From contig NZ_ATVJ01000001.1 in NCBI RefSeq assembly GCF_000420665.1, forward strand, positions 1,116,001-1,180,000: a stretch of 64,000 bases of DNA. The letters run 5' to 3'. The stretch comes from Ponticaulis koreensis DSM 19734 (GTDB taxonomy: Bacteria; Pseudomonadota; Alphaproteobacteria; Caulobacterales; Hyphomonadaceae). The notes beneath the pieces were generated by a model. That model did no database searches and was not told where the DNA came from. It worked only from the letters and a program-made list of their open reading frames with translations. A program made the position numbers and the translations under genes. Shown in pieces: positions 1 through 64,000 of this stretch. How positions within the stretch are numbered: position 1 is the first letter of the stretch; each line of letters opens with the position of its first letter.

Positions 1-155
1 TTCTCCGGCGGCATTGGCATCGTGTTGCCCATTACCGTAACCGCACCTTCCTGCGTGAAGGACCATTGGCCCGGATTGAGCGCGATTTCTTCTGCGTGAG
101 CAGACGCGGCGCCGAGAAGGAAAACTGCGGCGAGGCCGGTCGACAAAAGCTTCAT
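1..155 (-). CDS. DUF3617-like secreted protein, N-terminal part only
   Basis: Only the first 51 codons are inside the window; the gene runs off the left edge. The ATG is at 153-155. The N-terminus (MKLLSTGLAA, then a hydrophobic run ending ASAHA before EEIALNPGQW) is a typical Sec signal peptide with an AxA cleavage site. The mature start, with NPGQWSFTQEG followed by MGNTMPMPPE, resembles the DUF3617 family of small periplasmic proteins, in which a G-x-W-E/S-x-T strand precedes a Met/Pro-rich stretch. The function of the family is unknown. The family call is by eye on a fragment and therefore moderate; export to the periplasm is well supported. Confidence 0.6.
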   Translation of the reverse strand, partial: MKLLSTGLAAVFLLGAASAHAEEIALNPGQWSFTQEGAVTVMGNTMPMPPE

Positions 156-226
156 GAGGATCCCCTTTTTGAAAGCGTCAGCCGCGACCCTAAGGGAAAC
201 GCCGGTAGAAAGATACCGGCGCGCTG

Positions 227-1762
227 CTATTCGTTTCCGTCGCGTGGCGCCGGATCAAAACCGGATGCGCGGAAGAGGGTAAAGCGACGCTCTTTCCCGC
301 CGCCAAGATCAATCACCAGCTCGCCTGTTTCTTCGAACGTGTCGAAGTCGCCTCGCAAGCGTTCCAGATGCGATGGGCGGAAATTCAGAACCAGAGCGTT
401 TTCAGCATCTGAATCAGAAATCGGTGTCTCTTCAGAGAAGCTCTGCGGAACGCCTGCAATCTGCCATGACCGCAGCGGAATATCGATCACGCCGTCGCGC
501 CCATAATAGTCGAGGCCGTGCCAGATTTCGCGTTCGTCCACGATGATGGATGTCGCGCCCATTTCGGTGGCGATGGCATTCACGCGCTCAATCGTTTCCG
601 GCCATGCGCGAACGCGCTTGAAGCCGTTTGCAAGACCAGCCTCATTGACCACGGCAGGTGGCGCAACAAGCGCGCCCAAATAAAAAAAGCCGAGTAGTAG
701 GTTGAAGCCGATGCCCGTCATCAGAATGGCGCGCAGGCGTCCGCTGCCGTGAACTGCCCACGCGCCGATCAGGATCGCAGCTGCCGGATAGGCGGTTGCG
801 GCCCAATTAGCGTGCGCGCGGCTGAGAAAAGCTTGAACCAGAATGATCAGCAAAGGCGGCAGCACAAAACCGAGAAGTAGTCTGGCGCGTGTGTCGCTGT
901 GCAGCTGTGTTCGTGACAGGGCAAACAGGATGAAGAAGGTTACAAGCAGGCCAAAGCTCACCGGGCCAAACACGCCAAACTGGTCAAAGAAGAAGGTGAA
1001 GAACTCGTCCGGATTGAACATGTCCCCGCCCCAGTTGGCGTTATCAGCAGTATGACCGATAGTTTTGAAGCCATTGCCAAGGCTCCAGAGGGCATGCGGG
1101 GTGAGGATAAGACCTGCAGCCAGCGCGGTGACGGCGCCGCGCGGCGAAAGAAGAGCGCGGCGGCTCGCCTGATCGAAGAGGAGCGCAAGCGCCAGACCGA
1201 TCAGGAAATAGACCATCGCGTATTTAGAGAGAAACCCAAGGCCAATTGCGATGCCGAGCAGGGCTGCGTTCGTCAGGTTCTGTTGGTCGCGCAGGCGTGT
1301 CAGCGCATAAAGGCCTGCACTCCAGAACATGAGAAGCGCAGCGTCCGTCGAAATGATCGTGGACGACAGCCAGACACCTGGCATGGTGAGATAAATGGCG
1401 GCAGCAAAGAATCCCTCCTTCTCTGACCAGAGGCGGCGCCCAGCCAGAAACAGGAATGTGCCGGTTGTCGCGTGGAGAAAGGGTGCAAGCAGGCGGATCG
1501 CCCATTCATCATGCCCGAAAATGCTCGTTGAAAGACCAATAATCCATGCGATCATCGGTGGTTTGGAATAATAACCCCAGTCAAACTCGGTCGACCAGCG
1601 CCAGTATTGTGCTTCATCGACACTCAGATTCAGCGTCGAAAACATCAGCGCAATCAAGCGGAGAAGCAGCAGTATAACGCTGAATATAATAAAGATTTTT
1701 TTCCAGTCAGTTTGCACTGACTTGTCTGCAGAAAACACGCTTTTCTCCGCTACCCGTGACAT
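227..1762 (-). CDS. GT39/ArnT-like membrane glycosyltransferase
   Basis: An integral membrane protein of about 511 residues with roughly 11-12 hydrophobic segments. After a first membrane segment at about residues 23-42 comes the acidic loop motif LSVDEAQYW (Asp49-Glu50), the catalytic DE of the PMT/ArnT (GT39/GT83) fold, followed by GYYSKPPMIAWI. Such enzymes move a sugar from a polyprenyl-phosphate donor to lipid A, protein or another envelope acceptor on the periplasmic side. The C-terminal 120 residues form a soluble periplasmic domain. I chose the ATG at 1760-1762; an in-frame TTG upstream at 1795 would add 11 residues, and neither has a strong Shine-Dalgarno. The acceptor cannot be read from the sequence. 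No partner gene sits beside it. Confidence 0.75.
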   Translation of the reverse strand: MSRVAEKSVFSADKSVQTDWKKIFIIFSVILLLLRLIALMFSTLNLSVDEAQYWRWSTEFDWGYYSKPPMIAWIIGLSTSIFGHDEWAIRLLAPFLHATTGTFLFLAGRRLWSEKEGFFAAAIYLTMPGVWLSSTIISTDAALLMFWSAGLYALTRLRDQQNLTNAALLGIAIGLGFLSKYAMVYFLIGLALALLFDQASRRALLSPRGAVTALAAGLILTPHALWSLGNGFKTIGHTADNANWGGDMFNPDEFFTFFFDQFGVFGPVSFGLLVTFFILFALSRTQLHSDTRARLLLGFVLPPLLIILVQAFLSRAHANWAATAYPAAAILIGAWAVHGSGRLRAILMTGIGFNLLLGFFYLGALVAPPAVVNEAGLANGFKRVRAWPETIERVNAIATEMGATSIIVDEREIWHGLDYYGRDGVIDIPLRSWQIAGVPQSFSEETPISDSDAENALVLNFRPSHLERLRGDFDTFEETGELVIDLGGGKERRFTLFRASGFDPAPRDGNE

Positions 1763-1874
1763 GGGTAATTTTTTGCGGGACACTGTGAAAATCAAGCTTG
1801 CATGGCAAGCCTAAAATGATTATTTCCGCCGCTCCATTACACCGGGGCCGCGAGGGTCCTGCAATACAAGGTTT

Positions 1875-2354
1875 ATGGCTATGGCATATGGAGTCCCGGT
1901 AGAGCCGGATCTAGAAGATAACGTCGAACAGGAGCTGGCCGCATCGGAACAGCGATCTGATGCGGCAGGCGAAGAAGAGCGTCTCGACTTTTTCATCAAA
2001 CGCGATGGTGTCGAGTTTGCTGGTACCCACCTGATCATCGATCTGTGGGATGTGTCCCGAATTGACGACCCAGCTCATATCGAAAATTCACTTTGTGACG
2101 CTGCCGTTCGTGCTGGCGCTACAATTCTCAGCTCAGACTTCCACGTCTTTACACCAAACAATGGTGTGTCCGGCGTGATCGTCCTGTCCGAGAGCCATAT
2201 CTCCATCCATACCTGGCCAGAGCGTAACTTTGCTGCGGTTGATGTGTTCATGTGCGGTGCCGCACAGCCACACCGAACGATCGAAGCGCTGAAAGAGGCT
2301 TTCAACCCGTCACGGGTTGGTCTGACAGAGCACCGCCGCGGTCTGACCGTCTAA
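1875..2354 (+). CDS. speD: SpeD-type pyruvoyl-dependent decarboxylase (S-adenosylmethionine decarboxylase proenzyme)
   Basis: A 159-residue member of the bacterial class 1b AdoMetDC family, which supplies aminopropyl groups for spermidine. The self-cleavage site is LSESHISIH: cleavage falls between Glu106 and Ser107, Ser107 becoming the pyruvoyl group. His112 and Cys127 (in DVFMCG) have the same spacing from the Ser (5 and 20 residues) as His68 and Cys83 of the Thermotoga enzyme. The core from GTHLIIDLWD onward is normal length, but about 45 acidic residues precede it, which is longer than usual. AGG lies 5 nt before the ATG. A strong terminator follows. No speE is nearby, while aguA and aguB are 4 kb downstream, so the true substrate (AdoMet, or arginine/ornithine as in neofunctionalised SpeD homologues) is open. 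Confidence 0.9.
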   Translation: MAMAYGVPVEPDLEDNVEQELAASEQRSDAAGEEERLDFFIKRDGVEFAGTHLIIDLWDVSRIDDPAHIENSLCDAAVRAGATILSSDFHVFTPNNGVSGVIVLSESHISIHTWPERNFAAVDVFMCGAAQPHRTIEALKEAFNPSRVGLTEHRRGLTV

Positions 2355-2409
2355 CGGACCGAAAAGACACGCGCAGAGTGTGACCAGAAATCAGCAGCCG
2401 CTGATTAAA

Positions 2410-2428
2410 AGTTAACATGTCGTTAACT
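2410..2428. promoter_or_regulatory. CtrA-like palindromic site (TTAA-N7-TTAA)
   Basis: The sequence reads AGTTAAC, five bases, GTTAACT: perfect 7-bp arms that contain TTAA-N7-TTAA (2412-2426), the consensus for the alphaproteobacterial cell-cycle regulator CtrA. It lies 55 nt after the speD stop and about 220 nt before the Oar-like receptor start, just upstream of the speD terminator. Recognition is by consensus only. Confidence 0.4.
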
Positions 2429-2432
2429 ATGA

Positions 2433-2464
2433 AGCCGGGCAGTCTTGCCCGGCTTTTATTTTTC
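2433..2464 (+). terminator. Rho-independent terminator of speD
   Basis: A 9-bp perfect stem AGCCGGGCA/TGCCCGGCT with loop GTCT (2433-2454) is followed by TTTATTTTT. It separates speD from the receptor gene. Confidence 0.9.
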
Positions 2465-2646
2465 CCGTTACACAGTTTTAGCGGCATGGGGGTGTGACCA
2501 TAAAGACGCAATTGGGAAAGTTATGCTGCAGCGCACACGCTTGTCACAAAAGCTTTGCAATCGCGTCATTTAAGCGTCATCAGTCGCCTTTAGAGGCCGC
2601 CAAACGTGTCACGCGGACTGCGTTGCGTGATCAACAGGGGAATCAC

Positions 2647-5600
2647 ATGTTTAACTGGAAAATGTTCAAAGGCGGTGTTGCTCTTGCTGCTCTGGCAGCT
2701 GCATCAGCCGTTCCTGCGTACGCGCAGGTCACCACGTCTACAATTCGTGGTACGATCACAACAGAAGCTGGCGCACCAGTTTCAGGCGCGGCGGTTATCG
2801 TCGTTCACGAGCCAACAGGTACAACGTCTTCAGCGCTGACGAGCACTGACGGTATCTACTCTGCGCGTAACCTGCGCGTTGGTGGTCCTTACACTGTCAC
2901 GATCTCAGGGGCTGACATCCGTACAACGGAAGTTACCGACATTTACCTGAACATCGATGAAACGCTCGACCTGAGCCTTCCGGTTTCTGAAGAGCGCACA
3001 CTCGACGCTGTTACAGTTACAGCGCCTGCAATTGCAGCTGGCTATCTCGACACAGGTATCTCTACAAACCTTGGTCTTGAAGAACTTGGCCGTGTTGTTT
3101 CTATCGACCGCGACATCGCTGACGCAGCTCAGCTCGACCCGTTCGCGTCTATCAATGTTCAGTCTGGTGGCGGTAAAGAGCTTTCCATCGCGGGTGCAAA
3201 CAACCGTTTCAACTCCCTTACGATTGACGGTATTGCGCTGAACGACCGCTTCGGTCTCAACTCTAACGGCTACCCGACACAACGTTCGCCAATCCCTTAC
3301 GACGCTATTGCGTCTCTGCAGGTTGAAACCGCACCGTACGACACACAGTTCAACGGCTTTACTGGCGGTACAATCAACGCTGTTACCCAGTCTGGTACTA
3401 ACGAATTCCACGGTTCCCTGAGCTACTTCACAACTGACGACAGCATGGCTGGCGACCGTATCGGTGACCGCGTTGTCAACCGTACATTCGATGAAGAAGG
3501 CTATGCTTTCACGCTCGGTGGTCCGATCATTGAAGATAAACTCTTCTTCTTTGTTGCTTACGAGCATTTTGAAGAGTCTGCAGCATTCCGACGCGGCCCA
3601 CAGGGTTCCGGCGCGCTGAACGAAGTCGACATCACAGCAGCCGAAGCTCAGCAAATTTCTCAGATTGCTCAGTCTGTATACGGCCTCGACACTGGTTCAT
3701 TCTCTGGCGTTCCGCCGGTTGAAGATGACAAAATCCTCGTCAACCTTGACTGGAACATCACTGACCAGCACCGTGCACGCCTGACATACATCAACACTGA
3801 TGGTGCTTCTATCGTCGAGCAGAACGGCAACAACTTCGTTCAGGGCGCTGACGTTGCATTCCCGTCTTCATGGTACAATCGTTCAGAAGTGATCGAATCG
3901 TGGATTGCTCACGTTTATTCTGACTGGACACCGAACTTCTCTACGGAGTTCAAATACGCGACAACGACACAGGCAACTGGCCAGGACTCACTCCTCGGTG
4001 CTGAGTTTCCACAAATCTCCATCGGTGGCCTCGGTTCACAGGGCGATTCTGTAATCGCATTTGGTCCTGACCGTTTCCGTCATGGTAACTCTCTTGACCA
4101 GGAATTCACTCAGTACAAAGCGCTCGCGACGTACATCTATGGTGACCATGCGTTCCAATTCGGTTTCGAGCGTGAAGAAGTCGACGTAAACAACCTGTTC
4201 GCTCAGAACTCTGAGGGTACTTACGGTTTCGCGACGATCGCGGACTTCCAGAACAACACACCGTTTGAAGTCACTTACAACAACGCGATCACAAACGACG
4301 AAAACGACCTCCGCGCGATCTGGGGTTACAACGTTAACTCTCTATACATTCAGGATGAGTGGAACGTTTCTCCAACGCTGACACTCCTCGGTGGTCTGCG
4401 TTACGACTGGTACGAATCTGAAGGTTCTATCCGCGAAAACGCTAACTTCCAGTCTCGCTATGGCTATACAAACACAACAGACCTTGACGGTCTGGATGTT
4501 CTCATGCCGCGCTTCGGCTTCACTTGGGATGCAATGGATAACCTCACCGTTCGCGGTGGTATCGGTCGCTTCTCTGGCGGTGCGCCAACTGTTTGGGTAT
4601 CTAACAGCTACTCCAACGATGGCGTTATCTCCGACGGTGTTGAAAGCGGTGACTTCACGGGTGTTACGCCATACCTGCCAACATCTCCGGATGCGGCAAC
4701 TGGCCAGTACATCCAGCCGGAATACCTTGCGGCACTTGCTTCTGGTGCGCCAGACGGCCAGGTGAACGCGCTTCACCCAGACTTCGAAATCCCGTCCACG
4801 CTGAAAGCGAACCTCGGTTTTGCTTACAATATTGACCTGGGCACATCTGAAGACTGGACGTTCTCGTTCGATGTTCTTTACAACGATTATGAGAACGCGC
4901 CTTACTGGACAGTTCCAAGCTGTACCGTAAATGGTACAGCCCCTGATGGTCGCAACACATACGATTGCCCCACATACGACATTGTCGTGAACAGCGCTGA
5001 CATTGGTGAGAGCTTGCTCTACGCTGTGTCTGTAGACAAAGAGTTCGACAACGGCTTCGATCTCTTCGCAAGCTACACACATCAGGATGTCGAAGACATT
5101 GGTGGCGGCACGTCTTCAACGGCAACGTCTAACTTCTCTGACTCTGCTCGCTTTGATTACATCACGCCGACAGCTGGTACATCAAACTTCCAGGTTGAGC
5201 ATCTGTTCAAACTGCGTCTGAGCTATGAGCGTGAGTTTGTTGAGAACTTCCCGACGACTGTCTCTATGTTCGCGACACGTCGTTCAGGACAGCCTTACTC
5301 TTATACTTTCTCAGAGAATAACAATTGTGTGTTCCAGGGCGGTGGTCGCTGCCGTATCGAAAGTGCGGTTGATGATGCGGGTCACCTTCTGTACGTCCCA
5401 TCAGGCCCATCCGATCCGCTGTTCTCTTCAGCGTCTTTCGGCGGTGATGCTGCGACTCAACAAGCGTTCTTCGATTACATCAACAGCTCCGAGCTTGCTC
5501 AGTACGCTGGTGGCATCGCAGAACGTAACGGTGACAACTCTCGCTGGTCTACAATCATCGACCTCCGTTTCGAGCAGGAATTCCCTGGCGTTCTCGACGG

Positions 5601-5877
5601 TCACCGTTCGTTCTTCTTTGTTGACATCGAGAACCTTGGTAACCTGCTGAATGACGATTGGGGCCGTATCTCTCGTACTGAGTATGAGTATGAGCGCGAC
5701 GTGGTTGTTGGTGCTATCGACAACGGCCAGTTTGTATACGGTACTGGCGTTGGTGCAGACGGAGTATTTGGCACTGCTGATGACGCAAACCTCGGTCTGG
5801 CAAGCAATATCAACAACCTTGAAGATCTGAACCAGTCTCTCTGGCAGATCCAGCTTGGTGCACGTTACGAGTTCTAA
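2647..5877 (+). CDS. Oar-like TonB-dependent outer-membrane receptor
   Basis: A protein of about 1076 residues. The start chosen is the ATG at 2647, preceded by AGGGG; the open frame begins 51 codons earlier but that stretch is not signal-like. A signal peptide ends with AYAQ, then a carboxypeptidase-regulatory-like domain (about residues 30-105, STIRGTITTEAGAPVSGAAV), a plug (about 120-270, with LTIDGIALNDRF and GGTINAVTQSGTN) and a long beta-barrel ending in the aromatic C-terminus ARYEF required for BAM insertion. This is the Oar/OmpA-related layout, usually importing large or unknown substrates using TonB energy. Codon use is strongly biased (CGT, GGT, ACA, TCT), unlike most neighbours, suggesting very high expression. 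A terminator follows. The substrate is unknown. Confidence 0.9.
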   Translation: MFNWKMFKGGVALAALAAASAVPAYAQVTTSTIRGTITTEAGAPVSGAAVIVVHEPTGTTSSALTSTDGIYSARNLRVGGPYTVTISGADIRTTEVTDIYLNIDETLDLSLPVSEERTLDAVTVTAPAIAAGYLDTGISTNLGLEELGRVVSIDRDIADAAQLDPFASINVQSGGGKELSIAGANNRFNSLTIDGIALNDRFGLNSNGYPTQRSPIPYDAIASLQVETAPYDTQFNGFTGGTINAVTQSGTNEFHGSLSYFTTDDSMAGDRIGDRVVNRTFDEEGYAFTLGGPIIEDKLFFFVAYEHFEESAAFRRGPQGSGALNEVDITAAEAQQISQIAQSVYGLDTGSFSGVPPVEDDKILVNLDWNITDQHRARLTYINTDGASIVEQNGNNFVQGADVAFPSSWYNRSEVIESWIAHVYSDWTPNFSTEFKYATTTQATGQDSLLGAEFPQISIGGLGSQGDSVIAFGPDRFRHGNSLDQEFTQYKALATYIYGDHAFQFGFEREEVDVNNLFAQNSEGTYGFATIADFQNNTPFEVTYNNAITNDENDLRAIWGYNVNSLYIQDEWNVSPTLTLLGGLRYDWYESEGSIRENANFQSRYGYTNTTDLDGLDVLMPRFGFTWDAMDNLTVRGGIGRFSGGAPTVWVSNSYSNDGVISDGVESGDFTGVTPYLPTSPDAATGQYIQPEYLAALASGAPDGQVNALHPDFEIPSTLKANLGFAYNIDLGTSEDWTFSFDVLYNDYENAPYWTVPSCTVNGTAPDGRNTYDCPTYDIVVNSADIGESLLYAVSVDKEFDNGFDLFASYTHQDVEDIGGGTSSTATSNFSDSARFDYITPTAGTSNFQVEHLFKLRLSYEREFVENFPTTVSMFATRRSGQPYSYTFSENNNCVFQGGGRCRIESAVDDAGHLLYVPSGPSDPLFSSASFGGDAATQQAFFDYINSSELAQYAGGIAERNGDNSRWSTIIDLRFEQEFPGVLDGHRSFFFVDIENLGNLLNDDWGRISRTEYEYERDVVVGAIDNGQFVYGTGVGADGVFGTADDANLGLASNINNLEDLNQSLWQIQLGARYEF

Positions 5878-5902
5878 GAACCCGTTTCGGATAAGAATTG
5901 AG

Positions 5903-5929
5903 AAAGAGCGGCTTCGGCCGCTCTTTTTT
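5903..5929 (+). terminator. Rho-independent terminator of the Oar-like receptor
   Basis: Ten-base-pair stem AAAGAGCGGC/GCCGCTCTTT with a TTCG tetraloop, running into six T residues. One of the clearest terminators in the window. Confidence 0.93.
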
Positions 5930-5935
5930 GTTTTG

Positions 5936-5978
5936 CTCTCGCGAAATTTCATTTCGCATAGAGCGCGCTCAAGGCTGT
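5936..5978 (+). repeat. Dispersed 43-nt hairpin element, copy A
   Basis: A stem-loop (CTCT, GCGAAAT, loop TTC, ATTTCGC, AT, AGAG) followed by the sequence GCGCTCAAGGCTGT. The same 43 nt, without any gap, occurs on the minus strand at 20732-20774. The last 24 nt differ at one base only, while the stem differs at paired positions so that pairing is kept. Both copies lie shortly after a gene's terminator in the gene's own direction. Further hairpins follow to about 6080. The remaining stretch up to aguA (6080-6204) shows nothing I recognise. Read in frame, the shared part gives RIERAQGC, with a synonymous difference, but I consider it non-coding. Confidence 0.6.
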
Positions 5979-6204
5979 CTTTCTTACAGAGGCCGAACGG
6001 CAGACGGGCGTATGCCCGCTCTCGCGGAGCCGCGGCGCGGCGTGAGCGCAAATTTTGCGAACGAAAGTTCGCGAGAAGAAACGAAATTACCACCCAAACG
6101 ACTGTGCAGGCGCAGGACGGTAAACGAAGTGCACAACGCGTCCGAGCACATACCGAACATGTAATTTCACTTGCGCTTGTAGCGTTTAGTGATATGTGCG
6201 CGAA

Positions 6205-7233
6205 ATGACTGAAATTATCCCGAAACTCCCGCCTGAATGGGCGCCACAAGAGCGTCTCCTGATCGGCTGGCCATCTCATCCAGCCCCGTGGGAAGAGCCT
6301 TTTGAGGCCGCCCGCGAGGAAGTTGCCTCTTTGGCAAAGCATCTCATCAATGCGGGCGAGAGCTATGTGGGCGAGGCGACAAAAATTGTGCTCGTTGTTG
6401 ACGGGCAGGTTGCTGAAGCGGCCGCGCGAAGAATGGTTCCGGGTGCTGAGATTATCAATTTGCCTTGCGGTGATACCTGGGTGAGGGATACCGCGCCGAT
6501 CTTTTCCCGTGATGGAGGCAAGCTCCACGCGCGCAGCTTCCGCTTCAATGGCTGGGGCGGCAAATACGTCTATCAGGGCGATTCAGAGCTTTCCGAGGCG
6601 CTGTCTGAACGCCTTGCTCACGATATGAAGCGTTTTGATTTCATCCTCGAAGGCGGCAGCGTGGATTTCGACGGGGCGGGCCACCTTCTGACAACGGAAG
6701 ACTGCCTGCTTAACGTGAACCGCAATAAAGGCTGGACGCGAGAGATCGCTGAAGCGCGCCTTAAAGATGCGTTCGGCGTTGAGCATATTATCTGGCTGAA
6801 AGATGGTCTTCTGAACGACCATACAGACAGCCATGTAGACAACATTGCGCGCTTTGTGGCGCCGGGCCACGCGCTCTGTCAGGCGCCGCAGCCGGATGAT
6901 CCGCATGCGGAGCGCCTTAAAGCTGTAGAGACTGATTTGCGAAACTGGCGCGGCGCGAATGGTGAAGCGCTGACCGTCACAACAATTCCGTCTCCGGGCC
7001 GTGTGCTCGATGATGAGGGAGGCGTGATGCCGGCCAGCCATATGAATTTTGTGATCACCAATCAGGCTGTTATTGTGCCGATATATAATGATCGCGGTTA
7101 TGACGCCGTTGAGGCGCTGAAGCCATTCTTCCCCGGCCGTGAGGTGATCGCCTCTTCTGCGCAGGCGATTTTGACGGGCGGCGGCGCGTTTCACTGCATT
7201 TCTCAGCAAATTCCTGCTGTTTCAAAGGGTTAA
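6205..7233 (+). CDS. aguA: Agmatine deiminase (agmatine iminohydrolase)
   Basis: A 342-residue member of the peptidyl-arginine-deiminase-like family that converts agmatine to N-carbamoylputrescine and ammonia. All landmarks are present: DTWVRDTAP (90-98), the Glu-Gly-Gly of ILEGGSVDFDG (Glu149), DSHVDN (His210) and the catalytic Cys331 in GGGAFHCISQQIP close to the C-terminus. Length is normal for the family. I chose the ATG at 6205; a GTG three codons earlier (6196) is possible. The next gene, aguB, starts 3 nt after the stop, so both are one operon performing two consecutive steps to putrescine. A cytoplasmic enzyme. The source of its agmatine is not obvious in the window, as no speA-type arginine decarboxylase is present. 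Confidence 0.95.
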   Translation: MTEIIPKLPPEWAPQERLLIGWPSHPAPWEEPFEAAREEVASLAKHLINAGESYVGEATKIVLVVDGQVAEAAARRMVPGAEIINLPCGDTWVRDTAPIFSRDGGKLHARSFRFNGWGGKYVYQGDSELSEALSERLAHDMKRFDFILEGGSVDFDGAGHLLTTEDCLLNVNRNKGWTREIAEARLKDAFGVEHIIWLKDGLLNDHTDSHVDNIARFVAPGHALCQAPQPDDPHAERLKAVETDLRNWRGANGEALTVTTIPSPGRVLDDEGGVMPASHMNFVITNQAVIVPIYNDRGYDAVEALKPFFPGREVIASSAQAILTGGGAFHCISQQIPAVSKG

Positions 7234-7236
7234 TAA

Positions 7237-8079
7237 ATGTCGGTTGTAAAGCTTGGTGTCGTTCAGTGTGAGCTTGGTGGCTCGCTGGAGACCAATCTGG
7301 AAACTTTGACCGGGCATATCCGTGAAGCGTCCGGTCAGGGTGCGCAGATTATTCTGACACCAGAACTCATCGAAGGGCCTTATTTTTGCAAGACGCAGGA
7401 AGAGGAGCGTTTTGATCTGGCGCGTCCAATCATTACCCATCCGGCCGTTGCGCATTATCAGGCGCTGGCGAAAGAGCTGGATGTCGTACTGCCGCTATCA
7501 GTATTCGAACGCGATGGTCCGCATACATACAATACGCTGGTTATGATCGACGCCGGCGGCGAGAAAATGGGTATTTATCGTAAAAGCCATATTCCGGACG
7601 GCCCGGGCTATCAGGAGAAGTTTTACTTCCGTCCTGGCGATACCGGTTTCAAAGTCTGGGATACCAAATACGCTAAACTCGGTGTTGGCGTATGCTGGGA
7701 TCAATGGTTTCCGGAAGCGGCCCGTATCATGGCGCTCAAGGGTGCTGAGATCCTGCTCTATCCAACGGCTATCGGGTCTGAGCCGCATAATCCGGCGCTC
7801 GATACGGCCAAACGCTGGCAGCGCGCAATGCAGGGTCATGCAGTTTCTAACTGCATGCCAGTCGCGGCGGCAAACCGGATTGGCGTGGAAGAAGGCCAGC
7901 TTTTCTATGGAAGCTCCTTCATTGCGGATCAGGCCGGCGAGATGATTATCGAAGCGGGTAAGGTTGAAGAAGTGGTTTTAATGGCAGAACTCGATCTGGA
8001 GTTTCTTCAGCGTGACCGGTCGGCATGGGGTTTTTTCCGTGACCGGCGACCGGAGCTCTATGGCGACCTTCTGAAATAG
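7237..8079 (+). CDS. aguB: N-carbamoylputrescine amidase
   Basis: A 280-residue nitrilase-superfamily enzyme that hydrolyses N-carbamoylputrescine to putrescine, CO2 and ammonia. The catalytic triad is visible: Glu43 in TPELIEGPYF, Lys116 in YRKSHIPDGPGY and Cys153 in GVGVCWDQWFPEAAR. YRKSHIPDGPGYQEKFYF is characteristic of the carbamoylputrescine branch of the superfamily. Its ATG follows the aguA stop directly (TAA TAA ATG), so the two are translated together. A terminator shared with the convergent phasin-like gene closes the operon. Its product putrescine is also the product of the ornithine decarboxylase-like gene at 10.3-11.5 kb, giving two routes in one neighbourhood. Confidence 0.95.
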   Translation: MSVVKLGVVQCELGGSLETNLETLTGHIREASGQGAQIILTPELIEGPYFCKTQEEERFDLARPIITHPAVAHYQALAKELDVVLPLSVFERDGPHTYNTLVMIDAGGEKMGIYRKSHIPDGPGYQEKFYFRPGDTGFKVWDTKYAKLGVGVCWDQWFPEAARIMALKGAEILLYPTAIGSEPHNPALDTAKRWQRAMQGHAVSNCMPVAAANRIGVEEGQLFYGSSFIADQAGEMIIEAGKVEEVVLMAELDLEFLQRDRSAWGFFRDRRPELYGDLLK

Positions 8080-8084
8080 GGCAT

Positions 8085-8126
8085 TAAAAAAGCTCCCGGA
8101 CCTGAGGTCGGGAGCTTTTCGTTTTT
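8085..8126. terminator. Bidirectional terminator between aguB and the phasin-like gene
   Basis: The stem AAAAGCTCCCG(G)ACCT / AGGTCGGGAGCTTTT has one bulged G and is flanked by A residues on the left and T-rich sequence on the right, so it can serve both convergent genes. Confidence 0.88.
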
Positions 8127-8143
8127 TAGGTCTGACTGTCTGA

Positions 8144-8974
8144 CTACGCAGAGAGTTTGAGAAGGTTCTGCGCCTGCTCAACCCAGCCTTCACGCTGCAC
8201 ACGGCCTTTGAAAGACAGCTTTTCGTCCAGCCATGCAATGTTCTCAGGCGTCCAGCCTGCAATCTGGCTGAAGTGGTAAATTCCCTTATCGTTCAGAACA
8301 GCGCTCAGTTTCGGGCCGATGCCTTTGATCTGGGTGAGGTCGTCGGCTTCGCCTTCGGCCGCTTCCAGAAGCATTGGCATGTCGGAGACGGTTTCAACCG
8401 TGTCTTCGACGATCTCCTCGGCTGTGTCCTCTACGTCTTTGAACGCTTCCACGACTTCTTCGACAGCCGCTTCAGCGGTATCTTCAACCGTGTCTTCTGC
8501 AGGTGCTTCAGGAGGCGTCATTACGAGTTCGACCTGATCCGCGCATTTCTTCGCCGCAGCAGTCATCGTCGCCATAACGGTGTCCATGCTGGCAGGTGAC
8601 ATCGCGTCAAACTTGCCGTCCTGCCATTGATCAAACCATTTGGACCAGAATTCGCCGGGCATTTTGTACGGCATTTTCATCCAGCCTGGCAGCGCGGCAT
8701 AGGCCACAGCAGCATTTTCCCAGGCCTTCATGTTTGCATCAGCCATCAGGTGGAAGGCTTCGCGCGTGCTATCAGCAGAAGAGGCGGTGTAGCTGACATT
8801 CGGCATTGGCATCGGGCCTTTGCTCCAGCTAACCTTCCATGGCATTTCAATTTTCGTCGCCAGTTCGCGCTGGCGTTCCATGGTTTCTTGAGTGGCGCGC
8901 ATGTTATCAAAAGCCGCCTGCATGAGTGTAGTCGCGGTTTTGTTTGCATCGCGTACAAATGTCGGAAACAACAT
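8144..8974 (-). CDS. Phasin-like protein fused to a C-terminal helix-hairpin-helix domain
   Basis: A 276-residue protein. The N-terminal half (about 1-150) is helical and amphipathic (TLMQAAFDNMRATQETMERQ), with the Trp/Met/Pro-rich segments seen in polyhydroxyalkanoate granule-coating phasins. An acidic, Ala/Glu/Val-rich linker (about 155-205, repeated EDT, VED and EEV units) leads to a helix-hairpin-helix domain (211-276, LTQIKGIGPKLSAVL ... KGRVQREGWVEQA) of the type found in NuoE-associated and other Hyphomonadaceae proteins. GAGAGGTG lies 7 nt before the ATG at 8974; a GTG at 8986 overlaps it and is rejected. The upstream palindrome at 9016-9038 resembles PhaR operators, which supports the granule assignment. 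The HhH domain could bind nucleic acid or protein; its role here is unknown. Confidence 0.7.
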   Translation of the reverse strand: MLFPTFVRDANKTATTLMQAAFDNMRATQETMERQRELATKIEMPWKVSWSKGPMPMPNVSYTASSADSTREAFHLMADANMKAWENAAVAYAALPGWMKMPYKMPGEFWSKWFDQWQDGKFDAMSPASMDTVMATMTAAAKKCADQVELVMTPPEAPAEDTVEDTAEAAVEEVVEAFKDVEDTAEEIVEDTVETVSDMPMLLEAAEGEADDLTQIKGIGPKLSAVLNDKGIYHFSQIAGWTPENIAWLDEKLSFKGRVQREGWVEQAQNLLKLSA

Positions 8975-9015
8975 GATTTGTATCACCTCTCAGTTATCTA
9001 CGCTAGGTATAACAT

Positions 9016-9038
9016 ATTATTGTGCACTGCACAATAAT
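9016..9038. promoter_or_regulatory. PhaR-like palindromic operator
   Basis: ATTATTGTGCA, one C, TGCACAATAAT: perfect 11-bp arms with a single central base, 42 nt upstream of the phasin-like start. The TGCA-N-TGCA core is like the sites bound by the phasin repressor PhaR in alphaproteobacteria. It could also affect murI, which starts at 9068 in the other direction. Confidence 0.6.
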
Positions 9039-9067
9039 TCAGTCTAAATGAAGTTTGCGAGTGCGAA

Positions 9068-9889
9068 ATGAAGACGCCCCATTGTTTAGTGTTTGATTCA
9101 GGCATGGGTGGCCTGACTGTTGTATCTGAACTTGAAAAACAGGGCTTTTCAGGGCGCGTATCTTATGCGGCGGATACGGGCTTCTTTCCCTATGGAAACA
9201 AATCCGATGCAGAACTGACGCGTCGTATTCCCGCCATCGCGCGTGGACTGATCGATGCAACAGCGCCGGATATCTTTGTGATTGCCTGCAATACCGCCAG
9301 CACGCTTGCGCTACAAATTGTGCGGGCAGTTATCGATATACCGGTTGTCGGGACTGTTCCGGCGATCAAACCGGCGGCTTTGAAAACGCAAACCGGAACA
9401 ATCGGCGTGCTCGCGACGCCCGGCACGTTGAGGCGCGCTTATACGGATGCACTCATCCACGAATTCGCACGTGAGAAACGCGTCCTCACGTACGGAAGCG
9501 TTGAGCTTGTGGAAATGGCAGAACGTTTTGCCGCCGGTGAGCCGGTTTCTGATGCGGAACTCAAAAGCGTTCTGGACCAGTTGATCCTGCAGCTCGGTGG
9601 AGACGCCATCGATATCATCGTGCTTGCCTGCACGCATTTCCCGTTGCTTCGTGAGCGCTTGTCGGCGCTCGTGCCCGCGGGCGTCCAACTCGTTGATTCA
9701 GGTGAAGCCATTGCAAGGCGGGTGCTGAGCCTGCTCCCTGAAAACGCGATGAAATCTGAAGCCGGGAATGTCGAGCGAGGCGAACTCTATACTACGGGTG
9801 CATCGCCATCTATGGAGCGGCTGGTGGCGGCCTCCGGCCGGTTCGGGTTCACCGACTTCAAGACGATAAACCCGACTGACTGGCTCTAG
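9068..9889 (+). CDS. murI: Glutamate racemase
   Basis: A 273-residue Asp/Glu racemase making D-glutamate for peptidoglycan. The two catalytic cysteines are present: Cys74 in VIACNTAST and Cys188 in IIVLACTHFPLL. DSGMGGLTV (10-18), YAADTGFFPYG and LVDSGEAIARRV are family hallmarks. Length is standard. It starts 94 nt from the divergent phasin-like gene and ends 5 nt before the convergent VOC gene without a visible terminator. Confidence 0.95.
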   Translation: MKTPHCLVFDSGMGGLTVVSELEKQGFSGRVSYAADTGFFPYGNKSDAELTRRIPAIARGLIDATAPDIFVIACNTASTLALQIVRAVIDIPVVGTVPAIKPAALKTQTGTIGVLATPGTLRRAYTDALIHEFAREKRVLTYGSVELVEMAERFAAGEPVSDAELKSVLDQLILQLGGDAIDIIVLACTHFPLLRERLSALVPAGVQLVDSGEAIARRVLSLLPENAMKSEAGNVERGELYTTGASPSMERLVAASGRFGFTDFKTINPTDWL

Positions 9890-9894
9890 GCTGA

Positions 9895-10266
9895 TCAGCC
9901 CTTCATGTAGAAGACAGCAAGTTTGTTGCCGTCCAGATCGCGGAAATAGCTAAAGTCGCCGAATTCGCCGCGTGGGCCCGGCTCGCCTTCGCACGTACCG
10001 CCAAGTTCCAGTGCTTTATCGTGAGCTGCGGCGACGATGTCCGGCGAGTCGACCTTGAAGGCCGTCATCTGGCCATTGCCGATCGTCGCAGGTTCATTAT
10101 TGCCCGGCGTGTTTACGGCAAAAAGCTGGCCTGAAGCAAAGGCATAGCCTTGGCCGTGTTCACCGAATTTCATGGCAGGTTTTGCGCCGAGTACTGGCAT
10201 GAGCTGGTTGTAGAATTCAACGGCTTTATGGACATCATTCGTGCCCACCATTTGATAACCGATCAT
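9895..10266 (-). CDS. VOC-superfamily (glyoxalase/bleomycin-resistance-like) protein
   Basis: A 123-residue single-unit vicinal-oxygen-chelate protein: two beta-alpha-beta-beta-beta modules, starting MIGYQMVGTNDVHKAVEFYN and ending FRDLDGNKLAVFY, the usual VOC terminal strand. The natural substrate of such proteins cannot be told from the sequence. AGGAGAGGG sits 4 nt before the ATG, but this Shine-Dalgarno is one arm of a perfect 10-bp hairpin (10271-10300), so translation may be controlled. A GTGAACA/TGTTCAC palindrome lies farther upstream. Confidence 0.85.
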   Translation of the reverse strand: MIGYQMVGTNDVHKAVEFYNQLMPVLGAKPAMKFGEHGQGYAFASGQLFAVNTPGNNEPATIGNGQMTAFKVDSPDIVAAAHDKALELGGTCEGEPGPRGEFGDFSYFRDLDGNKLAVFYMKG

Positions 10267-10270
10267 ATTT

Positions 10271-10300
10271 CCCTCTCCTGTATGTGACCTCAGGAGAGGG
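10271..10300 (-). promoter_or_regulatory. Hairpin that sequesters the Shine-Dalgarno of the VOC gene
   Basis: On the minus strand the 5' arm CCCTCTCCTG pairs perfectly with CAGGAGAGGG across the 10-nt loop AGGTCACATA. The 3' arm contains the full ribosome-binding site (AGGAGAGGG, then AAAT, then the ATG). In RNA it would hide the site, as in RNA thermometers or ligand-controlled leaders. At the DNA level it is also a perfect inverted repeat. Confidence 0.6.
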
Positions 10301-10336
10301 TAGATGAAGCGGCTTTCGCGGCGTAATAAATTATTT

Positions 10337-10351
10337 GTGAACAGTGTTCAC
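10337..10351. promoter_or_regulatory. TetR-type operator-like palindrome
   Basis: GTGAACA-G-TGTTCAC, perfect 7-bp arms. It overlaps the stop codon of the decarboxylase gene and lies 71 nt upstream of the VOC start, in the right place for an operator of the VOC gene. The sequence is like operators of TetR/AcrR-family repressors. No regulator gene lies beside it. Confidence 0.4.
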
Positions 10352-11544
10352 TCTTTTGACGTGGAGTACCAGTCAGCGTCCGCAAGCACTTGTTTTTTCG
10401 AGAAAACAGACTGCCATGGCGTGTCGTTTGTGATCAGATCGCGCGCTTCGCCATAGCCATTGAAACGGGTCTGCATTGTCACGCCATAAGCGCCCAGCAT
10501 ACCGATTTCGATCACGTCGCCTTCTTCGATATCTTCCGGCAGGAAGATCGGGCCCTGAACGACATCAGATGAGTCACACGTCGGGCCAAACAGACGGAAC
10601 GCTTTGAGGCGTTTTGACGGTTTGGAGCCGTTGCGGATCAGACGTGTCGGATAGGTCCAGTCGCAATGAGCTGCGTCATAGAGCGTGCCGAATGCGCCGT
10701 CATTGATGTAGACAGAGTTGCCGCGAACCAATGTGACTTCAGTCAGAATGGAGCTGCTCTCTGCAACAAGCGCGCGGCCCGGCTCACACCAGAGCTCTGC
10801 GTCTTTTGCGACAGGCATAGCTGCGAAGGCTTCGTGGATCGCATCCGTGAACAGGTGCATTGGAGGCGGCTCTTTGCCCGGATAGGCAACAGGGAAACCA
10901 CCACCGACATCGATAATGTCGACGGCAACATCTGCTTCAAGAATGAGGCGGGAGAGGTGCTCGCAATGAACTGACCATGCGTAAGGGTCCATGCACTGGC
11001 TGCCAGGGTGGAAGCTCATGCCGAGACGTTCAGCATATGGACGAACAGCGCGCAGAATGTCTGGCGTGTCAGTCGCGTTTGCGCCAAATTTGCCATCGAT
11101 CGGCATTTCCGCACCCTGGTTTGATACGCCGACGCGCAGGACAAGTGTTAGGTCTTCAGCTTCACCAGTGGCAGCGAAGATTTTCTCTGCTTCTTCCATG
11201 CAGTCGAAAGAGAAAGTACGGACGCCGTAATCGAAATACGCGCTTGTAATTGCTTTGCGGGATTTCACCGGGTGCATGAACGCGATCTCTGCATTCGGGC
11301 AGAGACGGGCGACCGCTTCGACTTCGCGCATGGATGCAGCGTCGAAATGCGTGATGCCATTCGCATAGAGCTCTTTGAGCACCCATGCAGAAGGGTTGGC
11401 TTTCACTGCGTAGAGTGCGTGGCCTTTAAAGTTCGTGGAGAACCATTGCGCCGCCTGACGAAGCAGATGCGGGCGATTGCAAGCAATGGGCCGGTCGGTA
11501 TCCTCATGCCGGACCAGGTCCCAGGGTGTGTCGTAGGAAGTCAT
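10348..11544 (-). CDS. Ornithine decarboxylase-like fold-III PLP enzyme
   Basis: A 398-residue group IV (alanine-racemase fold) amino acid decarboxylase. The PLP lysine is Lys48 in YAVKANP. HPGSQ (179-183), the glycine-rich GGGFP (214-218), EPGR (254-257) and the active-site cysteine Cys323 in PTCDSSD complete the set of ornithine-decarboxylase motifs. Expected reaction: ornithine (or lysine) to putrescine (or cadaverine). Within this family ODC and lysine/ornithine decarboxylases are not separable by eye. Start: ATG at 11544 with GGGGG upstream; an in-frame TTG twelve codons earlier is rejected. The 5' leader resembles the alphaproteobacterial speF RNA motif. Together with aguA/aguB and speD it makes this region a polyamine neighbourhood. 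Confidence 0.9.
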   Translation of the reverse strand: MTSYDTPWDLVRHEDTDRPIACNRPHLLRQAAQWFSTNFKGHALYAVKANPSAWVLKELYANGITHFDAASMREVEAVARLCPNAEIAFMHPVKSRKAITSAYFDYGVRTFSFDCMEEAEKIFAATGEAEDLTLVLRVGVSNQGAEMPIDGKFGANATDTPDILRAVRPYAERLGMSFHPGSQCMDPYAWSVHCEHLSRLILEADVAVDIIDVGGGFPVAYPGKEPPPMHLFTDAIHEAFAAMPVAKDAELWCEPGRALVAESSSILTEVTLVRGNSVYINDGAFGTLYDAAHCDWTYPTRLIRNGSKPSKRLKAFRLFGPTCDSSDVVQGPIFLPEDIEEGDVIEIGMLGAYGVTMQTRFNGYGEARDLITNDTPWQSVFSKKQVLADADWYSTSKE

Positions 11545-11700
11545 GACACAAATACCCCCGTGTTTAAGTTTCAAACCCAAACCGGCGTTAGTGCGGCCGT
11601 CGACCTATATTGCTTTCGCAGGGAAAGGAACATGGATCCGATGTCCGCCGGAACGGTGCACATAATGATTCACGACCCCCGAGTAAACCGTAAAATTCAC
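11545..11700 (-). ncRNA. Candidate speF-type leader RNA of the decarboxylase gene
   Basis: The unusually long untranslated stretch before the decarboxylase reads, on the minus strand, GGATCCATGTTCCTTTCCC, then CCTGCGAAAGC, then CGGCCGCACTAACGCCGG, then a GTTT/AAAC stem just before the ribosome-binding site. Alphaproteobacterial ornithine decarboxylase genes carry the speF cis-regulatory RNA family, and these blocks match what I remember of it. The call rests on recollection plus position, not on a covariance search. Confidence 0.45.
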
Positions 11701-11818
11701 CTGACACGAATATTTCACGCCGCTTCAGCCAGTTATTGTGTAGAAGGAACGTTTTTGTCGGGCCGAATGTTCCGGCGTGACGGGCACTCTGCGAGATATG
11801 CGGGCTTTGAGTAAGACT

Positions 11819-12886
11819 ATGAAATTTTTCACGGGCAAGGCAAGTTTTGCAGCTGGGCTGGGGTTGATGCTCTGTCTTGCTGCGTGCGAACCGTCTGCCG
11901 GTAGCGGCGTGGATGCTGGTCGCACAGACGAACGGATCGTCATTGCGGGCAGCTCAACCGTTGCGCCCTTTGTGACGCGGGCTGCAGAGTATTTTGGCGC
12001 CACCAGCGAATACCGGGTCCCGATTGTCGAGACGACCGGCACGGGTGGCGGCATTCGCCTGTTTTGTGAAGGTGATGGCCCCGATACGATTTCTATCGCG
12101 ACAGCATCTCGGCGCATGACAGAGAGCGAACAAGAATACTGCGCGAGCAATGGCGTGTCAGACTTTCTGGAATTGCCGCTTGGCAGTGACGGTATTGTGC
12201 TGATCAATGCGCTCAACGGGCCGGAGATCGAGCTCACGGACCGCGAGATCTTTCTGGCCCTCGCGAAGACCGTTCCAACACGGCGTGGTCTTGCCGCGAA
12301 CCCTTACCAGTTCTGGTCGGAGATCAATCCCGAATTGCCGGATATGCGGATCGAGGTGTACGGCCCTCCACCGACATCGGGCACGCGCGATGCCTTTACT
12401 GAGATTGTCTTGGAGCGCGGCGCGCTGCGTCTGCCGGAGATTGTCGATCTGCGTGAGAGTGACGCCGAAACCTATAATGCCGTAGCGCATACAATCCGCA
12501 CAGATGGGCACTGGCTGGATTCCGGTGAAAACGACACACAAATCGTGCAGGCGCTAATCCGTAGCCCGTCTGCGCTTGGCGTTGCCGGCTATTCCTATCT
12601 TGAGCAAAGCAGCGACCGCGTAAAACCGGCCTCGGTCAATGGCACACTGCCCGACGAGGCTTCCATTATGAGCGGCGATTATGCCGTTTCGCGTTCACTC
12701 TTCCTCTATGTGAAGCGTAGCCATATCGAGCAAGTGCCTGCGCTTCGCCCGTTTCTGGACGAGCTATTCTCAGATGTTGCGATGGGTGAGGGCGGCTATC
12801 TGGTCGAGGTCGGGTTGATCCCGCTTTCGCTGGATGATCGGGCAAACGTATTGACGATTTCGCAATCAGAAACGCCCGACCCTTAA
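11819..12886 (+). CDS. PstS-like phosphate-binding lipoprotein
   Basis: A 355-residue substrate-binding protein. The start used is the ATG at 11819 because it places a lipobox (LCLAAC, Cys23) after a hydrophobic run; the frame is open 14 codons farther upstream. RIVIAGSSTVAPFVTRAAEYF, then TTGTGGGIRLFC and ATASRRMTESE, are the phosphate-binding signature of PBP-like/PstS proteins, which capture phosphate for an ABC importer. No pstC, pstA, pstB or phoU lies nearby, so it acts with a transporter elsewhere or as a sensor. A lipidated phosphatase gene is 24 kb away. It converges on nrdB. Confidence 0.85.
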   Translation: MKFFTGKASFAAGLGLMLCLAACEPSAGSGVDAGRTDERIVIAGSSTVAPFVTRAAEYFGATSEYRVPIVETTGTGGGIRLFCEGDGPDTISIATASRRMTESEQEYCASNGVSDFLELPLGSDGIVLINALNGPEIELTDREIFLALAKTVPTRRGLAANPYQFWSEINPELPDMRIEVYGPPPTSGTRDAFTEIVLERGALRLPEIVDLRESDAETYNAVAHTIRTDGHWLDSGENDTQIVQALIRSPSALGVAGYSYLEQSSDRVKPASVNGTLPDEASIMSGDYAVSRSLFLYVKRSHIEQVPALRPFLDELFSDVAMGEGGYLVEVGLIPLSLDDRANVLTISQSETPDP

Positions 12887-12896
12887 GGGCCGGGCG
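12873..12896. terminator. Hairpin between the PstS-like gene and nrdB
   Basis: CGCCCG A CCC, loop TTAA, GGG C CGGGCG: a nine-pair stem with one A-C mismatch that spans the stop codon of the PstS-like gene. There is no T run on either side, so termination is plausible but weakly supported. Confidence 0.4.
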
Positions 12897-12923
12897 GTAA
12901 TCCGGTTTCGATTTCTACAAGCC

Positions 12924-13949
12924 TTATTCGGCAGCCGGAAGCTTTGATTTATCGAAGCGGGACCAGACGCCTGCATCGCCATGCCAGTCGCCTTGCGTCG
13001 CGCCTTTGGAATACTCGGTTGCGCGCGCTTCGAAGAAGTTTGCGTGCTCAACACCGTTGAGGATTTCCGTCAGCCAAGGAATAGGGTGTTTGTCGACACC
13101 GAAGATCGGCTTCAGCTTGAGCTGTCCGAGGCGCCAGTCAGCGATATAGCGGATATATTGCTGGATATCGTGCGGCGTCATGCCTTCAACTTCACCGGCC
13201 TCGAAGGCCAGCTCGATGAATTTGTCTTCCAGCATAACCACTGTGCGGCAGGCCTCGGTGATACGCTCTGCGAGCGTGTCGTTCATAATTCCTGTCTCAT
13301 CACAGAAGGTGTGGAAGAGCTTGATCATGCCTTCGCAGTGAAGTGACTCATCGCGCACAGACCAGGTCACGATCTGTCCCATGCCCTTCATTTTGTTGAA
13401 GCGCGGGAAGTTCATCAGCATCGCGAAAGACGCAAACAGCTGCAGACCCTCAGTGAAGCCGCCGAAGACAGCCATGGATGTGGCGATGTCTTCATACGAC
13501 TCACAACCAAACTGACCCAGATAGTCATGCTTGGCAGCCATTTCCTCATACTCCATGAAGGCGGAGAATTCAGAATCCGGCATGCCGATGGTTTCCAGAA
13601 GCAGCGCGTAAGCCGCAATGTGGATCGTCTCCATATTGGAGAAGCATGACAGCATCATGGACACCTCTGTCGGTTTGAACAGAGGCATGTAGTTTTCCAT
13701 ATAGTTCGCGCCGACTTCCACGTCGGACTGCGTGAAGAAACGGAAAATCTGCGTCAGGAGGTTGCGCTCCTTATCGTTCAGCTTGACCGCCCAGTCTTTA
13801 CAGTCTTCACCCAGCGGAACCTCTTCCGGCATCCAGTGAACCTGCTGCTGTTTCTTCCAGAAATCATAGGCCCAAGGATATCGGAAAGGCTTGTAAGCCT
13901 TTGAAGGAATTAGGAGTCCCGGTTTGCCGGTGATGAGGCCGTCTGCCAT
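12924..13949 (-). CDS. nrdB: Class Ia ribonucleoside-diphosphate reductase, beta subunit
   Basis: The 341-residue radical-generating subunit of ribonucleotide reductase. Iron ligands and the radical tyrosine can be placed by the spacing of the E. coli protein: Asp76, Glu107, His110 and Tyr114 (ETIHIAAY), followed by later ligands in EYEEMAAKH and RDESLHCEGM. Start: ATG at 13949 with GGAG upstream; the GTG four codons earlier is rejected. It supplies dNTPs together with NrdA, whose gene is on the same strand but 7 kb away. The promoter region has a NrdR-like box at 13974-13989 and a weaker one 32 bp farther, plus a GANTC site, consistent with NrdR and cell-cycle control. Confidence 0.96.
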   Translation of the reverse strand: MADGLITGKPGLLIPSKAYKPFRYPWAYDFWKKQQQVHWMPEEVPLGEDCKDWAVKLNDKERNLLTQIFRFFTQSDVEVGANYMENYMPLFKPTEVSMMLSCFSNMETIHIAAYALLLETIGMPDSEFSAFMEYEEMAAKHDYLGQFGCESYEDIATSMAVFGGFTEGLQLFASFAMLMNFPRFNKMKGMGQIVTWSVRDESLHCEGMIKLFHTFCDETGIMNDTLAERITEACRTVVMLEDKFIELAFEAGEVEGMTPHDIQQYIRYIADWRLGQLKLKPIFGVDKHPIPWLTEILNGVEHANFFEARATEYSKGATQGDWHGDAGVWSRFDKSKLPAAE

Positions 13950-13973
13950 GATGTGCTCCACGAGTCGCGTTAA

Positions 13974-14021
13974 CTACAAGATATAGTGCGCCTCTTGTTA
14001 AAATCACGCAAGTGATGGTGT
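13974..14021. promoter_or_regulatory. Candidate NrdR box pair upstream of nrdB
   Basis: CTACAAGATATAGTGC (13974-13989) matches the core of the better nrdA-side box (ACACTAGATATAGTGT). A weaker match ending ATGGTGT (14006-14021) lies 32 bp away, about three helical turns, the usual arrangement of paired NrdR sites. Confidence 0.4.
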
Positions 14022-14173
14022 GTCGTAGCCAGATGTTTTCCACTGTTAACCTCTGTCTGTGGATAAGTTTGGCCCCTCCAATTCTGGGATATGGATTCAA
14101 ATGTTTTCGACGGTCATGATCAAGTATACCTTGACCGCCAGTTCTCATAGCGGATGACCACGGAGAATTCTGT

Positions 14174-15364
14174 ATGACTGACTTCGAGCGATCAAACTAC
14201 ATTATCTCTACGGTTGCAGCCCATATGCGCAAGAAAAAGCGACGACTTGGGGATGTTAAAAATGCACATCACAACAGTGGGGCTGTCAGATTTGACGACT
14301 ATGTGTCGGGACGAGGCAAAGGCAGAGTGAACTTTCCGGCAGAACTGAAGCGGTTCATGAAAGAATACCTGCCAGAAATAAAGTTTCAGCGCAAAGCAGG
14401 TGATAATTTCTTGTTCCGAATGGAAATCTCGGACACGGCATGGCTGATGTTCGAAGTCGAGAAAATATTTGGCTACGGTGTTGGAAAAGAGTTCGGTCTC
14501 AAATTGATCTGTAGGAGTGATGCCGAAGAGCGCATTGTTTATCGCAGTTCGATTTTCGAATTATTTGATCGTGAACCGATGCGCTGGGTGTACGGTACGT
14601 TGGACGACCTGCTGAGTTGCTTCACTGAAATGGCAGAACTTATCGAGACTATCCTTCCAGCTTTACGAGAAGAATTGTTGAAAATGCTGGCGCGGCCACA
14701 CGAATCGTTTCGCGAAAGTCTGCCGAAAACTGGTGAATTGGATTATTTCGAAGCCAAAAATCTGGCTCGCGAATATTGTGCGTCTGTCCTCCCGCAATGC
14801 GATAAAGTGTTTGGGGCCTCGGCATCTTTTCCTGATGTTAAACTTACTAAAAGCGGCATTCTTCAGCTCAATAGAACTCGTCCGAGTTGGGGCTGGATGA
14901 TCACTTTGGCCGACCGGAATAGTGCCGAGTATATCAATGTCACCATTCCAATCTTGGGAACGCCGATCTTCAGGCGCGGATTTGGCGGCATATTTGCAAG
15001 CAACATAGGAATGCAGCGTTCACGGTATGAGCGAAATCCCGATGAGCTTCTGGCTTTACCGGATACGTGCATGGACGTCTCGTCAATCGATCCACCCAAG
15101 ACTGAACCGGAAGAGTATTTGAACAGCAGTGAGATTTGGCAGTGTTTCGCTGAACGTGCGGGATCTTTTGGTATGCAAACTGACAGGGTCTACAGCGTCG
15201 ATATTCGACTGGATGCGGGCGATTATTGTCGTAAACAGCGGTCAGAATGCTGGAATTTCTTCCTGGGATCTGGACCCAATGAAGAAATGAGACAAGCTTC
15301 GCATCAACTGTACTTGTGTTTCTCCGCCAGAGACGGTGAACGCATGCTCGAAACAAACCTTTGA
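14174..15364 (+). CDS. Unrecognised 396-residue protein
   Basis: I do not recognise a family. The protein begins MTDFERSNYIISTVAAHMRK with a Lys/Arg-rich patch (KKKRRLGDVK), is soluble with no signal peptide or membrane segment, and contains predicted alpha/beta segments such as TAWLMFEVEKIFGYGVGKEF and WGWMITLADRN. There are six Cys, without a clear metal motif. The sampled sequence is visibly poorer in G+C (about 45 %) than the neighbouring nrdB, and codon use differs, pointing to acquired DNA. It is transcribed divergently from nrdB with a 224-nt gap and has no co-directional partner. Possible roles such as mobile-element cargo or defence are guesses. Confidence 0.75.
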   Translation: MTDFERSNYIISTVAAHMRKKKRRLGDVKNAHHNSGAVRFDDYVSGRGKGRVNFPAELKRFMKEYLPEIKFQRKAGDNFLFRMEISDTAWLMFEVEKIFGYGVGKEFGLKLICRSDAEERIVYRSSIFELFDREPMRWVYGTLDDLLSCFTEMAELIETILPALREELLKMLARPHESFRESLPKTGELDYFEAKNLAREYCASVLPQCDKVFGASASFPDVKLTKSGILQLNRTRPSWGWMITLADRNSAEYINVTIPILGTPIFRRGFGGIFASNIGMQRSRYERNPDELLALPDTCMDVSSIDPPKTEPEEYLNSSEIWQCFAERAGSFGMQTDRVYSVDIRLDAGDYCRKQRSECWNFFLGSGPNEEMRQASHQLYLCFSARDGERMLETNL

Positions 15365-15556
15365 TACAAAGAACGCAGAGCTTAGCGGTTGAGTTCGGTC
15401 TCCAGATGTCAGAATAGCTTTTTCTGCTAAGAAGCTTTGGCGTTGGCTAGTCTGTCAGCGAGAAGCGCGATGTCTATGTGACATGGTTTCGACGCTCCTC
15501 TCTATGACCGCGCAATTCAAACGCCGCCTGCAAGGCGCTTCTTCATCCACGTAATA

Positions 15557-15579
15557 CAGCCCGCCTTGCTGACGGGCTG
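15557..15579 (-). terminator. Weak terminator-like hairpin after the TonB receptor gene
   Basis: CAGCCCG/CGGGCTG stem with a 9-nt loop, followed on the minus strand by TATTAC. No T run. Confidence 0.3.
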
Positions 15580-15597
15580 CCAGTTCAGAACGGTTGA

Positions 15598-17577
15598 TCA
15601 GAACCTGAGCCGGACACCTCCATTAATGATGAAGCCGTCATTGCGCGACCATATATCCGTCGTCCAGCGTCCTGATGGCGCACGCGCAGGTAGCAGGATC
15701 GGCTCCTCACGGGTCTGGCGGACATCCAGAATATTCTCCGCATTGATGAACCAGCTTGCCGGGCCAACGGTGATTTCGCCGAGTAGTCCGACATCCAGAA
15801 AGCTATCGCTTTGAAGTCTGTAAGGGCTGTCTTCCACGCGTTGCTCGCCAGTGTAATACATTTCAAGGCCCAGCCGGAATTCGCCGTGCCGCTCCCACAT
15901 GGCAACCATGCCAGCCGAGTGGCGCGGCGTGAGGGCTATATCTTGTATCCCGCCCAGCCCGTCCGGCTCGCTGGAATCGACGAAGAGATAGCTGCCGGTA
16001 ATTTTGAAATCTTCCCACATATAGCGGAGCAGGAGCTCGGTACCGCGTATTTGCGACGTGCCGTCCGAATTGACGAGTTCTACCCGATCAAGCGAACCAC
16101 CCGCCTGGCTAGAGAAGGGTTCAAGTTCTGTCACGCCGTCTACATTAGAGGCGAAGAAGGTCGCATTGGCTTCTATAGAGCCCGAACGGTATCCAACATC
16201 GAAAGCGGCCGTCTGGGCCGTTTCTTCGCGTAGCCCGCTTAGCGGTGATAGACGCGATAGACCAGCTGCCTCTATCTCTTCCACGAACGGGGTCGGGGCA
16301 AAATAGCCCTCTGCCACAGAGCCGCGGAACGTCCAGTTGCCAGGGCGATATAGCACCGAGAGGCGTGGACTGAACTGCGTGCCATATGTGCTGTGGTCAT
16401 CCAGCCGCCCGCTAAGCGACAGTGTGAGGTCTGCGTTCAGATCGTAATCCACCTCGCCGAAAATGCCCGGCACGTCATAGGTGTAATCGAATGCAGGATA
16501 GGTATCCGACTGGAAACGGTCAGACTGGTAAGCGATGCCGAGCACCCAATCGAGCCGGTTAAGGTCGCCGGAAAGAGAGGCTTCCAGAAGATAGCTTTCA
16601 TGGCGGTCCTCATCCCGCGCGTCACCAAACTGGTGCTCATGGTTCTGGACCATGGCCGACGTTCTCAGGTGAGCTGAGAGGGTGTCGGTAAGCTCTGTGT
16701 TGGCGATGAGGCCGCCATCAATTCGTGTCGTCTCCTGTGACTGGATGAATGGCTGCCCGTCAGGCGCAACGCGTCCGTCCAGCGTTCCCCCATCGCGGTC
16801 TTCTGCCATCAGGCCGAGCGTGGCATAGATGTTTGTGCCCTCGCCATTCTCCCAGAACAGGCGTGGACGAGCGGTCACCCGCTCATAGCCGGGCATATCG
16901 ATCCAGCCGTCGCCATCAAAATCGACTTTATCCTGACGGTGCAGACCAAGCGTGAGTGACGTACCGAGCTCGTCTGTGACGGGCGCGGCGAAATAACCGG
17001 TCAGATCCTGTCCACTGCGAGAGGTGGCATTGAGCAGAACCTCACCTTCAGGCTCATCGCCCGGTAGACGTGAGAGCAGGTTGATCACTCCGCCCAGCGC
17101 AGAACCGCCATACAGCGACGAGGCTGCGCCCTTGATCACATCAACGCGTCGAAGATCAGTTGGCGGGATTTGCAGGAGCCCCAGCGATGAGGCCTGACCA
17201 CCATAGAGCGGCAAGCCGTCTGCCAGAAGCTGGGTATAGCGACCATAAAGCCCTTGCACGCGCACATTGGCCGCGCCGAGCGCAGGTGAGGTCACCTGCA
17301 CGCGTATGCCGCCCGTTTCGTTGACAAGGGTCGCGATATTGCCCGGCCGCATAATCGCCTTTTCCTCGATTTCTTCGAGATTGATGCTTTCGATACGCGT
17401 GGACTGGTCCTGCGCGACACGGCCAGAGCGCGTGGTGGTGACGACAACCGTATTCATGGTGGCTTCTTCGTCATGATGTTCGCTGTCTTCCGGGTGTACG
17501 GCCTGAGCGTAGGCTGGTGCGGCCAGAAGCGCGCACAGCGTTAAACCCGCAGCGGTGCTGCGAAAATGTTTAGGCAT
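15598..17577 (-). CDS. TonB-dependent receptor, possibly for a metal or metal chelate
   Basis: A 659-residue outer-membrane receptor of the BtuB/FepA/ZnuD class. Signal peptide ends AYAQA; next comes a short His/Glu-rich segment (HPEDSEHHDEE), the TonB-box-like TVVVTTTR, the plug (about 45-165, including VDVIKGAASSLYGGSALGGV) and a 22-strand-type barrel ending GGVRLRF. The His-rich segment and the His-rich periplasmic protein encoded immediately upstream suggest Zn, Cu or a similar metal; this is inference. AGGTAAAA precedes the ATG. It is the last gene of a likely three-gene run (lipoprotein, His-rich protein, receptor). Confidence 0.85.
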   Translation of the reverse strand: MPKHFRSTAAGLTLCALLAAPAYAQAVHPEDSEHHDEEATMNTVVVTTTRSGRVAQDQSTRIESINLEEIEEKAIMRPGNIATLVNETGGIRVQVTSPALGAANVRVQGLYGRYTQLLADGLPLYGGQASSLGLLQIPPTDLRRVDVIKGAASSLYGGSALGGVINLLSRLPGDEPEGEVLLNATSRSGQDLTGYFAAPVTDELGTSLTLGLHRQDKVDFDGDGWIDMPGYERVTARPRLFWENGEGTNIYATLGLMAEDRDGGTLDGRVAPDGQPFIQSQETTRIDGGLIANTELTDTLSAHLRTSAMVQNHEHQFGDARDEDRHESYLLEASLSGDLNRLDWVLGIAYQSDRFQSDTYPAFDYTYDVPGIFGEVDYDLNADLTLSLSGRLDDHSTYGTQFSPRLSVLYRPGNWTFRGSVAEGYFAPTPFVEEIEAAGLSRLSPLSGLREETAQTAAFDVGYRSGSIEANATFFASNVDGVTELEPFSSQAGGSLDRVELVNSDGTSQIRGTELLLRYMWEDFKITGSYLFVDSSEPDGLGGIQDIALTPRHSAGMVAMWERHGEFRLGLEMYYTGEQRVEDSPYRLQSDSFLDVGLLGEITVGPASWFINAENILDVRQTREEPILLPARAPSGRWTTDIWSRNDGFIINGGVRLRF

Positions 17578-17642
17578 AAGATTTTACCTGTATTGAAACT
17601 GGAATCAGTGCGCCTTGAATGAGCGCGGTGATGGCATCAGTT

Positions 17643-17996
17643 TCAGGCGCGCGGAGGCCGGAATAGCGATGGTGCTGCGCCGTTTACCAGCGTCTCCGCA
17701 GTCAATTGATATCGCGTAGACGGGCTGTACGGCTCTGAAACAGGCGGAACATTGTCCCGTGCCAGAATATGAACATGGCAGCTGCCGCAATTGTGCCGGT
17801 GATGCTCGTGGTCATGTTCGTTTGCGGGTGCGCTTTGTTCGGGATTGTCATGGCTGGTCTGCTCGCAGACAATTTCGGGCGCGGCCTCAGTATGGTTCGC
17901 TTCTGCAATCGGCGCTGCGATCATCACAGCGGCAAACATCAGGGCGAGCCCGATCCTCAACGCAGCGATGACTGAGTGCATTTTCATGAAGGCCAT
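17643..17996 (-). CDS. Small exported His/Cys-rich protein, possibly metal-binding
   Basis: A 117-residue protein with a signal peptide (RIGLALMFAAVMIAAPIAEA) and a striking cluster EHDHEHHRHNCGSCHVH at about residues 60-77, an evident candidate site for zinc, copper or cobalt. It recalls small CzcI/DUF2946-type proteins encoded next to metal transporters, but I cannot assign it firmly. It ends 65 nt before the receptor start on the same strand. No strong Shine-Dalgarno; Met4 or Met6 could be the real start. Confidence 0.65.
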   Translation of the reverse strand: MAFMKMHSVIAALRIGLALMFAAVMIAAPIAEANHTEAAPEIVCEQTSHDNPEQSAPANEHDHEHHRHNCGSCHVHILARDNVPPVSEPYSPSTRYQLTAETLVNGAAPSLFRPPRA

Positions 17997-18072
17997 TTAT
18001 TTCTGCGTGTGACGATACCCGCGCAGAGATCGCTAGCATTCCGACTGTCGTTTTGCAAGCCATTCGCAAAGA

Positions 18073-18807
18073 TTATTGGCGCACAGGGAAACACCGTCCG
18101 CGATCATACTCTTCGGCAGCTGCCTGATAGGCCGCTCTCAGATGTGTCCGCACGGCGTGCTGTTCGGGCGCGGGCATTATAAATGACGCGATGACATCGT
18201 TGGAAAAGCCCGGTGAGTTCGCTGAGAAATCAGTAGCAATCTCCGCCGGTGCCCCGTTGAGGAGCCACCCGGTGAAGGGCGCCATCTGAGCCTGCGTTGC
18301 AACGGTCGCGCCGCCATCAATATACATGTCTAGATCGGGTGCGCGCTCGAACGTGGTGGCGACTTTGGTGATCGTATAGACTTCAGCCGCGCTGTTATTC
18401 TGGTCTACGGCGTCCATTACGAGGAATGGCGCGGATGCATCATGGCCATCATGATGGAAGGAGAAAGCGCCCGGCGCATACAGACCGTATATCGGAGGCG
18501 CTTCCATGCTGATCTTGATGGGCTCGGCATCGGAAAAGTCGAGGTTCGAGCCAACAAAATCGACGGTCAGGGCGAATTTTGTATTGTCTGCGAAGGCGAG
18601 CCTCAGGCCTTCGGGCATGTTGATGTCGGGCACATCATATTCGGTTCGCACCGAAAACTCGTAGGATGTGACCGCGCCATTATCATAGCGCAGTAGCGCA
18701 AAGACACCGTCGACGCGTTCCTGACAGGTTTGCGGCTCCAGTGGATCAGGGCCGCCCCCGCAGGCGGCCAGAAGCAACACGCTGCTTAGAACTGCTTTCC
18801 GGAACAT
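18073..18807 (-). CDS. Lipoprotein of unknown function
   Basis: A 244-residue protein with a clear lipobox (LLLAAC, Cys16) followed by GGG, and GGGGAG before the ATG. The mature part is beta-rich with acidic patches, contains a short His cluster (FHHDGHDASAPF) and ends with a helix and a Cys. No family recognised. It is 76 nt upstream of the His-rich protein on the same strand, so it may belong to the same metal-related group. Confidence 0.7.
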   Translation of the reverse strand: MFRKAVLSSVLLLAACGGGPDPLEPQTCQERVDGVFALLRYDNGAVTSYEFSVRTEYDVPDINMPEGLRLAFADNTKFALTVDFVGSNLDFSDAEPIKISMEAPPIYGLYAPGAFSFHHDGHDASAPFLVMDAVDQNNSAAEVYTITKVATTFERAPDLDMYIDGGATVATQAQMAPFTGWLLNGAPAEIATDFSANSPGFSNDVIASFIMPAPEQHAVRTHLRAAYQAAAEEYDRGRCFPVRQ

Positions 18808-18982
18808 CAGCTGTCTCCCCCGCTAAAGACCGTATAAATTGTAGCAGAATTTGCGATAAGCTCAAAATTGAGTGTGCAAATCGGGTGTCTGTCCGCCTCA
18901 GGTCATGTGCATCCGGAGAAAAACACATCTGGTGTGATGAACGAGCCTGAGGCACTCTTCAGCGAAAAGATCGGGGGAAGAC

Positions 18983-19645
18983 ATGTTCATTGGCCATTAC
19001 TCGACGGCATTTGCGGCGCGAAAGCTGAAGCCTGCCATACCGCTCTGGCATGTGTTTATTGCCGCGCAGCTGGTGGATTTTGGCTGGGCGATTCTCGTTA
19101 TGCTGGGCGTGGAGAAAGTGCGGGTCATTCCGCACTTCATGGAAGCCTCCATGCTGGACCTCTATTACATGCCCTACACCCACTCCCTGCCGGGTAGCAT
19201 GATCTGGGCGATCGGGGCAGGGGCGCTTTATGGCCTGTTCTGGAAAGGGGAGAGAAAGCTCTCAGCGGGGCTGATTTTCGGCGCGGTGGTCTTCTCTCAC
19301 TGGCTTTTGGACCTCATCGTCCATGCGCCCGATCTTCTGCTCTATCCGGGCGGGCCGATGGTTGGCTTCGCGCTCTGGAATTCGCTGGTGTGGAGCCAGC
19401 TGGTTGAAGGCGGGCTGCTCCTTGCCGGTTTTGCGCTCTACATGGTCTGCACCAAGCCGAAGACCAAAGCGGGCGTGTGGGCGCCCTTTGCCCTTCTTGC
19501 CTTCATGATCGCGCTTCAGGCCTATAATCATATTCCGGTTGAGGTGCCGCCAACGCCGTTTGTCTTCTCCGTCATGGGGCTGTTTGCCTATTCGCTTCTG
19601 GCGTTTCTGGCCTGGCTGACGGACAGAACGCGGGAGGCGGTTTAG
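18983..19645 (+). CDS. Multi-pass membrane protein resembling metal-dependent-hydrolase-like (YdjM/DUF4184) proteins
   Basis: A 220-residue integral membrane protein with about six hydrophobic segments. Conserved-looking polar residues sit in or near the membrane: GHYSTAFAA at the start, PHFMEASMLDLYYMPYTHSLPGS in the middle and FSHWLLDLIVHAPDL later. His and Asp in such places are typical of the YdjM/DUF4184-like group, formerly annotated as membrane-bound metal-dependent hydrolases. Function unknown. GGGGGAAG precedes the ATG. It is divergent from the lipoprotein gene. Confidence 0.7.
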   Translation: MFIGHYSTAFAARKLKPAIPLWHVFIAAQLVDFGWAILVMLGVEKVRVIPHFMEASMLDLYYMPYTHSLPGSMIWAIGAGALYGLFWKGERKLSAGLIFGAVVFSHWLLDLIVHAPDLLLYPGGPMVGFALWNSLVWSQLVEGGLLLAGFALYMVCTKPKTKAGVWAPFALLAFMIALQAYNHIPVEVPPTPFVFSVMGLFAYSLLAFLAWLTDRTREAV

Positions 19646-19665
19646 GCCACTTTGTTTCACATTCA

Positions 19666-19705
19666 TTGTCATCCCGTGCGCGGTGCAGCGAAGAGCCGGC
19701 ACCAA
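19666..19705 (+). repeat. Possible remnant of a dispersed intergenic repeat
   Basis: TTGTCATCCCGTGCGCGGTG followed by CAGCGAAGAGCCGGCACC resembles the widespread alphaproteobacterial GTCATCCCG-type intergenic repeats, with partially self-complementary halves. No second copy is visible in this window. Confidence 0.3.
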
Positions 19706-19778
19706 GCAACTTTTCACGCAATCTCAAATTGATACATGACGTGCCTTAGTACATGCTGTGCGCCACGGAGTGATTTAA

Positions 19779-20636
19779 TTGATGACCAGCTTATCCCCAT
19801 TTACGCCTGAATATTTCGAAAAGCTGGAAGCGTTTGTTCTGAACGACCTGCGCCGTGAAGGAATGACCTTCTTCGATGAGGCCTGGCCGCTAATGTTCGA
19901 AGCTATCGGCGATCGCCATGGTGATGAGAATGTTCGAATAAAAAAGCGTTCTCAGCATTTATGGCGGGCAATTGGTGCGATGCGCCGGCACGACATTCCA
20001 GTGCCGGAGAGCTATATGCAGGAGGCCTTAACCGCCAATGAGGAGATAGAGCGGCTTCCTGTATTTTTTGCGCTTGGCAATAGAGATTACGAAAAAGCGG
20101 TGGCAGGCCTTTTAGCTGCTCAGGGAAAAACGATAATCGAAAGGTTCAAGATCGATGTTGGATTGTTCCTGAAAAAAAAATCTGAACGGCTCTATCGAAA
20201 TCGCGGCCCGAAAAAGGATAAAAGCGTAAAAAAGGGAACGAAAGCGTTTTCTGAACTGATGCCGATCTTTGCCTTCTCAGACCTTACCATTACACGGTCG
20301 ACAACGAGAATGTTTGAGGTGGTTCACGCGTCGGGCCGTTCCGGGGCGCGGATCGAACACGATATCGATTATTTATCGGAAATGTATCCGCAGCCGACAA
20401 TATTCTTTTATCCCACAGAAGGAAGCCGTTTGGGCTATCAACTGCATCGACTTACAATGGACCTCCTGCCGCTATCCATGCATCCATTAACGCTGACGCT
20501 AAATGGATTTTCAGACGAAGAGAAACTTCACGTTCGGATACTGCAGTTTTATTGCACGATGCGCATCCCAGGTATCATTGCGCGGTTTCTGACCGAGATT
20601 TCTTCCGAGGGCGAACTGAATCTTCCTGATGTTTAA
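19779..20636 (+). CDS. Unrecognised 285-residue protein
   Basis: No family recognised. A soluble protein without signal peptide, rich in charged residues, with a Lys-rich stretch (LFLKKKSERLYRNRGPKKDK) at about residues 125-145 and hydrophobic segments such as MPIFAFSDLTI and TIFFYPTEGSRLGY. Sampled lines have about 42-45 % G+C, much lower than the neighbouring opgG or nrdA, and include a run of nine A in the coding sequence (near 20171). The start could be Met1 or Met2. It is convergent with nrdA and stands alone. Together with the gene at 14174 it brackets the segment that separates nrdA from nrdB. Confidence 0.7.
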   Translation: MMTSLSPFTPEYFEKLEAFVLNDLRREGMTFFDEAWPLMFEAIGDRHGDENVRIKKRSQHLWRAIGAMRRHDIPVPESYMQEALTANEEIERLPVFFALGNRDYEKAVAGLLAAQGKTIIERFKIDVGLFLKKKSERLYRNRGPKKDKSVKKGTKAFSELMPIFAFSDLTITRSTTRMFEVVHASGRSGARIEHDIDYLSEMYPQPTIFFYPTEGSRLGYQLHRLTMDLLPLSMHPLTLTLNGFSDEEKLHVRILQFYCTMRIPGIIARFLTEISSEGELNLPDV

Positions 20637-20731
20637 CAATCCGATGCTTTGCGGTGTGTGGGGTGCATTCCGCGTAGCAATGCACCAGAAACCACCGGCG
20701 CACATGAGTTGGTGCTTCGCTCATCCCTGCA

Positions 20732-20774
20732 ACAGCCTTGAGCGCGTTCTATGCGACGCCACACGTCGCTAGAA
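20732..20774 (-). repeat. Dispersed 43-nt hairpin element, copy B
   Basis: Minus-strand copy of the element at 5936-5978. Stem: TTCT, GCGACGT, loop GTG, GCGTCGC, AT, AGAA, then CGCGCTCAAGGCTGT. Compared with copy A the outer C-G pair is T-A, and two inner A-T pairs are C-G and G-C, so pairing is kept while sequence changes. It lies about 90 nt beyond the nrdA terminator, in the direction of nrdA. Beyond it a second 8-bp hairpin (GGTGCATT/AATGCACC) is visible toward 20665. Confidence 0.6.
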
Positions 20775-20865
20775 CAAACGAAGGTAAAGCATAGTTCTGG
20801 TAGGTTTTTATGGAACCGGTTTTGCGTCTTCACGGGAATTTACGGGTCGAAAGAAAGACCGCGCA

Positions 20866-20895
20866 CAATAAAAAAGCGGGCCGTAGCCCGCTTTT
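20866..20895 (-). terminator. Rho-independent terminator of nrdA
   Basis: Ten-base-pair stem AAAAGCGGGC/GCCCGCTTTT with a 4-nt loop, continuing into TTTATT on the minus strand. Confidence 0.9.
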
Positions 20896-20918
20896 CCTGA
20901 AACTCTTATGCGTCGGCC

Positions 20919-22790
20919 TTACTGGCAGGCGAGGCATTCTTCGTAATCGGTTGGCTCCTGAATCTGAAGCTCGCCTTCTTTCTTGCCTTCTGAACCAGCA
21001 AAGCTTGCGCGCTGAACAGACTTGGAGCGGCAATAGTAGAGCGACTTCAGGCCTTTTTCCCACGCCGTCCAGTGCAGCATGTGGAGGTCCCATTTGTTGA
21101 TGTCGCCCGGCAGGAAGAGGTTCAGAGACTGAGCCTGGCAGATGAACGGTGTGCGGTCTGCCGCCAGTTCGATGATCCAGCGCTGGTCAAGTTCGAAAGC
21201 TGTCTTGAAGATCGCTTTCTCGTCGTCTGTCAGACACTCAAGGTGCTGAACAGAGCCTTCATGCTCGAGCATGCTTGCCCAGACTTCCGGAGTGTTCTGG
21301 CCTTTTTCTTCCAGAAGCGCTTCCAGAGCTGCGTTCTTTACAGTGAAGGAGCCTGACAGCGTCTTGTGTGTGTAGACGTTTGCCGGAATTGGCTCGATGC
21401 CTGCAGATGTGCCGCCGCAAATGATAGAGATAGACGCTGTCGGCGCAATCGCCAGCTTGTGAGAGAAACGCGCCATCACGCCGTTCTCCGCTGCATCAGG
21501 GCATGCGCCGCGCTCTTTAGCGAGCTTAACAGACGCTGCATCTGCACCCTTGCGGATGTGTTTGAACATTGTGTTGTTCCAGACCTTCGCGCCAGCGCTT
21601 TCCAGAGGAATACGCATGGTTTGCAGGAAGGAGTGGAAGCCCATCAGGCCGAGGCCGACAGAACGCTCACGCTGGGCCGCATACACGGCACGCGCCATCT
21701 CGTTCGGAGCGCGCTGGATGAAGTCTTCCAGAACGTTGTCGAGGAAACGGAAAATGTCTTCGATGAACTGAGGATCAGACTTCCATTCGAGGAATTTCTC
21801 AGCGTTCAGAGAGGACAGGCAGCAAACAGCCGTACGCTCATTGCCGAGATGGTCTGTACCGGTTGGCAGAACGATCTCTGAGCAGAGATTGGACTGCTTC
21901 ACAGAGAGGCCGAGCTTGCGCTGGTGCGCAGGCATAGAGTTGTTCACTGTGTCAGTGAAGAGAAGGTATGGCTCGCCCGTCTGGATACGCAGCTCGAGGA
22001 TTTTCTGCCAGAGCTTACGTGCGTTCACAGTCTTGATGACTTCGCCGGACTTCGGAGAGAGAAGCTCGAACTCGCCATCGTCACGAACAGCTTCCATGAA
22101 GGCGTCTGTGATGTTCAGGCCGTGGTGCAGGTTGAGCGCTTTACGGTTGAAGTCGCCGGATGCCTTACGGATTTCGAGGAATTCCTCGATTTCCGGGTGG
22201 TGGATGTCCAGATAGCACGCTGCAGAACCGCGACGCAGAGAGCCCTGGCTGATTGCCAGAGTCAGGGAGTCCATCACGCGGATGAATGGGATAATGCCGG
22301 AAGTCTGACCGTTCTGACCGACTTTCTCGCCGATAGAACGTACGCTGCCCCAATATGTGCCGATGCCGCCGCCATTGGATGCGAGCCAGACATTCTCGTT
22401 CCATGTCTCGACAATGCCATCGAGGGAGTCATCGACAGTGTTCAGGAAGCAGGAGATTGGCAGACCGCGGTCCGCGCCACCATTTGAAAGGACTGGTGTC
22501 GCAGGCATGAACCAGAGCTTCGAGATATAGTCATAAATGCGCTGTGCGTGGTCAGCATCATCAGCGTAAGCTGTCGCAACGCGTGCAAACATGCCCTGAA
22601 AGGTTTCGCCGGGCAGGAGGTAACGATCCTCGAGGGTTTTCTTACCAAATTCAGTCAGATTCGCGTCACGTGAAGGATCAATCGTGATGCCTTCAACAAT
22701 GCGCAGATCCGAGTTCGCGCGCGGTTTACCCCGGCGCAGCTCTGATGCTGGTGTAGACTGTTCTGACTTCGCTGTAATCGTGCCCGACAT
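20919..22790 (-). CDS. nrdA: Class Ia ribonucleoside-diphosphate reductase, alpha subunit
   Basis: The 623-residue catalytic subunit. Redox cysteines Cys114 (GLPISCFLN) and Cys323/324 (AVCCLSSLN), the thiyl-radical site NLCSEI (Cys303, Glu305) and the thioredoxin-accessible C-terminal pair ECLACQ (Cys619, Cys622) are all present. The N-terminal ATP-cone of the E. coli enzyme is absent: the 10-stranded barrel starts within about 100 residues, so allosteric activity control by dATP is probably lacking or done differently. The partner nrdB is 7 kb away. Candidate NrdR and CtrA sites lie upstream. Confidence 0.96.
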   Translation of the reverse strand: MSGTITAKSEQSTPASELRRGKPRANSDLRIVEGITIDPSRDANLTEFGKKTLEDRYLLPGETFQGMFARVATAYADDADHAQRIYDYISKLWFMPATPVLSNGGADRGLPISCFLNTVDDSLDGIVETWNENVWLASNGGGIGTYWGSVRSIGEKVGQNGQTSGIIPFIRVMDSLTLAISQGSLRRGSAACYLDIHHPEIEEFLEIRKASGDFNRKALNLHHGLNITDAFMEAVRDDGEFELLSPKSGEVIKTVNARKLWQKILELRIQTGEPYLLFTDTVNNSMPAHQRKLGLSVKQSNLCSEIVLPTGTDHLGNERTAVCCLSSLNAEKFLEWKSDPQFIEDIFRFLDNVLEDFIQRAPNEMARAVYAAQRERSVGLGLMGFHSFLQTMRIPLESAGAKVWNNTMFKHIRKGADAASVKLAKERGACPDAAENGVMARFSHKLAIAPTASISIICGGTSAGIEPIPANVYTHKTLSGSFTVKNAALEALLEEKGQNTPEVWASMLEHEGSVQHLECLTDDEKAIFKTAFELDQRWIIELAADRTPFICQAQSLNLFLPGDINKWDLHMLHWTAWEKGLKSLYYCRSKSVQRASFAGSEGKKEGELQIQEPTDYEECLACQ

Positions 22791-22815
22791 GAGGATTCCC
22801 TGCTGACTAAAACCC

Positions 22816-22914
22816 TAATGGTATATGGTGAGTTGGACTGGATATCGCCATATGTGGCGCATGTAACCCCGCTCAACCCAATATATAGTGGTTCTAAGGT
22901 TAACTGTTGGTCAA
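22816..22914. promoter_or_regulatory. nrdA-proximal regulatory region with NrdR-like and CtrA-like sites
   Basis: ACCCAATATATAGTGG (22876-22891) matches 13 of 16 positions of the NrdR consensus as I know it; a poorer TAATGGTATATGGTGA (22816-22831) lies 60 bp closer to the gene. TTAA-N7-TCAA (22900-22914) is one base from the CtrA consensus. Confidence 0.45.
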
Positions 22915-23217
22915 CAGCCACATGAAGGCCATCAGGGCTTTTCCGTGTAAAAAAGGTTAACGCCTGTTAAGAACTAGAGTTGCACACAGGAAAAACAGTC
23001 GGTCTGCGGACCGTTTCATGACTCAAATTTTCAGTGATCACGGGGGTTTGCGAGGTCTGATTCAGATTTCTGATAATATCCACAGGGAAGTCTGAAAAAC
23101 TTTGTATTGACCTGTCAGTCGCGCCTTAAAATTAATCGGCAGGAGGGTGTATTTTTCACCCAGATATCGAATTTCAACACGACTCAATTGAATGGATAGG
23201 CAAATCACCTCCGCGCG

Positions 23218-23239
23218 CAGACACTAGATATAGTGTCTG
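23218..23239. promoter_or_regulatory. NrdR-box-like palindrome
   Basis: CAGACACTA, GATA, TAGTGTCTG: perfect 9-bp arms. The inner ACACTAGATATAGTGT (23221-23236) matches the 16-bp NrdR box well. It is 430 bp from the nrdA start and 320 bp from opgG, farther than usual. Confidence 0.5.
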
Positions 23240-23294
23240 GGCCAAAATCTGTGGTGACTGGCGATTCACCTGATTTGGCCTCTCGGTCAGCCTA

Positions 23295-23314
23295 GGCACA
23301 ATATATGGTGTGCC
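23295..23314. promoter_or_regulatory. Second NrdR-box-like palindrome
   Basis: GGCACAATATATGGTGTGCC: 6-bp perfect outer arms around an A+T core that matches the NrdR consensus at 14 of 16 positions by my alignment. It is 75 bp (about seven turns) from the first palindrome. Confidence 0.5.
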
Positions 23315-23557
23315 CAACCGGTCCGGCCTGTTTTCGAATAAGGCGGGGCATATCGGGTATGCGTCGTCTTTCCTCCTCAATTCTGCCCAAGAGTCGGTCT
23401 TCAAAGGCCGGGTTTGGCGCAGAACGCGCGGGTTTGTGGCAATCGTGTGGTTTTCGCGTCTGCTCCTGGAACCGGCGCACCGTCCGTGCATTGCCGTCAC
23501 TTGATTGTCTGAAGAGGTGCCCGCGCAAAGCTGCGGGCTGGATAGGCGGATCGTCCG

Positions 23558-25264
23558 ATGACTAAATTTCGAAACTACGTAGCGGCCGTTGCGGTCGCCG
23601 TCATGCTGGCGGGCTGCGGTCAGCCCGACAGACCGGAAGTTGAAGAGGCTCAGGTCGCAGGTGAAGCGCGTACCGAGACCTTGCGGATAACCCGCGAAGC
23701 TCATGACAATCCGGTGCCAGTCGCCTCACCGAGCTTTATTCGTCCTGCGCCAGATGAGCGCCCGTCATCTATATCCGAGCCCGCGCAAAGCGTTGATGAC
23801 CCGGCAGCGGTAACGACGATCATGCCTGCACTGGGAGATATCGACATCTTTAATGAAGTGCGTGCACGAGCGCGCGCTCTGGCAGCTGAAGACTATGAAG
23901 CGCCGCCACAGGCACCGGCCTTTGTGCGAGGCCTCGATTATAACGACTACCGGCGGATCGAGTTTCGCCGTGACGCGGCACGATTTGCAGAAGATACGCA
24001 GGCGTTTCGTGTGATGCTGGATACGCGCGGTTCGCTCTTCCGGTCTGGCATTGAAGTTAATGTCGTGTCGGAAGGCTCGGTGACCGAGGATGTATACAAT
24101 CCAGCTGATTTTAATTTTCACGATCTTGAACTGACAGAAGACCAGCAGGCACAGCTTGGTCTGGCTGGTTTCCGTCTGCTCGCGCCGATCAACCAGTCAG
24201 GCCGTTATGATGAAGTGCTGAGCGTGAAGGGGGCGAGCTTTTTCCGCGCGCTGGGCGCAGGCAATTTCTACGGCGCATCGGCGCGTGGCATAGCCGTGAA
24301 CACTGCGGCTGCCGAAGGCGAGGAATTTCCGGACTTCCGTGAGTTCTGGATGCGTCGGCCCGCGGCGGGAGATCAGGAGTTTGTCTTCTACGCATTGATG
24401 GATGGCCCTAGCGTGACTGGCGTTTATGAATTCCACGTGCGTCCCGGCGTTCAGACGCGCATGGATATCAACGCGGTGATTTATGCACGCGAAGAAACGC
24501 GTCAGATAGGTATTGCGCCGCTGACCTCCATGTTCGAGTTCGGACCGCAGGACCCTGAAACCGTGAGCACGGATTTCCGTCCGCGCGTACATGATTCCGA
24601 AGGCTTGCTGGCCTATCTGAGGAATGGCGAATGGATCTGGCGACCGCTGAACAATCCGGCGACGCTACAAATTTCGAGCTTTACTGATGAAGTGCCGTCA
24701 GGCTTCGGTCTGATACAGCGCACCCGCGATTTCCATGACTATCAGGACATTGAAGCTCGCTATGAAAACCGCCCAAGTGTCTGGGTCACGCCTGGTGCGG
24801 GCTGGGAGGCTGGCGAGCTTGTGCTGGTCGAGATTCCAACGCCGAACGAATACAATGACAATGTCATCAATTACTGGCGGCTCGATGAGCCGCTCCTGCC
24901 GGGTGAGAGCATGGAATTCAGCTATACGCTGAGCTGGGGTATGGATCCGCCTTATCATTCGCCGCTGGCAAGTGTGCGTTCGACGCGAACCGGAGTGGTC
25001 GAGGGCGATGCTTCGCGACGCCTCTTTATAGTTGATTACGACATGGACGACGTCGAGGCGATGGAGAGCCTCGAGCCGGTGGTCTCTGCCTCTGCCGGCA
25101 CGATCCATAATGTCAATGCGACGCCGGATGAGCGTAACGGCATTATGCGTCTGAGCTTCGAGCTGCAACCGCCGGCAAGCGGCTCCGTTGAGCTGCGCGC
25201 TTTGTTACAACAGGTCGAGCATCCGGCATCTGAGACATGGCTGTATCGATGGAGCCCGTCATGA
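23558..25264 (+). CDS. opgG: Osmoregulated periplasmic glucan biosynthesis protein OpgG/MdoG
   Basis: A 568-residue OpgG/OpgD-type protein that acts in the periplasm on the glucan backbone made by OpgH. The region from FNEVRARARALAAEDYEAPP (about residue 100) through DYNDYRRIEFRR and YRWSPS at the end follows the family throughout. Unlike enterobacterial OpgG, which is soluble, the signal peptide ends in a lipobox (LAGC, Cys20) followed by a 75-residue Pro/Glu-rich linker, so it should be membrane-anchored. It overlaps opgH by ATGA, indicating translational coupling. Confidence 0.93.
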   Translation: MTKFRNYVAAVAVAVMLAGCGQPDRPEVEEAQVAGEARTETLRITREAHDNPVPVASPSFIRPAPDERPSSISEPAQSVDDPAAVTTIMPALGDIDIFNEVRARARALAAEDYEAPPQAPAFVRGLDYNDYRRIEFRRDAARFAEDTQAFRVMLDTRGSLFRSGIEVNVVSEGSVTEDVYNPADFNFHDLELTEDQQAQLGLAGFRLLAPINQSGRYDEVLSVKGASFFRALGAGNFYGASARGIAVNTAAAEGEEFPDFREFWMRRPAAGDQEFVFYALMDGPSVTGVYEFHVRPGVQTRMDINAVIYAREETRQIGIAPLTSMFEFGPQDPETVSTDFRPRVHDSEGLLAYLRNGEWIWRPLNNPATLQISSFTDEVPSGFGLIQRTRDFHDYQDIEARYENRPSVWVTPGAGWEAGELVLVEIPTPNEYNDNVINYWRLDEPLLPGESMEFSYTLSWGMDPPYHSPLASVRSTRTGVVEGDASRRLFIVDYDMDDVEAMESLEPVVSASAGTIHNVNATPDERNGIMRLSFELQPPASGSVELRALLQQVEHPASETWLYRWSPS

Positions 25265-27360
25265 GCCTGACTGATATTCGTCCGCCAGAATGTCCTCTGC
25301 ATATGCCCGAGCAGGGTCTGAAAGGTTATGCCTGCGCACCGGTATCAGGTGCTCGTTCCAGACTTTGGCGCAAGGCGGCTGTCATTGGCGGCGGCGCAGC
25401 GGTCACGGTCTGGCTCATCTGGTTGATGTTCGATGTGTTGAGCGTTTCGGGCCTGACCCAGCTTGAGTGGGCGTTGCTGGCGATCTTCTCGATCAATATC
25501 GGTTGGATCGGGTTTGCATTCGCAAGTTCGGTCGCCGGATTTTTGGCCAGCCTTTTCATGTCGCGCTCAAAACCGGTAGCGTCTGATGCGCCACTGACAA
25601 CGCAAACAGCGATCCTGTTTCCTATTTATAACGAGTCCGTCACGGATGTGTTCGCTACGGTAGAGGCGACGGCATCTGCGCTTGCCTCGGCTGCGCCGGA
25701 CCGGTTCGAGTGCTTCATCCTCAGCGATACGGTGAAGCCTGATATTGCTCTGGAAGAGGAAGAAGGCTTTCATAAGCTGCGTGCTTCCCTGCCGGAAGGC
25801 TGCCGGGTTTATTATCGCCGACGCACAATCAATCTGGCGCGCAAGGCGGGTAATATTGACGACTTCGTCTCTCGCTGGGGCGGGCGCTATGATCACATGC
25901 TGATCTTTGATGCCGACAGCTATATGAGCGCCGATACGTTGATCGAGCTCGTACGCCGGATGGAAGCGCAGCCTGAAGTCGGCCTCATTCAGACCATTCC
26001 GAAACTGATAGGCGGGAAGAGCCTGTTTGCGCGAGCCCAGCAATTTGCGGGCGCGGTTTACGGGCCAGTGCTCGGGCGCGGTATTTCCTTCTGGTCGCAG
26101 AATGAGGGCAATTATTGGGGCCATAATGCTATCATCCGGACAAAGGCCTTTGCCGATGCGGCTGGTCTTCCGGTCATGCCCGGCAGGGCGCCTTTTGGCG
26201 GGCATATTCTGAGCCATGACTTTGTAGAAGCTGCGCTCCTGCGCCGTGCAGGCTGGAAGGTCTGCATCGCGCCCGATCTTGGCGGGTCGTATGAAGAAGG
26301 TCCGCAAACGCTGATCGACTTATCCGTCCGCGACAGGCGTTGGTGTCAGGGCAATCTGCAACACACCGCCGTACTGGCGCGTGCGCGCGGGATCAGCTTC
26401 ACAAACCGCCTTCATTTCTCGATCGGGATCATGTCCTATCTGGCGTCGCCTCTCTGGCTGACGCTCATTCTGGTGGGTATGGCATTGTCGCTTCAGAACC
26501 GGTTTTTGAGGCCGGAGTATTTTTCGGGCGATCCGTCACTGACGCCAAGCTGGCCTGTCATTGACCCTGCGCTGGCTCTCAGCGTGTTCTTTGCAACGCT
26601 CGCTATCCTGCTTCTGCCCAAAGTGTTCGGCGTGATTGTCAGCGTCATCCATAATGAGCGTGGCAAGCGGTCATGGATGGTGATCCCGGGTGCGCTCGTC
26701 GAGACGATTATCTCTGCGCTCGTCGCGCCTCTGCTGATGGCAGCGCAGACCGCTTCGGTCATCGCCATTCTTCGCGGGCAGGATTCAGGTTGGGTCCCGC
26801 AGCAACGGGGCTCGGACGGCTATCGCTTTGCGGACGTTGCGCGGCGACACGCGCTGACAACGTTGATGGGAGTTGTGCTGACCGGTGCGGCTCTTGCTAT
26901 CTCGCCCGTCTTCGCAGCATGGCTGCTGCCAGCCTCGCTTGGCATGATTTTCGCAATTCCGCTTTCTTACTGGAGCGGCAAAACGCTGAACGCGAATGGC
27001 TTGTTAGCCCGCTTGCTGGCAACGCGTGAAGATTTCGATCCACCGAAAGCCTTCTCGCAGTCGTTAAGCCGCCGTGACAGCTATGCGGCGCTTTCAAAAC
27101 ATGATGCCAGCGATGTTGTGATTGCGCCTGATCTGGCCCGGCGACATGCCTGTATGGTCGACCATGTCTGGCCGCTTGGGACAGGAGAGGTGCATGTGCC
27201 GCTCGCTGTCGCTGAAGCGAAGGTCGCACGGGCAGATAATCTGCACGCGCTGATGAGCGGGCTGAGCGATAAAGAATGTATGGCGCTGTTAAACGATCCC
27301 GACGCGCTTATGCGTGCGCAGGCCCGTTTCTCAGGGCCTGTCGCAATTGCCGGTGAATAA
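25261..27360 (+). CDS. opgH: Glucans biosynthesis glucosyltransferase H
   Basis: A 699-residue inner-membrane GT2 glucosyltransferase polymerising UDP-glucose into periplasmic glucan. Two N-terminal membrane segments (about 45-105) precede the cytoplasmic GT domain with LFPIYNES, FILSDT, LIFDADSYM and the processive-enzyme signature DRRWCQGN; four or more membrane segments and a soluble tail follow. The start is the ATG at 25261 overlapping the opgG stop (ATGA), rather than an upstream ATG in the same frame. It ends 18 nt before the convergent suhB with no visible terminator. Confidence 0.95.
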   Translation: MSLTDIRPPECPLHMPEQGLKGYACAPVSGARSRLWRKAAVIGGGAAVTVWLIWLMFDVLSVSGLTQLEWALLAIFSINIGWIGFAFASSVAGFLASLFMSRSKPVASDAPLTTQTAILFPIYNESVTDVFATVEATASALASAAPDRFECFILSDTVKPDIALEEEEGFHKLRASLPEGCRVYYRRRTINLARKAGNIDDFVSRWGGRYDHMLIFDADSYMSADTLIELVRRMEAQPEVGLIQTIPKLIGGKSLFARAQQFAGAVYGPVLGRGISFWSQNEGNYWGHNAIIRTKAFADAAGLPVMPGRAPFGGHILSHDFVEAALLRRAGWKVCIAPDLGGSYEEGPQTLIDLSVRDRRWCQGNLQHTAVLARARGISFTNRLHFSIGIMSYLASPLWLTLILVGMALSLQNRFLRPEYFSGDPSLTPSWPVIDPALALSVFFATLAILLLPKVFGVIVSVIHNERGKRSWMVIPGALVETIISALVAPLLMAAQTASVIAILRGQDSGWVPQQRGSDGYRFADVARRHALTTLMGVVLTGAALAISPVFAAWLLPASLGMIFAIPLSYWSGKTLNANGLLARLLATREDFDPPKAFSQSLSRRDSYAALSKHDASDVVIAPDLARRHACMVDHVWPLGTGEVHVPLAVAEAKVARADNLHALMSGLSDKECMALLNDPDALMRAQARFSGPVAIAGE

Positions 27361-27378
27361 GAGAAGACAGCGCCTGCC

Positions 27379-28194
27379 TTACTCGTCTTCGATGCGCTTT
27401 TTCGCAGCCTTCAGACGCGAGAGGATTTTCGGGGACAGGCTCGCATTCGCAGCAAGGATATTGCCGGTCTTGAGTAGCTCGCCGCCATCAATCTCCTGAA
27501 CGACGCCGCCCGCTTCGCGTACGAGTACGATACCGGCTGCAATGTCCCATGCGTTGAGGTTACGTTCCCAGAAGCCGTCAAAGCGGCCAGCTGCGACGTA
27601 TGCAAGGTCCAGGGCTGCAGAACCGAAACGGCGAATGCCGGAGGTTTCCTGCGTCAAGTGGGAAAGCTCTGCCCAGAATAGCTGGTGGCGTTCCGGAGAG
27701 TGACCGACAAATGGTGTGCCTGTCGCGACAACAGCGTTTGCGAGCTTGATACGTGTCGCTACTTTCAGGCGCCAGTTCTCAAGCCAAGCACCCTGACCGC
27801 GCTCGGCCCAGTAAATGTCGCCGCTGATGACGTTATAAACGACACCGGCATAGAGCTCGCCTTCGCGCTCCAGAGCGATGGAGACAGCAAAGTGCGGAAT
27901 GCCGTGCATGAAGTTCAGCGTGCCGTCGAGCGGGTCGACGATGAAGCGGTTGGTTTTGTCAGTGCCTTCAACAACGCCGCGTTCTTCCATCACAAAGCCA
28001 TAGCCCGGACGTGCGCGAGACAGTTCGTTGTAAATGACTTCTTCAGCGCGGTGATCCGCGTTGGTGACGAAATCGCCCGGACCTTTTCTGGAGACCTGAA
28101 GGTTTTCTACTTCGCCAAAATCGCGGGCGAGGCCGCGGCCTGCTGCACGGGCGGCTTTCACCATGACGGTGATGAGTGGGCTTTGTCTGGACAT
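27379..28194 (-). CDS. suhB: Inositol-1-monophosphatase family protein
   Basis: A 271-residue Mg-dependent, Li-sensitive-type phosphatase. Motif 1 is GVVEGTDK plus VDPLDGTLNFMHG (metal-binding Asp residues); motif 2 is NAWDIAAGIVLVREAGG. In bacteria SuhB also acts in rRNA antitermination, and this protein has the normal length for that group. The start used is ATG at 28194 (MSRQSPLITVMV); an upstream in-frame start at 28260 would add an unusual 22 residues, and no clear Shine-Dalgarno supports either. Divergent from the TlpA-like gene. Confidence 0.93.
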   Translation of the reverse strand: MSRQSPLITVMVKAARAAGRGLARDFGEVENLQVSRKGPGDFVTNADHRAEEVIYNELSRARPGYGFVMEERGVVEGTDKTNRFIVDPLDGTLNFMHGIPHFAVSIALEREGELYAGVVYNVISGDIYWAERGQGAWLENWRLKVATRIKLANAVVATGTPFVGHSPERHQLFWAELSHLTQETSGIRRFGSAALDLAYVAAGRFDGFWERNLNAWDIAAGIVLVREAGGVVQEIDGGELLKTGNILAANASLSPKILSRLKAAKKRIEDE

Positions 28195-28272
28195 GGATAT
28201 AAATTTCGTTCGTGTAACGTTATCAGAAGGGGCCGTATCGGTCCTTATGCGTCTGGTCAAGATAAAGAGCCG

Positions 28273-28294
28273 TTAAGCTGCAGTGAAAGCTTAA
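28273..28294. promoter_or_regulatory. Palindrome between suhB and the TlpA-like gene
   Basis: TTAAGCT, eight bases, AGCTTAA in the divergent promoter region. Operator-like, no known match. Confidence 0.3.
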
Positions 28295-28345
28295 TCAATT
28301 CGGGGCGAATATGGCCCTTGGGAAAAGGGTGATGGAGCCAATCAT

Positions 28346-28996
28346 ATGAATATCATGACATTGCGGAACGCTGCATTTGGCGGCCTGGCGCTTCTGCTTG
28401 CGGCGTGCGGTCAGGGGCCTGAGGCGACAGGCTTCATCACAGAGAATCTGCCACCGCCTGAAGGCGCAGAAATTGAAGAAGGTGATGTGCCACGTGATGA
28501 AGCGGGCCGTCCCTTCCAGTACGGCCTGCTGGGTGAAACGCTTCCGGCATTCTCCGTTACCATGCCGGATGGATCTGAGGTCACGGATCAGGATATTCGC
28601 GGTCAGTGGATGATTGTCGATTTCTGGGGGCTCTGGTGTCCTGATTGTATCGTCGATGCGCGCCATGTTGATGCGCTCTATGCGGAGGTTCAGGGCGAAG
28701 AGGGGCTCGGCATGCTCTCTATCCATTCCCCGCCAAACCCGAACCGTATCAATGATGCGTTTGGCCGATGGGAGAGCCTTGAAGCCTATACCGCAGAGAC
28801 CGGCTATGGCGGCCATTCGGCGGTTGATAGCGATGCCAGTGCAATTGACGCATTCGACCTGCCATGGGTGCCAATGTACTTCCTGGTAGACCCTGAAGGT
28901 ACAATCCGCGGCTTCCGCTCGGGGCTTTCTACGGCGGGTGATGAACCGGTTGAAACCTTCCTGAGCGAAGTGCGTGAGGTGATTGAAGCAGGCTGA
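28346..28996 (+). CDS. TlpA-like thioredoxin-fold lipoprotein
   Basis: A 216-residue protein with a lipobox (LLLAAC, Cys21), a Pro/Glu-rich linker, then a TlpA/ResA-type thioredoxin domain from about residue 62. The redox motif is WCPDC (Cys98, Cys101) in the sequence VDFWGLWCPDC, with the cis-proline at DLPWVPMYFLVDPEG. Expected to reduce or transfer disulfides on the outside of the membrane, for example in cytochrome or oxidase maturation; the target is unknown. Its own promoter probably lies in the 151-nt gap to suhB. Confidence 0.88.
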   Translation: MNIMTLRNAAFGGLALLLAACGQGPEATGFITENLPPPEGAEIEEGDVPRDEAGRPFQYGLLGETLPAFSVTMPDGSEVTDQDIRGQWMIVDFWGLWCPDCIVDARHVDALYAEVQGEEGLGMLSIHSPPNPNRINDAFGRWESLEAYTAETGYGGHSAVDSDASAIDAFDLPWVPMYFLVDPEGTIRGFRSGLSTAGDEPVETFLSEVREVIEAG

Positions 28997-29150
28997 GGCC
29001 GGGTCTCTACCTTACGATAGAGCCGCAGGCAGACCTCACCTGACGGTGTAAAAATTTCAGTCAGTTTCCTGTTTTCCATGGTCCGGCCTCTTCCGGGGGG
29101 CGGGTTAAGGTGATTTAATCTACTGGGAGTACCAGTGGAGCGGGTTAGTA

Positions 29151-30725
29151 ATGTTGCATCCATCGACCAAGCGTCTGATCGATAAGCTGATCGAGATGAC
29201 TGAGGCATCGAAGATCACCTGGCTGGAAGGTGAGGATGGGACATGCATTTACGACACTGAAGGCTATCGCGTGACCATCGGTCAGGCCCCAAGCCGCGTC
29301 GTGCTGCTGGATGCTGGCGGCCGTGTGCTGGAGACTGTCAGCGAATCTATCCTCGCCAATACAACCGATTCCAACGGCATGCAGTATACGCTGCGCGTTG
29401 ATAATCTCGTCTCCACTGCGCGTCGTCAGATTACCGGCGCGACCGATGTGATTGACCGCATTGTGTCAGCGCTTGAGCTGGACAAAGATAAGAAACCGGA
29501 CCGAAAATCGAAAGATAAAGTGGTTCCGGCTACGCCTCGTCCGGAGGTTACGTTTCCAGACCAGCCGGAAATGGCGTCGCGCGTGGCAATGCTCGCTGCG
29601 AAGGTCAACGGCGTGCCGCCTGACGTGGAGGCCGATGAGGATGAGGTTCTCGAGCTGGATGATGTTGGCGCTTCGGATGAGAGCGATGATGCAATGGATG
29701 TTCCGCCCGTTGCAGACCCTGTGATCGAGCTGTCACATCGTGAGGCTCTGTCCGGGCTCTCTGTTGGTGCAACCGGCCTCGCGGCTGTCGGCACTGGGGT
29801 TGAGGGCGGTTCGGATGAGCTGGTCATCGATGATGAGCCGGAAACGCAAAACAAAGAAGATTATGATAGCGGATCGCCATGGAGCGTGCCGGATGCGGCG
29901 GCTGAAGCCAGTGGCGAAACGGTCGAAGATTACGTCGATGCAGATGATGATCAGGATTTCGGATTCGCACCTGCAGCTCGCGAACCGCTTCCGGCAGTTG
30001 ATGACCAGCCTGAGCTTTTAAGCGAAGCGACCGCGTCAGAACCCATGCCGGATGAAGAGTTCGACAATGCGCCAGCCGCGCAATTGCCGCGCCCGGACAT
30101 TCTGACGTCCGCGACTTTCGGGGCGATTGGTGCGTTCGGCACAATCGGTGCGTCTGCGGTTGAAGCCATTGGCGAGGAAGATACATCTGAAAGCGATGAG
30201 TGGATTGCCTCGGAGAAGAGCTCCGCACCGCTTACTCCGGTTGAGACCTCTGTGCCGACTGAGCCTGAAGTCGAGCCGCCCAAGGCATTGCTTCATGTCG
30301 GACCTGTCATGGAAGGCATGAGTATCACAATCGATGCCACGAAGGTGACACCACTCGAATACACAATGCCGAACGTCATGACGGTCGAGGTCAGCGAAAT
30401 CGAAGCATATCTTGCCGAAGAAGCCGCCGTTGCAGCGTCTATGCCGGCCATGCAGTTGCCGCCGACAGCGTTTCTGTCACGCACGATTATGGCTGCCGCG
30501 TATAAATCGCCGGAACCTGCACCGTCACCGGTTGAAGATGCCGTAGAGTTTGTTGATGCCGTCGAGGAGGTCGTCGTAGAGCCTCAGGATGATTGCTCGG
30601 TCATTGAGGCTGAGGTGACACCTGTTGATACAGACCCGGTGATGGAAACACGGCCAGAGCCGGAACCAGAGCCGGAGCTGCGCGGCGGGCGCAGAACCGT
30701 TTATAAGTATAATCCGTGGATGTAA
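29151..30725 (+). CDS. Large acidic protein with a conserved-looking N-terminal domain and disordered tail
   Basis: A 524-residue protein without signal peptide. Residues 1 to about 105 look folded (KRLIDKLIEMTEASKITWLE, then beta strands and a helix). The remaining 400 residues are low-complexity, very rich in Glu, Asp, Ala, Pro and Val (for example ADEDEVLELDDVG), with few Lys. The extreme C-terminus turns basic and aromatic: GGRRTVYKYNPWM, a possible short linear motif. I do not recognise a family. GGAGCGGG precedes the ATG, and a strong terminator follows. The layout recalls scaffold or adaptor proteins, which is only a guess. Confidence 0.8.
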   Translation: MLHPSTKRLIDKLIEMTEASKITWLEGEDGTCIYDTEGYRVTIGQAPSRVVLLDAGGRVLETVSESILANTTDSNGMQYTLRVDNLVSTARRQITGATDVIDRIVSALELDKDKKPDRKSKDKVVPATPRPEVTFPDQPEMASRVAMLAAKVNGVPPDVEADEDEVLELDDVGASDESDDAMDVPPVADPVIELSHREALSGLSVGATGLAAVGTGVEGGSDELVIDDEPETQNKEDYDSGSPWSVPDAAAEASGETVEDYVDADDDQDFGFAPAAREPLPAVDDQPELLSEATASEPMPDEEFDNAPAAQLPRPDILTSATFGAIGAFGTIGASAVEAIGEEDTSESDEWIASEKSSAPLTPVETSVPTEPEVEPPKALLHVGPVMEGMSITIDATKVTPLEYTMPNVMTVEVSEIEAYLAEEAAVAASMPAMQLPPTAFLSRTIMAAAYKSPEPAPSPVEDAVEFVDAVEEVVVEPQDDCSVIEAEVTPVDTDPVMETRPEPEPEPELRGGRRTVYKYNPWM

Positions 30726-30740
30726 GCGCGGGATAGTTTT

Positions 30741-30765
30741 AAGGCCGCAGAGATGCGGCCTTTTT
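30741..30765. terminator. Terminator shared by the acidic-protein gene and the HNH gene
   Basis: AAGGCCGCA/TGCGGCCTT with loop GAGA, followed by T5 on the plus strand; AA-rich on the other side, so it can work in both directions. Confidence 0.88.
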
Positions 30766-30774
30766 CGTACGCGT

Positions 30775-31341
30775 TTAGTTCGTCAGTTCCACATCCCAGT
30801 AGAGATAGTCCATCCAGGTTTCATGCAGGTGGTTCGGCGGGAAGCGTCGCCCTTGATCCTGTAGCTGATAGTTGGACGGGCATTCCGGTTTCCGGTTCGG
30901 GTGCATGCCGATGTCATCTGGCAGCCGGTTGGCCTTTTTCAGATTACACGGGCTGCAGGCCGTGACGATATTCTTCCAGCAGGTTGTGCCGCCGCGCGAG
31001 CGCGGAATGAGATGATCGAATGTGAGATCATCGCCCGATCCGCAATAAACGCAGGAGAACCCGTCTCTCAGAAACACATTAAAGCGTGTAAACGCTGGAG
31101 CCCGGTCCTGTTTTATGAATTCCCGCAGACAGATGACGCTCGGAAGCTGCATCTGGAAAGACGGGGACCGCACCACGTGATCATACTGGGCCACTACATC
31201 CACACGCTCCAGGAAGACGGCTTTGACGACGTCCTGCCAGGGCCAGATTGAAAGCGGATAATAGGAAAGCGGCCGGTAGTCCGCATTGAGAACAAGTGCG
31301 GGCCACGCGTTGGCAGGGGTATTTGAGACAGAAGCCGTCAT
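30775..31341 (-). CDS. HNH endonuclease family protein
   Basis: A 188-residue protein. The HNH core is FLRDGFSCVYCGSGDDLTFDHLIPRSRGG ... WKNIVTACSPCN, here cited by its key residues: two CxxC pairs (CVYC, CSPC) that hold a structural zinc, and the Asp-His of FDHLIPRSRGG with the Asn of WKNIV as nuclease residues. About 90 residues of N-terminal domain precede it. This chromosomal, widely conserved type (similar to proteins near cell-division or repair genes) has no proven substrate. GAGGTGAGT overlaps the spacer to the ATG at 31341. Confidence 0.9.
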   Translation of the reverse strand: MTASVSNTPANAWPALVLNADYRPLSYYPLSIWPWQDVVKAVFLERVDVVAQYDHVVRSPSFQMQLPSVICLREFIKQDRAPAFTRFNVFLRDGFSCVYCGSGDDLTFDHLIPRSRGGTTCWKNIVTACSPCNLKKANRLPDDIGMHPNRKPECPSNYQLQDQGRRFPPNHLHETWMDYLYWDVELTN

Positions 31342-31480
31342 ACTCACCTCGCATCGTTGCCGATAAGATCAGAAGTATAGCGACTCTGCTGATCTTTCCA
31401 GTGAGATGATTAACTGATTCACCGCTACAGCTTTATGACAAACGCAGTTTATATCCACGCGCGTAAATATGCCTGCAGAT

Positions 31481-32110
31481 TCAGCGCGCATTGCCTCTTA
31501 AATGGTTGATATAGCCCCACAAAAGATGGGCCGCGACACCGCGATAGGGGCGCCAGCTCTCTGCATGGGTCAGAAAAGCTTTGGCGGTGAGGCGGTCCTC
31601 AGCCTGGCTTAGAAGGCGCAGCGATTCCATTAAGCCAACATCGCCCTCCGGAAAGGCATCAACCCGGCCTAGCGAGCACATCAAAAACAGTTCTGCCGTC
31701 CACGGACCAATCCCTTTTACGGCAGTCAGATGTTTGCGGGCTTCGGCGTCGGGCATCTCATTTAATTGGGCAAGGTTGAGGCTGTGCGTTTCGATGGCTT
31801 TGGCAATGGTTGTCAGATGTCGGACTTTCGGGCGGGACAGGCCACATCCGCGTAATTCATCCTCGGCGGCGTTCATCACACGCTGGGGTGAGAGATCGCC
31901 TGCCGCCCAGTCACAGACACGCGTCCAGATCGCATCGGCAGCTTTTGTCGAGATCAGTTGGTACACAACGGTTCGTGCCAGAGCCTCATAGCTTGCAGGC
32001 TGGATGCGCCATGCCGGAATGCCAATTGTTGAATACGCTCGCGCAAGGGCCTCATCGCGGACGGATAACGCCTCGCAGGCTGTCCTCAATTGTTCGCGGG
32101 TTGGATACAT
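31481..32110 (-). CDS. DNA-3-methyladenine glycosylase II-like (AlkA family, HhH-GPD)
   Basis: A 209-residue base-excision repair glycosylase lacking the N-terminal AlkA extension. The helix-hairpin-helix is LTAVKGIGPWTAELFLM, and the catalytic Asp lies in DAFPEGDVGL, the GPD position. Such enzymes remove alkylated purines from DNA. AAGGCGAG precedes the ATG. No ada or alkB lies near. Confidence 0.9.
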   Translation of the reverse strand: MYPTREQLRTACEALSVRDEALARAYSTIGIPAWRIQPASYEALARTVVYQLISTKAADAIWTRVCDWAAGDLSPQRVMNAAEDELRGCGLSRPKVRHLTTIAKAIETHSLNLAQLNEMPDAEARKHLTAVKGIGPWTAELFLMCSLGRVDAFPEGDVGLMESLRLLSQAEDRLTAKAFLTHAESWRPYRGVAAHLLWGYINHLRGNAR

Positions 32111-32183
32111 TTGCTCGCCTTGTGTGAAGCGGGACTATCAGGACTTAACGGGAGCCGCCACGCAAGGTGTTTCCGAGGGACAT

Positions 32184-32216
32184 AAAAAAGCCGGCCCTTT
32201 TTGGAGGACCGGCTTT
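32184..32216 (-). terminator. Terminator of the first small secreted-protein gene
   Basis: On the minus strand AAAGCCGGTCC and GGGCCGGCTTT pair around a short loop, followed by TTTTTATG. It shares its flanking CATAAAAAAGCCGG with the terminator at 32836. Confidence 0.85.
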
Positions 32217-32237
32217 CTTCAGATCTGACACCAGATC

Positions 32238-32669
32238 CTAGAATTCAGTTGCGTAGAGCGTTGCAGAAGCTGTGCCGCCGCCAAAAACGCCAACCCAGAT
32301 GTCGTATTGGCCAGAGCCGGATACAGTTACTTCAGGGTTGAAGCCGTTTGTGTCGTCAGCGCAAACCCAGCTGCCATCTGGCGTGTTCACAACGATCGTT
32401 GTGTCAGCGTCAGAAACAGCACCCAGAGAGAACTGGCCGCCATTCCACATCAGGCGCGCATCAGGAGCCTGAGAGATCATGCCTGCGCAGCCAACGCTTG
32501 ATGCATCGACAGTGCCGCCAGCGACGATTGCCAGCTCAGAAGGATCAGGGGCGAAGCCCGCTGAGAGTGAAAATGTGCCGAAGTTTGGCTCAAGTGAGTA
32601 GTCCTGCGCGATTGCAGGTGTAGCGATAAGTGCTGCAGTAGAAGCAGCAAGGATAAGTTTACGAAGCAT
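32238..32669 (-). CDS. Small secreted beta-rich protein, paralogue 1
   Basis: A 143-residue exported protein. Signal peptide with cleavage after AIAQ, then DYSLEPNFGTFSLSAGFAPD. The mature part has two Cys pairs' worth of conserved Cys (GCAG, WVCADD) and a segment TTIVVNTPDGSWVCADDTNG ... SGQYDIWVGVFGG that looks like a pre-peptidase C-terminal (PPC)-type beta sandwich. Proteins like this are often mislabelled as peptidase S1; no protease residues are present. GGGGG precedes the ATG at 32669. A paralogue follows upstream at 32892. Confidence 0.8.
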   Translation of the reverse strand: MLRKLILAASTAALIATPAIAQDYSLEPNFGTFSLSAGFAPDPSELAIVAGGTVDASSVGCAGMISQAPDARLMWNGGQFSLGAVSDADTTIVVNTPDGSWVCADDTNGFNPEVTVSGSGQYDIWVGVFGGGTASATLYATEF

Positions 32670-32835
32670 GGTCAGACCCCCTGACATATATTGTGGCAAG
32701 CATCGGCTCACCTTCGTCCCCTCGTGTGACAGGATGTTAGCAACCGTAGAAAAATTTTTGAAATTTACTAGGTGCAGAACTGCAAAAAGTTCAGTGCCGT
32801 AGCGTCAACTCTCGCAAATGAGTGGGATTAAAAGC

Positions 32836-32870
32836 CATAAAAAAGCCGGTCAGATGGACTGACCGGCTTC
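32836..32870 (-). terminator. Terminator of the second small secreted-protein gene
   Basis: GCCGGTCAG/CTGACCGGC, 9-bp perfect stem, loop TCCAT, then T6 on the minus strand. Confidence 0.9.
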
Positions 32871-32891
32871 CGTTAAATTCTATTGCGAAGC

Positions 32892-33350
32892 TTAGTTGCT
32901 GCTCAGCTCGGAGATGGACAGCATAGAGTTCGCATATCCGCCACCGAATGTGCCAACCCAGATGTCATACTGACCAGAAGATGGATTAGACAGGTAAACA
33001 GACGGGTTGAGGCCATTACCGCCGTCATCGTCACACATCCACGAACCGTCTGGCATGTTGATGACAAGCGTTGTGTCTTCGCTGGATGCAACGGAGATGA
33101 TCAGAGGCAGAACGCCGCCAGCCTGATACTGAAGTCGGAAATCCGGAGCGTTTGAAATGTTGCCCGCGCAGCCAAGGCGGGACGCATCAATGCTGCCGCC
33201 AGCTGTGATGTTGACGTTATATGGATCAGGTGAGAAGCCGGATGTCAGAGAAGCGGAACCGAAGTTCGGGTTCAAAGAATAATCCTGGGCAACTGCTGCG
33301 CCAGTGGTGAAGAGTGCTGCTGCAGCAGCGATTGCTAGTTTGCGGTACAT
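32892..33350 (-). CDS. Small secreted beta-rich protein, paralogue 2
   Basis: A 152-residue exported protein, about half identical to paralogue 1. Signal peptide ends AVAQ, mature start DYSLNPNFGSASLTSGFSPD. Shared blocks: GCAGNISNAPDFRL, DTTLVINMPDGSWMCDDD and SGQYDIWVGTFGGG. It ends with a short Ser-rich tail. GAGGGAC precedes the ATG. Each of the two genes has its own promoter space (222 and 400 nt) and terminator, so they can be regulated separately after duplication. Confidence 0.82.
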   Translation of the reverse strand: MYRKLAIAAAAALFTTGAAVAQDYSLNPNFGSASLTSGFSPDPYNVNITAGGSIDASRLGCAGNISNAPDFRLQYQAGGVLPLIISVASSEDTTLVINMPDGSWMCDDDGGNGLNPSVYLSNPSSGQYDIWVGTFGGGYANSMLSISELSSN

Positions 33351-33756
33351 AATTTTCGTCCCTCGTTTCAAAACCCACTGGAAGTCCATTACTCTGTCAG
33401 TCACGCGGTCCCCTCCAAGGCGTCGGCAATCTGACCGGATGCTTCCGAATTCAGACTAGGCAACAGTTGTGGCAAAGCAAAGCGAAAACCTCAGTGTTCA
33501 TAACAAGATAGTAATGTTGTCCTGAACCTATTCTGAATAGCTTTGACCGCCCCTGTTAATGTGACGCGGTAGCTCTGGACTGTCCATTTTTGCCAAATAA
33601 CCACAATTATTTCAGGTGTTTGAAGCCTTGATTTGGGGTCAGGATGTGAACGAAATTCGAGTATAATCAGCTTCCTCATAACTTTCTGAGGAAGGACAGG
33701 TGCGCAAAAAAAAAATTCAGCTACGCTTGGCCGCACGTCGATTTTGCCAGTGAATT
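33351..33756. other. Divergent promoter region between the secreted-protein gene and gluQRS
   Basis: No gene seen in 406 nt. A TATAAT at 33662-33667 is followed directly by a perfect 8-bp hairpin (CTTCCTCA/TGAGGAAG, 33671-33694) and a run of ten A (33706-33715). The hairpin would lie at the 5' end of a gluQRS transcript. Confidence 0.45.
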
Positions 33757-34644
33757 ATGCCTGAAACCGCCCAGAAAGCCGATTTTCCAGTTGCGCGCTT
33801 TGCGCCGAGCCCGACTGGCCGATTGCATATTGGACATGCGATTGCCGCGCGTGAAGCCTTTCAATTTGCAGATGATCACGGCGGCAAATGCCTTCTTCGC
33901 ATTGAAGATATTGACCAGACACGATGCAAACCGGAATTTGAGGCCGGTATTTATGACGACCTCAACTGGCTTGGCTTTGACTGGCCGGAACCGGTAAGGC
34001 GCCAATCGGATTATTTCGATGATTACACGCGCGCGCTGGGTGAGCTGCGCGAAAAAGAGCTGGTCTATCGCAGCTTTCTGACGCGCAAGGAGTTGAATGC
34101 CGACCTCGAAGAAAGAGGCATTGGCGAAAGTCCCGCTGGCGAGCGTCCCTATCCCGGACCGATCGCCCGAATGTCATTCGATGAGGAAGAGATGAAAGTC
34201 GAGCGCGGCGACAGTTTCGCCTGGCGGTTATCGCTTTCAGCCTGTCGTGACTATCTGGGCGCAGCGTTCAATGATCTGTCTTTCGTCGAAGAAGGAGCAG
34301 GCGTTATGGCAGGCGAGATAAAGGCACATCCTGCATGGCTGGGTGATGTGGTGCTCGCCCGTAAAGATACACCGACCAGCTATCATCTCGCGGTTACCCA
34401 TGATGATGCGCTTCAGGGTATCAGCCATGTGGTGCGCGGGCGCGACCTCTATTTTTCGACCCATATTCATGTGCTGCTGCAGCGCCTGTTTGATTGGCCG
34501 ACGCCTGTTTATCGTCACCATGGTCTCATTCTTGATACGGCCGGGAAGAAGTTTTCGAAATCCGACCGGTCCAGAACGCTTGAGAGTCTGCGCAAAGAGG
34601 GTGTAAGGCCCGAGCAGATCTTTCGTGACTGGGCCCTTTCATGA
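33757..34644 (+). CDS. gluQ: Glutamyl-Q tRNA(Asp) synthetase
   Basis: A 295-residue shortened glutamyl-tRNA synthetase without anticodon-binding domain. FAPSPTGRLHIGHAIAAREA has the HIGH motif (24-27), and KFSKS is the KMSKS equivalent. It attaches glutamate to queuosine in tRNA(Asp), the hallmark of GluQRS. The zinc-binding cysteines of the E. coli enzyme are missing, as the region reads YRSFLTRKEL. The stop overlaps the start of the DMT transporter (ATGA), so the two are translationally coupled. No clear Shine-Dalgarno. Confidence 0.93.
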   Translation: MPETAQKADFPVARFAPSPTGRLHIGHAIAAREAFQFADDHGGKCLLRIEDIDQTRCKPEFEAGIYDDLNWLGFDWPEPVRRQSDYFDDYTRALGELREKELVYRSFLTRKELNADLEERGIGESPAGERPYPGPIARMSFDEEEMKVERGDSFAWRLSLSACRDYLGAAFNDLSFVEEGAGVMAGEIKAHPAWLGDVVLARKDTPTSYHLAVTHDDALQGISHVVRGRDLYFSTHIHVLLQRLFDWPTPVYRHHGLILDTAGKKFSKSDRSRTLESLRKEGVRPEQIFRDWALS

Positions 34645-35540
34645 CAACTCAAACGGCTGCGTATGGCGATGCCCGCAGCGTGCTTATCGGAACCGTGCTT
34701 CTGTTGACAGGAGGCGTGCTTGTCGGGTTCGCAGCGATTGGTCTGCGCCTGTCGGTCGGCGATGGCGTGGGGCCGCAGGCTACCGGTTTCTGGCGGTTCT
34801 TTCTGTCTTTGCCGGTTATATTGTTGGTGTTCGCAGCCAGAGGCAGGCTACCGGCTAAGCCTAACCTGTTTGCGATTCTAACCGGCGTGTTTTTTGGCCT
34901 GGATATCGGCGTCTGGCATTTATCGCTCACCATGACATCTGTGGCGAACGCGACCTTCATTGTGAATATGGGCAGCCTGTTTGTTGGCGTCCTCGCATGG
35001 GTGTTCCTGAAGGACCGTCCCAGTATTTTCTGGGCAACTGCCGTCGCGCTGGCGCTGAGCGGTGTGTGGTTTCTGTCAGCTGGTAAATCCGCTGCGAGCG
35101 GTGCGAGCGATATTCGCGGAGATATGCTGGCGCTGTTCGCGGCCTGCTTTCTTTCCGGATATTTCCTTTGTGGGAAGCTGGCCCGCGATACCCTATCCGC
35201 GCTTGATGTATTGTTCTGGGCGACAGCGACCATGGCGTGCGTGGCGCTCGTTTTATGCCTTGTTTTTCGTGAGCCTGTTATGCCTGAAACGCTGGGGCAG
35301 TTGAAATGGCCGTTCGCGATTGCAGTCTGTTCGCAGGTACTGGGGCAGGGGTGCATTATTGCGGGGCTTGGGCGTGTGCCGCCAGCCATTGCAGGCATTA
35401 TGGTGATTGTGCAGCCGGTTGCGTCTGCTCTCATTAGCTGGCCGGTGTTCGGCGAGGCGTTGTCAGTGATGCAGTTTATCGGCGGTGGTCTTATTCTGGT
35501 GGCGCTGCTTGTCGCGCAGAGGCGTCCGGCGCGCAGATAA
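34641..35540 (+). CDS. DMT-superfamily (EamA) transporter
   Basis: A 299-residue protein with ten hydrophobic segments arranged as two EamA repeats, starting LLLTGGVLVGFAAIGLRLSV and with GYFLCGKLARDTLS at the start of the second half. Such carriers export metabolites, often amino acids or related compounds; the substrate cannot be read here. Its ATG overlaps the gluQ stop. No terminator visible before the phosphatase gene 82 nt downstream. Confidence 0.88.
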   Translation: MTTQTAAYGDARSVLIGTVLLLTGGVLVGFAAIGLRLSVGDGVGPQATGFWRFFLSLPVILLVFAARGRLPAKPNLFAILTGVFFGLDIGVWHLSLTMTSVANATFIVNMGSLFVGVLAWVFLKDRPSIFWATAVALALSGVWFLSAGKSAASGASDIRGDMLALFAACFLSGYFLCGKLARDTLSALDVLFWATATMACVALVLCLVFREPVMPETLGQLKWPFAIAVCSQVLGQGCIIAGLGRVPPAIAGIMVIVQPVASALISWPVFGEALSVMQFIGGGLILVALLVAQRRPARR

Positions 35541-35622
35541 TTCTTTTGACGTCTCACAAAACTGTTGCACTGGCGTGTAAGTGGGTATGGTCAGCGAAAA
35601 GGTCACTCAGGTGGGAATACAC

Positions 35623-37176
35623 ATGAAATCATCTCTTTTTTCCGCGGCGCTTTTGTCAGCGACAATGTTGGCCGGGTGCGAGACGCAAACGGCCGTTGAG
35701 GCTCCGGCACCCACAGTGCCATCTTACGGGCGCACTATTGTAACCCCGGTTCAGGCTGAAGACAGCTATTATACAACGGCGCAGGCACGGGTAAGCGCGC
35801 GGGCTGAAACGCGCGGCGCAGGTCAGGCGCGCAATGTCATCATCTTTGTCGGCGACGGGATGGGTATTTCCACCATCACGGCAGCGCGCATTTATGCCGG
35901 TCAGTCGCAAGGCCTGGACGGTGAGAGCTATCAGCTGACCATGGAAACCTTCCCGAACGTAGCGCTTTCCAAAACCTATTCCGACAACTTCCAGACGGCA
36001 GACAGTGCGGCAACGGCTGTCGCGATGATGTCCGGTGTTAAGACCGATTCCGGAACACTCGGCTTTGACCGGAATGTGCAGGCGGGTAACTGCGCAGCGT
36101 CTCTTGGTCATGAGGTTGAATCGCTTTTCAGCATGGCTGAGGCGCAGGACTTCTCGACGGGTGTTGTCTCAACGGCGCGCATCACCCACGCGACACCGGC
36201 AGCGACCTATTCTCACTCACCATCGCGCGACTGGGAATTTGACGGCGCGGTTGGCGCGCAGGCAGAGCTTGGTTGCCGCGATATTGCTTCACAGCTGATC
36301 GATTTTCCTGCCGGAGATGGGCTTGAGCTCGCAATGGGCGGCGGCCGCAGCAATTTCATGACGAACGAGCAGGCTGACCCTGAATATGAAGGCCGTACAG
36401 GCCGTCGCGGCGATGGTCGTGACCTCGTAGCGGAATGGTCTGCTAAGTCTGACGATCACACCTTCATTTATGATCAGGCGGGTTTTGACGCGATCGATTT
36501 TGATTCAGACGTTCGTGTGCTTGGCCTGTTCGAACCATCCCATATGCAGTTCGAACAGGACCGCCCGAATGATACTGCAGGCGAGCCGTCACTCTCTGAG
36601 TTGACTGCGGCTGCGATTACGCGCCTGTCCCGCGATGAGGACGGCTTCGTGCTGATGGTTGAGGGCGGACGTATCGACCACGCTCACCATGGCGGCAACG
36701 CTCACCGCGCGCTCGTCGATGCCGTTGCATTTGATGATGCAATCCGCACGGCGGTTGAGATGACGGATGCGTCTGAAACCATGATCCTCGTGACGGCTGA
36801 CCATAGCCACACAATGACCATTGCCGGTTATGCTGCGCGCGGTAACCCGATCCTTGGTCTGGCCCGTAGCGAAGTCGGTGCTTTGCTGCGTGCATCAGAT
36901 GGTCGTCCTTACACGACGCTCGGTTACGCGAATGGTCCGGGCGCGGTCTGTACAGCAGCAGACAATGGCGCATGCGAGCGCGGCGACCTGACGGACGTTG
37001 ATGTCGAAGCGCCTGATTACCAGCAACAGTCTACCTATCCGATGGGATCTGAAACCCATGGCGGTGAAGATGTTGCGATCTTCGCAACGGGCGCCGGTTC
37101 TGAACGTGTTGGCGGCGTGATGGAGCAGAACGAAATCTTCTTCGCACTGGCGCAATCGCTCGGTCTGGTCGACTAG
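35623..37176 (+). CDS. Alkaline phosphatase, lipoprotein form
   Basis: A 517-residue PhoA-superfamily phosphomonoesterase. The metal-binding Asp78 is in IIFVGDGMG, and the nucleophile Ser128 is in TADSAATAVAMMSG. Further ligands are in VEGGRIDHAHHGGN, TADHSH and ETHGGEDV. The signal peptide ends in LAGC (Cys19), so the enzyme is lipid-anchored rather than free periplasmic. Start: ATG at 35623 with AGGTGGGA upstream; the frame is open 14 codons earlier. It releases phosphate from organic esters, and the PstS-like lipoprotein at 11.8 kb would fit the same need. No Pho box recognised. Confidence 0.93.
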   Translation: MKSSLFSAALLSATMLAGCETQTAVEAPAPTVPSYGRTIVTPVQAEDSYYTTAQARVSARAETRGAGQARNVIIFVGDGMGISTITAARIYAGQSQGLDGESYQLTMETFPNVALSKTYSDNFQTADSAATAVAMMSGVKTDSGTLGFDRNVQAGNCAASLGHEVESLFSMAEAQDFSTGVVSTARITHATPAATYSHSPSRDWEFDGAVGAQAELGCRDIASQLIDFPAGDGLELAMGGGRSNFMTNEQADPEYEGRTGRRGDGRDLVAEWSAKSDDHTFIYDQAGFDAIDFDSDVRVLGLFEPSHMQFEQDRPNDTAGEPSLSELTAAAITRLSRDEDGFVLMVEGGRIDHAHHGGNAHRALVDAVAFDDAIRTAVEMTDASETMILVTADHSHTMTIAGYAARGNPILGLARSEVGALLRASDGRPYTTLGYANGPGAVCTAADNGACERGDLTDVDVEAPDYQQQSTYPMGSETHGGEDVAIFATGAGSERVGGVMEQNEIFFALAQSLGLVD

Positions 37177-37196
37177 GCTTCAGACTACAGAAATTG

Positions 37197-37228
37197 AAAA
37201 GGGCAGGCTGTAAAGCCTGCCCTTTTTT
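37197..37228. terminator. Bidirectional terminator after the alkaline phosphatase gene
   Basis: AAAAGGGCAGGCT/AGCCTGCCCTTTT, 13-bp perfect stem with loop GTAA, then TTTT. Serves the convergent phosphatase and acyl-CoA synthetase genes. Confidence 0.93.
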
Positions 37229-37248
37229 GTGTTCGGTTCCCCTGAAAA

Positions 37249-39048
37249 TCAGAAACGTACTTTGCCGGAATTGATGTCGTCCACAATCTCCGCAGTGAGT
37301 GGCTCGTAGGTATCTGAACCAGGCAGACGCACATAAACCGGATCGTCAATCTGGCTGATGTCATAGCCCTGTTTGACGAGGTCCACTTTGCGATATTTCA
37401 GCGTGCCGGTGGTCTCCGGCTCCGGCTGGATACGGATGAAGATCGGGCGGGCATAGACAGGCAGTTGCTGATCGACGTGCGCCGCCAACGCCTTGCCATC
37501 AAAACTGCGGCCCGGCTTCAGGTTTACGCCTGCCATGCCTGCGCGGCCATCGGTTTCCGGCATCGCGACACCATAGACGTTTGGCAGCTCCAGATCATCA
37601 AAGCTGGAAAGCGCTTCACCGACCTCGTTGGTGGAGACGTTCTCCCCCTTCCAGCGGAAGGTGTCGCCAATCCGGTCGACGAAATAGATGTAATCATGTT
37701 CGTCGCGCTTCATCAGGTCACCTGTGCGGAACCACATATCGCCCGGCACGAATACGTCCCGCAGGATTTTCTTCTCGGTCTGTTTCGGGTCGTGATAGCC
37801 GTCAAAACGCTGGCGCGGCGCATCTGCGATTTCGCCAATCGCTTCGCCTGCCTCGTCGATATCGGTTTCAATGCAGAAACCGTCTTCGCCGCGGATCGGT
37901 TTTTCTTCGGCAATGTCGAACTTCACAATTCGGGTTTTGATCTTGTCGCGCATATAGCCTGGGAGACGACCGACCGCGCCGATCTTTCCGTCAAAGTTTG
38001 AAAAGCTCACATTGCCTTCGGTCGATCCGTAAAACTCAACCAGATGTGGGATGTTGAACCGTTCGACGAACTTCTCCCAGACCTCGGCGCGCAGGCCGTT
38101 GCCGAAGCCTTTGCGGATGGTGTGCTGGCGTTCCAGCGGGTGCGGATCGGTTTTCACGAGATAGCGGCACAGCTCGCCAATATAGGCAAAGGATGTCGCC
38201 TTGTGTTTGACAGCGTCATCCCAGAAATTCGACGCAGAGAATTTGCGCGCGAGAATGAGCGTCGCGCCCGTTGTGAGAGCCTGACCGACGCCGCAAAGCC
38301 CACCCGTGGCGTGATAGAGCGGTAGGGTCACATAAATGCGGTCGCGCTCTGTAATGCCGACAGAATCGACAAACGCACCGAGCATGCCGAGTACGCGAAC
38401 CTGAGTGAGTTTCGCTGCCTTTGGCAGGCCCGTTGTACCCGATGTGTAGACATAGAGGCATGTGTCGCGGCCACGAATTTCAGCGCGGTGCGAACGGTCC
38501 GGACGGGTAACAGGCAGGTCTGCAAGAAGTGGATCAAGTGATGACGCGCCAGCGATTGAACAATCAAGGCTCCACGGGACGATATCTTCGCCCAGCTGCT
38601 CTTTGGCACTGGCGTAAAGCTCTTCCTGTTCCGGGCCCATCACAATGGCGCGTGCGTTCGAGATGGAAACGCAGTGCGCAAGGCCTGCGCCCTGAAGCTG
38701 GTTGTTGATCAGGGCTGTGACGATGCCGGCTTTCGACATACCCACCCAGAAGGCGATGTAATCCGGCTTATTGTCCATGAAGAGGGCCACGGTATCACCG
38801 GCCTTGAAGCCCTGATTGATCGCCCAGTGTGCATACTGGTTCGCGCGTTCTTCCAACTCGCGATAGGTGTAGATTTTATCCTCGAAACGGATCGCGACAT
38901 TGTCTTTGTGTTTGTCGAATTTTTCTTCGAGTACATCTGCCAGACCAACCGGATCGTCGGGCTGATACATGGCCGCGCGCTTCAGCGCTTTACGGACATT
39001 CGTGATGTACATCCATTCACGTTTAATCGTGTCCAGAACGCCGATCAT
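37249..39048 (-). CDS. Long-chain (or very-long-chain) fatty acyl-CoA synthetase, FATP-like
   Basis: A 599-residue AMP-forming ligase of the ANL superfamily. The P-loop YTSGTTGLPKAAKL (about 235-248), the A5-type FYGSTEGN, the hinge region YFVDRIGDTFRWKGENVST and the closing TGTLKYRKVDLV with catalytic Lys are all present. The sequence pattern (long N-terminal NLQ... region, GDTFRWKGENV) is that of the FATP/FadD group acting on long-chain fatty acids. GGGGAG lies 6 nt before the ATG at 39048; upstream frame rejected. Cytoplasmic or membrane-associated. It stands alone. Confidence 0.92.
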   Translation of the reverse strand: MIGVLDTIKREWMYITNVRKALKRAAMYQPDDPVGLADVLEEKFDKHKDNVAIRFEDKIYTYRELEERANQYAHWAINQGFKAGDTVALFMDNKPDYIAFWVGMSKAGIVTALINNQLQGAGLAHCVSISNARAIVMGPEQEELYASAKEQLGEDIVPWSLDCSIAGASSLDPLLADLPVTRPDRSHRAEIRGRDTCLYVYTSGTTGLPKAAKLTQVRVLGMLGAFVDSVGITERDRIYVTLPLYHATGGLCGVGQALTTGATLILARKFSASNFWDDAVKHKATSFAYIGELCRYLVKTDPHPLERQHTIRKGFGNGLRAEVWEKFVERFNIPHLVEFYGSTEGNVSFSNFDGKIGAVGRLPGYMRDKIKTRIVKFDIAEEKPIRGEDGFCIETDIDEAGEAIGEIADAPRQRFDGYHDPKQTEKKILRDVFVPGDMWFRTGDLMKRDEHDYIYFVDRIGDTFRWKGENVSTNEVGEALSSFDDLELPNVYGVAMPETDGRAGMAGVNLKPGRSFDGKALAAHVDQQLPVYARPIFIRIQPEPETTGTLKYRKVDLVKQGYDISQIDDPVYVRLPGSDTYEPLTAEIVDDINSGKVRF

Positions 39049-39255
39049 GCTTTTCTCCCCGAGTATTTTGTAAGTATCGGGAAGTAGATTAACAGGTCGG
39101 CGCGGCTTGTCGATTGCTCCTTGCCGCGGCACTTCGGCTATTCGCTGAAATGTGAACTCAGGAGGCTGGCAGAGTTGTTCTACGCATGTGAATCACGCGA
39201 ATTAGATGAAGCAATTTGAACCCGCTCGTACGAGCGCTGATTTTATGAGGGCACT

Positions 39256-39600
39256 ATGTCTCTGACGCTTTATGGTCTGAAAAACTGCGACACCTGCAAG
39301 AAGGCGCTGAAAAGCCTTGAGACTGCAGGCAAACAAGTGAGTTTCGTCGATATCCGCGCCGAGGCTGATCTTGCCGCAAAGGTGCCGGGCTGGCTGGAAG
39401 CGGCTGGTGCCAAAGCGCTCGTCAATAACCGCTCGACGACGTGGCGCGGTCTTTCCGATGATGACAAAGCAAAAGCTGAAACAGACGAAGTTTCCGGCCT
39501 TCTGATTGCCAATCCAACTTTGATCAAACGCCCCGTCATCGAAGCGGGCGATAGCGTTTATGTCGGCTGGACAAAGTCGGTTGAAGGCGAACTGACCTGA
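39256..39600 (+). CDS. ArsC/Spx-family thioredoxin-fold protein
   Basis: A 114-residue protein of the arsenate reductase-like/Spx/YffB family: LYGLKNCDTCKKALKSLE has the CxxC active site (Cys11, Cys14), and NPTLIKRPVIEAGDSVYVGW is the family's conserved C-terminal block. It could be a glutathione-dependent reductase of the YffB type; a role in arsenate resistance is not implied, as no ars genes are near. The ATG is 13 nt after GAGGG-like sequence. Confidence 0.9.
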   Translation: MSLTLYGLKNCDTCKKALKSLETAGKQVSFVDIRAEADLAAKVPGWLEAAGAKALVNNRSTTWRGLSDDDKAKAETDEVSGLLIANPTLIKRPVIEAGDSVYVGWTKSVEGELT

Positions 39601-39620
39601 TTTCGAAAATCTGCTGTGGC

Positions 39621-40190
39621 CTAGCTGCACGCCTCAATGCGTGAGAGCTGCATTTCAAAGGCGCCGTCTTCGCCATCATAAATGATCAGCCCGATCTCCA
39701 CGACTTCGCTTGCATCGAATACCGCATTGGGCAGTTTCCGGCCCCAGATAGAGGCTTCGAGATTGGAAAGGTTCAGAACGCCTGTGCCCCATTCGCCTTC
39801 CGGTGCGCCTTCAATCAGCCCTCGAAAGGCTATGCGTCGTCCGAATGACCGTGCATTCGTGCGCAAGGTGATTGAGTAGGCGCGGGCATCGCGTTTCATG
39901 TGGAGGCGCAGCTCCTCAGCCCCTGTCATGGCGCCGCGTGGTACATCCAGCCTGATTGAACTGAAACCGCCACCATTTGTGTTCGTGCTGCCGGTGAAAA
40001 CCAGAGCACCTTCCTGAAGCGTGGAGCCGCCAGATGATCGCCCGCCCATGACATTATCATTCACGGTTTGCCACGGGTTTTGCGTGTCCGTTTCTGTGTG
40101 CTCCACGAGCGTCGTGCAGGTCATCGTATCAGCTCTCACAGGTAGTCCGGCAAATAGGGCTGCCATAAGGATCAGAACGGAAAAGCGCAT
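39621..40190 (-). CDS. CIA30-family secreted protein
   Basis: A 189-residue protein of the NADH:ubiquinone oxidoreductase intermediate-associated protein 30 fold: WQTVNDNVMGGRSSGGS and FSSIRLDVPRGAMTGAEELRL are its signatures. Here the protein carries a signal peptide (MRFSVLILMAALFAGLPVRA), so it is exported and cannot be a mitochondrial-like complex I chaperone in the usual sense. AGGAGG precedes the ATG at 40190; the upstream frame is rejected. Function unknown. Confidence 0.88.
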   Translation of the reverse strand: MRFSVLILMAALFAGLPVRADTMTCTTLVEHTETDTQNPWQTVNDNVMGGRSSGGSTLQEGALVFTGSTNTNGGGFSSIRLDVPRGAMTGAEELRLHMKRDARAYSITLRTNARSFGRRIAFRGLIEGAPEGEWGTGVLNLSNLEASIWGRKLPNAVFDASEVVEIGLIIYDGEDGAFEMQLSRIEACS

Positions 40191-40246
40191 AGGGCCTCCT
40201 GTTTGTTCCTTAAATACGAGCCCGCGGCGCACGCGGATCATCTAAA

Positions 40247-40279
40247 GAAAAAGCCCGAAGCATCAGCTCCGGGCTTTTA
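40247..40279 (-). terminator. Terminator of the kdsA transcript
   Basis: On the minus strand AAAAGCCCGGAGC and GCTTCGGGCTTTT pair (one G-T) around loop TGAT, followed by T residues. Confidence 0.9.
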
Positions 40280-40304
40280 TGTGTTCTGGGCTAGCAAGTG
40301 CTAC

Positions 40305-41156
40305 CTAGCTGCGAACCAGCTCGTGGATCGCTTTCAGCTGGGAGAGCAGACCTTCTGCAGCCTCAAGCGGCAGGCAACTCGGGCCATCGCAGAGCGCTTT
40401 GTCGGGGTCGGTGTGGAACTCGAGGAAGACACCATCAGCGCCAGCAGCGACCGCTGATTTAGCAATGATTGGAACGCCCTCGCGGCGGCCGCCCGTGGAC
40501 CCGCCCGCTGTACGCGGGTCTGCGCCCGGGAGCTGAACGGCGTGGGTCGCATCAATAGTTACGGGCACGCCGAGCGTTTTCATTGCCGGAATGCCGAGCA
40601 TATCCACGACGAGGTTATTATAGCCGAAGCTCGCACCGCGCTCACACAGAAGCGTCGGGTTGTTCTTCGTAACTTCACCAACTTTGGTGATGATGTTCTT
40701 GCAATCCCATGGCGCTAGGAACTGGGCTTTCTTCACATGCAGCCAGCCGCCAGCGGCTTCTACAGCCTGCGCGCCCTCGACAACGAGGTCTGTCTGGCGG
40801 CAGAGAAAGGCTGGTACCTGCAGGACTTCGGCGACTTCGCACACCGTCTCTGCCTGACCCATCTCGTGATAGTCAGTGACAACCGGCGTGCCGAGTTCAG
40901 CCTTCACCTTGGAGAGGATTTCAAGACCATCCTGAAGGCCCGGGCCGCGATAGGATGTGATGGAAGAGCGGTTCGCTTTGTCCCAGCTTGCCTTGAAAAT
41001 GTAGGGCAGGCCGAGCTTCTCGCACACGGCTTTCAGGTGCGCGCCGACCGTCATGGCCAGCTCTTCATTTTCCAGAACGTTCAGCCCTGCCATCACGACA
41101 AGCGGGTGACCTTCGCCAATGGAGATGCCGTATTTTTCAAGGGAAAGGGTGCTCAT
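40305..41156 (-). CDS. kdsA: 3-deoxy-8-phosphooctulonate synthase (KDO-8-phosphate synthase)
   Basis: A 283-residue enzyme joining PEP and arabinose-5-phosphate for lipopolysaccharide KDO. MAGLNVLEN has Asn26, exactly the position of the E. coli metal-independent enzyme where metal-dependent forms have Cys, so this is predicted to be metal-independent. FKASWDKANRSS, CRQTDLV, LCERGASFGYNNLVVDM and DATHAVQLPG are family motifs. It follows trkH with a 77-nt gap on the same strand. Confidence 0.95.
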   Translation of the reverse strand: MSTLSLEKYGISIGEGHPLVVMAGLNVLENEELAMTVGAHLKAVCEKLGLPYIFKASWDKANRSSITSYRGPGLQDGLEILSKVKAELGTPVVTDYHEMGQAETVCEVAEVLQVPAFLCRQTDLVVEGAQAVEAAGGWLHVKKAQFLAPWDCKNIITKVGEVTKNNPTLLCERGASFGYNNLVVDMLGIPAMKTLGVPVTIDATHAVQLPGADPRTAGGSTGGRREGVPIIAKSAVAAGADGVFLEFHTDPDKALCDGPSCLPLEAAEGLLSQLKAIHELVRS

Positions 41157-41233
41157 GAGGCGAACCTTCTGTTGTTTGGTATGTTTGCGCAGTCACATGC
41201 CTCAAAACGGCGGTGAGGTGAAGGGGGTGGCCC

Positions 41234-42685
41234 TTAGTATTGCCAGAAGCGCGGTGTCAGAACGACGAAGATCGTCAGAAGTTCGAGGCGCCCGAAAATC
41301 ATATTGATCGAGCAGACCCATTTGGCGAATGGCTCAAGGTCCTGGAAAGTACCAGATGGACCAAAGATGGAACCAAGGCCGGGCCCGACATTCGAGATGG
41401 ACGTCGCGGCGGCGGACAAAGATGAGATCGTATCAAGACCTGTAAGCGACAGAAGTACCGTCGAAACCGAGAAGACGAACAGATACAGGAAGATGAAAAT
41501 CATCACCGACAGAAGCACGTCGTCGCGTACGGGCTGGCCTGCATAACGCACGACCATGATCCGGTTCGGGCTGAGCATCTGGCGGGTATAGGTCCAGATG
41601 GTGCGCAGGAGGATTTCGACGCGGAAGACGTTCATTCCGCACGCCGCAGACCCCGCGCAGCCGCCAAGAAACATCAGGGTGAAGAATACGATTTCTGGCA
41701 GGCTGCCCCACTGGCCGTAATCGGTGCTGGCATAGCCCGTACCGGTCAGAACCGAAATGACGCTGAACACGGTGTCGCGAAACAGGTGCTCGTCATACCT
41801 GATGAACGCTGTCTGCGGATGGAAGCGGACGCAGATATAAAGGATGGCGACGGCAACGACGACGATCATCAGATAGAATCGTGGCTGCGGATCCTTCCAG
41901 AGGTTTCTGATACGCCCATGCATCATCAGAACCATGGTTCCGAATGGCAGGCCCGCCACGAACATGAAGACGATACAGACCTCGATAATGCGCGAATCCG
42001 CAAATTTGCCCATGGAGGAGTCAGAGGTTGAAAACCCTCCAGCGGCCATGGTGGTCATGGCATGGTTCACCGCATCGAATGTGCCCATGCCGGCAAAGAC
42101 ATAGCAAATGCCGCACAGCACGGTGAGGCCGATATAAAGCCAGACAATTTGGCTCGCGATTTCGGCGACGTGTGGCAGGAAGCGGCCCGAGACATCTGAG
42201 GATTCGGCCTGAAACAGCTGCATGCCACCAACTCGCAGCATTGGCATGATGGCAATCGCGGTCACGATAATGCCAACCCCGCCAATCCATTGCAGAATGG
42301 AGCGCCAGAGCAGAAGACCGCGCTGTTCATTATCGAGCCCGGTCATGATGGTCGCGCCGGTCGTTGTCAGGCCGGATACGGTCTCAAAGACCGCATCTGT
42401 GAAACTGAAGCCGAGCGCGAGAAACGGAAACGCTGCCGCAAGCGGCAACACGACCCAGACAAGCGCGGTTAAGAGGAAGGCCTCGCGCGGGCCCGTCCTC
42501 GGCTTTTCGCTGCCTGAGGCGATCGCGATAATGGCGCCAATACCAAAAAGCACGAAAGCGGCGAGGCCAAACACGCCCCATGTCTCAATGCCGGAAACAA
42601 CGTCGACAATGGCGCATGGCACCATCGCTCCGCCTGTGAGCATTAGGAGCTTTCCCAGAGCAGAGAGGATTGGCTGTAGCTGCAT
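41234..42685 (-). CDS. trkH: Potassium uptake protein, TrkH family
   Basis: A 483-residue membrane protein with four repeated pore-loop modules. Selectivity-filter regions are visible as TVSGLTTTGATIM, TTMAAGGFSTSDSSMG, VISVLTGTGYASTDYG and AAATSISNVGPGLGSI. It imports potassium together with a cytoplasmic TrkA, not encoded here. The gene follows apaG by 15 nt and is likely cotranscribed with metZ and apaG. Confidence 0.93.
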   Translation of the reverse strand: MQLQPILSALGKLLMLTGGAMVPCAIVDVVSGIETWGVFGLAAFVLFGIGAIIAIASGSEKPRTGPREAFLLTALVWVVLPLAAAFPFLALGFSFTDAVFETVSGLTTTGATIMTGLDNEQRGLLLWRSILQWIGGVGIIVTAIAIMPMLRVGGMQLFQAESSDVSGRFLPHVAEIASQIVWLYIGLTVLCGICYVFAGMGTFDAVNHAMTTMAAGGFSTSDSSMGKFADSRIIEVCIVFMFVAGLPFGTMVLMMHGRIRNLWKDPQPRFYLMIVVVAVAILYICVRFHPQTAFIRYDEHLFRDTVFSVISVLTGTGYASTDYGQWGSLPEIVFFTLMFLGGCAGSAACGMNVFRVEILLRTIWTYTRQMLSPNRIMVVRYAGQPVRDDVLLSVMIFIFLYLFVFSVSTVLLSLTGLDTISSLSAAATSISNVGPGLGSIFGPSGTFQDLEPFAKWVCSINMIFGRLELLTIFVVLTPRFWQY

Positions 42686-42700
42686 GCTGCGAAGGCGCCT

Positions 42701-43120
42701 TTAATTGCGGCGGGCAGTCTCGTGAGGGCTGTCGAGCGAGAAGGCCGGAATGGTCACATCAAACTCGATACCATCTTCGCGGCGCATTCCATAGCGTCCA
42801 ACCATAACGCCGGACGGTTCGTTCAGCGGGCAGCCGGACACATAGACGAAGCTCTCACCCGGCGCGAGCACAGGTTTTTCGCCCACAACGCCTTCGCCAT
42901 CGACCACCTGACGGCGGCCGCGGGCATCGGTGATTTCCCAATGGCGGTTCACAAGCTGGATGGTGTGATCGACATTGTTTTCGATCTGAACTGTGTAACG
43001 CCAGAGATATTCATTGTGCTCAGGGCTGGATTCATCGTCCACGAATTCCGGGAAGACGCGCACCATGACACCCCAGGTCTCCGCCTCATAAGGGAAGACC
43101 GCGTCATCCTCAAAATCCAT
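42701..43120 (-). CDS. apaG: ApaG protein
   Basis: A 139-residue single-domain ApaG of fibronectin-III-like fold. VRVFPEFVDDESSPEHNEYLWRY, LVNRHWEITDARGR, GVVGEKPVLAPGESFVYVSG and LNEPSGVMVGRYGM are its conserved blocks. ApaG has been tied to Co/Mg resistance and binds nucleotides, but its biochemical role is still vague. It starts 3 nt after the metZ stop, a common gene order in alphaproteobacteria. Confidence 0.94.
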   Translation of the reverse strand: MDFEDDAVFPYEAETWGVMVRVFPEFVDDESSPEHNEYLWRYTVQIENNVDHTIQLVNRHWEITDARGRRQVVDGEGVVGEKPVLAPGESFVYVSGCPLNEPSGVMVGRYGMRREDGIEFDVTIPAFSLDSPHETARRN

Positions 43121-43123
43121 GGC

Positions 43124-44323
43124 TTACTCCCCTAGTGCCGAATCCAGTGCCCGGATGAAATCTTCCGTCAGATCTTCGACATCTTCAAGCCCGATCGAGA
43201 TGCGAATCCATGACGCATCGAGGCCCATGCTCGCTTGCTCTTCGACCGGAACGGCGCGGTGCGTTGTGGTGGACGGGTGACAGGCCAGCGTTTTGGCGTC
43301 GCCGAGATTGTTGGAAATACCAACAAGTTCAAGCGCGTTGAGGAAACGGAACGCCGCCTCCTGACCGCCAGCCAGTGAAATCGCCATCATTGTGCCGCCA
43401 GCTTTCATCTGCTTGGCGTGCACTTCGTAATGCGGGTGATCCTTGCGGCCCGGATAACGGATTGCGCGCAGAGCCTTATGATTTGCGATGCGATCAGCAA
43501 CGATTGCTGCATTTTCAGACTGTTTCGCCACGCGCAGCGGCATACTCTCAAGACCTTTGAGCACAACCCATGCGTTGAATGGCGACAGAGATGGACCTGT
43601 ATGACGGATATACGGGTCGATAATCTCTTCCATATCCTTTTGCGGACCCAGAATAGCGCCCGCCAGAACACGGCCACCGCCATCCATATGTTTGGTGCCG
43701 GAATAGAAGACCCAGTCAGCGCCAAGCTCGAACGGGCTCTGTAGCATTGACGTCGCGAAGACGTTGTCCACGATGAGCTGCGCGCCAGCCTTGTGCGCGA
43801 GTTCGGCAACGGCGGCGATGTCGACCGCGTCGTTCAGCGGGTTAGCCGGGCTCTCAACCAGTACCAGCTTTGTCGGCTTGGAGAGGGCGCGCTCCCAGGC
43901 TTCCATATCCATGCCGTCGACGAATTCTGTCTCGACACCGAATTTTGGAAGCTGGTTTGCGATCAGCCAGCGGCATGAGCCGAACAGCGCATTTGCGCCA
44001 ACAACGCGGTCACCTGACTGCACAGGCGCGAACAGAAGTGATGACATTGCGCCCATGCCGGACGCCATAGTGCGGCAGGCCTCAGCGCCTTCCATCAGGC
44101 GAAGACGCTCTTCCAGCATGGCAACGGTCGGGTTGTTGTAACGCGAATAGACATAGCCCGGAATCTCTCCGGCCATTCGGGCCTGCGCCTGTTCAGCAGA
44201 ATCATACATATAGCCAGAGGTGAGAATCAGCGCTTCTGATGTCTCGCCCCATTGGGTACGTTCTGTGCCGCCATGGACGAGATTTGTCGCCGGGCGGTAT
44301 TTAGGCGTGTTACCGGAGGTCAT
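43124..44323 (-). CDS. metZ: O-succinylhomoserine sulfhydrylase
   Basis: A 399-residue Cys/Met-metabolism PLP enzyme. The PLP lysine is in FYSGTKHMDG. SRYNNPTVAMLEERL, ASGMGAMSSLLF and ESPANPLNDAVDI are characteristic, and the last favours the sulfhydrylase branch of alphaproteobacteria. It makes homocysteine directly from O-succinylhomoserine and sulfide. A TTGACG-N17-CTATGC promoter lies upstream. I looked for a SAM-II riboswitch and did not find one in the 107-nt gap. Confidence 0.92.
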   Translation of the reverse strand: MTSGNTPKYRPATNLVHGGTERTQWGETSEALILTSGYMYDSAEQAQARMAGEIPGYVYSRYNNPTVAMLEERLRLMEGAEACRTMASGMGAMSSLLFAPVQSGDRVVGANALFGSCRWLIANQLPKFGVETEFVDGMDMEAWERALSKPTKLVLVESPANPLNDAVDIAAVAELAHKAGAQLIVDNVFATSMLQSPFELGADWVFYSGTKHMDGGGRVLAGAILGPQKDMEEIIDPYIRHTGPSLSPFNAWVVLKGLESMPLRVAKQSENAAIVADRIANHKALRAIRYPGRKDHPHYEVHAKQMKAGGTMMAISLAGGQEAAFRFLNALELVGISNNLGDAKTLACHPSTTTHRAVPVEEQASMGLDASWIRISIGLEDVEDLTEDFIRALDSALGE

Positions 44324-44356
44324 GAGCGTAAAGCCTTTTCAATTTCCAAGGCGCGG

Positions 44357-44385
44357 GCATAGAGACTTGCCTTGGCGGTCGTCAA
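44357..44385 (-). promoter_or_regulatory. Likely promoter of metZ-apaG-trkH
   Basis: On the minus strand TTGACG (44380-44385), 17 nt, CTATGC (44357-44362), giving a leader of about 26 nt before the metZ ATG. Confidence 0.45.
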
Positions 44386-44405
44386 GGTGAAGGTTGGTTG
44401 AGGTA

Positions 44406-44411
44406 TATAAT
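44406..44411 (+). promoter_or_regulatory. -10 element of the dcd promoter
   Basis: A perfect TATAAT. It is downstream of the TTG at 44398 that opens the reading frame, so the transcript cannot contain that TTG; this supports the GTG at 44431 as the dcd start. No good -35 is visible. Confidence 0.45.
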
Positions 44412-44430
44412 AAACGAGTCGGACCTGACA

Positions 44431-45435
44431 GTGAGTTTTCCAGACGGCATTCTAGCAGATCATCAGATTGAAGCAGCCATTGCAAACGGCATGGTGCGAT
44501 CAGACACGCCGTTCGCACCGCTTCAGGTGCAGCCGGCGAGCATTGATCTGCGCCTTGGCACGAAAGCCTATCGCCTGCGCGCCAGTTTTTTGCCGAACGG
44601 GCGAACGGTCGAAGAATGCCTGACAGATGATATCGTCATGCACACGGTCGATCTGAGCAATGGCGCAGTTCTGGAGACGGGCTGTGTCTATCTCGTGCCT
44701 CTGCAGGAATATGTGTCTCTGCCGGAAGGCGTGACCGCGACGGCAAACCCGAAAAGCTCAACAGGCCGTATTGATGTATTTGTCCGCCTTATCGCGGATG
44801 GTGTTTCCCGCTTTGACGGCATTCCGGAAGGCTATGACGGCCCGCTTTACGCAGAAGTCAGCCCACGGACATATTCGGTTCTGGCGCGCCCGGGTGACCG
44901 GCTACTTCAGATGCGGTTTCGGTCCGGCGAACACACGCCGACCAATTCTCTCGATTTCTCAATTCATCTTGAACCGCTGCAGGATGGTCTGATCGGCTAT
45001 CGCGCCCGCCGTCATGCCCGCGTGCTGGATCTTTCCAAAGTGGGTGGCCACCGGATTGATGATTATTGGGAGCCGGTTTTTGCCCGCAATGGCAGGCTTA
45101 TTCTTGATCCGGATGAATTTTACATTCTCGCCTCGAAAGAGTTTGTGAGCATTCCGGTGGACCGCGCCGCAGAGATGGCGCCCATCGCGCCGGACCTTGG
45201 AGAATTCCGTGCCCATTATGCAGGCTTTTTTGATCCGGGCTTTGGCTGTGACGGCGTTTCAGGCCGCGCCGTGCTGGAGGTGAGGGGCCGCGATGTGCCG
45301 TTCATCCTCGAGCATGGCCAGCCGGTCGGGCGTCTGGTTTTTGAGCCTATGTCAGCGCTGCCGCGTGCGCCATACGGTACTGAGGGCTCAAACTATCAGG
45401 GGCAAGGGCTGAAGCTTTCCAAGCATTTCGCCTAA
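44431..45435 (+). CDS. dcd: Bidomain dCTP deaminase (2'-deoxycytidine 5'-triphosphate deaminase)
   Basis: About 334 residues, two tandem dUTPase-like halves. The first has PLQVQPASIDLRLGTKAYR and PKSSTGRIDVFVRL, with Ser-Ser-Thr-Gly-Arg as nucleotide-binding residues; the second has ... EFVSIPVDRAAEM and RAVLEVRGRDVPF. This double form is typical of alphaproteobacteria, where it turns dCTP into dUTP for dTMP synthesis. GTG at 44431 (MSFPDGILADHQ) is preferred because of the TATAAT just upstream. It is divergent from metZ. Confidence 0.9.
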   Translation: MSFPDGILADHQIEAAIANGMVRSDTPFAPLQVQPASIDLRLGTKAYRLRASFLPNGRTVEECLTDDIVMHTVDLSNGAVLETGCVYLVPLQEYVSLPEGVTATANPKSSTGRIDVFVRLIADGVSRFDGIPEGYDGPLYAEVSPRTYSVLARPGDRLLQMRFRSGEHTPTNSLDFSIHLEPLQDGLIGYRARRHARVLDLSKVGGHRIDDYWEPVFARNGRLILDPDEFYILASKEFVSIPVDRAAEMAPIAPDLGEFRAHYAGFFDPGFGCDGVSGRAVLEVRGRDVPFILEHGQPVGRLVFEPMSALPRAPYGTEGSNYQGQGLKLSKHFA

Positions 45436-45450
45436 GTAGTGGGGGTATAA

Positions 45451-46002
45451 ATGGAGATAGACTGGAATCTAGTCGTTCAAATTATCATTCCTTTAGTTGC
45501 AGCTTTTTTAGGTGCTTGCGCGGTTCATGCATTTGAACGCAAGCCGAAGTTGCAAGCATGGTTCCTGCATGCTGGTGCCATACAAATTAAGGCGGACTCG
45601 CCCTTCAAAGTACATACTCACGTGATCGTTCTCAAAAATGCAGGTACAAAGTCAGCAAATTGTGTTCGGATTTCGCATACGACTTTGCCCGATTTCAGCG
45701 TTTTTCCGGATTCTGAGTATAAAATTATTGATTTGCCAGGGGGCGGCAAGGAGATTTTCCTAGAAAGCTTAGTGCCCGGACAGACACTAAACATTAGTTA
45801 TCTGTACGACCCGCCTCTAACTTTTGATCAGATACACAATGGCATTCGTTTCGCTGACGGAGTTGCAACGCAAATTCCGATTAAAGCTGCTCCCGTTGTG
45901 AGTAAGCAGCTCGAAGTTACTGCTGGGGTCTTGATGTCGGTAGGATTTATCACGCTGATCTATCTCGGTGTTTTGTTGTTTTCACACTTGATGGCCTTAT
46001 GA
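45451..46002 (+). CDS. Small protein with N- and C-terminal membrane segments
   Basis: A 183-residue protein: membrane segment at about 8-28 (VVQIIIPLVAAFLGACAVHAF), a middle domain that looks like a beta sandwich (HTHVIVLKNAGTKSANCVRIS), and a final membrane segment near 155-180. The middle resembles extra-membrane domains that hold conserved Asn/Cys. No family recognised. Sampled G+C is about 48-50 %, lower than the flanking genes, and it is absent of obvious operon partners although it starts 15 nt after dcd with GGGGG before the ATG. Possibly acquired. Confidence 0.7.
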   Translation: MEIDWNLVVQIIIPLVAAFLGACAVHAFERKPKLQAWFLHAGAIQIKADSPFKVHTHVIVLKNAGTKSANCVRISHTTLPDFSVFPDSEYKIIDLPGGGKEIFLESLVPGQTLNISYLYDPPLTFDQIHNGIRFADGVATQIPIKAAPVVSKQLEVTAGVLMSVGFITLIYLGVLLFSHLMAL

Positions 46003-46051
46003 CGTGGTTGGCTAATTATTTTTGCCGGTAAGTATGATATAAATCGCCGCT

Positions 46052-46327
46052 ATGAGTTATGATGTTGGCCGCGGTGATCTTGTACTTTGCGTCGATGCAG
46101 CCCCGAACCATGTGACGGGCGAGCCTGTACCACTGGTGGCGGGTGAAACCTATACTGTCTATGATCTCTGGCTGTTTGCCTGCCCGTGCGGGCGCTCTGA
46201 TGCCTTGTTAGACGTTGGCGTCGGATTCGCCTGGTGCCAGTCCCGCTTCCGTCTTCTGCCAAAGCCGAAGGCGAAAGAAAAGCGCCGCAAAGTCTCCGTC
46301 CCGAAAGAGCTAGAAAAGGTCGACTAG
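46052..46327 (+). CDS. Small 91-residue protein with a basic tail
   Basis: Begins MSYDVGRGDLVLCVDAAP, with LVAGETYTVYDLW in an SH3-like beta pattern and a CPCG motif near residue 45; ends in a Lys/Arg-rich tail (KPKAKEKRRKVSVPKE). It resembles small proteins carried by alphaproteobacterial phages and plasmids, by general appearance only. A TATGATATAAA element lies just upstream of the ATG, and there is no Shine-Dalgarno, so it may be leaderless. Confidence 0.55.
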   Translation: MSYDVGRGDLVLCVDAAPNHVTGEPVPLVAGETYTVYDLWLFACPCGRSDALLDVGVGFAWCQSRFRLLPKPKAKEKRRKVSVPKELEKVD

Positions 46328-46330
46328 CGC

Positions 46331-46369
46331 AAAAAAAGAACCCCGCTCGTCGCGAAACGAACAGGGCTC
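46331..46369 (-). terminator. Terminator of the MCP-like gene
   Basis: GAGCCCTGTTCGT/ACGAGCGGGGTTC on the minus strand: 13 pairs including three wobbles, loop of 6, followed by T7. Confidence 0.85.
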
Positions 46370-46391
46370 TGGTGTGATTTCTCAGTAAACG

Positions 46392-47474
46392 TTAGCTGCG
46401 GATGACGACGCCGATCCAGCCCATACCGTCATAGCCTTCATAGCCGGTGGTGCGGGCGAAATAGATATGCTTTCCGCCGCTCGTATAGCTGCCCATATTG
46501 TCTCCGCCCATCTGCAGATCGAACTTCTGAGCAATGCCCTGACCGTCAGATGCGGCAATGCAGTAATGATCGTAATTCAGAAGAAGAACGCGTGTTGACT
46601 TCCATTCTGCCGGTGTGAATGGCGGCTCTTCAGCAACAACAGAGTGCCCCTGCGCCGACCAGTCAAAGTGTACACCAAGAACGCCGAGAATTTTGCCCGT
46701 GCGCTCTCCGCCTTCACGAACAGCGGTCGCATAGGTCAGAATGCGGGAATTGTAGTCATATGAGTGATATACGCGGCTGACGACATAATCGTCGCCTGAG
46801 TTCGTGCTCATGGCCTGCTGATACCAAGGCTCGTCGGCTGCACTCCGGCCCACAAAGTTGCGGGCCTGCGAGTTTGCGCAGGCGAACAGCTTGCCACTGG
46901 TGTCGACGAGAACGAGGTCCTTATAGACGGTGTAATAGCGGTGGATGACGCTGAGGCGTTTTTGCGCAAATGACTGGGCTTCGCGGTTTTCTGGCTGCGC
47001 GAGGGCGTCCCAGAATGCTGTGTCGGTCGCCCACCAGCGCACATCTGCGGTGCGTTCAAAAAGGTTGCGAACGATAAGCTGAACCGTAGAGAGCGCGATG
47101 TCTTTCATGCGCTGGTCGCCAAGCTTTTTGGCAACCTCGACCGTGTGTTCCAGTGGCGGCACGACGACCTGCTCGAAACGCTCGGCCGCCTGTTTGGCCT
47201 GATCAGCGAGATTTTTGACTTCGCCCGCAACAACTTCAAAGCCTTTACCGGCTTCACCAACACGTGCGGCCTCAATGGTCGCGTTCAGCGCCAGCAGCTT
47301 TGTGCGATCTGCAATTTCGCGGTTCTGACGGGAAAATCCGAATACAGACTTTTTGAGCTCTTCAAGGCTCGCATCAATGCCGCGCTCGCTGACGTCAGAT
47401 TGTTTTACTTCGATGGACGTGTGTGTTTGTGCGCCATAGCTTGTGTCGCGCTTGGCTGCGCTAAAACTGTTCAT
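46392..47474 (-). CDS. Methyl-accepting-chemotaxis-like protein with C-terminal Cache sensor and no membrane segment
   Basis: A 360-residue protein with reversed order of parts. The conserved MCP hairpin tip ([20 protein letters not shown] ... EVKNLADQ) is at residues 53-92, near the N-terminus, flanked by only about 50 and 40 helical residues. A Cache-type sensor domain follows at about 140-290 ([49 protein letters not shown]), then a further 70 residues with a second Cache-like unit. No signal peptide or membrane segment, so it should sense in the cytoplasm. GAGGGCAG precedes the ATG at 47474. It follows putA on the same strand by 179 nt. No che genes are near. Confidence 0.8.
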
Positions 47475-47602
47475 TCTGCCCTCACCAACCAGTTGATCCT
47501 GATCTCCCTTCGCAAGTACTCGCATGAAAAGCTGGAAAAAGGATTAACCGTGAGGCGTTTTACTTGGTTGTAGTGAAGTATAGATCGCTTAAATATTGAT
47601 CA

Positions 47603-47631
47603 TTCACCTGCCCTAAAAGAGGGCAGGTGAA
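47603..47631. terminator. Hairpin between putA and the MCP-like gene
   Basis: TTCACCTGCCCT/AGGGCAGGTGAA, 12-bp perfect stem with loop AAAAG. There is no T run, so it could be a terminator, a processing or attenuation site for a putA-MCP transcript, or a DNA-level site. Confidence 0.5.
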
Positions 47632-47653
47632 AACGTGTTTAGTAATTGATTGA

Positions 47654-50600
47654 TTACGTCAGGTTTAACAGGTCCGGGTCGCCACCTTGTGCCGCAGTAT
47701 TCACCGTGACAGTTCTTTCGACCGCAAAACGTTGCAAGTAATGGGGGCCGCCGGCTTTCGGGCCGGTGCCTGATAGTCCTTCGCCGCCAAATGGCTGTAC
47801 GCCAACCACCGCCCCGGTCATGGAACGGTTCACATACGTATTGCCGACTTTGACTGCATCGCGCACTTCCCGTGAGAAGCTTTCAAGGCGCGAGTGGATG
47901 CCGAGCGTCAGACCATAGTCTTTCGCTTCGAGCTGCGGTGCGACCTTGTTGAGACGATCAGGATCGTATCGCACGACATGGAGTACAGGACCGAAGACTT
48001 CACGTTCCATGCTTTCAATATTCTTCATCTCAATAAGTGTCGGGAAGAAGAAGGTCTGCTTTTCAGGCAGGCCCTCCGGTGCAACGCGCTTCAGGATTTT
48101 CGCGCTCTTCCCGAGACCGTTCAGATAATTGACCAGGGTCGTTTCAGCGTCCTTATCGATCACCGGACCAATGTCGGTGGAAGGCAGAGCCGGGTCGCCA
48201 AGCTGAAGCTCGTCCATAGCGCCTTTAATACCCTCGATGAGCATGTCCGCGGTATCGTCCGGCAGATAAGCGATGCGCAATGCAGAGCAGCGCTGGCCAG
48301 CAGAACCGAATGCAGAGCTGACAATGTCATCAATGACCTGTTCGCGCAGGGCGGTCGTATCAACGAACATGGCGTTCATGCCGCCGGTTTCGGCGATCAG
48401 CGGAAGGATCGGTCCTTCGCGGTCTGCGAGTGTCTTGTTGATCAGACGGGCAACTTCGGTGGAGCCGGTGAAGCAGACGCCGCCAAGATCTTTATGCTTG
48501 GTCAGCGGCGCGCCAATGGTTTCGCCATCGCCTGGAAGCAGGTGAAGCACGCCTTTTGGAACCCCTGCTTCAAGGAACAGCTTTACGGCCTCGAACGCGG
48601 TGAAAGACGTTTGTTCTGCAGGTTTTGCGATAACGGCATTACCTGCTGCAAGCGCTGCTGCAACCTGGCCGGTGAAGATCGCCAGCGGGAAGTTCCATGG
48701 CGAAATGCAGACAAACGTGCCGCGGCCATGAAGGCTCAGATGGTTTGTCTCGCCCGTTGGGCCCGGCAGGCGGGTCGGCTGGTTGAAGTGGGTTTCGGCT
48801 TCGTGCGCGTAGTAGCGGCAGAAATCGACGGCTTCGCGAACTTCGGCCACGCCGTCGGCCAGCGTTTTGCCGCCTTCGCGAGACATGAGCGCGATGAAGA
48901 AGTCCATATTCTCTTCGAGCTTGTTACCCATTTCGCGCAGAATGTCCGCGCGGGCAACACCGCCTTTCTCATCCCATGCGGGCTGGGCTTTTTTCGTGGC
49001 TTCAAAGGCTTTCTCAATATCTTTTGGGCCAGCCCATTTCATCTTACCGATGACGCGGGAAAGATCATGCGGGCAGAGCACGTCATGCTTGCCATCAGTA
49101 CTGGATTTGCCGTCAACAATCGGGCCGCCTTTGCGCGGCATGGACTTATCCAGCTTTGCGATAGCTTCGGCAATCGCGTCGCGAGATGACTTCTCTGACA
49201 GGTCGAGACCTTTGGAGTTGCGGCGGTCTGCACCGAACAGGGCAGGTGGGCGCGCAATACGCGGGTGGCGGCGATTGCCTGCCTCGATAAGTGCTATGCC
49301 ATCATAGACCACGTCGTCCACGGGTACGTCTTCATCGAGGAATGTGTTCACGAACGAGGAATTGGCGCCGTTCTCTAGCAGCCGGCGTACCAGGTATGGC
49401 AGGAGGTCTTTGTGTGCCCCAACCGGCGCGTAGACACGTACCCGGTGCGCTTCGCCTGCCGCTTTGTAGAGCGCTTCGCCCATACCGTGCAGACGTTGGA
49501 ACTCGTAATTTTCGACATTCAGCTCTTCAGCCATCAGGCGGACGGCTGCGAGCGTGTGCGCGTTGTGGGTCGCGATCTGTGGATACAGCTTAGGCGAAGC
49601 CTGCATGAGAAGGCGTGCACAGTGCAGATAGTGAAGGTCTGTTGCGTCTTTGGTGGTGAAGACCGGGAAGTCGTCAATGCCCTCATTCTGGGCGTGCTTG
49701 ATTTCGGTATCCCAGTAAGCGCCTTTCACCAGGCGCACCATGATGCGTCGATCAGTTTCTTCTGCGAGCTTGTGAAGGCGCTCAATCACATGGCCAGCGC
49801 GCTTCTGATAGGCTTGCACGGCAAGGCCAAGGCCGCGCCAGCCTTCAAGCGAAGGTTCGCGGGCAAGGCGGTCGATGATTTGCATCTGAATGACGAGACG
49901 GTCGGCTTCCTCGGCATCAAGGCAGAGGTGAATGCCGCGCTTGTGAGCCATTTCGCAGAGTTCCAGAACGCGCGGATAAAGCTCCTCCATCACGCGATCT
50001 GTTTTCACAGCTTCGTAGCGTGGGTGAAGCGCGGACAGTTTGACCGAGACACCGTTTTCAAGTTCTGGCGGATGGCCCTCGGTGGCATCGTCGATTGCGC
50101 GAATAGAGGATTTGTAAGCCTCCATATACCGATCTGCGTCAGCTGCGGTGCGTGCACCTTCGCCAAGCATGTCGAAAGAGAAGGTCGCCGCATCGTCTTC
50201 GCGGATCATTTTCTTGCCGCGCTTAATGGCGGCGGACACATTGCGGCCCAGAACGAATTGTTCGCCCATGATCCGCATGGCTTGCATCATCGCGGTCCGG
50301 ATCACCGGCTCGCCGCTCTCACGCACAAGGCCCTGAACAAATTTCGCCGGGCTACGTACAGCATCCGCAGACGGGCCGATCACACGACCTGTCAGCATGA
50401 GTCCCCATGTTGAGGCATTCACGAGCCAGCTTTCAGATTGGTTCAGGTGAGAAGACCAGTCACCGGACCGCATCTTTTCGGCGATCAGGTCGTCACGTGT
50501 TTCTGCGTCTGGAATGCGCAGCAGCGCTTCGGCCAGACACATCAGCGCGATGCCTTCCTGATTGGAAAGGCCGAACTCTTCGAGGAAGGATTCCATAATG

Positions 50601-50776
50601 CCTTTGCGCTTGGCATTCGCGCGCGCGATCTGGACAATTTCCTGACCGATACGCACAGCCTCTTTACGCTGGCCTTCACTTACTGGAGGGCGATCAAGAA
50701 GATCGGCTACGACCTCTTCCTCACGTGAGTGCTTGAATTCATCGATCTGATTCCAAACATCAGAGGCTTTGGTCAT
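47654..50776 (-). CDS. putA: Bifunctional proline dehydrogenase / L-glutamate gamma-semialdehyde dehydrogenase
   Basis: A 1040-residue enzyme that oxidises proline to glutamate. An N-terminal arm and PRODH domain occupy residues 1 to about 470 (RLVKGAYWDTEIKHAQNEG, ATHNAHT, VRVYAPVG), and the aldehyde dehydrogenase domain about 520-1030 (FVCISPWNFPLAIFTGQVAA, FTGSTEVARL, ETGG, catalytic Cys830 in GSAGQRCSALRI). The N-terminal ribbon-helix-helix domain of trifunctional PutA is missing, so it does not repress itself. AAGGAGAG precedes the ATG. It diverges from the GT4 gene; no Lrp-like activator gene is beside it. Confidence 0.96.
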   Translation of the reverse strand: MTKASDVWNQIDEFKHSREEEVVADLLDRPPVSEGQRKEAVRIGQEIVQIARANAKRKGIMESFLEEFGLSNQEGIALMCLAEALLRIPDAETRDDLIAEKMRSGDWSSHLNQSESWLVNASTWGLMLTGRVIGPSADAVRSPAKFVQGLVRESGEPVIRTAMMQAMRIMGEQFVLGRNVSAAIKRGKKMIREDDAATFSFDMLGEGARTAADADRYMEAYKSSIRAIDDATEGHPPELENGVSVKLSALHPRYEAVKTDRVMEELYPRVLELCEMAHKRGIHLCLDAEEADRLVIQMQIIDRLAREPSLEGWRGLGLAVQAYQKRAGHVIERLHKLAEETDRRIMVRLVKGAYWDTEIKHAQNEGIDDFPVFTTKDATDLHYLHCARLLMQASPKLYPQIATHNAHTLAAVRLMAEELNVENYEFQRLHGMGEALYKAAGEAHRVRVYAPVGAHKDLLPYLVRRLLENGANSSFVNTFLDEDVPVDDVVYDGIALIEAGNRRHPRIARPPALFGADRRNSKGLDLSEKSSRDAIAEAIAKLDKSMPRKGGPIVDGKSSTDGKHDVLCPHDLSRVIGKMKWAGPKDIEKAFEATKKAQPAWDEKGGVARADILREMGNKLEENMDFFIALMSREGGKTLADGVAEVREAVDFCRYYAHEAETHFNQPTRLPGPTGETNHLSLHGRGTFVCISPWNFPLAIFTGQVAAALAAGNAVIAKPAEQTSFTAFEAVKLFLEAGVPKGVLHLLPGDGETIGAPLTKHKDLGGVCFTGSTEVARLINKTLADREGPILPLIAETGGMNAMFVDTTALREQVIDDIVSSAFGSAGQRCSALRIAYLPDDTADMLIEGIKGAMDELQLGDPALPSTDIGPVIDKDAETTLVNYLNGLGKSAKILKRVAPEGLPEKQTFFFPTLIEMKNIESMEREVFGPVLHVVRYDPDRLNKVAPQLEAKDYGLTLGIHSRLESFSREVRDAVKVGNTYVNRSMTGAVVGVQPFGGEGLSGTGPKAGGPHYLQRFAVERTVTVNTAAQGGDPDLLNLT

Positions 50777-51029
50777 ATTTTTCTCTCCTTATAAAAATTC
50801 AGTACTAACCTTGCCCCGAAAGCCTGCGACTTCAAGGGTTCGCGGCCTCACACGGGGCAAAACGGGAAAGCCGATTTCTGCGCTGACGAAGTAAACGCGG
50901 ACGCATAAACATTGTTCATAAATTTGCGCTTGGGGCTGCTTCGTGCGAAACGCTGCCTTGCTTTTGCCTTCCTGATTTGGAACAGCTTGTTTCCTGTTTC
51001 TGATCGCCGGTTTTTTCGGGAGAGTTCTG

Positions 51030-52124
51030 ATGAAAATTATGCTCGTCACAGACGCTTGGGCACCTCAGGTGAACGGTGTTGTTCGAACCCTCAACCGTGT
51101 GATCGAAGAATGCGAAGCGATGGGGCACGAGTTCGAGGTTGTCTCACCGGCTGACGGATTCAAAACCATCCCGCTGCCGACATACAATGAGATCCAGCTC
51201 GCGCTTGGCGCCAAGAAGGCGATCATCGAGCGCTTTAACGAGTTTGAACCGGCTGCGGTGCATATCGCAACCGAAGGCACGCTGGGCATGGCGGCGCGAT
51301 CCATGTGCCTCAAAATGAAGTTCCCGTTCACGACAAGCTATCACACACGCTTTCCGGAATATGTTTCCGCGCGCTTGCCGGTGCCGCTCAGCTGGGGCTA
51401 TGGCTTTATGCGCTGGTTCCACCGTTATTCCGGCCATGTGATGGTCGCAACGCCCTCCATGCGCGAGGAGCTTGAAGAGCACGGCTTCGGCAATGTTGTT
51501 GCCTGGTCGCGCGGCGTGGACACAGACCTTTTCCATCCGGACAAACGAGAAACCATGCCGGATCCGTTCGAAGGCATGGAGCGTCCGATCTATCTCAACG
51601 TCGGCCGCGTGGCGGTTGAGAAGAATATCGAAGCCTTTGTAGAGCTCGATCTGCCGGGCACGAAAGTCGTTGTCGGCGACGGCCCGCAGCGTGAAGAGCT
51701 TCAAAAGAAGTATCCGGGCGTTAAATTCCTCGGTGCGAAGTTCGGTGATGAGCTGGCAGCCTGCTTTGCCCATTCAGATGTTTTCGTCTTCCCGAGCCTG
51801 ACGGACACATTCGGTCTGGTCATCCTTGAGGCCATGGCTGCCGGCACGCCGGTCGCAGGATACAATGCACCGGGGCCGAAAGACCTTATTCCGGGATCCA
51901 ATGCGGGCGTTGTGTCTGATGATCTGCGCGAGGCTGCTCTTGGCTGTCTGGAGATGAAGCGCGAAGACTGCCGCAAATATGCTGAAGGGTATTCATGGCG
52001 GGCGTGCGCCGAGACGTTCATCACGAATCTGGAGCCACTGCCGACGCCGGAACGTCGCCGCTTCTGGAACCGTTTGCGCCGCCTGCGTCGACGCCGCGAG
52101 CGTGACCAGGAGAGCGTTCTGTAA
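51030..52124 (+). CDS. GT4-family glycosyltransferase, MgtA/SqdX-like
   Basis: A 364-residue GT-B enzyme. The N-domain starts MKIMLVTDAWAPQVNGVVRT, with TSYHTRFPEYV; the C-domain has NVGRVAVEKNIEAF, VVVGDGP and FPSLTDTFGLVILEAMAAGTPV, the EX7E-like donor-binding motif. The closest described relatives mannosylate or glycosylate diacylglycerol-type lipids, so a glycolipid product is likely. It ends with a strongly basic tail (RRRFWNRLRRLRRRRERDQ), probably for membrane binding. Followed by a strong terminator. Confidence 0.92.
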   Translation: MKIMLVTDAWAPQVNGVVRTLNRVIEECEAMGHEFEVVSPADGFKTIPLPTYNEIQLALGAKKAIIERFNEFEPAAVHIATEGTLGMAARSMCLKMKFPFTTSYHTRFPEYVSARLPVPLSWGYGFMRWFHRYSGHVMVATPSMREELEEHGFGNVVAWSRGVDTDLFHPDKRETMPDPFEGMERPIYLNVGRVAVEKNIEAFVELDLPGTKVVVGDGPQREELQKKYPGVKFLGAKFGDELAACFAHSDVFVFPSLTDTFGLVILEAMAAGTPVAGYNAPGPKDLIPGSNAGVVSDDLREAALGCLEMKREDCRKYAEGYSWRACAETFITNLEPLPTPERRRFWNRLRRLRRRRERDQESVL

Positions 52125-52152
52125 GAACCGGCGCGCAATCGCGAGAGTTGAG

Positions 52153-52182
52153 AAAGGCAGGGCTTCGGTTCTGCCTTTTTTC
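52153..52182 (+). terminator. Rho-independent terminator of the GT4 gene
   Basis: AAAGGCAGGGC, TTCG tetraloop, GTTCTGCCTTT (one wobble each side), then T residues. Confidence 0.88.
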
Positions 52183-52302
52183 TGGGCGAATTTCCTGCGA
52201 ATATGCCGCACAGAAGGTCCATTCTTCCAGATTGAAATAAAAGATTGGAATACTATTCTCTTTGGTGCTAGTGCCGCGCTAAATTCAACTGCGAAGACCA
52301 AA

Positions 52303-52944
52303 ATGAGTGATATTTCTGCCCCTTCAAACCTGCAGATCGAGGATCGAAACACCTTGAAACACAAATGGTATGAAGACGTATTTGCTATCCTGCTAGGCGC
52401 CCTGTTTATCGGCATGGGCGTCACGGTCTATTCGGAGGCCATGCTTCTGACGGGCGGCGTTGCGGGTATGTCGCTGATCCTCTCCTACATTGCACCGCTC
52501 AGCTTCGGTACGTTCTTCTTCCTTCTGAATCTGCCATTTTATCTTCTGGCGATCCTTCGCATGGGGTGGGAGTTCACGCTAAAAACGGTTGTCGCGGTGA
52601 CTCTGGTGTCGATCTTTCCGAATCTGGTGAGCGGCTGGATATCCGTTGAAACACTCAGCCCGCTTTTCGCGGCGATCCTTGGCGGCGCGATGATTGGTAT
52701 GGGCATGATTGCGCTGTTCAGGCATGGCGCGGGCATTGGCGGTGTCAGCATTCTGGCGCACTTCCTTCAGGAAAAAGGCGTTATGCGCGCTGGCTGGGTG
52801 CTCTTGTCTATTGATGCCGTCATTCTCGTGGCCTCGGCATTTGTGCTCCCGCTGACCAATCTGGTTTATTCGGTTGTCGGCGCTGTCGTGCTGAACCTGA
52901 TGGTCGGAATTAACCATCGCCCCGGCCGATATTTTGGGCGGTAA
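52303..52944 (+). CDS. YitT-family membrane protein
   Basis: A 213-residue protein with five to six membrane segments, the first half of the YitT/DUF161 family (GVAGMSLILSYIAPLSFGTFF, then GGAMIGMGMIALFRHGAGIGG). The usual C-terminal cytoplasmic DUF2179 domain is absent: the protein ends shortly after the last helix (NHRPGRYFGR). Function unknown. I place the start at the ATG at 52303; the frame is open upstream into the GT4 gene, which is not coding in that frame. Confidence 0.88.
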   Translation: MSDISAPSNLQIEDRNTLKHKWYEDVFAILLGALFIGMGVTVYSEAMLLTGGVAGMSLILSYIAPLSFGTFFFLLNLPFYLLAILRMGWEFTLKTVVAVTLVSIFPNLVSGWISVETLSPLFAAILGGAMIGMGMIALFRHGAGIGGVSILAHFLQEKGVMRAGWVLLSIDAVILVASAFVLPLTNLVYSVVGAVVLNLMVGINHRPGRYFGR

Positions 52945-53027
52945 ACGTATTCACATTTTTCGTGATACCCAGCTATCTTAAATTGACAATATCACTAAAT
53001 AGGTCATGCTCGTCCTCATAACTCTGC

Positions 53028-53049
53028 CTGCCGCACACGATAGCGGCAG
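53028..53049 (+). other. Leader hairpin before the carboxylesterase gene
   Basis: CTGCCGC/GCGGCAG with an 8-nt loop, 21 nt before the ATG, in the 5' leader. A TTGACA with 16-17 nt to CATGCT lies upstream (52983 on). Confidence 0.35.
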
Positions 53050-53069
53050 AGACATATGAGGGAGGAATT

Positions 53070-54509
53070 ATGTACTGGAAAATGCTTGCAGCCTCTGCGG
53101 CTGCATTGAGCTTTGGCATGGCTGCACATGCCGGCCATCATGAAGACGGCGAAATGCACGAGCATGTGCCTGCCGTCGGTTACACCCCGACTGATCTGAT
53201 CGATACTGCTATTGTTGAAACGCCAAACGGACGTCTCGTTGGTGAGGATATGGGCGATTACCACGCCTTTCGCGGTATTCCGTATGCCCAGCCCCCAATC
53301 GGTGACCTTCGCTGGCGTGCGCCGCAGCCGGTAGAGCCGTGGACGGGCGATCGTGCAGTCATCGAGTTTCAGGCGCCTTGTGTTCAGCCTGCGATCGCCG
53401 ACCCGAGCCTTCCGAATGGTGGCGGCGTCGTTGGCGTAAAATCCGAAGACTGCCTCTATATGGAAGTTTACGCGCCAGAGAATGCTGAGAATGCGCCTGT
53501 CATGCTCTGGATGCATGGCGGTGCGGCCTTTCTGGGCGCGGGCCATCTCGGCTCCTATCACGGTGAGGCGAATGCCGCGAACGGTGTGATTACCGTGTCC
53601 ATCAATTATCGGCTCGGTCCGCTCGGCTATTTCGCACACCCCGCGCTGACAGCAGAAGGCGGCCCCACAGGTGACTTTGCTATGATGGACGCCGTTGCCG
53701 CGCTTGAATGGATTCAGGAGAATATCGCCTCCTTCGGTGGCGATCCGGACAATGTCACCATTGCCGGTCAGTCGGCTGGCGGCGTGATGGTGATCAACCT
53801 TCTGTCTATCCCGTCGGCTGAAGGCCTGTTCGATAAGGCGATTGTCCAGTCCGGCGCATTCGTGTCTCCGGGGCGGGAGCTCGCCGCCGCTGAGCAGCTC
53901 GGCGTGGAAGGCATGGCGACTTTGGATGTGCCTGCAGATGCGACAGCGGACATGCTGCGCAGTGTTTCAGCTCAGTCACTGACCTATAACCCGGCGCTGC
54001 GCCGCGGTATTTCCGGAACGATTGACGGCAGGTTCAACACCGTGTCGCCACGCGCGGCGATGGATGCGGGCCGCGAGGCCGATGTGCCTGTGCTTGTGGG
54101 TTCCAATATGGGTGAAGGTGGTTTCTCCCGCGCGACCCAGCTCGCCGCAGAAACAGGTGATGAAGGCGCGCCTGCGTTCCTCTACCATTTCCGTTATATG
54201 CCTGAGTTCCGCGAGGCCGCCTGGGGTAATGGCCCGATCCACTCTGCCGAGCTGATGTACACCTTCGACTCGCTTGAAACCTCAAGCTGGGGCGCTGGTC
54301 GCACCACTGCGGAAGACGAGGCCTATGCCGATATTGTGAATTCCTGCTGGACCAGTTTCATGCATATGAATCCGTCATCCACCACGATTGCCTGTAATAA
54401 CGGGTTTGAGTGGCCAGCTTACACGCCGGAATCCGGCGCGGTGGCCGTGTTTGATGAAGAGATCACTGTAGGGGATGCTTCCACCATTCCTGACGGCCCG
54501 CAAAGCTAG
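53070..54509 (+). CDS. Secreted type-B carboxylesterase
   Basis: A 479-residue alpha/beta hydrolase of the cholinesterase/carboxylesterase family. Signal peptide (MYWKMLAASAAALSFGMAAH), a short His-rich mature start (GHHEDGEMHEH), FRGIPYAQPPIGDLRW, EDCLYMEVYAP, the oxyanion loop WMHGGAAFLGAG and the nucleophile Ser235 in IAGQSAGGVM. A Glu in SNMGEGGF and a His in NGPIHSAEL are likely triad partners. It is somewhat shorter than the 500-550 residues usual for the family. Substrate unknown. GAGGGAGG precedes the ATG. Confidence 0.92.
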   Translation: MYWKMLAASAAALSFGMAAHAGHHEDGEMHEHVPAVGYTPTDLIDTAIVETPNGRLVGEDMGDYHAFRGIPYAQPPIGDLRWRAPQPVEPWTGDRAVIEFQAPCVQPAIADPSLPNGGGVVGVKSEDCLYMEVYAPENAENAPVMLWMHGGAAFLGAGHLGSYHGEANAANGVITVSINYRLGPLGYFAHPALTAEGGPTGDFAMMDAVAALEWIQENIASFGGDPDNVTIAGQSAGGVMVINLLSIPSAEGLFDKAIVQSGAFVSPGRELAAAEQLGVEGMATLDVPADATADMLRSVSAQSLTYNPALRRGISGTIDGRFNTVSPRAAMDAGREADVPVLVGSNMGEGGFSRATQLAAETGDEGAPAFLYHFRYMPEFREAAWGNGPIHSAELMYTFDSLETSSWGAGRTTAEDEAYADIVNSCWTSFMHMNPSSTTIACNNGFEWPAYTPESGAVAVFDEEITVGDASTIPDGPQS

Positions 54510-54555
54510 ACAACCAGCTCCTCCCCAGACGTCCCCTCGACGTCTGTTCTGCAGG

Positions 54556-54596
54556 ACGCCCCATCCCGTTTTCTTCATCGCGGGGTGGGGCGTTTT
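54556..54596 (+). terminator. Terminator of the carboxylesterase gene
   Basis: ACGCCCCATCCCG/CGGGGTGGGGCGT (one wobble), 12-nt loop, then TTTGATTTT. Confidence 0.85.
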
Positions 54597-54695
54597 GATT
54601 TTCATGGTTTCGACCGTAGGGCCGTCAAATCGCAGCTGATTGGATTGATCTTTTTAGTGGGTTTCTTCTAAGCTGATGAAAAGAGGGGGAAATCT

Positions 54696-55241
54696 ATGAT
54701 CAAGACAGCAATTGCCGCGTTTGGGCTCCTTGCGCTGAGCAGTGGCGCAGCTTTCGCGGACGGGTGCGCAACAACATCGTCAGAATCGATTTCATTCGGC
54801 GACAATATCGCTGAAGCGGTCGCGATAGGTGACGACTGCGCCAATAGCGTGGCCCTGATCATTGTGCGCGATGGTGATGGCTCGCCTTTGTATTCGCACG
54901 CGACACCAGCGCGTTATCTCTTCGGTTTCTATGAAGTGACTGACGAGCGCAGCATGGCAGATTTTCTGGATGAGCTGATCGGTGTTCCATCTGGAGGTGG
55001 CGCATTTACAAGTTCGGAGCTTCCTGAATGGCCGGAGGGGGCAGACTTCCCGGGTGGAAATTTCATAAGCGGTGAATTCCCGTTCTATCCGGAAGAGTGG
55101 GTGGATCGCGGCGAGTATCTGCGCTTTCAGAGTATGGATGCACCGGTCTGGTGTCATGTTCAGGGGCAGGAAAGCTCGGCTTGCCTGATTATCGATGGCG
55201 ACCGCTTGTACAAGATTGGCGTACAGACCTTCCCGGGATAA
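54696..55241 (+). CDS. Secreted protein of unknown function
   Basis: A 181-residue exported protein: signal peptide ending AAFA, mature start DGCATTSSES. It has four Cys in the mature part (two near residues 24 and 50, two near 150-160 in VWCHVQGQESSACLI), likely two disulfides, and an acidic Gly/Pro-rich middle. No family recognised. GAGGGGGAAA precedes the ATG. It is convergent with the M20 gene. Confidence 0.78.
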   Translation: MIKTAIAAFGLLALSSGAAFADGCATTSSESISFGDNIAEAVAIGDDCANSVALIIVRDGDGSPLYSHATPARYLFGFYEVTDERSMADFLDELIGVPSGGGAFTSSELPEWPEGADFPGGNFISGEFPFYPEEWVDRGEYLRFQSMDAPVWCHVQGQESSACLIIDGDRLYKIGVQTFPG

Positions 55242-55268
55242 CCAGGAAGAGCCGCTGCACATTCGCGC

Positions 55269-56432
55269 CTAAATGCCATTTTGAAAGTTTGTGGCCAGCC
55301 GGATGAGAAGGTCGCGGCCGGTTTCCAGCGTGTCATCGTTAAAGTCGTATTCAGGGTGGTGCAGCGGTTTGGTTTCAAGCCCCGCGCCCAGCCAGATATA
55401 CGCGCCCGGCACTTCCTGCAGCATGAGCGAGAAATCTTCTGACGCCATGCTCGGCCGGAAGCCTGTGTCGACATGGTCTTCGCCGACCAGCTCACTTGCG
55501 ACACGTCGGGCATAGTCGGCCTCGGCTGGCGTATTGATGGTGCTCGGATAGCCTTCCTCGTAGGCAAGGCTGACGCTGACGCCGTGGGCGCCGCACACAG
55601 ATTCTGCAACGCGCAGCATCTCGGCGCGGATGAAATCGCGTACCTCGCCTGAGAAGCACCGCACTGTGCCCATCACCCTCATTTCTTCAGGGATGACGTT
55701 GAACGTGTGCCCGCCATGCATTTGAGTGGTCGTCAGAACGGCCGGATCGTGCGGGCTGACCTTGCGGCTGACGATTGTCTGCAGTGCGAGGACGAGTTCG
55801 GCCGCCGTGGTGACCGGGTCCTTCGTCGTCTCCGGCATGGCGGCGTGCCCACCCACACCTTTCAGCGTAAAGGTGAAGCTGTCATAGGAGGCCATCATCG
55901 GGCCGGGCTGAACGGCAATGCGCCCCGCTGGCAGGCCTGGCCAGTTGTGAAGCGCAAATACGGCGTCGCACGGGAATAGCTTGAACAAGCCTTCTTCCAC
56001 CATACGCTTGCCGCCGCCGAAATTCTCTTCAGCCGGCTGGAAGATGAAATGGATGGTGCCTTTGAAGTTGCGCGATGCTGCCAGCGCCTCTGCCGCGCCG
56101 ATCAGCATGGCGGTGTGCCCGTCATGACCGCAGGCGTGCATAACGCCGTGATGGGTGGAGCGGTGCGCCGCGCCGGATTGTTCTTCAATTGGTAGCGCGT
56201 CCATATCTGCACGAAGGCCAATCACTGGTCCGTCACCATTTTTCAGCGTGCCAACCACGCCGGTTTCTGCAAGCCCGCGATGTATTTCGATGCCCGCGCG
56301 GGTGAGCGCCTCAGCGACAAGATTGGAGGTTCGGTTTTCCTGAAAGGCAAGTTCTGGATGCGCGTGAATATCTCGCCGGATCGCACGCATTCTGGCAATC
56401 GGGTCGTTGGTCTCGGTCAGCGTATCGGCCAT
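55269..56432 (-). CDS. M20-family amidohydrolase (hippurate hydrolase/IAA-amino acid hydrolase type)
   Basis: A 387-residue metal-dependent amidohydrolase. IGLRADMDALPIEE and HACGHDGHTAMLIGAAEAL hold metal ligands, ENFGGGKRMVEEG is next, and a dimerisation domain (KGVGGHAAMPE) is followed by ASEDFSLMLQEVPG. It cleaves N-acyl amino acids or similar amides. GGAG precedes the ATG. No partner gene; a tRNA-Leu gene lies behind its start. Confidence 0.93.
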   Translation of the reverse strand: MADTLTETNDPIARMRAIRRDIHAHPELAFQENRTSNLVAEALTRAGIEIHRGLAETGVVGTLKNGDGPVIGLRADMDALPIEEQSGAAHRSTHHGVMHACGHDGHTAMLIGAAEALAASRNFKGTIHFIFQPAEENFGGGKRMVEEGLFKLFPCDAVFALHNWPGLPAGRIAVQPGPMMASYDSFTFTLKGVGGHAAMPETTKDPVTTAAELVLALQTIVSRKVSPHDPAVLTTTQMHGGHTFNVIPEEMRVMGTVRCFSGEVRDFIRAEMLRVAESVCGAHGVSVSLAYEEGYPSTINTPAEADYARRVASELVGEDHVDTGFRPSMASEDFSLMLQEVPGAYIWLGAGLETKPLHHPEYDFNDDTLETGRDLLIRLATNFQNGI

Positions 56433-56617
56433 GATATGGCTCCATTTGAGTGTGCATCAATATTGTAGAGCCAGCGCTGCTGTTTTGAAAACGGTATCTG
56501 CGCGCGTACTGCTCAAATTAGCAGGAGTTGGGCGATACTCTTTTTTCACGCTGAGCCGCGGTTCTGTGTTGACGTGAATTCGACAGATCGATATACACCG
56601 CGCTTCCAATTCAGCGT

Positions 56618-56702
56618 GCGGTTATGGCGGAATTGGTAGACGCGCACGGTTCAGGTCCGTGTGGGGCGACCCGTGGAGGTTCGAGTCCTCTTAACCGCAC
56701 CA
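56618..56702 (+). tRNA. tRNA-Leu (anticodon CAG)
   Basis: An 85-nt type II tRNA. Acceptor arms GCGGTTA and TAACCGC pair perfectly, the D-arm has AATTGGTAGA, the anticodon loop TTCAGGT carries CAG (reading CUG), a long variable arm follows, and the T-arm is GGTTCGAGTCC. CCA is encoded (56700-56702). The integrase gene 205 nt downstream marks its 3' end as the insertion site of an island. Confidence 0.95.
56677..56702. other. Probable attachment site (attL) in the 3' end of tRNA-Leu
   Basis: The T-arm and acceptor end, normally the crossover segment for P4-type integrases. GTTCGAGTCC from the T-arm recurs at 56851-56860. The matching attR is expected beyond the right edge. Confidence 0.6.
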
Positions 56703-56907
56703 ACCCTTTCTCCGGTATAGTCCGAAATCATCCAAAAAATTGAACTAAATCAAGCGATAATGCCTTTTTTTGGCTTGTCGCTGTCCGGACTCGCACGGTG
56801 TAGTCCGGTTGTATCCGAGCGATTTGTGGGTATTTTTGTGGGTATATTTCGTTCGAGTCCCAGTTTTTCAGGGAGTCGATACCCACACCTGAAAAGGGCC
56901 CGGAAAC
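56703..56907. promoter_or_regulatory. Integrase promoter region with repeated arm-site-like motifs
   Basis: TTTGTGGGTAT occurs twice in direct orientation (56823-56833, 56835-56845) and TGTGGGTAT once inverted (56879-56887). TAGTCCG occurs at 56718-56724 and 56801-56807. Such short repeats next to an integrase gene are usually integrase arm-binding or excisionase sites. Confidence 0.45.
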
Positions 56908-58107
56908 ATGAAGCTTTCCGATATAAAAGTTAGGAATCTCAAGGTACAAGAGAAAGCGTATAAGCTTTTCGATGGTGAGGGGCTCTATATTCATGTGATG
57001 CCAAACGGCTCTAAACTCTGGCGAATGAGCTATCGCTTCGAGAAGAAACAAAAGGTTCTTTCTTTCGGAATATACCCTCAAGTGAGCCTTCAGAGGGCTA
57101 GAGAGAAGCGCCTGGACGCAAAGCGGCTTCTTGCTGACGGCATTGACCCTATGCAGCAGGCGCGCGCCGAAGAGGCCGAGAACGCAGCAGAGAACGAACA
57201 CACATTTGAGAAGATCGCGCTTGAATATCTGGAGAAGAGCGTCAAAGACGGCAACGCCGAAGCGACCATGAAAAAGAAGCGCTGGTATTGCCGCATGGCA
57301 TGCGACGAATTCGGCAAAATGCCTATTCGGGAAATCACGGCTCCGATTGTGCTGGGCGCGATCCGCAAACAGGAGGACGCGGGCAATGGCGAAACCGCGC
57401 ACAAGCTGCGAACCTTTGTCGGGCAGGTGTTCCGCTATGCCGTTGCAACGGGCAAGGCGGAGAATGACCCAACCTTCGCGCTTCGTGGTGCTTTAGTCTC
57501 TCACAAGAAAACGCATATGGCGGCTTTGGTTGAACGTGACGACTTTGCAGCGCTGGTAAAGGCAGTGTGGAATTATGAGGGAGGCGGGCCAAGCATTCGC
57601 GCGGCGCTTAAGCTGATGGTGCTTTTATATCCGCGTCCGGGTGAACTTCGCTTTTCAACGTGGAGCGAGTTCGATCTGGAAAAGGCTGTCTGGACCATTC
57701 CAGCTGAGCGCATGAAGATGCGGCGCGAACACAAAAAGCCATTGTCAAAACTCGCCGTCGACATCCTCACCGAGCTGAAGCCTTTCACTGCTGACGCCCC
57801 GCTCGCGTTTCCTTCCCTGATCGCACGGGCGAAGCCGTTGAGTGAGAACACGCTAAACCAGTCTTTGCGCCGTATGGGCTTTGATAAGACAGAGGCGACG
57901 TCGCACGGGTTTCGTTCCAGTGCGTCCAGCCTTCTGAATGAAAGCAATCTCTGGAATCCTGACGCGATCGAAGCAGAGCTGGCGCATAAAGTGCGTGATC
58001 AGATCCGCGGCGCTTACATGCGCACACCATTCTGGGACGAACGCGTCCGCATGGCTGAATGGTGGTCCGAACAAGTGCGGGAGATGGCTGGAAATCGGAA
58101 CATATAA
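56908..58107 (+). CDS. Tyrosine recombinase, P4-type integrase
   Basis: A 399-residue integrase. N-terminal DUF4102-like domain (LFDGEGLYIHVMPNGSKLWR, FGIYPQVSLQRAREKR), a core-binding domain (about 100-190) and a catalytic domain with Arg243 (YPRPGELRF), His333 and Arg336 (SHGFRSSAS), His360 (ELAHK) and the nucleophile Tyr370 (GAYMR). All catalytic residues are present, so it should be active. It inserts the island at the adjacent tRNA-Leu. The integrase faces away from the tRNA gene, as is normal. Confidence 0.95.
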   Translation: MKLSDIKVRNLKVQEKAYKLFDGEGLYIHVMPNGSKLWRMSYRFEKKQKVLSFGIYPQVSLQRAREKRLDAKRLLADGIDPMQQARAEEAENAAENEHTFEKIALEYLEKSVKDGNAEATMKKKRWYCRMACDEFGKMPIREITAPIVLGAIRKQEDAGNGETAHKLRTFVGQVFRYAVATGKAENDPTFALRGALVSHKKTHMAALVERDDFAALVKAVWNYEGGGPSIRAALKLMVLLYPRPGELRFSTWSEFDLEKAVWTIPAERMKMRREHKKPLSKLAVDILTELKPFTADAPLAFPSLIARAKPLSENTLNQSLRRMGFDKTEATSHGFRSSASSLLNESNLWNPDAIEAELAHKVRDQIRGAYMRTPFWDERVRMAEWWSEQVREMAGNRNI

Positions 58108-58231
58108 AGAACAAATGGCGAGAATTATATTGAAACTGTCAGGAACTCGCAGGGTGGACTCACGAAACCGGACCAAATGATATATTATAAAGCACCATAG
58201 GTAGTATCCGGATGTTGACGGAGTACAGAAT

Positions 58232-59104
58232 ATGGAAAGTTCGCCGCGGTCTGGCACAAATGGCATGTCGGAAAAAGAACAGGTCGCGAAAGCGGACGTG
58301 CAGTTCTGGGGAAGGGTTCCGCATCTCCGGCCTCATGAGATTGCAGCTTTAGCAATCGGTAGAGATCCGATAGCGATACAAAAGCTAGAAAAGTCCGGGC
58401 ATGTGAATTCTTGCGAAGACTTCTCGGCCTACATCGCTGTAAAATTTCTGGTAGATCGCGCAATTGAAACAAACGATCTGTCGCCTCCTATCCGGCCCAG
58501 CCAAATGATTGAGTGGATGGACAGTTTGTTCATCAAGGTGCCAGCTGATTTTCGGAATGTCGTGGAAAGCATTTATCCGGTGCGAGATTACCGGGCGTTA
58601 TGTCGAGCGCTATTTGCAAAGGCAAACGCTGACGACGAGAAGATCATGCAGCTCCGTGATCAAATGAAGAAGCTCATTGAAGAGCGTGAAGCAGATGTTC
58701 GTGAATTTGGCGAGTGGTCCGACGGTGTGCTCGATACCATGGATGAATTGCACGACACCTTGTTAACGCTGCAAGAGCAAATTCAGCTGATAGAGGCCGA
58801 GGCCTCAACCGAATTGCCTACGCCTGAGTTTGCCAACGATAATAATGAAGCAACTAACACAATACTTCTCTCAGATTTGGATCCGCGGGCTGTTACGTCG
58901 CTTCAGAAAATAATTGTTGGATTGGCTATTGCTTTTCGTGGGTACTCCCCTCTTTCGGAGAGCAATGAGAGGTCGACGTCCAAAGAGTTGGAGAGCGTAC
59001 TTGCTGAGGTGGGACTGAATTTAAACTGGAAGACGATTGAAAAGGTTCTTGTCGAGGCGAGAGTTCGGCTCAGTGAACAAGGCCTTCTCAAGCCATGGAA
59101 ATAG
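58232..59104 (+). CDS. Unrecognised island protein with a coiled-coil centre
   Basis: A 290-residue soluble protein. N-terminal third: WGRVPHLRPHEIAALAIGRD, a helical segment with DFSAYIAVKF. Centre (about 130-190): Glu/Lys/Asp-rich heptads (KIMQLRDQMKKLIEEREADV, LHDTLLTLQEQIQLIE) predict a coiled coil. C-terminal third: ATSLQKI-like helix then SERSTSKELESVLAEVGLNL, a possible winged-helix. No family recognised. Sampled G+C is about 45 %. GGAG precedes the ATG. It follows the integrase in the same direction and could be a regulator or a defence component; neither can be shown. Confidence 0.7.
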   Translation: MESSPRSGTNGMSEKEQVAKADVQFWGRVPHLRPHEIAALAIGRDPIAIQKLEKSGHVNSCEDFSAYIAVKFLVDRAIETNDLSPPIRPSQMIEWMDSLFIKVPADFRNVVESIYPVRDYRALCRALFAKANADDEKIMQLRDQMKKLIEEREADVREFGEWSDGVLDTMDELHDTLLTLQEQIQLIEAEASTELPTPEFANDNNEATNTILLSDLDPRAVTSLQKIIVGLAIAFRGYSPLSESNERSTSKELESVLAEVGLNLNWKTIEKVLVEARVRLSEQGLLKPWK

Positions 59105-59194
59105 ACTTATTTCTGCGGAAATAGCGCCTAATTCCAGACAATTTCGATAGAACCAAACAGGATTGCCTCATTCACTAAAGAGCGAGGTAAAACC

Positions 59195-59401
59195 ATGTTT
59201 GACGAATTCGAATTTCCTAAGACGGGCTTTGTGCGCATTAAGCAGATAATCGCGCCGTGGGGGCCCATCCCTGTTTCAAAATCCACATGGTGGCAGGGCG
59301 TTAAAGATGGGCGCTTCCCTAAAGGACATAAGCTTGGCCCGGGCGTGACTGTCTGGCGCGCTGAAGAAATCCGCGCGCTGTATGAGCCGGTTCATGAATG
59401 A
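59195..59401 (+). CDS. AlpA-family excisionase/regulator
   Basis: A 68-residue MerR-like HTH protein. TGFVRIKQIIAPWGPIPVSK, then STWWQGVKDGRFPKGHKLGP and VTVWRAEEIRAL is the AlpA pattern: winged helix with the Trp-rich recognition part. AlpA proteins activate or assist excision of P4-type islands. AGGTAAAA before the ATG. It fits with the integrase as the control pair of the island. Confidence 0.88.
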   Translation: MFDEFEFPKTGFVRIKQIIAPWGPIPVSKSTWWQGVKDGRFPKGHKLGPGVTVWRAEEIRALYEPVHE

Positions 59402-59427
59402 GGTGCAGAACTTGAGTTTGTTCCGCT

Positions 59428-59817
59428 ATGTCCGTTTCTGCACATCCAGGAAGCCAACACGATAGCCCCCATGCCCGGCTTTATGATCGAGACCATGAGC
59501 ATCCCGCATGGCGGGATCTTAGCCCCGTAGCTTACAAGTTGATCAGTTATCTTCTGGGGAAGTATCGCCCCAATCAGGCGAATAGCTTTCTGGCGGGAGC
59601 AAGGCGATTGGGCCTCGCAATCGGAGTAAGCGAAAAAACAGCCGCATGCGCACTCAAAGAACTAATTGATAAAGGGCATTTGTTTGAAGAAAGGGTCGGG
59701 CGAAACAGCGGGCCTCGATTATCGCGTGAGAAAGTAGTGTCACTGTCGCGCTGGGACTCTGATACGCGAAAAGGTGATCCTGAATTGCCAAAGAAAGTAT
59801 GGAGAGAAAGGAACTGA
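59428..59817 (+). CDS. Helix-turn-helix island protein
   Basis: A 129-residue basic protein. LSPVAYKLISYLLGKYRP followed by GARRLGLAIGVSEKTAACAL and LIDKGHLFEERVGRN is a winged-HTH pattern as in plasmid/phage replication-initiation or gene-control proteins (similar to helix-turn-helix proteins common beside AlpA). It starts 27 nt after the AlpA-like gene, suggesting one transcript. A perfect 10-bp hairpin follows the stop. Confidence 0.72.
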   Translation: MSVSAHPGSQHDSPHARLYDRDHEHPAWRDLSPVAYKLISYLLGKYRPNQANSFLAGARRLGLAIGVSEKTAACALKELIDKGHLFEERVGRNSGPRLSREKVVSLSRWDSDTRKGDPELPKKVWRERN

Positions 59818-59820
59818 ACA

Positions 59821-59856
59821 CTGCATATCTTCCTGTTGAAGACGGTAGATATGCAG
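59821..59856. other. Perfect 10-bp hairpin after the HTH gene
   Basis: CTGCATATCT/AGATATGCAG with a 16-nt loop, 4 nt beyond the stop. No T run. Could be a transcript end, an origin-type element or a protein site. The rest of the gap to 60097 (240 nt) shows nothing I recognise. Confidence 0.45.
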
Positions 59857-60097
59857 GGTTGAGGCGGTCGCTGGAGGCTTTCAAATGCCAGATTCTATCA
59901 GGTTTTTGAAACCGGTGAATTCAGGGCGCACACCCGTATAGAGTTAGACCGAATGAGGCCGAACTAATCCACTTACCACATGATTGCGAAAAACAGGGTC
60001 GAAGTCTGAATTGTGGAAATGCGAAAAAGTGGATGAAACCGGTTGATCAGAACGCTTTGCGTAGAGATCGCGGGCGGGGGTATGAAGGAGGTTTCTA

Positions 60098-60673
60098 GTG
60101 GGCGGTTACGGATCCGGATGTAATGGGCGGCTGGCTTCGAAGACGGATGAATACCACCGGCTGGATCTGGCGACCTTCAAAAATGACTGGTTTGAAAGTG
60201 GACGCTGGGGGCGTGTGACGTGGAGCCGGGGCGGTCATGAAACCGGTAGCGTCGCCTATGTCTGTGGAACCGACTTTCTGAAACTCACCTATTCCGTAGG
60301 CAGGGGCGAGAGCCAACAACAGATCCACGAGACCTTCGGGCTGAGTTTCAGCGACCAGAATTTCGGCGGGCAACGGCGCTGGCTCGTGTGTAAATGCGGA
60401 AGACGTTGCCGCGTGCTCTATGGCGGACGATACTTTCGGTGTCGCCAATGTCACCGGCTTTGCTTTGCCAGCCAATACGAACGTTTCCGCGTGCCCGGTA
60501 TGGCTGAAGCTGAGACTGTCAGAAAGCGCTTAGGCTTTGAGGTGGGGTTTGCTTATCCGTTCGGAGCAAAACCTAAAGGCATGCACTGGCGAACCTATTA
60601 CGCTTACAGACAACGTGACTGGGCTATGAGCGACGCAATCGAGCAGGCGCTTGTCGGGCGCTGGGGATTATAG
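60098..60673 (+). CDS. Zinc-ribbon-like mobile-element protein
   Basis: A 191-residue protein starting GTG (GGAGG 8 nt before). MGGYGSGCNGRLASKTDEYH at the N-terminus is the mark of a family seen in many integrative elements and plasmids. A Cys-rich part, WLVCKCGRRCRVLYGG then YFRCRQCHRLCFASQYE, gives two pairs able to hold zinc. The C-terminus is Trp/Tyr-rich (KGMHWRTYYAYRQRDW). Function unknown. It lies between the regulatory genes and the restriction-modification genes. Confidence 0.8.
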   Translation: MGGYGSGCNGRLASKTDEYHRLDLATFKNDWFESGRWGRVTWSRGGHETGSVAYVCGTDFLKLTYSVGRGESQQQIHETFGLSFSDQNFGGQRRWLVCKCGRRCRVLYGGRYFRCRQCHRLCFASQYERFRVPGMAEAETVRKRLGFEVGFAYPFGAKPKGMHWRTYYAYRQRDWAMSDAIEQALVGRWGL

Positions 60674-60745
60674 AAATTTTGTTTCGATTGTACTTGGTGG
60701 AATCTGCCAGCTTCCGCTATCCCTAAGTGATTCACGGGGAACAGC

Positions 60746-62320
60746 ATGTCAGAAGAAGAAAAGAAAAAGCTCGAAGCCCAGCTTTGGAAGATTGCGAATG
60801 AGCTTCGCGGCAAAATGGATGCGGATGAATTCCGCGACTACATTCTCGGCTTCATCTTCTACAAATACCTGTCTGAAAAGCAGTATCTCTACGCGAACGA
60901 GTTGCTACAGGGCGAAGCGGTAACGGATTATGCGCAGGTCACGCAGCTGGAAGATATCGCGGCCATCGAACAGGAAAGCCTCGAAAAGCTGGGCTATTTC
61001 CTTCCCCCGCAAGAGCTGTTCAGTGCGATCACCAAAAAGGGCAATATCAAGATCGAAGACGGTGAAGAAGCGGCCAGCAACTTCATTCTGGACGATCTGG
61101 AGCGGATCCTCACCAATATCGAAAATTCCACCATGGGCACGGAAAGCGAAGACGACTTCAACGCCCTGTTTGAGGATATCGACCTCGCCAGCACAAAGCT
61201 TGGCCGTACGCCAGACGCGCGCAACAATCTGATCGCCAAAGTGCTCGCCCACCTCGACGCGATTGATTTCGAGCTGGGCAAAGGCACGGCGGATGTTCTG
61301 GGCGATGCCTATGAGTATCTGATCGCGCAATTCGCCAGCGGCGCGGGCAAGAAGGCGGGCGAATTCTACACCCCGCAACAGGTGTCCAAAATCCTCGCCA
61401 AGCTTGTCACGCTCGACAAGCAACAGATCAGATCCGCCTATGACCCGACTTGTGGCTCTGGCTCACTTCTGTTGCGTATCTCGCGCGAAGCCGATGTTGC
61501 CGAATATTATGGCCAGGAACTGAACCGCACGACCTATAACCTCGCGCGGATGAACATGATCCTGCACGACGTGCATTTCTCGCGCTTTGACATTCGCCAG
61601 GAAGACACGCTGGAAGAGCCGCAACACCTCGATCAGCGGTTTGAGGCGATTGTCGCCAATCCGCCTTTCTCGGCCAAATGGAAGGGCAAGGATAACCCCT
61701 TAAACGAGACGGACGACCGGTTCAGCCAGTATGGCGCGCTTGCGCCAAGCTCCAAGGCCGATTTTGCCTTTGTGCAGCATATGATTCACCAGCTGGCAGA
61801 AAATGGCACGGCGGCGATTGTTATGCCCCATGGTGCGCTGTTCCGTGGCGGGGCGGAAGGCACAATCCGGCAATATATTATCAGAGATCTGAACTATCTC
61901 GACGCCGTCATCGGCCTGCCTGCAAACCTGTTTTATGGCACGGGCATTCCCGCCTGTATTCTGGTGCTGAAAAAATGCCGGGTGCATAGCGAAAATATCT
62001 TCTTCATTGATGCCAGCGCCGAGTTCGAAAAAATAGGCAATCAGAACGCACTGACAGACGCACATGTGGCGAAAATCATCTCCACTTATGCCGCGCGCCA
62101 GAATGTGGAAAAATACGCCCACGCGGCCAACATGGCCGAGATTGCCGAGAATGATTTCAACCTGAATATCCCGCGCTATGTGGATACATTCGTGGAAGAG
62201 GCAGAAATTGACCTCGCGGCGGTAACGGCGGAGTTGAAAGCCCTCGAAACCGACATGGCGAAGACTGACGCAACCATTCGTGGCTTTTGCGGCGAACTCG
62301 GCATTGCGAGCCCGTTTTGA
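60746..62320 (+). CDS. hsdM: Type I restriction-modification system, methyltransferase subunit
   Basis: A 524-residue N6-adenine DNA methyltransferase. HsdM N-terminal helical domain (1 to about 160), then motif X/I region GEFYTPQQVSKIL, motif I DPTCGSGS (233-240) for S-adenosylmethionine, motif IV NPPF (305-308), and a C-terminal part contacting HsdS. EcoR124-like type IC pattern. It methylates the recognition site together with HsdS. Sampled G+C reaches about 60 %, higher than hsdS. The stop overlaps hsdS (TGATG). AACAGC and a weak site precede the ATG. Confidence 0.96.
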   Translation: MSEEEKKKLEAQLWKIANELRGKMDADEFRDYILGFIFYKYLSEKQYLYANELLQGEAVTDYAQVTQLEDIAAIEQESLEKLGYFLPPQELFSAITKKGNIKIEDGEEAASNFILDDLERILTNIENSTMGTESEDDFNALFEDIDLASTKLGRTPDARNNLIAKVLAHLDAIDFELGKGTADVLGDAYEYLIAQFASGAGKKAGEFYTPQQVSKILAKLVTLDKQQIRSAYDPTCGSGSLLLRISREADVAEYYGQELNRTTYNLARMNMILHDVHFSRFDIRQEDTLEEPQHLDQRFEAIVANPPFSAKWKGKDNPLNETDDRFSQYGALAPSSKADFAFVQHMIHQLAENGTAAIVMPHGALFRGGAEGTIRQYIIRDLNYLDAVIGLPANLFYGTGIPACILVLKKCRVHSENIFFIDASAEFEKIGNQNALTDAHVAKIISTYAARQNVEKYAHAANMAEIAENDFNLNIPRYVDTFVEEAEIDLAAVTAELKALETDMAKTDATIRGFCGELGIASPF

Positions 62321-63546
62321 TGGAAAGCGGTACGGTGCCAACAAAACAGACGATGCATGTTCCAGAACTGCGATTTCCGGAGTTTAGTGGCGACTGGGAC
62401 CACAAGACGATAGGTGAGAGTTTCCCGAAGGTCAGAAACGGCTTCGTCGGCACAGCCACGCCTTTTTATAAGCCGAATGGCATCGCATACTTTCAGGGCA
62501 GAAACATCAAGAGCGGCCTGCTTGATCGGGAGGATACTGTCTCGATCTCAGCTGAATTCCACAACAAGCAAACAAAGTCCCAAGTGAAACCATTCGACAT
62601 TTTAATGGTTCAGTCAGGACATGTTGGCGAATGCGCATGCGTGCCCGAGGGAATTGGAGAGGCAAACTGTCACGCTGTAGTGGTTATGACGCCTGACAAA
62701 GAAACGCATTCACCATTCTTTGTGAATTATTTTTATTCAGAAACAGGTTTGCGGCAAATACACAAAATAAAAACCGGAAACACGGTTGAACACATTCTCA
62801 CAAGCGATCTAAAGCCGCTGGTGGTAGCTACCCCAAAGCTCTCTGAACAGAAGAAAATTGCGTCGTTTTTGTCTGCGGTGGACGAGAAAATCGCGCAGCT
62901 GACGCGGAAAAAGGCGCTTCTGGAGGATTATAAAAAGGGATGTATGCAACAACTCTTTTCCCAAAAAATCCGCTTCAAGGACGATGACGGCAATGACTTT
63001 CCCGATTGGGAGCCGTTGGAGTTTGGGAAACTAGTGAAACGTTCGTCAGACCGCTTTGATCCTATCGCCAATTCAGAACGCCCCATCTTGATTGAACTTG
63101 AGAATATGGATCAGGCGACAGGGATGTTGATTGGCCATGAGGACGTTTCAACTCAGAAAAGCCTGAAAACGTACTTCAAGGCTGGCGACGTTTTATTCGG
63201 GAAATTGCGGCCCTATCTGCGCAAGTATGCACAACCAAACTTCGATGGCGTTTGCTCTTCAGAAATTTGGGTGCTTCAGAGCGATGCGGTTCACAAAGGC
63301 TTCCTTTTTCAATTGGTACAAACAAGCCAGTTCATGCAGCTGGCGACGATCTCCACCGGCTCCAAAATGCCGCGTGCTGATTGGAACACGATCGCCGATT
63401 CACAATTTGACTGGCCGCATTTCGACGAACAGCGGAAAATTGCTGATTTCCTTTCGTCCATTGATGCCCGGATATCATCGGCGGCTACCGAAATCCAATT
63501 CGCCCAGACCTTCAAAAAAGGCCTGTTACAACAGATGTTTGTGTGA
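62320..63546 (+). CDS. hsdS: Type I restriction-modification system, specificity subunit
   Basis: A 408-residue subunit with two target-recognition domains. Each begins with a conserved block (LRFPEFSGDWDHKTIGESF near residue 15; DFPDWEPLEFGKLV near 225) and ends with a helical conserved region (PKLSEQKKIASFLSAVDEKI, and FDEQRKIADFLSSIDARI). The two domains recognise the two halves of the target sequence; their specificity cannot be read. The start is ATG at 62320 overlapping the hsdM stop. Some stretches are only about 33-43 % G+C, unlike hsdM, as expected if recognition domains were exchanged. Confidence 0.95.
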   Translation: MESGTVPTKQTMHVPELRFPEFSGDWDHKTIGESFPKVRNGFVGTATPFYKPNGIAYFQGRNIKSGLLDREDTVSISAEFHNKQTKSQVKPFDILMVQSGHVGECACVPEGIGEANCHAVVVMTPDKETHSPFFVNYFYSETGLRQIHKIKTGNTVEHILTSDLKPLVVATPKLSEQKKIASFLSAVDEKIAQLTRKKALLEDYKKGCMQQLFSQKIRFKDDDGNDFPDWEPLEFGKLVKRSSDRFDPIANSERPILIELENMDQATGMLIGHEDVSTQKSLKTYFKAGDVLFGKLRPYLRKYAQPNFDGVCSSEIWVLQSDAVHKGFLFQLVQTSQFMQLATISTGSKMPRADWNTIADSQFDWPHFDEQRKIADFLSSIDARISSAATEIQFAQTFKKGLLQQMFV

Positions 63547-63552
63547 GGGGAT

Positions 63553-64000
63553 ATGACCGACGAGCCGAACCTTCCTTCTGAACCAGATGCACCAGCCGGT
63601 GAGATTTTGCTCTACACCTCGGCGGATGGGAAAGCGCGCGTCGAGTGCCGGTTTGAAGACGAGTCGATCTGGTTAAGTCAGGCGCTCATGGCGGAGCTTT
63701 TCGACAAGGATGTTCGCACGATCAATGAGCATCTGAAGAATCTTTATGAGGAAGGCGAATTGTTCCCAGAGGCAACTATCCGGAAATTCCGGATAGTTCG
63801 TCGCGAGGGGGAACGGGATGTCACTCGGAATATCGATCACTATAATCTGGAAGCGATTGTTGCAGTCGGGTTTCGGGTGCGCTCCACACGCGGCACAGAT
63901 TTCCGACGCTGGGCGAATGCGCGACTACAGGAATACCTTGTCAAAGGCTTCACCATGGATGACCAGCGGCTGAAAAATCCGCCGGTTGATGGTTCGGGTA
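63553..64000 (+). CDS. RhuM-like protein, N-terminal part
   Basis: Cut by the window edge after about 149 codons. The ATG follows hsdS by 6 nt with GAGGGG before it. The reading ILLYTSADGKARVECRFEDE, SIWLSQALMAELFDKDVRTI, NEHLKNLYEEGEL, DHYNLEAIVAVGFRVRSTRG and FRRWANARLQEYLVKGFTMD is the RhuM/virulence-protein family, which is common between hsdS and hsdR in type I loci. Its role there is unknown. A perfect 12-bp-arm palindrome lies inside (63774-63798). Confidence 0.88.
   Translation, partial: MTDEPNLPSEPDAPAGEILLYTSADGKARVECRFEDESIWLSQALMAELFDKDVRTINEHLKNLYEEGELFPEATIRKFRIVRREGERDVTRNIDHYNLEAIVAVGFRVRSTRGTDFRRWANARLQEYLVKGFTMDDQRLKNPPVDGSG
63774..63798. repeat. Perfect palindrome inside the RhuM-like gene
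   Basis: AACTATCCGGAA, a central A, TTCCGGATAGTT: 12-bp arms. It encodes part of ATIRKFRIV, so it is within coding sequence; chance origin is unlikely but cannot be excluded. Confidence 0.5.

Follow-up and report, generated by a model that had tools for sequence, protein, structure and literature searches.

The window analyzed here, a 64,000-nucleotide stretch of the Ponticaulis koreensis DSM 19734 genome, carries two copies of a short palindromic repeat. Copy 1 lies downstream of a gene for an outer-membrane TonB-type barrel protein (PF25183, PF13620, PF00593) and copy 2 downstream of nrdA, which encodes the large ribonucleotide reductase subunit (PF02867, PF00317); these Pfam domains fit the labels, Oar-like receptor and nrdA, given in the original prediction. 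The two loci hold the following features.

5899..5930 (+): hairpin resembling a terminator, behind the upstream barrel gene and directly 5' of copy 1 (terminator scan, by consensus match alone)
5935..5978 (+): copy 1 of the palindromic repeat (27-copy alignment, pair counts, model match of 76.7 bits, DNA fold)
5965..5978 (+): 14-nt tail of copy 1, GCGCTCAAGGCTGT (column conservation drops sharply after the tail)
5987..6053 (+): member of a second repeat family (~66 nt), within the copy-1 composite (matches of query 588-654 elsewhere)
6057..6075 (-): inverted hairpin half closing the composite 5935-6075 (composite sequence and fold, z -3.72)
20634..20710 (-): further repeat adjoining copy 2 (query 491-567 also matches beside several P0001-family genes)
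20732..20775 (-): copy 2 of the palindromic repeat (alignment, model match of 64.3 bits, DNA fold)
20870..20893 (-): hairpin and T-run behind the ribonucleotide reductase gene (by eye; absent from the terminator scan's list)

The 43 nt at 5936-5978 (+) and 20732-20774 (-) align free of gaps, with 33 of 43 nt identical and one difference within the last 24, and the stem changes are those that had been predicted: an outer C-G pair becomes T-A, two inner pairs change on both sides and one becomes G-T. The predicted 43-nt pair stops one base short of the structure, whose outer helix begins at 5935 and 20775. In copy 1, helix 1 (5935-5939/5960-5964) and helix 2 (5941-5947/5951-5957) are separated by a bulge (5940 and 5958-5959), the loop occupies 5948-5950 and the tail (5965-5978) is unpaired; the corresponding parts of copy 2 are helix 1 (20775-20771/20750-20746), helix 2 (20769-20763/20759-20753), the loop (20762-20760) and the tail (20745-20732). 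As single-stranded DNA, copy 1 folds into the consensus hairpin (z -2.38; 6 of 200 shuffles are equally good), and the fold of copy 2 differs from it only slightly (z -3.76). Both copies had been placed behind terminators. This is borne out for copy 1, which begins right after the T-run of a hairpin on the scan's list (1 found versus a shuffle mean of 0.7), whereas the hairpin-plus-T stretch lying ~95 nt before copy 2 was recognized by eye and is not on that list.

Copy 1 opens a composite (5935-6075) that also includes the member of the second repeat family; that family has matches at three other places in this genome, and relatives hold additional ones. The composite is present in the genus relative G151, where the counterpart of copy 1 differs by one compensatory pair and one break, and is rearranged in G155. 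It is missing from the aligned loci of G150 and G153, in which the terminator and the neighboring genes remain, and G154 has a different sequence there. At the nrdA locus, the match to this genome ends before copy 2 in each of six relatives; in G151 it resumes 2 kb further on, with a gene of the P0001 family (described below) in between. In this genome, the nrdA locus has no P0001 copy. Judging from these alignments, both copies of the palindrome look recent on the scale of the genus.

Architecture and distribution of the repeat family

An alignment of 27 copies, 23 from this genome and 4 from Hyphomonadaceae UBA1849, defines the unit. It consists of a T-rich leader, a 5-bp helix 1 (GYTCT/AGARC), a C / AT internal bulge, a helix 2 of ~6-7 bp with a small loop and, closing the unit, a 14-nt tail that hardly varies, GCGCTCARGGCTGY. 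Conservation ends abruptly after the tail and fades gradually in the leader, and the conserved unit measures ~59 nt with the leader.

The element had been described as a two-copy one, which is true of the window, where the core pattern has 2 matches versus 0 in 100 shuffles, but not of the genome. Searching the whole genome with the core, as had been suggested, gave 23 matches at up to 3 mismatches versus 0 for a reversed control, and a covariance model built from the 27 copies gives at least 43 matches at E<=0.01 and at least 48 at E<=1 in this 3.4 Mb genome. Since 150 candidates were scored per genome (150 of 2298 here), the model counts are lower bounds. The relatives, too, hold many copies: all seven genomes of the genus are positive, with at least 43, 9, 52, 20, 14, 19 and 34 matches (at least 191 in total).

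Across the order, matches at E<=0.01 occur in 28 of 150 genomes and 8 of 32 genera, this genome included, and many of the matching genomes carry a different head hairpin, up to ~95 nt, on the same tail. An even sample of the class (385 genomes, stricter filters, E<=0.001) yields three matching genomes, namely this one, one of the same family and one of another family. A 16-mer scan of genome contigs returned at least 117 stretches, largely from unrelated phyla, among which those of Hyphomonadaceae UBA1849 and UBA5336 were useful. Rfam at gathering thresholds matched only tRNA in the window and had no match for the palindromic repeat.

Two further observations concern arrangement. Tail-to-tail dimers lie near both ends of contig C2 (L160:1501-1645 and G000:C2:252-396) with similar flanks, and matching dimers occur in G151 and G155. 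A repeat of another type, found at L016:1932 (reverse strand), in the L012 gene and in L357, is translated in ORFs as IPAQAGI or WIPASAGI and presumably resembles the CGTC-type REPs; in L016, its hairpin bears the tail of the palindrome family, GCGCTCAAGGCTGT.

Placement and orientation

Called genes flank 84 distinct copies on both sides, and of these 31 lie between convergent, 44 between tandem (27 sense versus 17 antisense) and 9 between divergent genes. The gene caller is home-made (dicodon score) and missed several P0001 genes; setting 8 P0001 rows aside by hand leaves 27 convergent copies, 40 tandem ones (24 in sense and 16 in antisense orientation) and 9 divergent ones. The copies are mostly near the 3' ends of genes, as passages of PMC3733652 describe for REPs, and by our own gene calls they share the REP placement of many copies mostly between convergent or tandem genes.

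A bias in orientation with respect to replication is only suggestive. In this genome the tail strand lies on the G-rich, presumably leading, strand at 21 of 26 loci (p 0.0025) with two tail-to-tail dimers left out, and at 23 of 30 with both included; these counts leave out contig C4, which has no skew sample. In the relatives, where the counts include orthologues and P0001 copies, 34 of 51 have this orientation in skewed windows (p 0.024), as do 3 of 5 in weak ones. Such numbers would suit a polar chromosome-organizing site, KOPS- or Chi-like, whose orientation follows replication. However, the count falls to 12 of 17 (p 0.14) without the P0001 loci, gene bases themselves lie on the G-rich strand at a fraction of 0.58 here and 0.57 in the relatives, and a long hairpin unit that forms clusters and dimers is ill-suited to a simple polar site, which makes this explanation very improbable.

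In Caulobacter, an intergenic repeat is known that has methylation sites (GANTC) within it. A link of this type was rejected for the present family, as GANTC occurs in only 2 of 59 distinct-stem copies.

Compensatory change in the stem

That the hairpin is maintained via compensatory change is strongly supported. Standard pairs make up 91.9% of the pair cells in the 27 copies versus 80.4% in shuffles, 7 of 12 pairs have changed on both sides (a number that 3 of 500 shuffles reach) and the covariation score is reached by 0 of 500. In 140 distinct copies, the alignment of which was fitted to the model and so leans towards structure, 92.2% of cells are standard, 11 of 12 pairs have changed on both sides (4 of 500 shuffles), doubly changed cells number 259 versus 70.6, and the covariation score is likewise reached by 0 of 500 shuffles. 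The covariation sought as a check on the original prediction is thereby seen in both sets. Flank-matched loci between species, some of them paralogous or reused, contain 705 unchanged, 49 compensatory and 38 broken pair cells, together with 19 wobble steps and 4 other changes.

It is possible to read these compensatory changes as selection on a structured RNA, a 3'-UTR or read-through hairpin whose single-stranded tail would bind a protein or partner RNA and which would stabilize or process transcripts. The strong covariation in both sets, the invariant unpaired tail, the placement near gene 3' ends and the sense-to-antisense count of 27 to 17 among tandem copies are all consistent with such a role. 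If this strand functioned as RNA, however, single changes would be expected as G-U more than as A-C, and no such wobble signature is seen in 59 distinct-stem copies, which contain 13 G-T versus 20 A-C (p 0.30; a weak test, with 33 informative cells). For this count, 30 of 150 rows (the P0001 family) were set aside, a row was dropped if its length fell outside 45-62 nt or if more than 6 of its arm letters were gapped, and identical stems were collapsed. The unfiltered mismatches of 140 non-independent rows (56 A-C, 21 G-T and 63 other) would, if anything, favor the other strand. Moreover, 40 of the 140 distinct copies fall within script-called ORFs, 20 sense and 20 antisense, and Rfam offers no match. 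We therefore consider a structured RNA unlikely.

A process acting on DNA appears to fit the pattern. In the G155 version of the composite, the segment between two inverted hairpins is reversed, with the hairpins and flanks in place. Arm homogenization and spacer inversion are among the outcomes of template switching described in passages of PMC8604942, and parts of PMC8794818 indicate that stems can be maintained by it. The present family shares with template-switch mutation at inverted repeats, as portrayed in those portions of the two sources, multi-base compensatory changes and the reversal of a segment between inverted repeats; template switching is nonetheless a mutational process and no element, and can explain upkeep but not spread. 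Judging from this pattern, both the reversed spacer and the wobble counts agree with a process at the level of DNA. Of the earlier claim that selection acts on a folded hairpin, the compensatory change stands, but a folded RNA is not needed, given that wobble pairs are not enriched and that template switching can give rise to such a pattern.

Copies inside genes

The original prediction had raised a coding origin, as the shared part also reads RIERAQGC. One set of in-gene copies belongs to P0001 (query 210 aa), a protein family with no Pfam match. Of 105 genomes from the bacterial family, 7 have P0001 matches, these being the 7 of this genus. This genome has 14 P0001 matches at 11 places, some of them fragments. 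Many members have, in a linker, one or two units read as VCSRxPxxxIERAQGC, and some have none; the second unit amounts to a 51-nt presence/absence between one double-unit and four single-unit genes. All such in-gene readings are ORFs and hence predicted proteins. The P0001 gene at L005:1192-1824 (-) and its paralogs (L246-L275) have a linker that collects in-frame palindromic repeats, and most P0001 copies compared share ~50 nt upstream and ~100 nt downstream.

The recurrence of VCSRxPxxxIERAQGC in P0001 paralogs, a family with 14 matches at 11 places in this genome, could be taken to mean that the DNA is conserved as the code for a peptide module. An examination of 28 copies shows, however, that other genes read this DNA from the antisense strand, as SSPERVLCDPxGSREQ, or in different sense frames. 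The loop also varies from 2 to 6 nt across copies and so shifts the frame, and it is the DNA pairing that covaries. Because the predicted reading frame is not conserved across copies, a conserved peptide in place of pairing is already contradicted and almost certainly wrong. The RIERAQGC peptide is real as a predicted product, yet it is one of several readings: the coding side of the prediction holds insofar as RIERAQGC is read in a multi-copy gene family and copies occur in ORFs, but what is conserved is not the peptide.

A tail-sharing variant lies in frame in the gene for UvrC, where it reads TALSATHREGxAEAGGQNK. All 31 genomes searched have UvrC, and its RRRF-to-DGG stretch was read at 30 loci. 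This stretch is 117, 116, 110, 161 and 190 aa long in five genomes of the genus and 46 aa in the sixth. Of the 24 loci from outside the genus, 16 have a stretch of 28-39 aa and 4 have one of 52-94 aa; in three other rows the read began at an upstream motif, and the last row had no match. The tail-sharing variant occurs in 3 of 6 genus UvrC proteins, and the remaining long linkers hold other segments. Residues 302-395 of this UvrC fall between two adjacent aligned blocks of a solved UvrC (3c65), and Pfam splits the UvrC nuclease domain at the linker (PF08459). The ~117 aa linker of this UvrC (L345:411-2048 (-), G000:C1:1909638-1911272) is made up of several repeat segments, the set of which differs in each genome of the genus. 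Palindromes in excinuclease genes are known, as passages of PMC3733652 list uvrA and uvrB among genes with REPs and name REPs inside repair genes for several bacteria.

Mobility and relation to known repeats

Insertion of the units is suggested by presence and absence in diverged relatives and paralogs, and some unit gains would fit tandem duplication. Among the candidates listed, three of which were followed, no clean one-to-one empty site with intact flanks was found: L007 versus L302/L288 fits tandem duplication, and L311 versus L142 has different repeats at one place. A MITE would be expected to have terminal inverted repeats and a target-site duplication; here the unit ends are not inverted repeats of each other, and the loci compared offered no clean empty site at which a duplication could be read.

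One candidate source of mobility is the RAYT (Y1_Tnp) proteins of these genomes, which would make the family a REP family mobilized by them. RAYTs act on hairpins, according to parts of PMC6006769, and Y1_Tnp genes are present in 5 of 7 genus genomes, with 0-2 in each. Strong copies lie ~0.75 kb from the gene at the matching loci L352 and L353, and weaker family hits occur at L352 and, in this genome, at L142. Yet strong copies are near only these 2 of 7 Y1_Tnp loci, gene number (0-2) has no visible relation to repeat copy number (at least 9-52), and two genomes with no Y1_Tnp match, one of them only 87% complete, hold at least 14 and at least 20 copies. In this genome, the repeats that directly flank the two Y1_Tnp genes are different ones, an inverted 56-nt one (L141:1292-1347 and 1948-2003) and a direct 19-nt one with GTAGGGTGGATTAG (L142:1355-1373 and 1918-1936), and the family has no GTAG tag. 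RAYT mobilization is thus not supported as a simple answer, and we judge it quite improbable. Among the Y1_Tnp genes of the seven genus genomes, no mobilizer was found.

The family shares with the GTAG and CGTC superfamilies of REPs, as characterized in passages of PMC3733652, short palindromes in many copies between convergent or tandem genes, dimers and some occurrences in repair genes. It differs in its two-step bulged hairpin and conserved 14-nt tail; a GTAG or CGTC unpaired tag at the palindrome end is absent from the 27-copy consensus (bulge C / AT, tail as above), and the repeat does not directly flank the Y1 genes of this genome. Mosaics and inverted unit pairs, of which the composite at window copy 1 is an example, are also features of BIMEs and REPINs (parts of PMC3116915 and PMC6006769), but here single units are common and the partner repeats belong to other families.

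In-frame palindromic insertions are best known from Rickettsia. The Rickettsia palindromic elements (RPEs) likewise are many-copy palindromic repeats found in frame in unrelated genes (portions of PMC10969869 and PMC3733652), and the present repeat appears in frame in several predicted genes. The RPE unit, however, is ~150 bp (part of PMC10969869) as against ~59 nt with leader here; RPE descriptions, as far as those portions go, further set the two apart by sequence, and the present family has a fixed 14-nt tail and resides in larger Hyphomonadaceae genomes. Literature searches on palindromic or intergenic repeats of Hyphomonas and on in-frame palindromic insertions gave no title naming this family among the matches listed, and those on REPs and RAYTs in alphaproteobacteria found nothing. 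The family is a real, lineage-restricted palindromic repeat family, similar to REPs and RPEs, that lacks the REP tag and RAYT association and the RPE length.

Proposed origin and maintenance

We propose that the family is probably a non-autonomous DNA palindrome in dispersed copies, similar in kind to REPs and RPEs. Its palindromic form would be maintained at the level of DNA, and it would not be primarily an RNA element. The DNA-level part of this proposal rests on the reversed spacer in G155 and the lack of G-T enrichment. In such a scheme, a single strand would fold, its structure and tail would be recognized, and an activity provided in trans would copy the folded strand or insert it at another site. 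The stems would stay paired through template switching from one arm to the other, which could also reverse spacers. Several frames of the unit are open and the units lie in presumably tolerant loops, which may be why copies in genes persist; the host protein would gain ~16-21 residues per unit. It is also conceivable that the hairpin strand becomes exposed on the lagging-strand template, whose sequence is that of the leading strand, with a parallel in IS200/IS605 (described in part of PMC6006769).

A more far-reaching version, which we regard as possible but doubtful, is that of a palindromic DNA parasite with no recognizable dedicated transposase, which would spread on single-stranded DNA at the replication fork, be kept palindromic by template switching instead of RNA-level selection and supply in-frame protein modules, including one in the UvrC nuclease domain, in genomes of free-living size. 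If true, it would offer a natural setting in which to follow how palindromes give rise to insertions in proteins.

These data describe a separate in-frame palindrome family in Hyphomonadaceae, with sister species close enough for locus comparison. Since wobble counts and spacer reversal are in line with a process on DNA, the family can be used to ask if covariation in a hairpin is always a sign of selection at the RNA level, and it carries a warning that covariation alone can make a DNA repeat resemble a regulatory RNA. It also offers natural in-frame inserts in enzymes such as UvrC that can be assayed.
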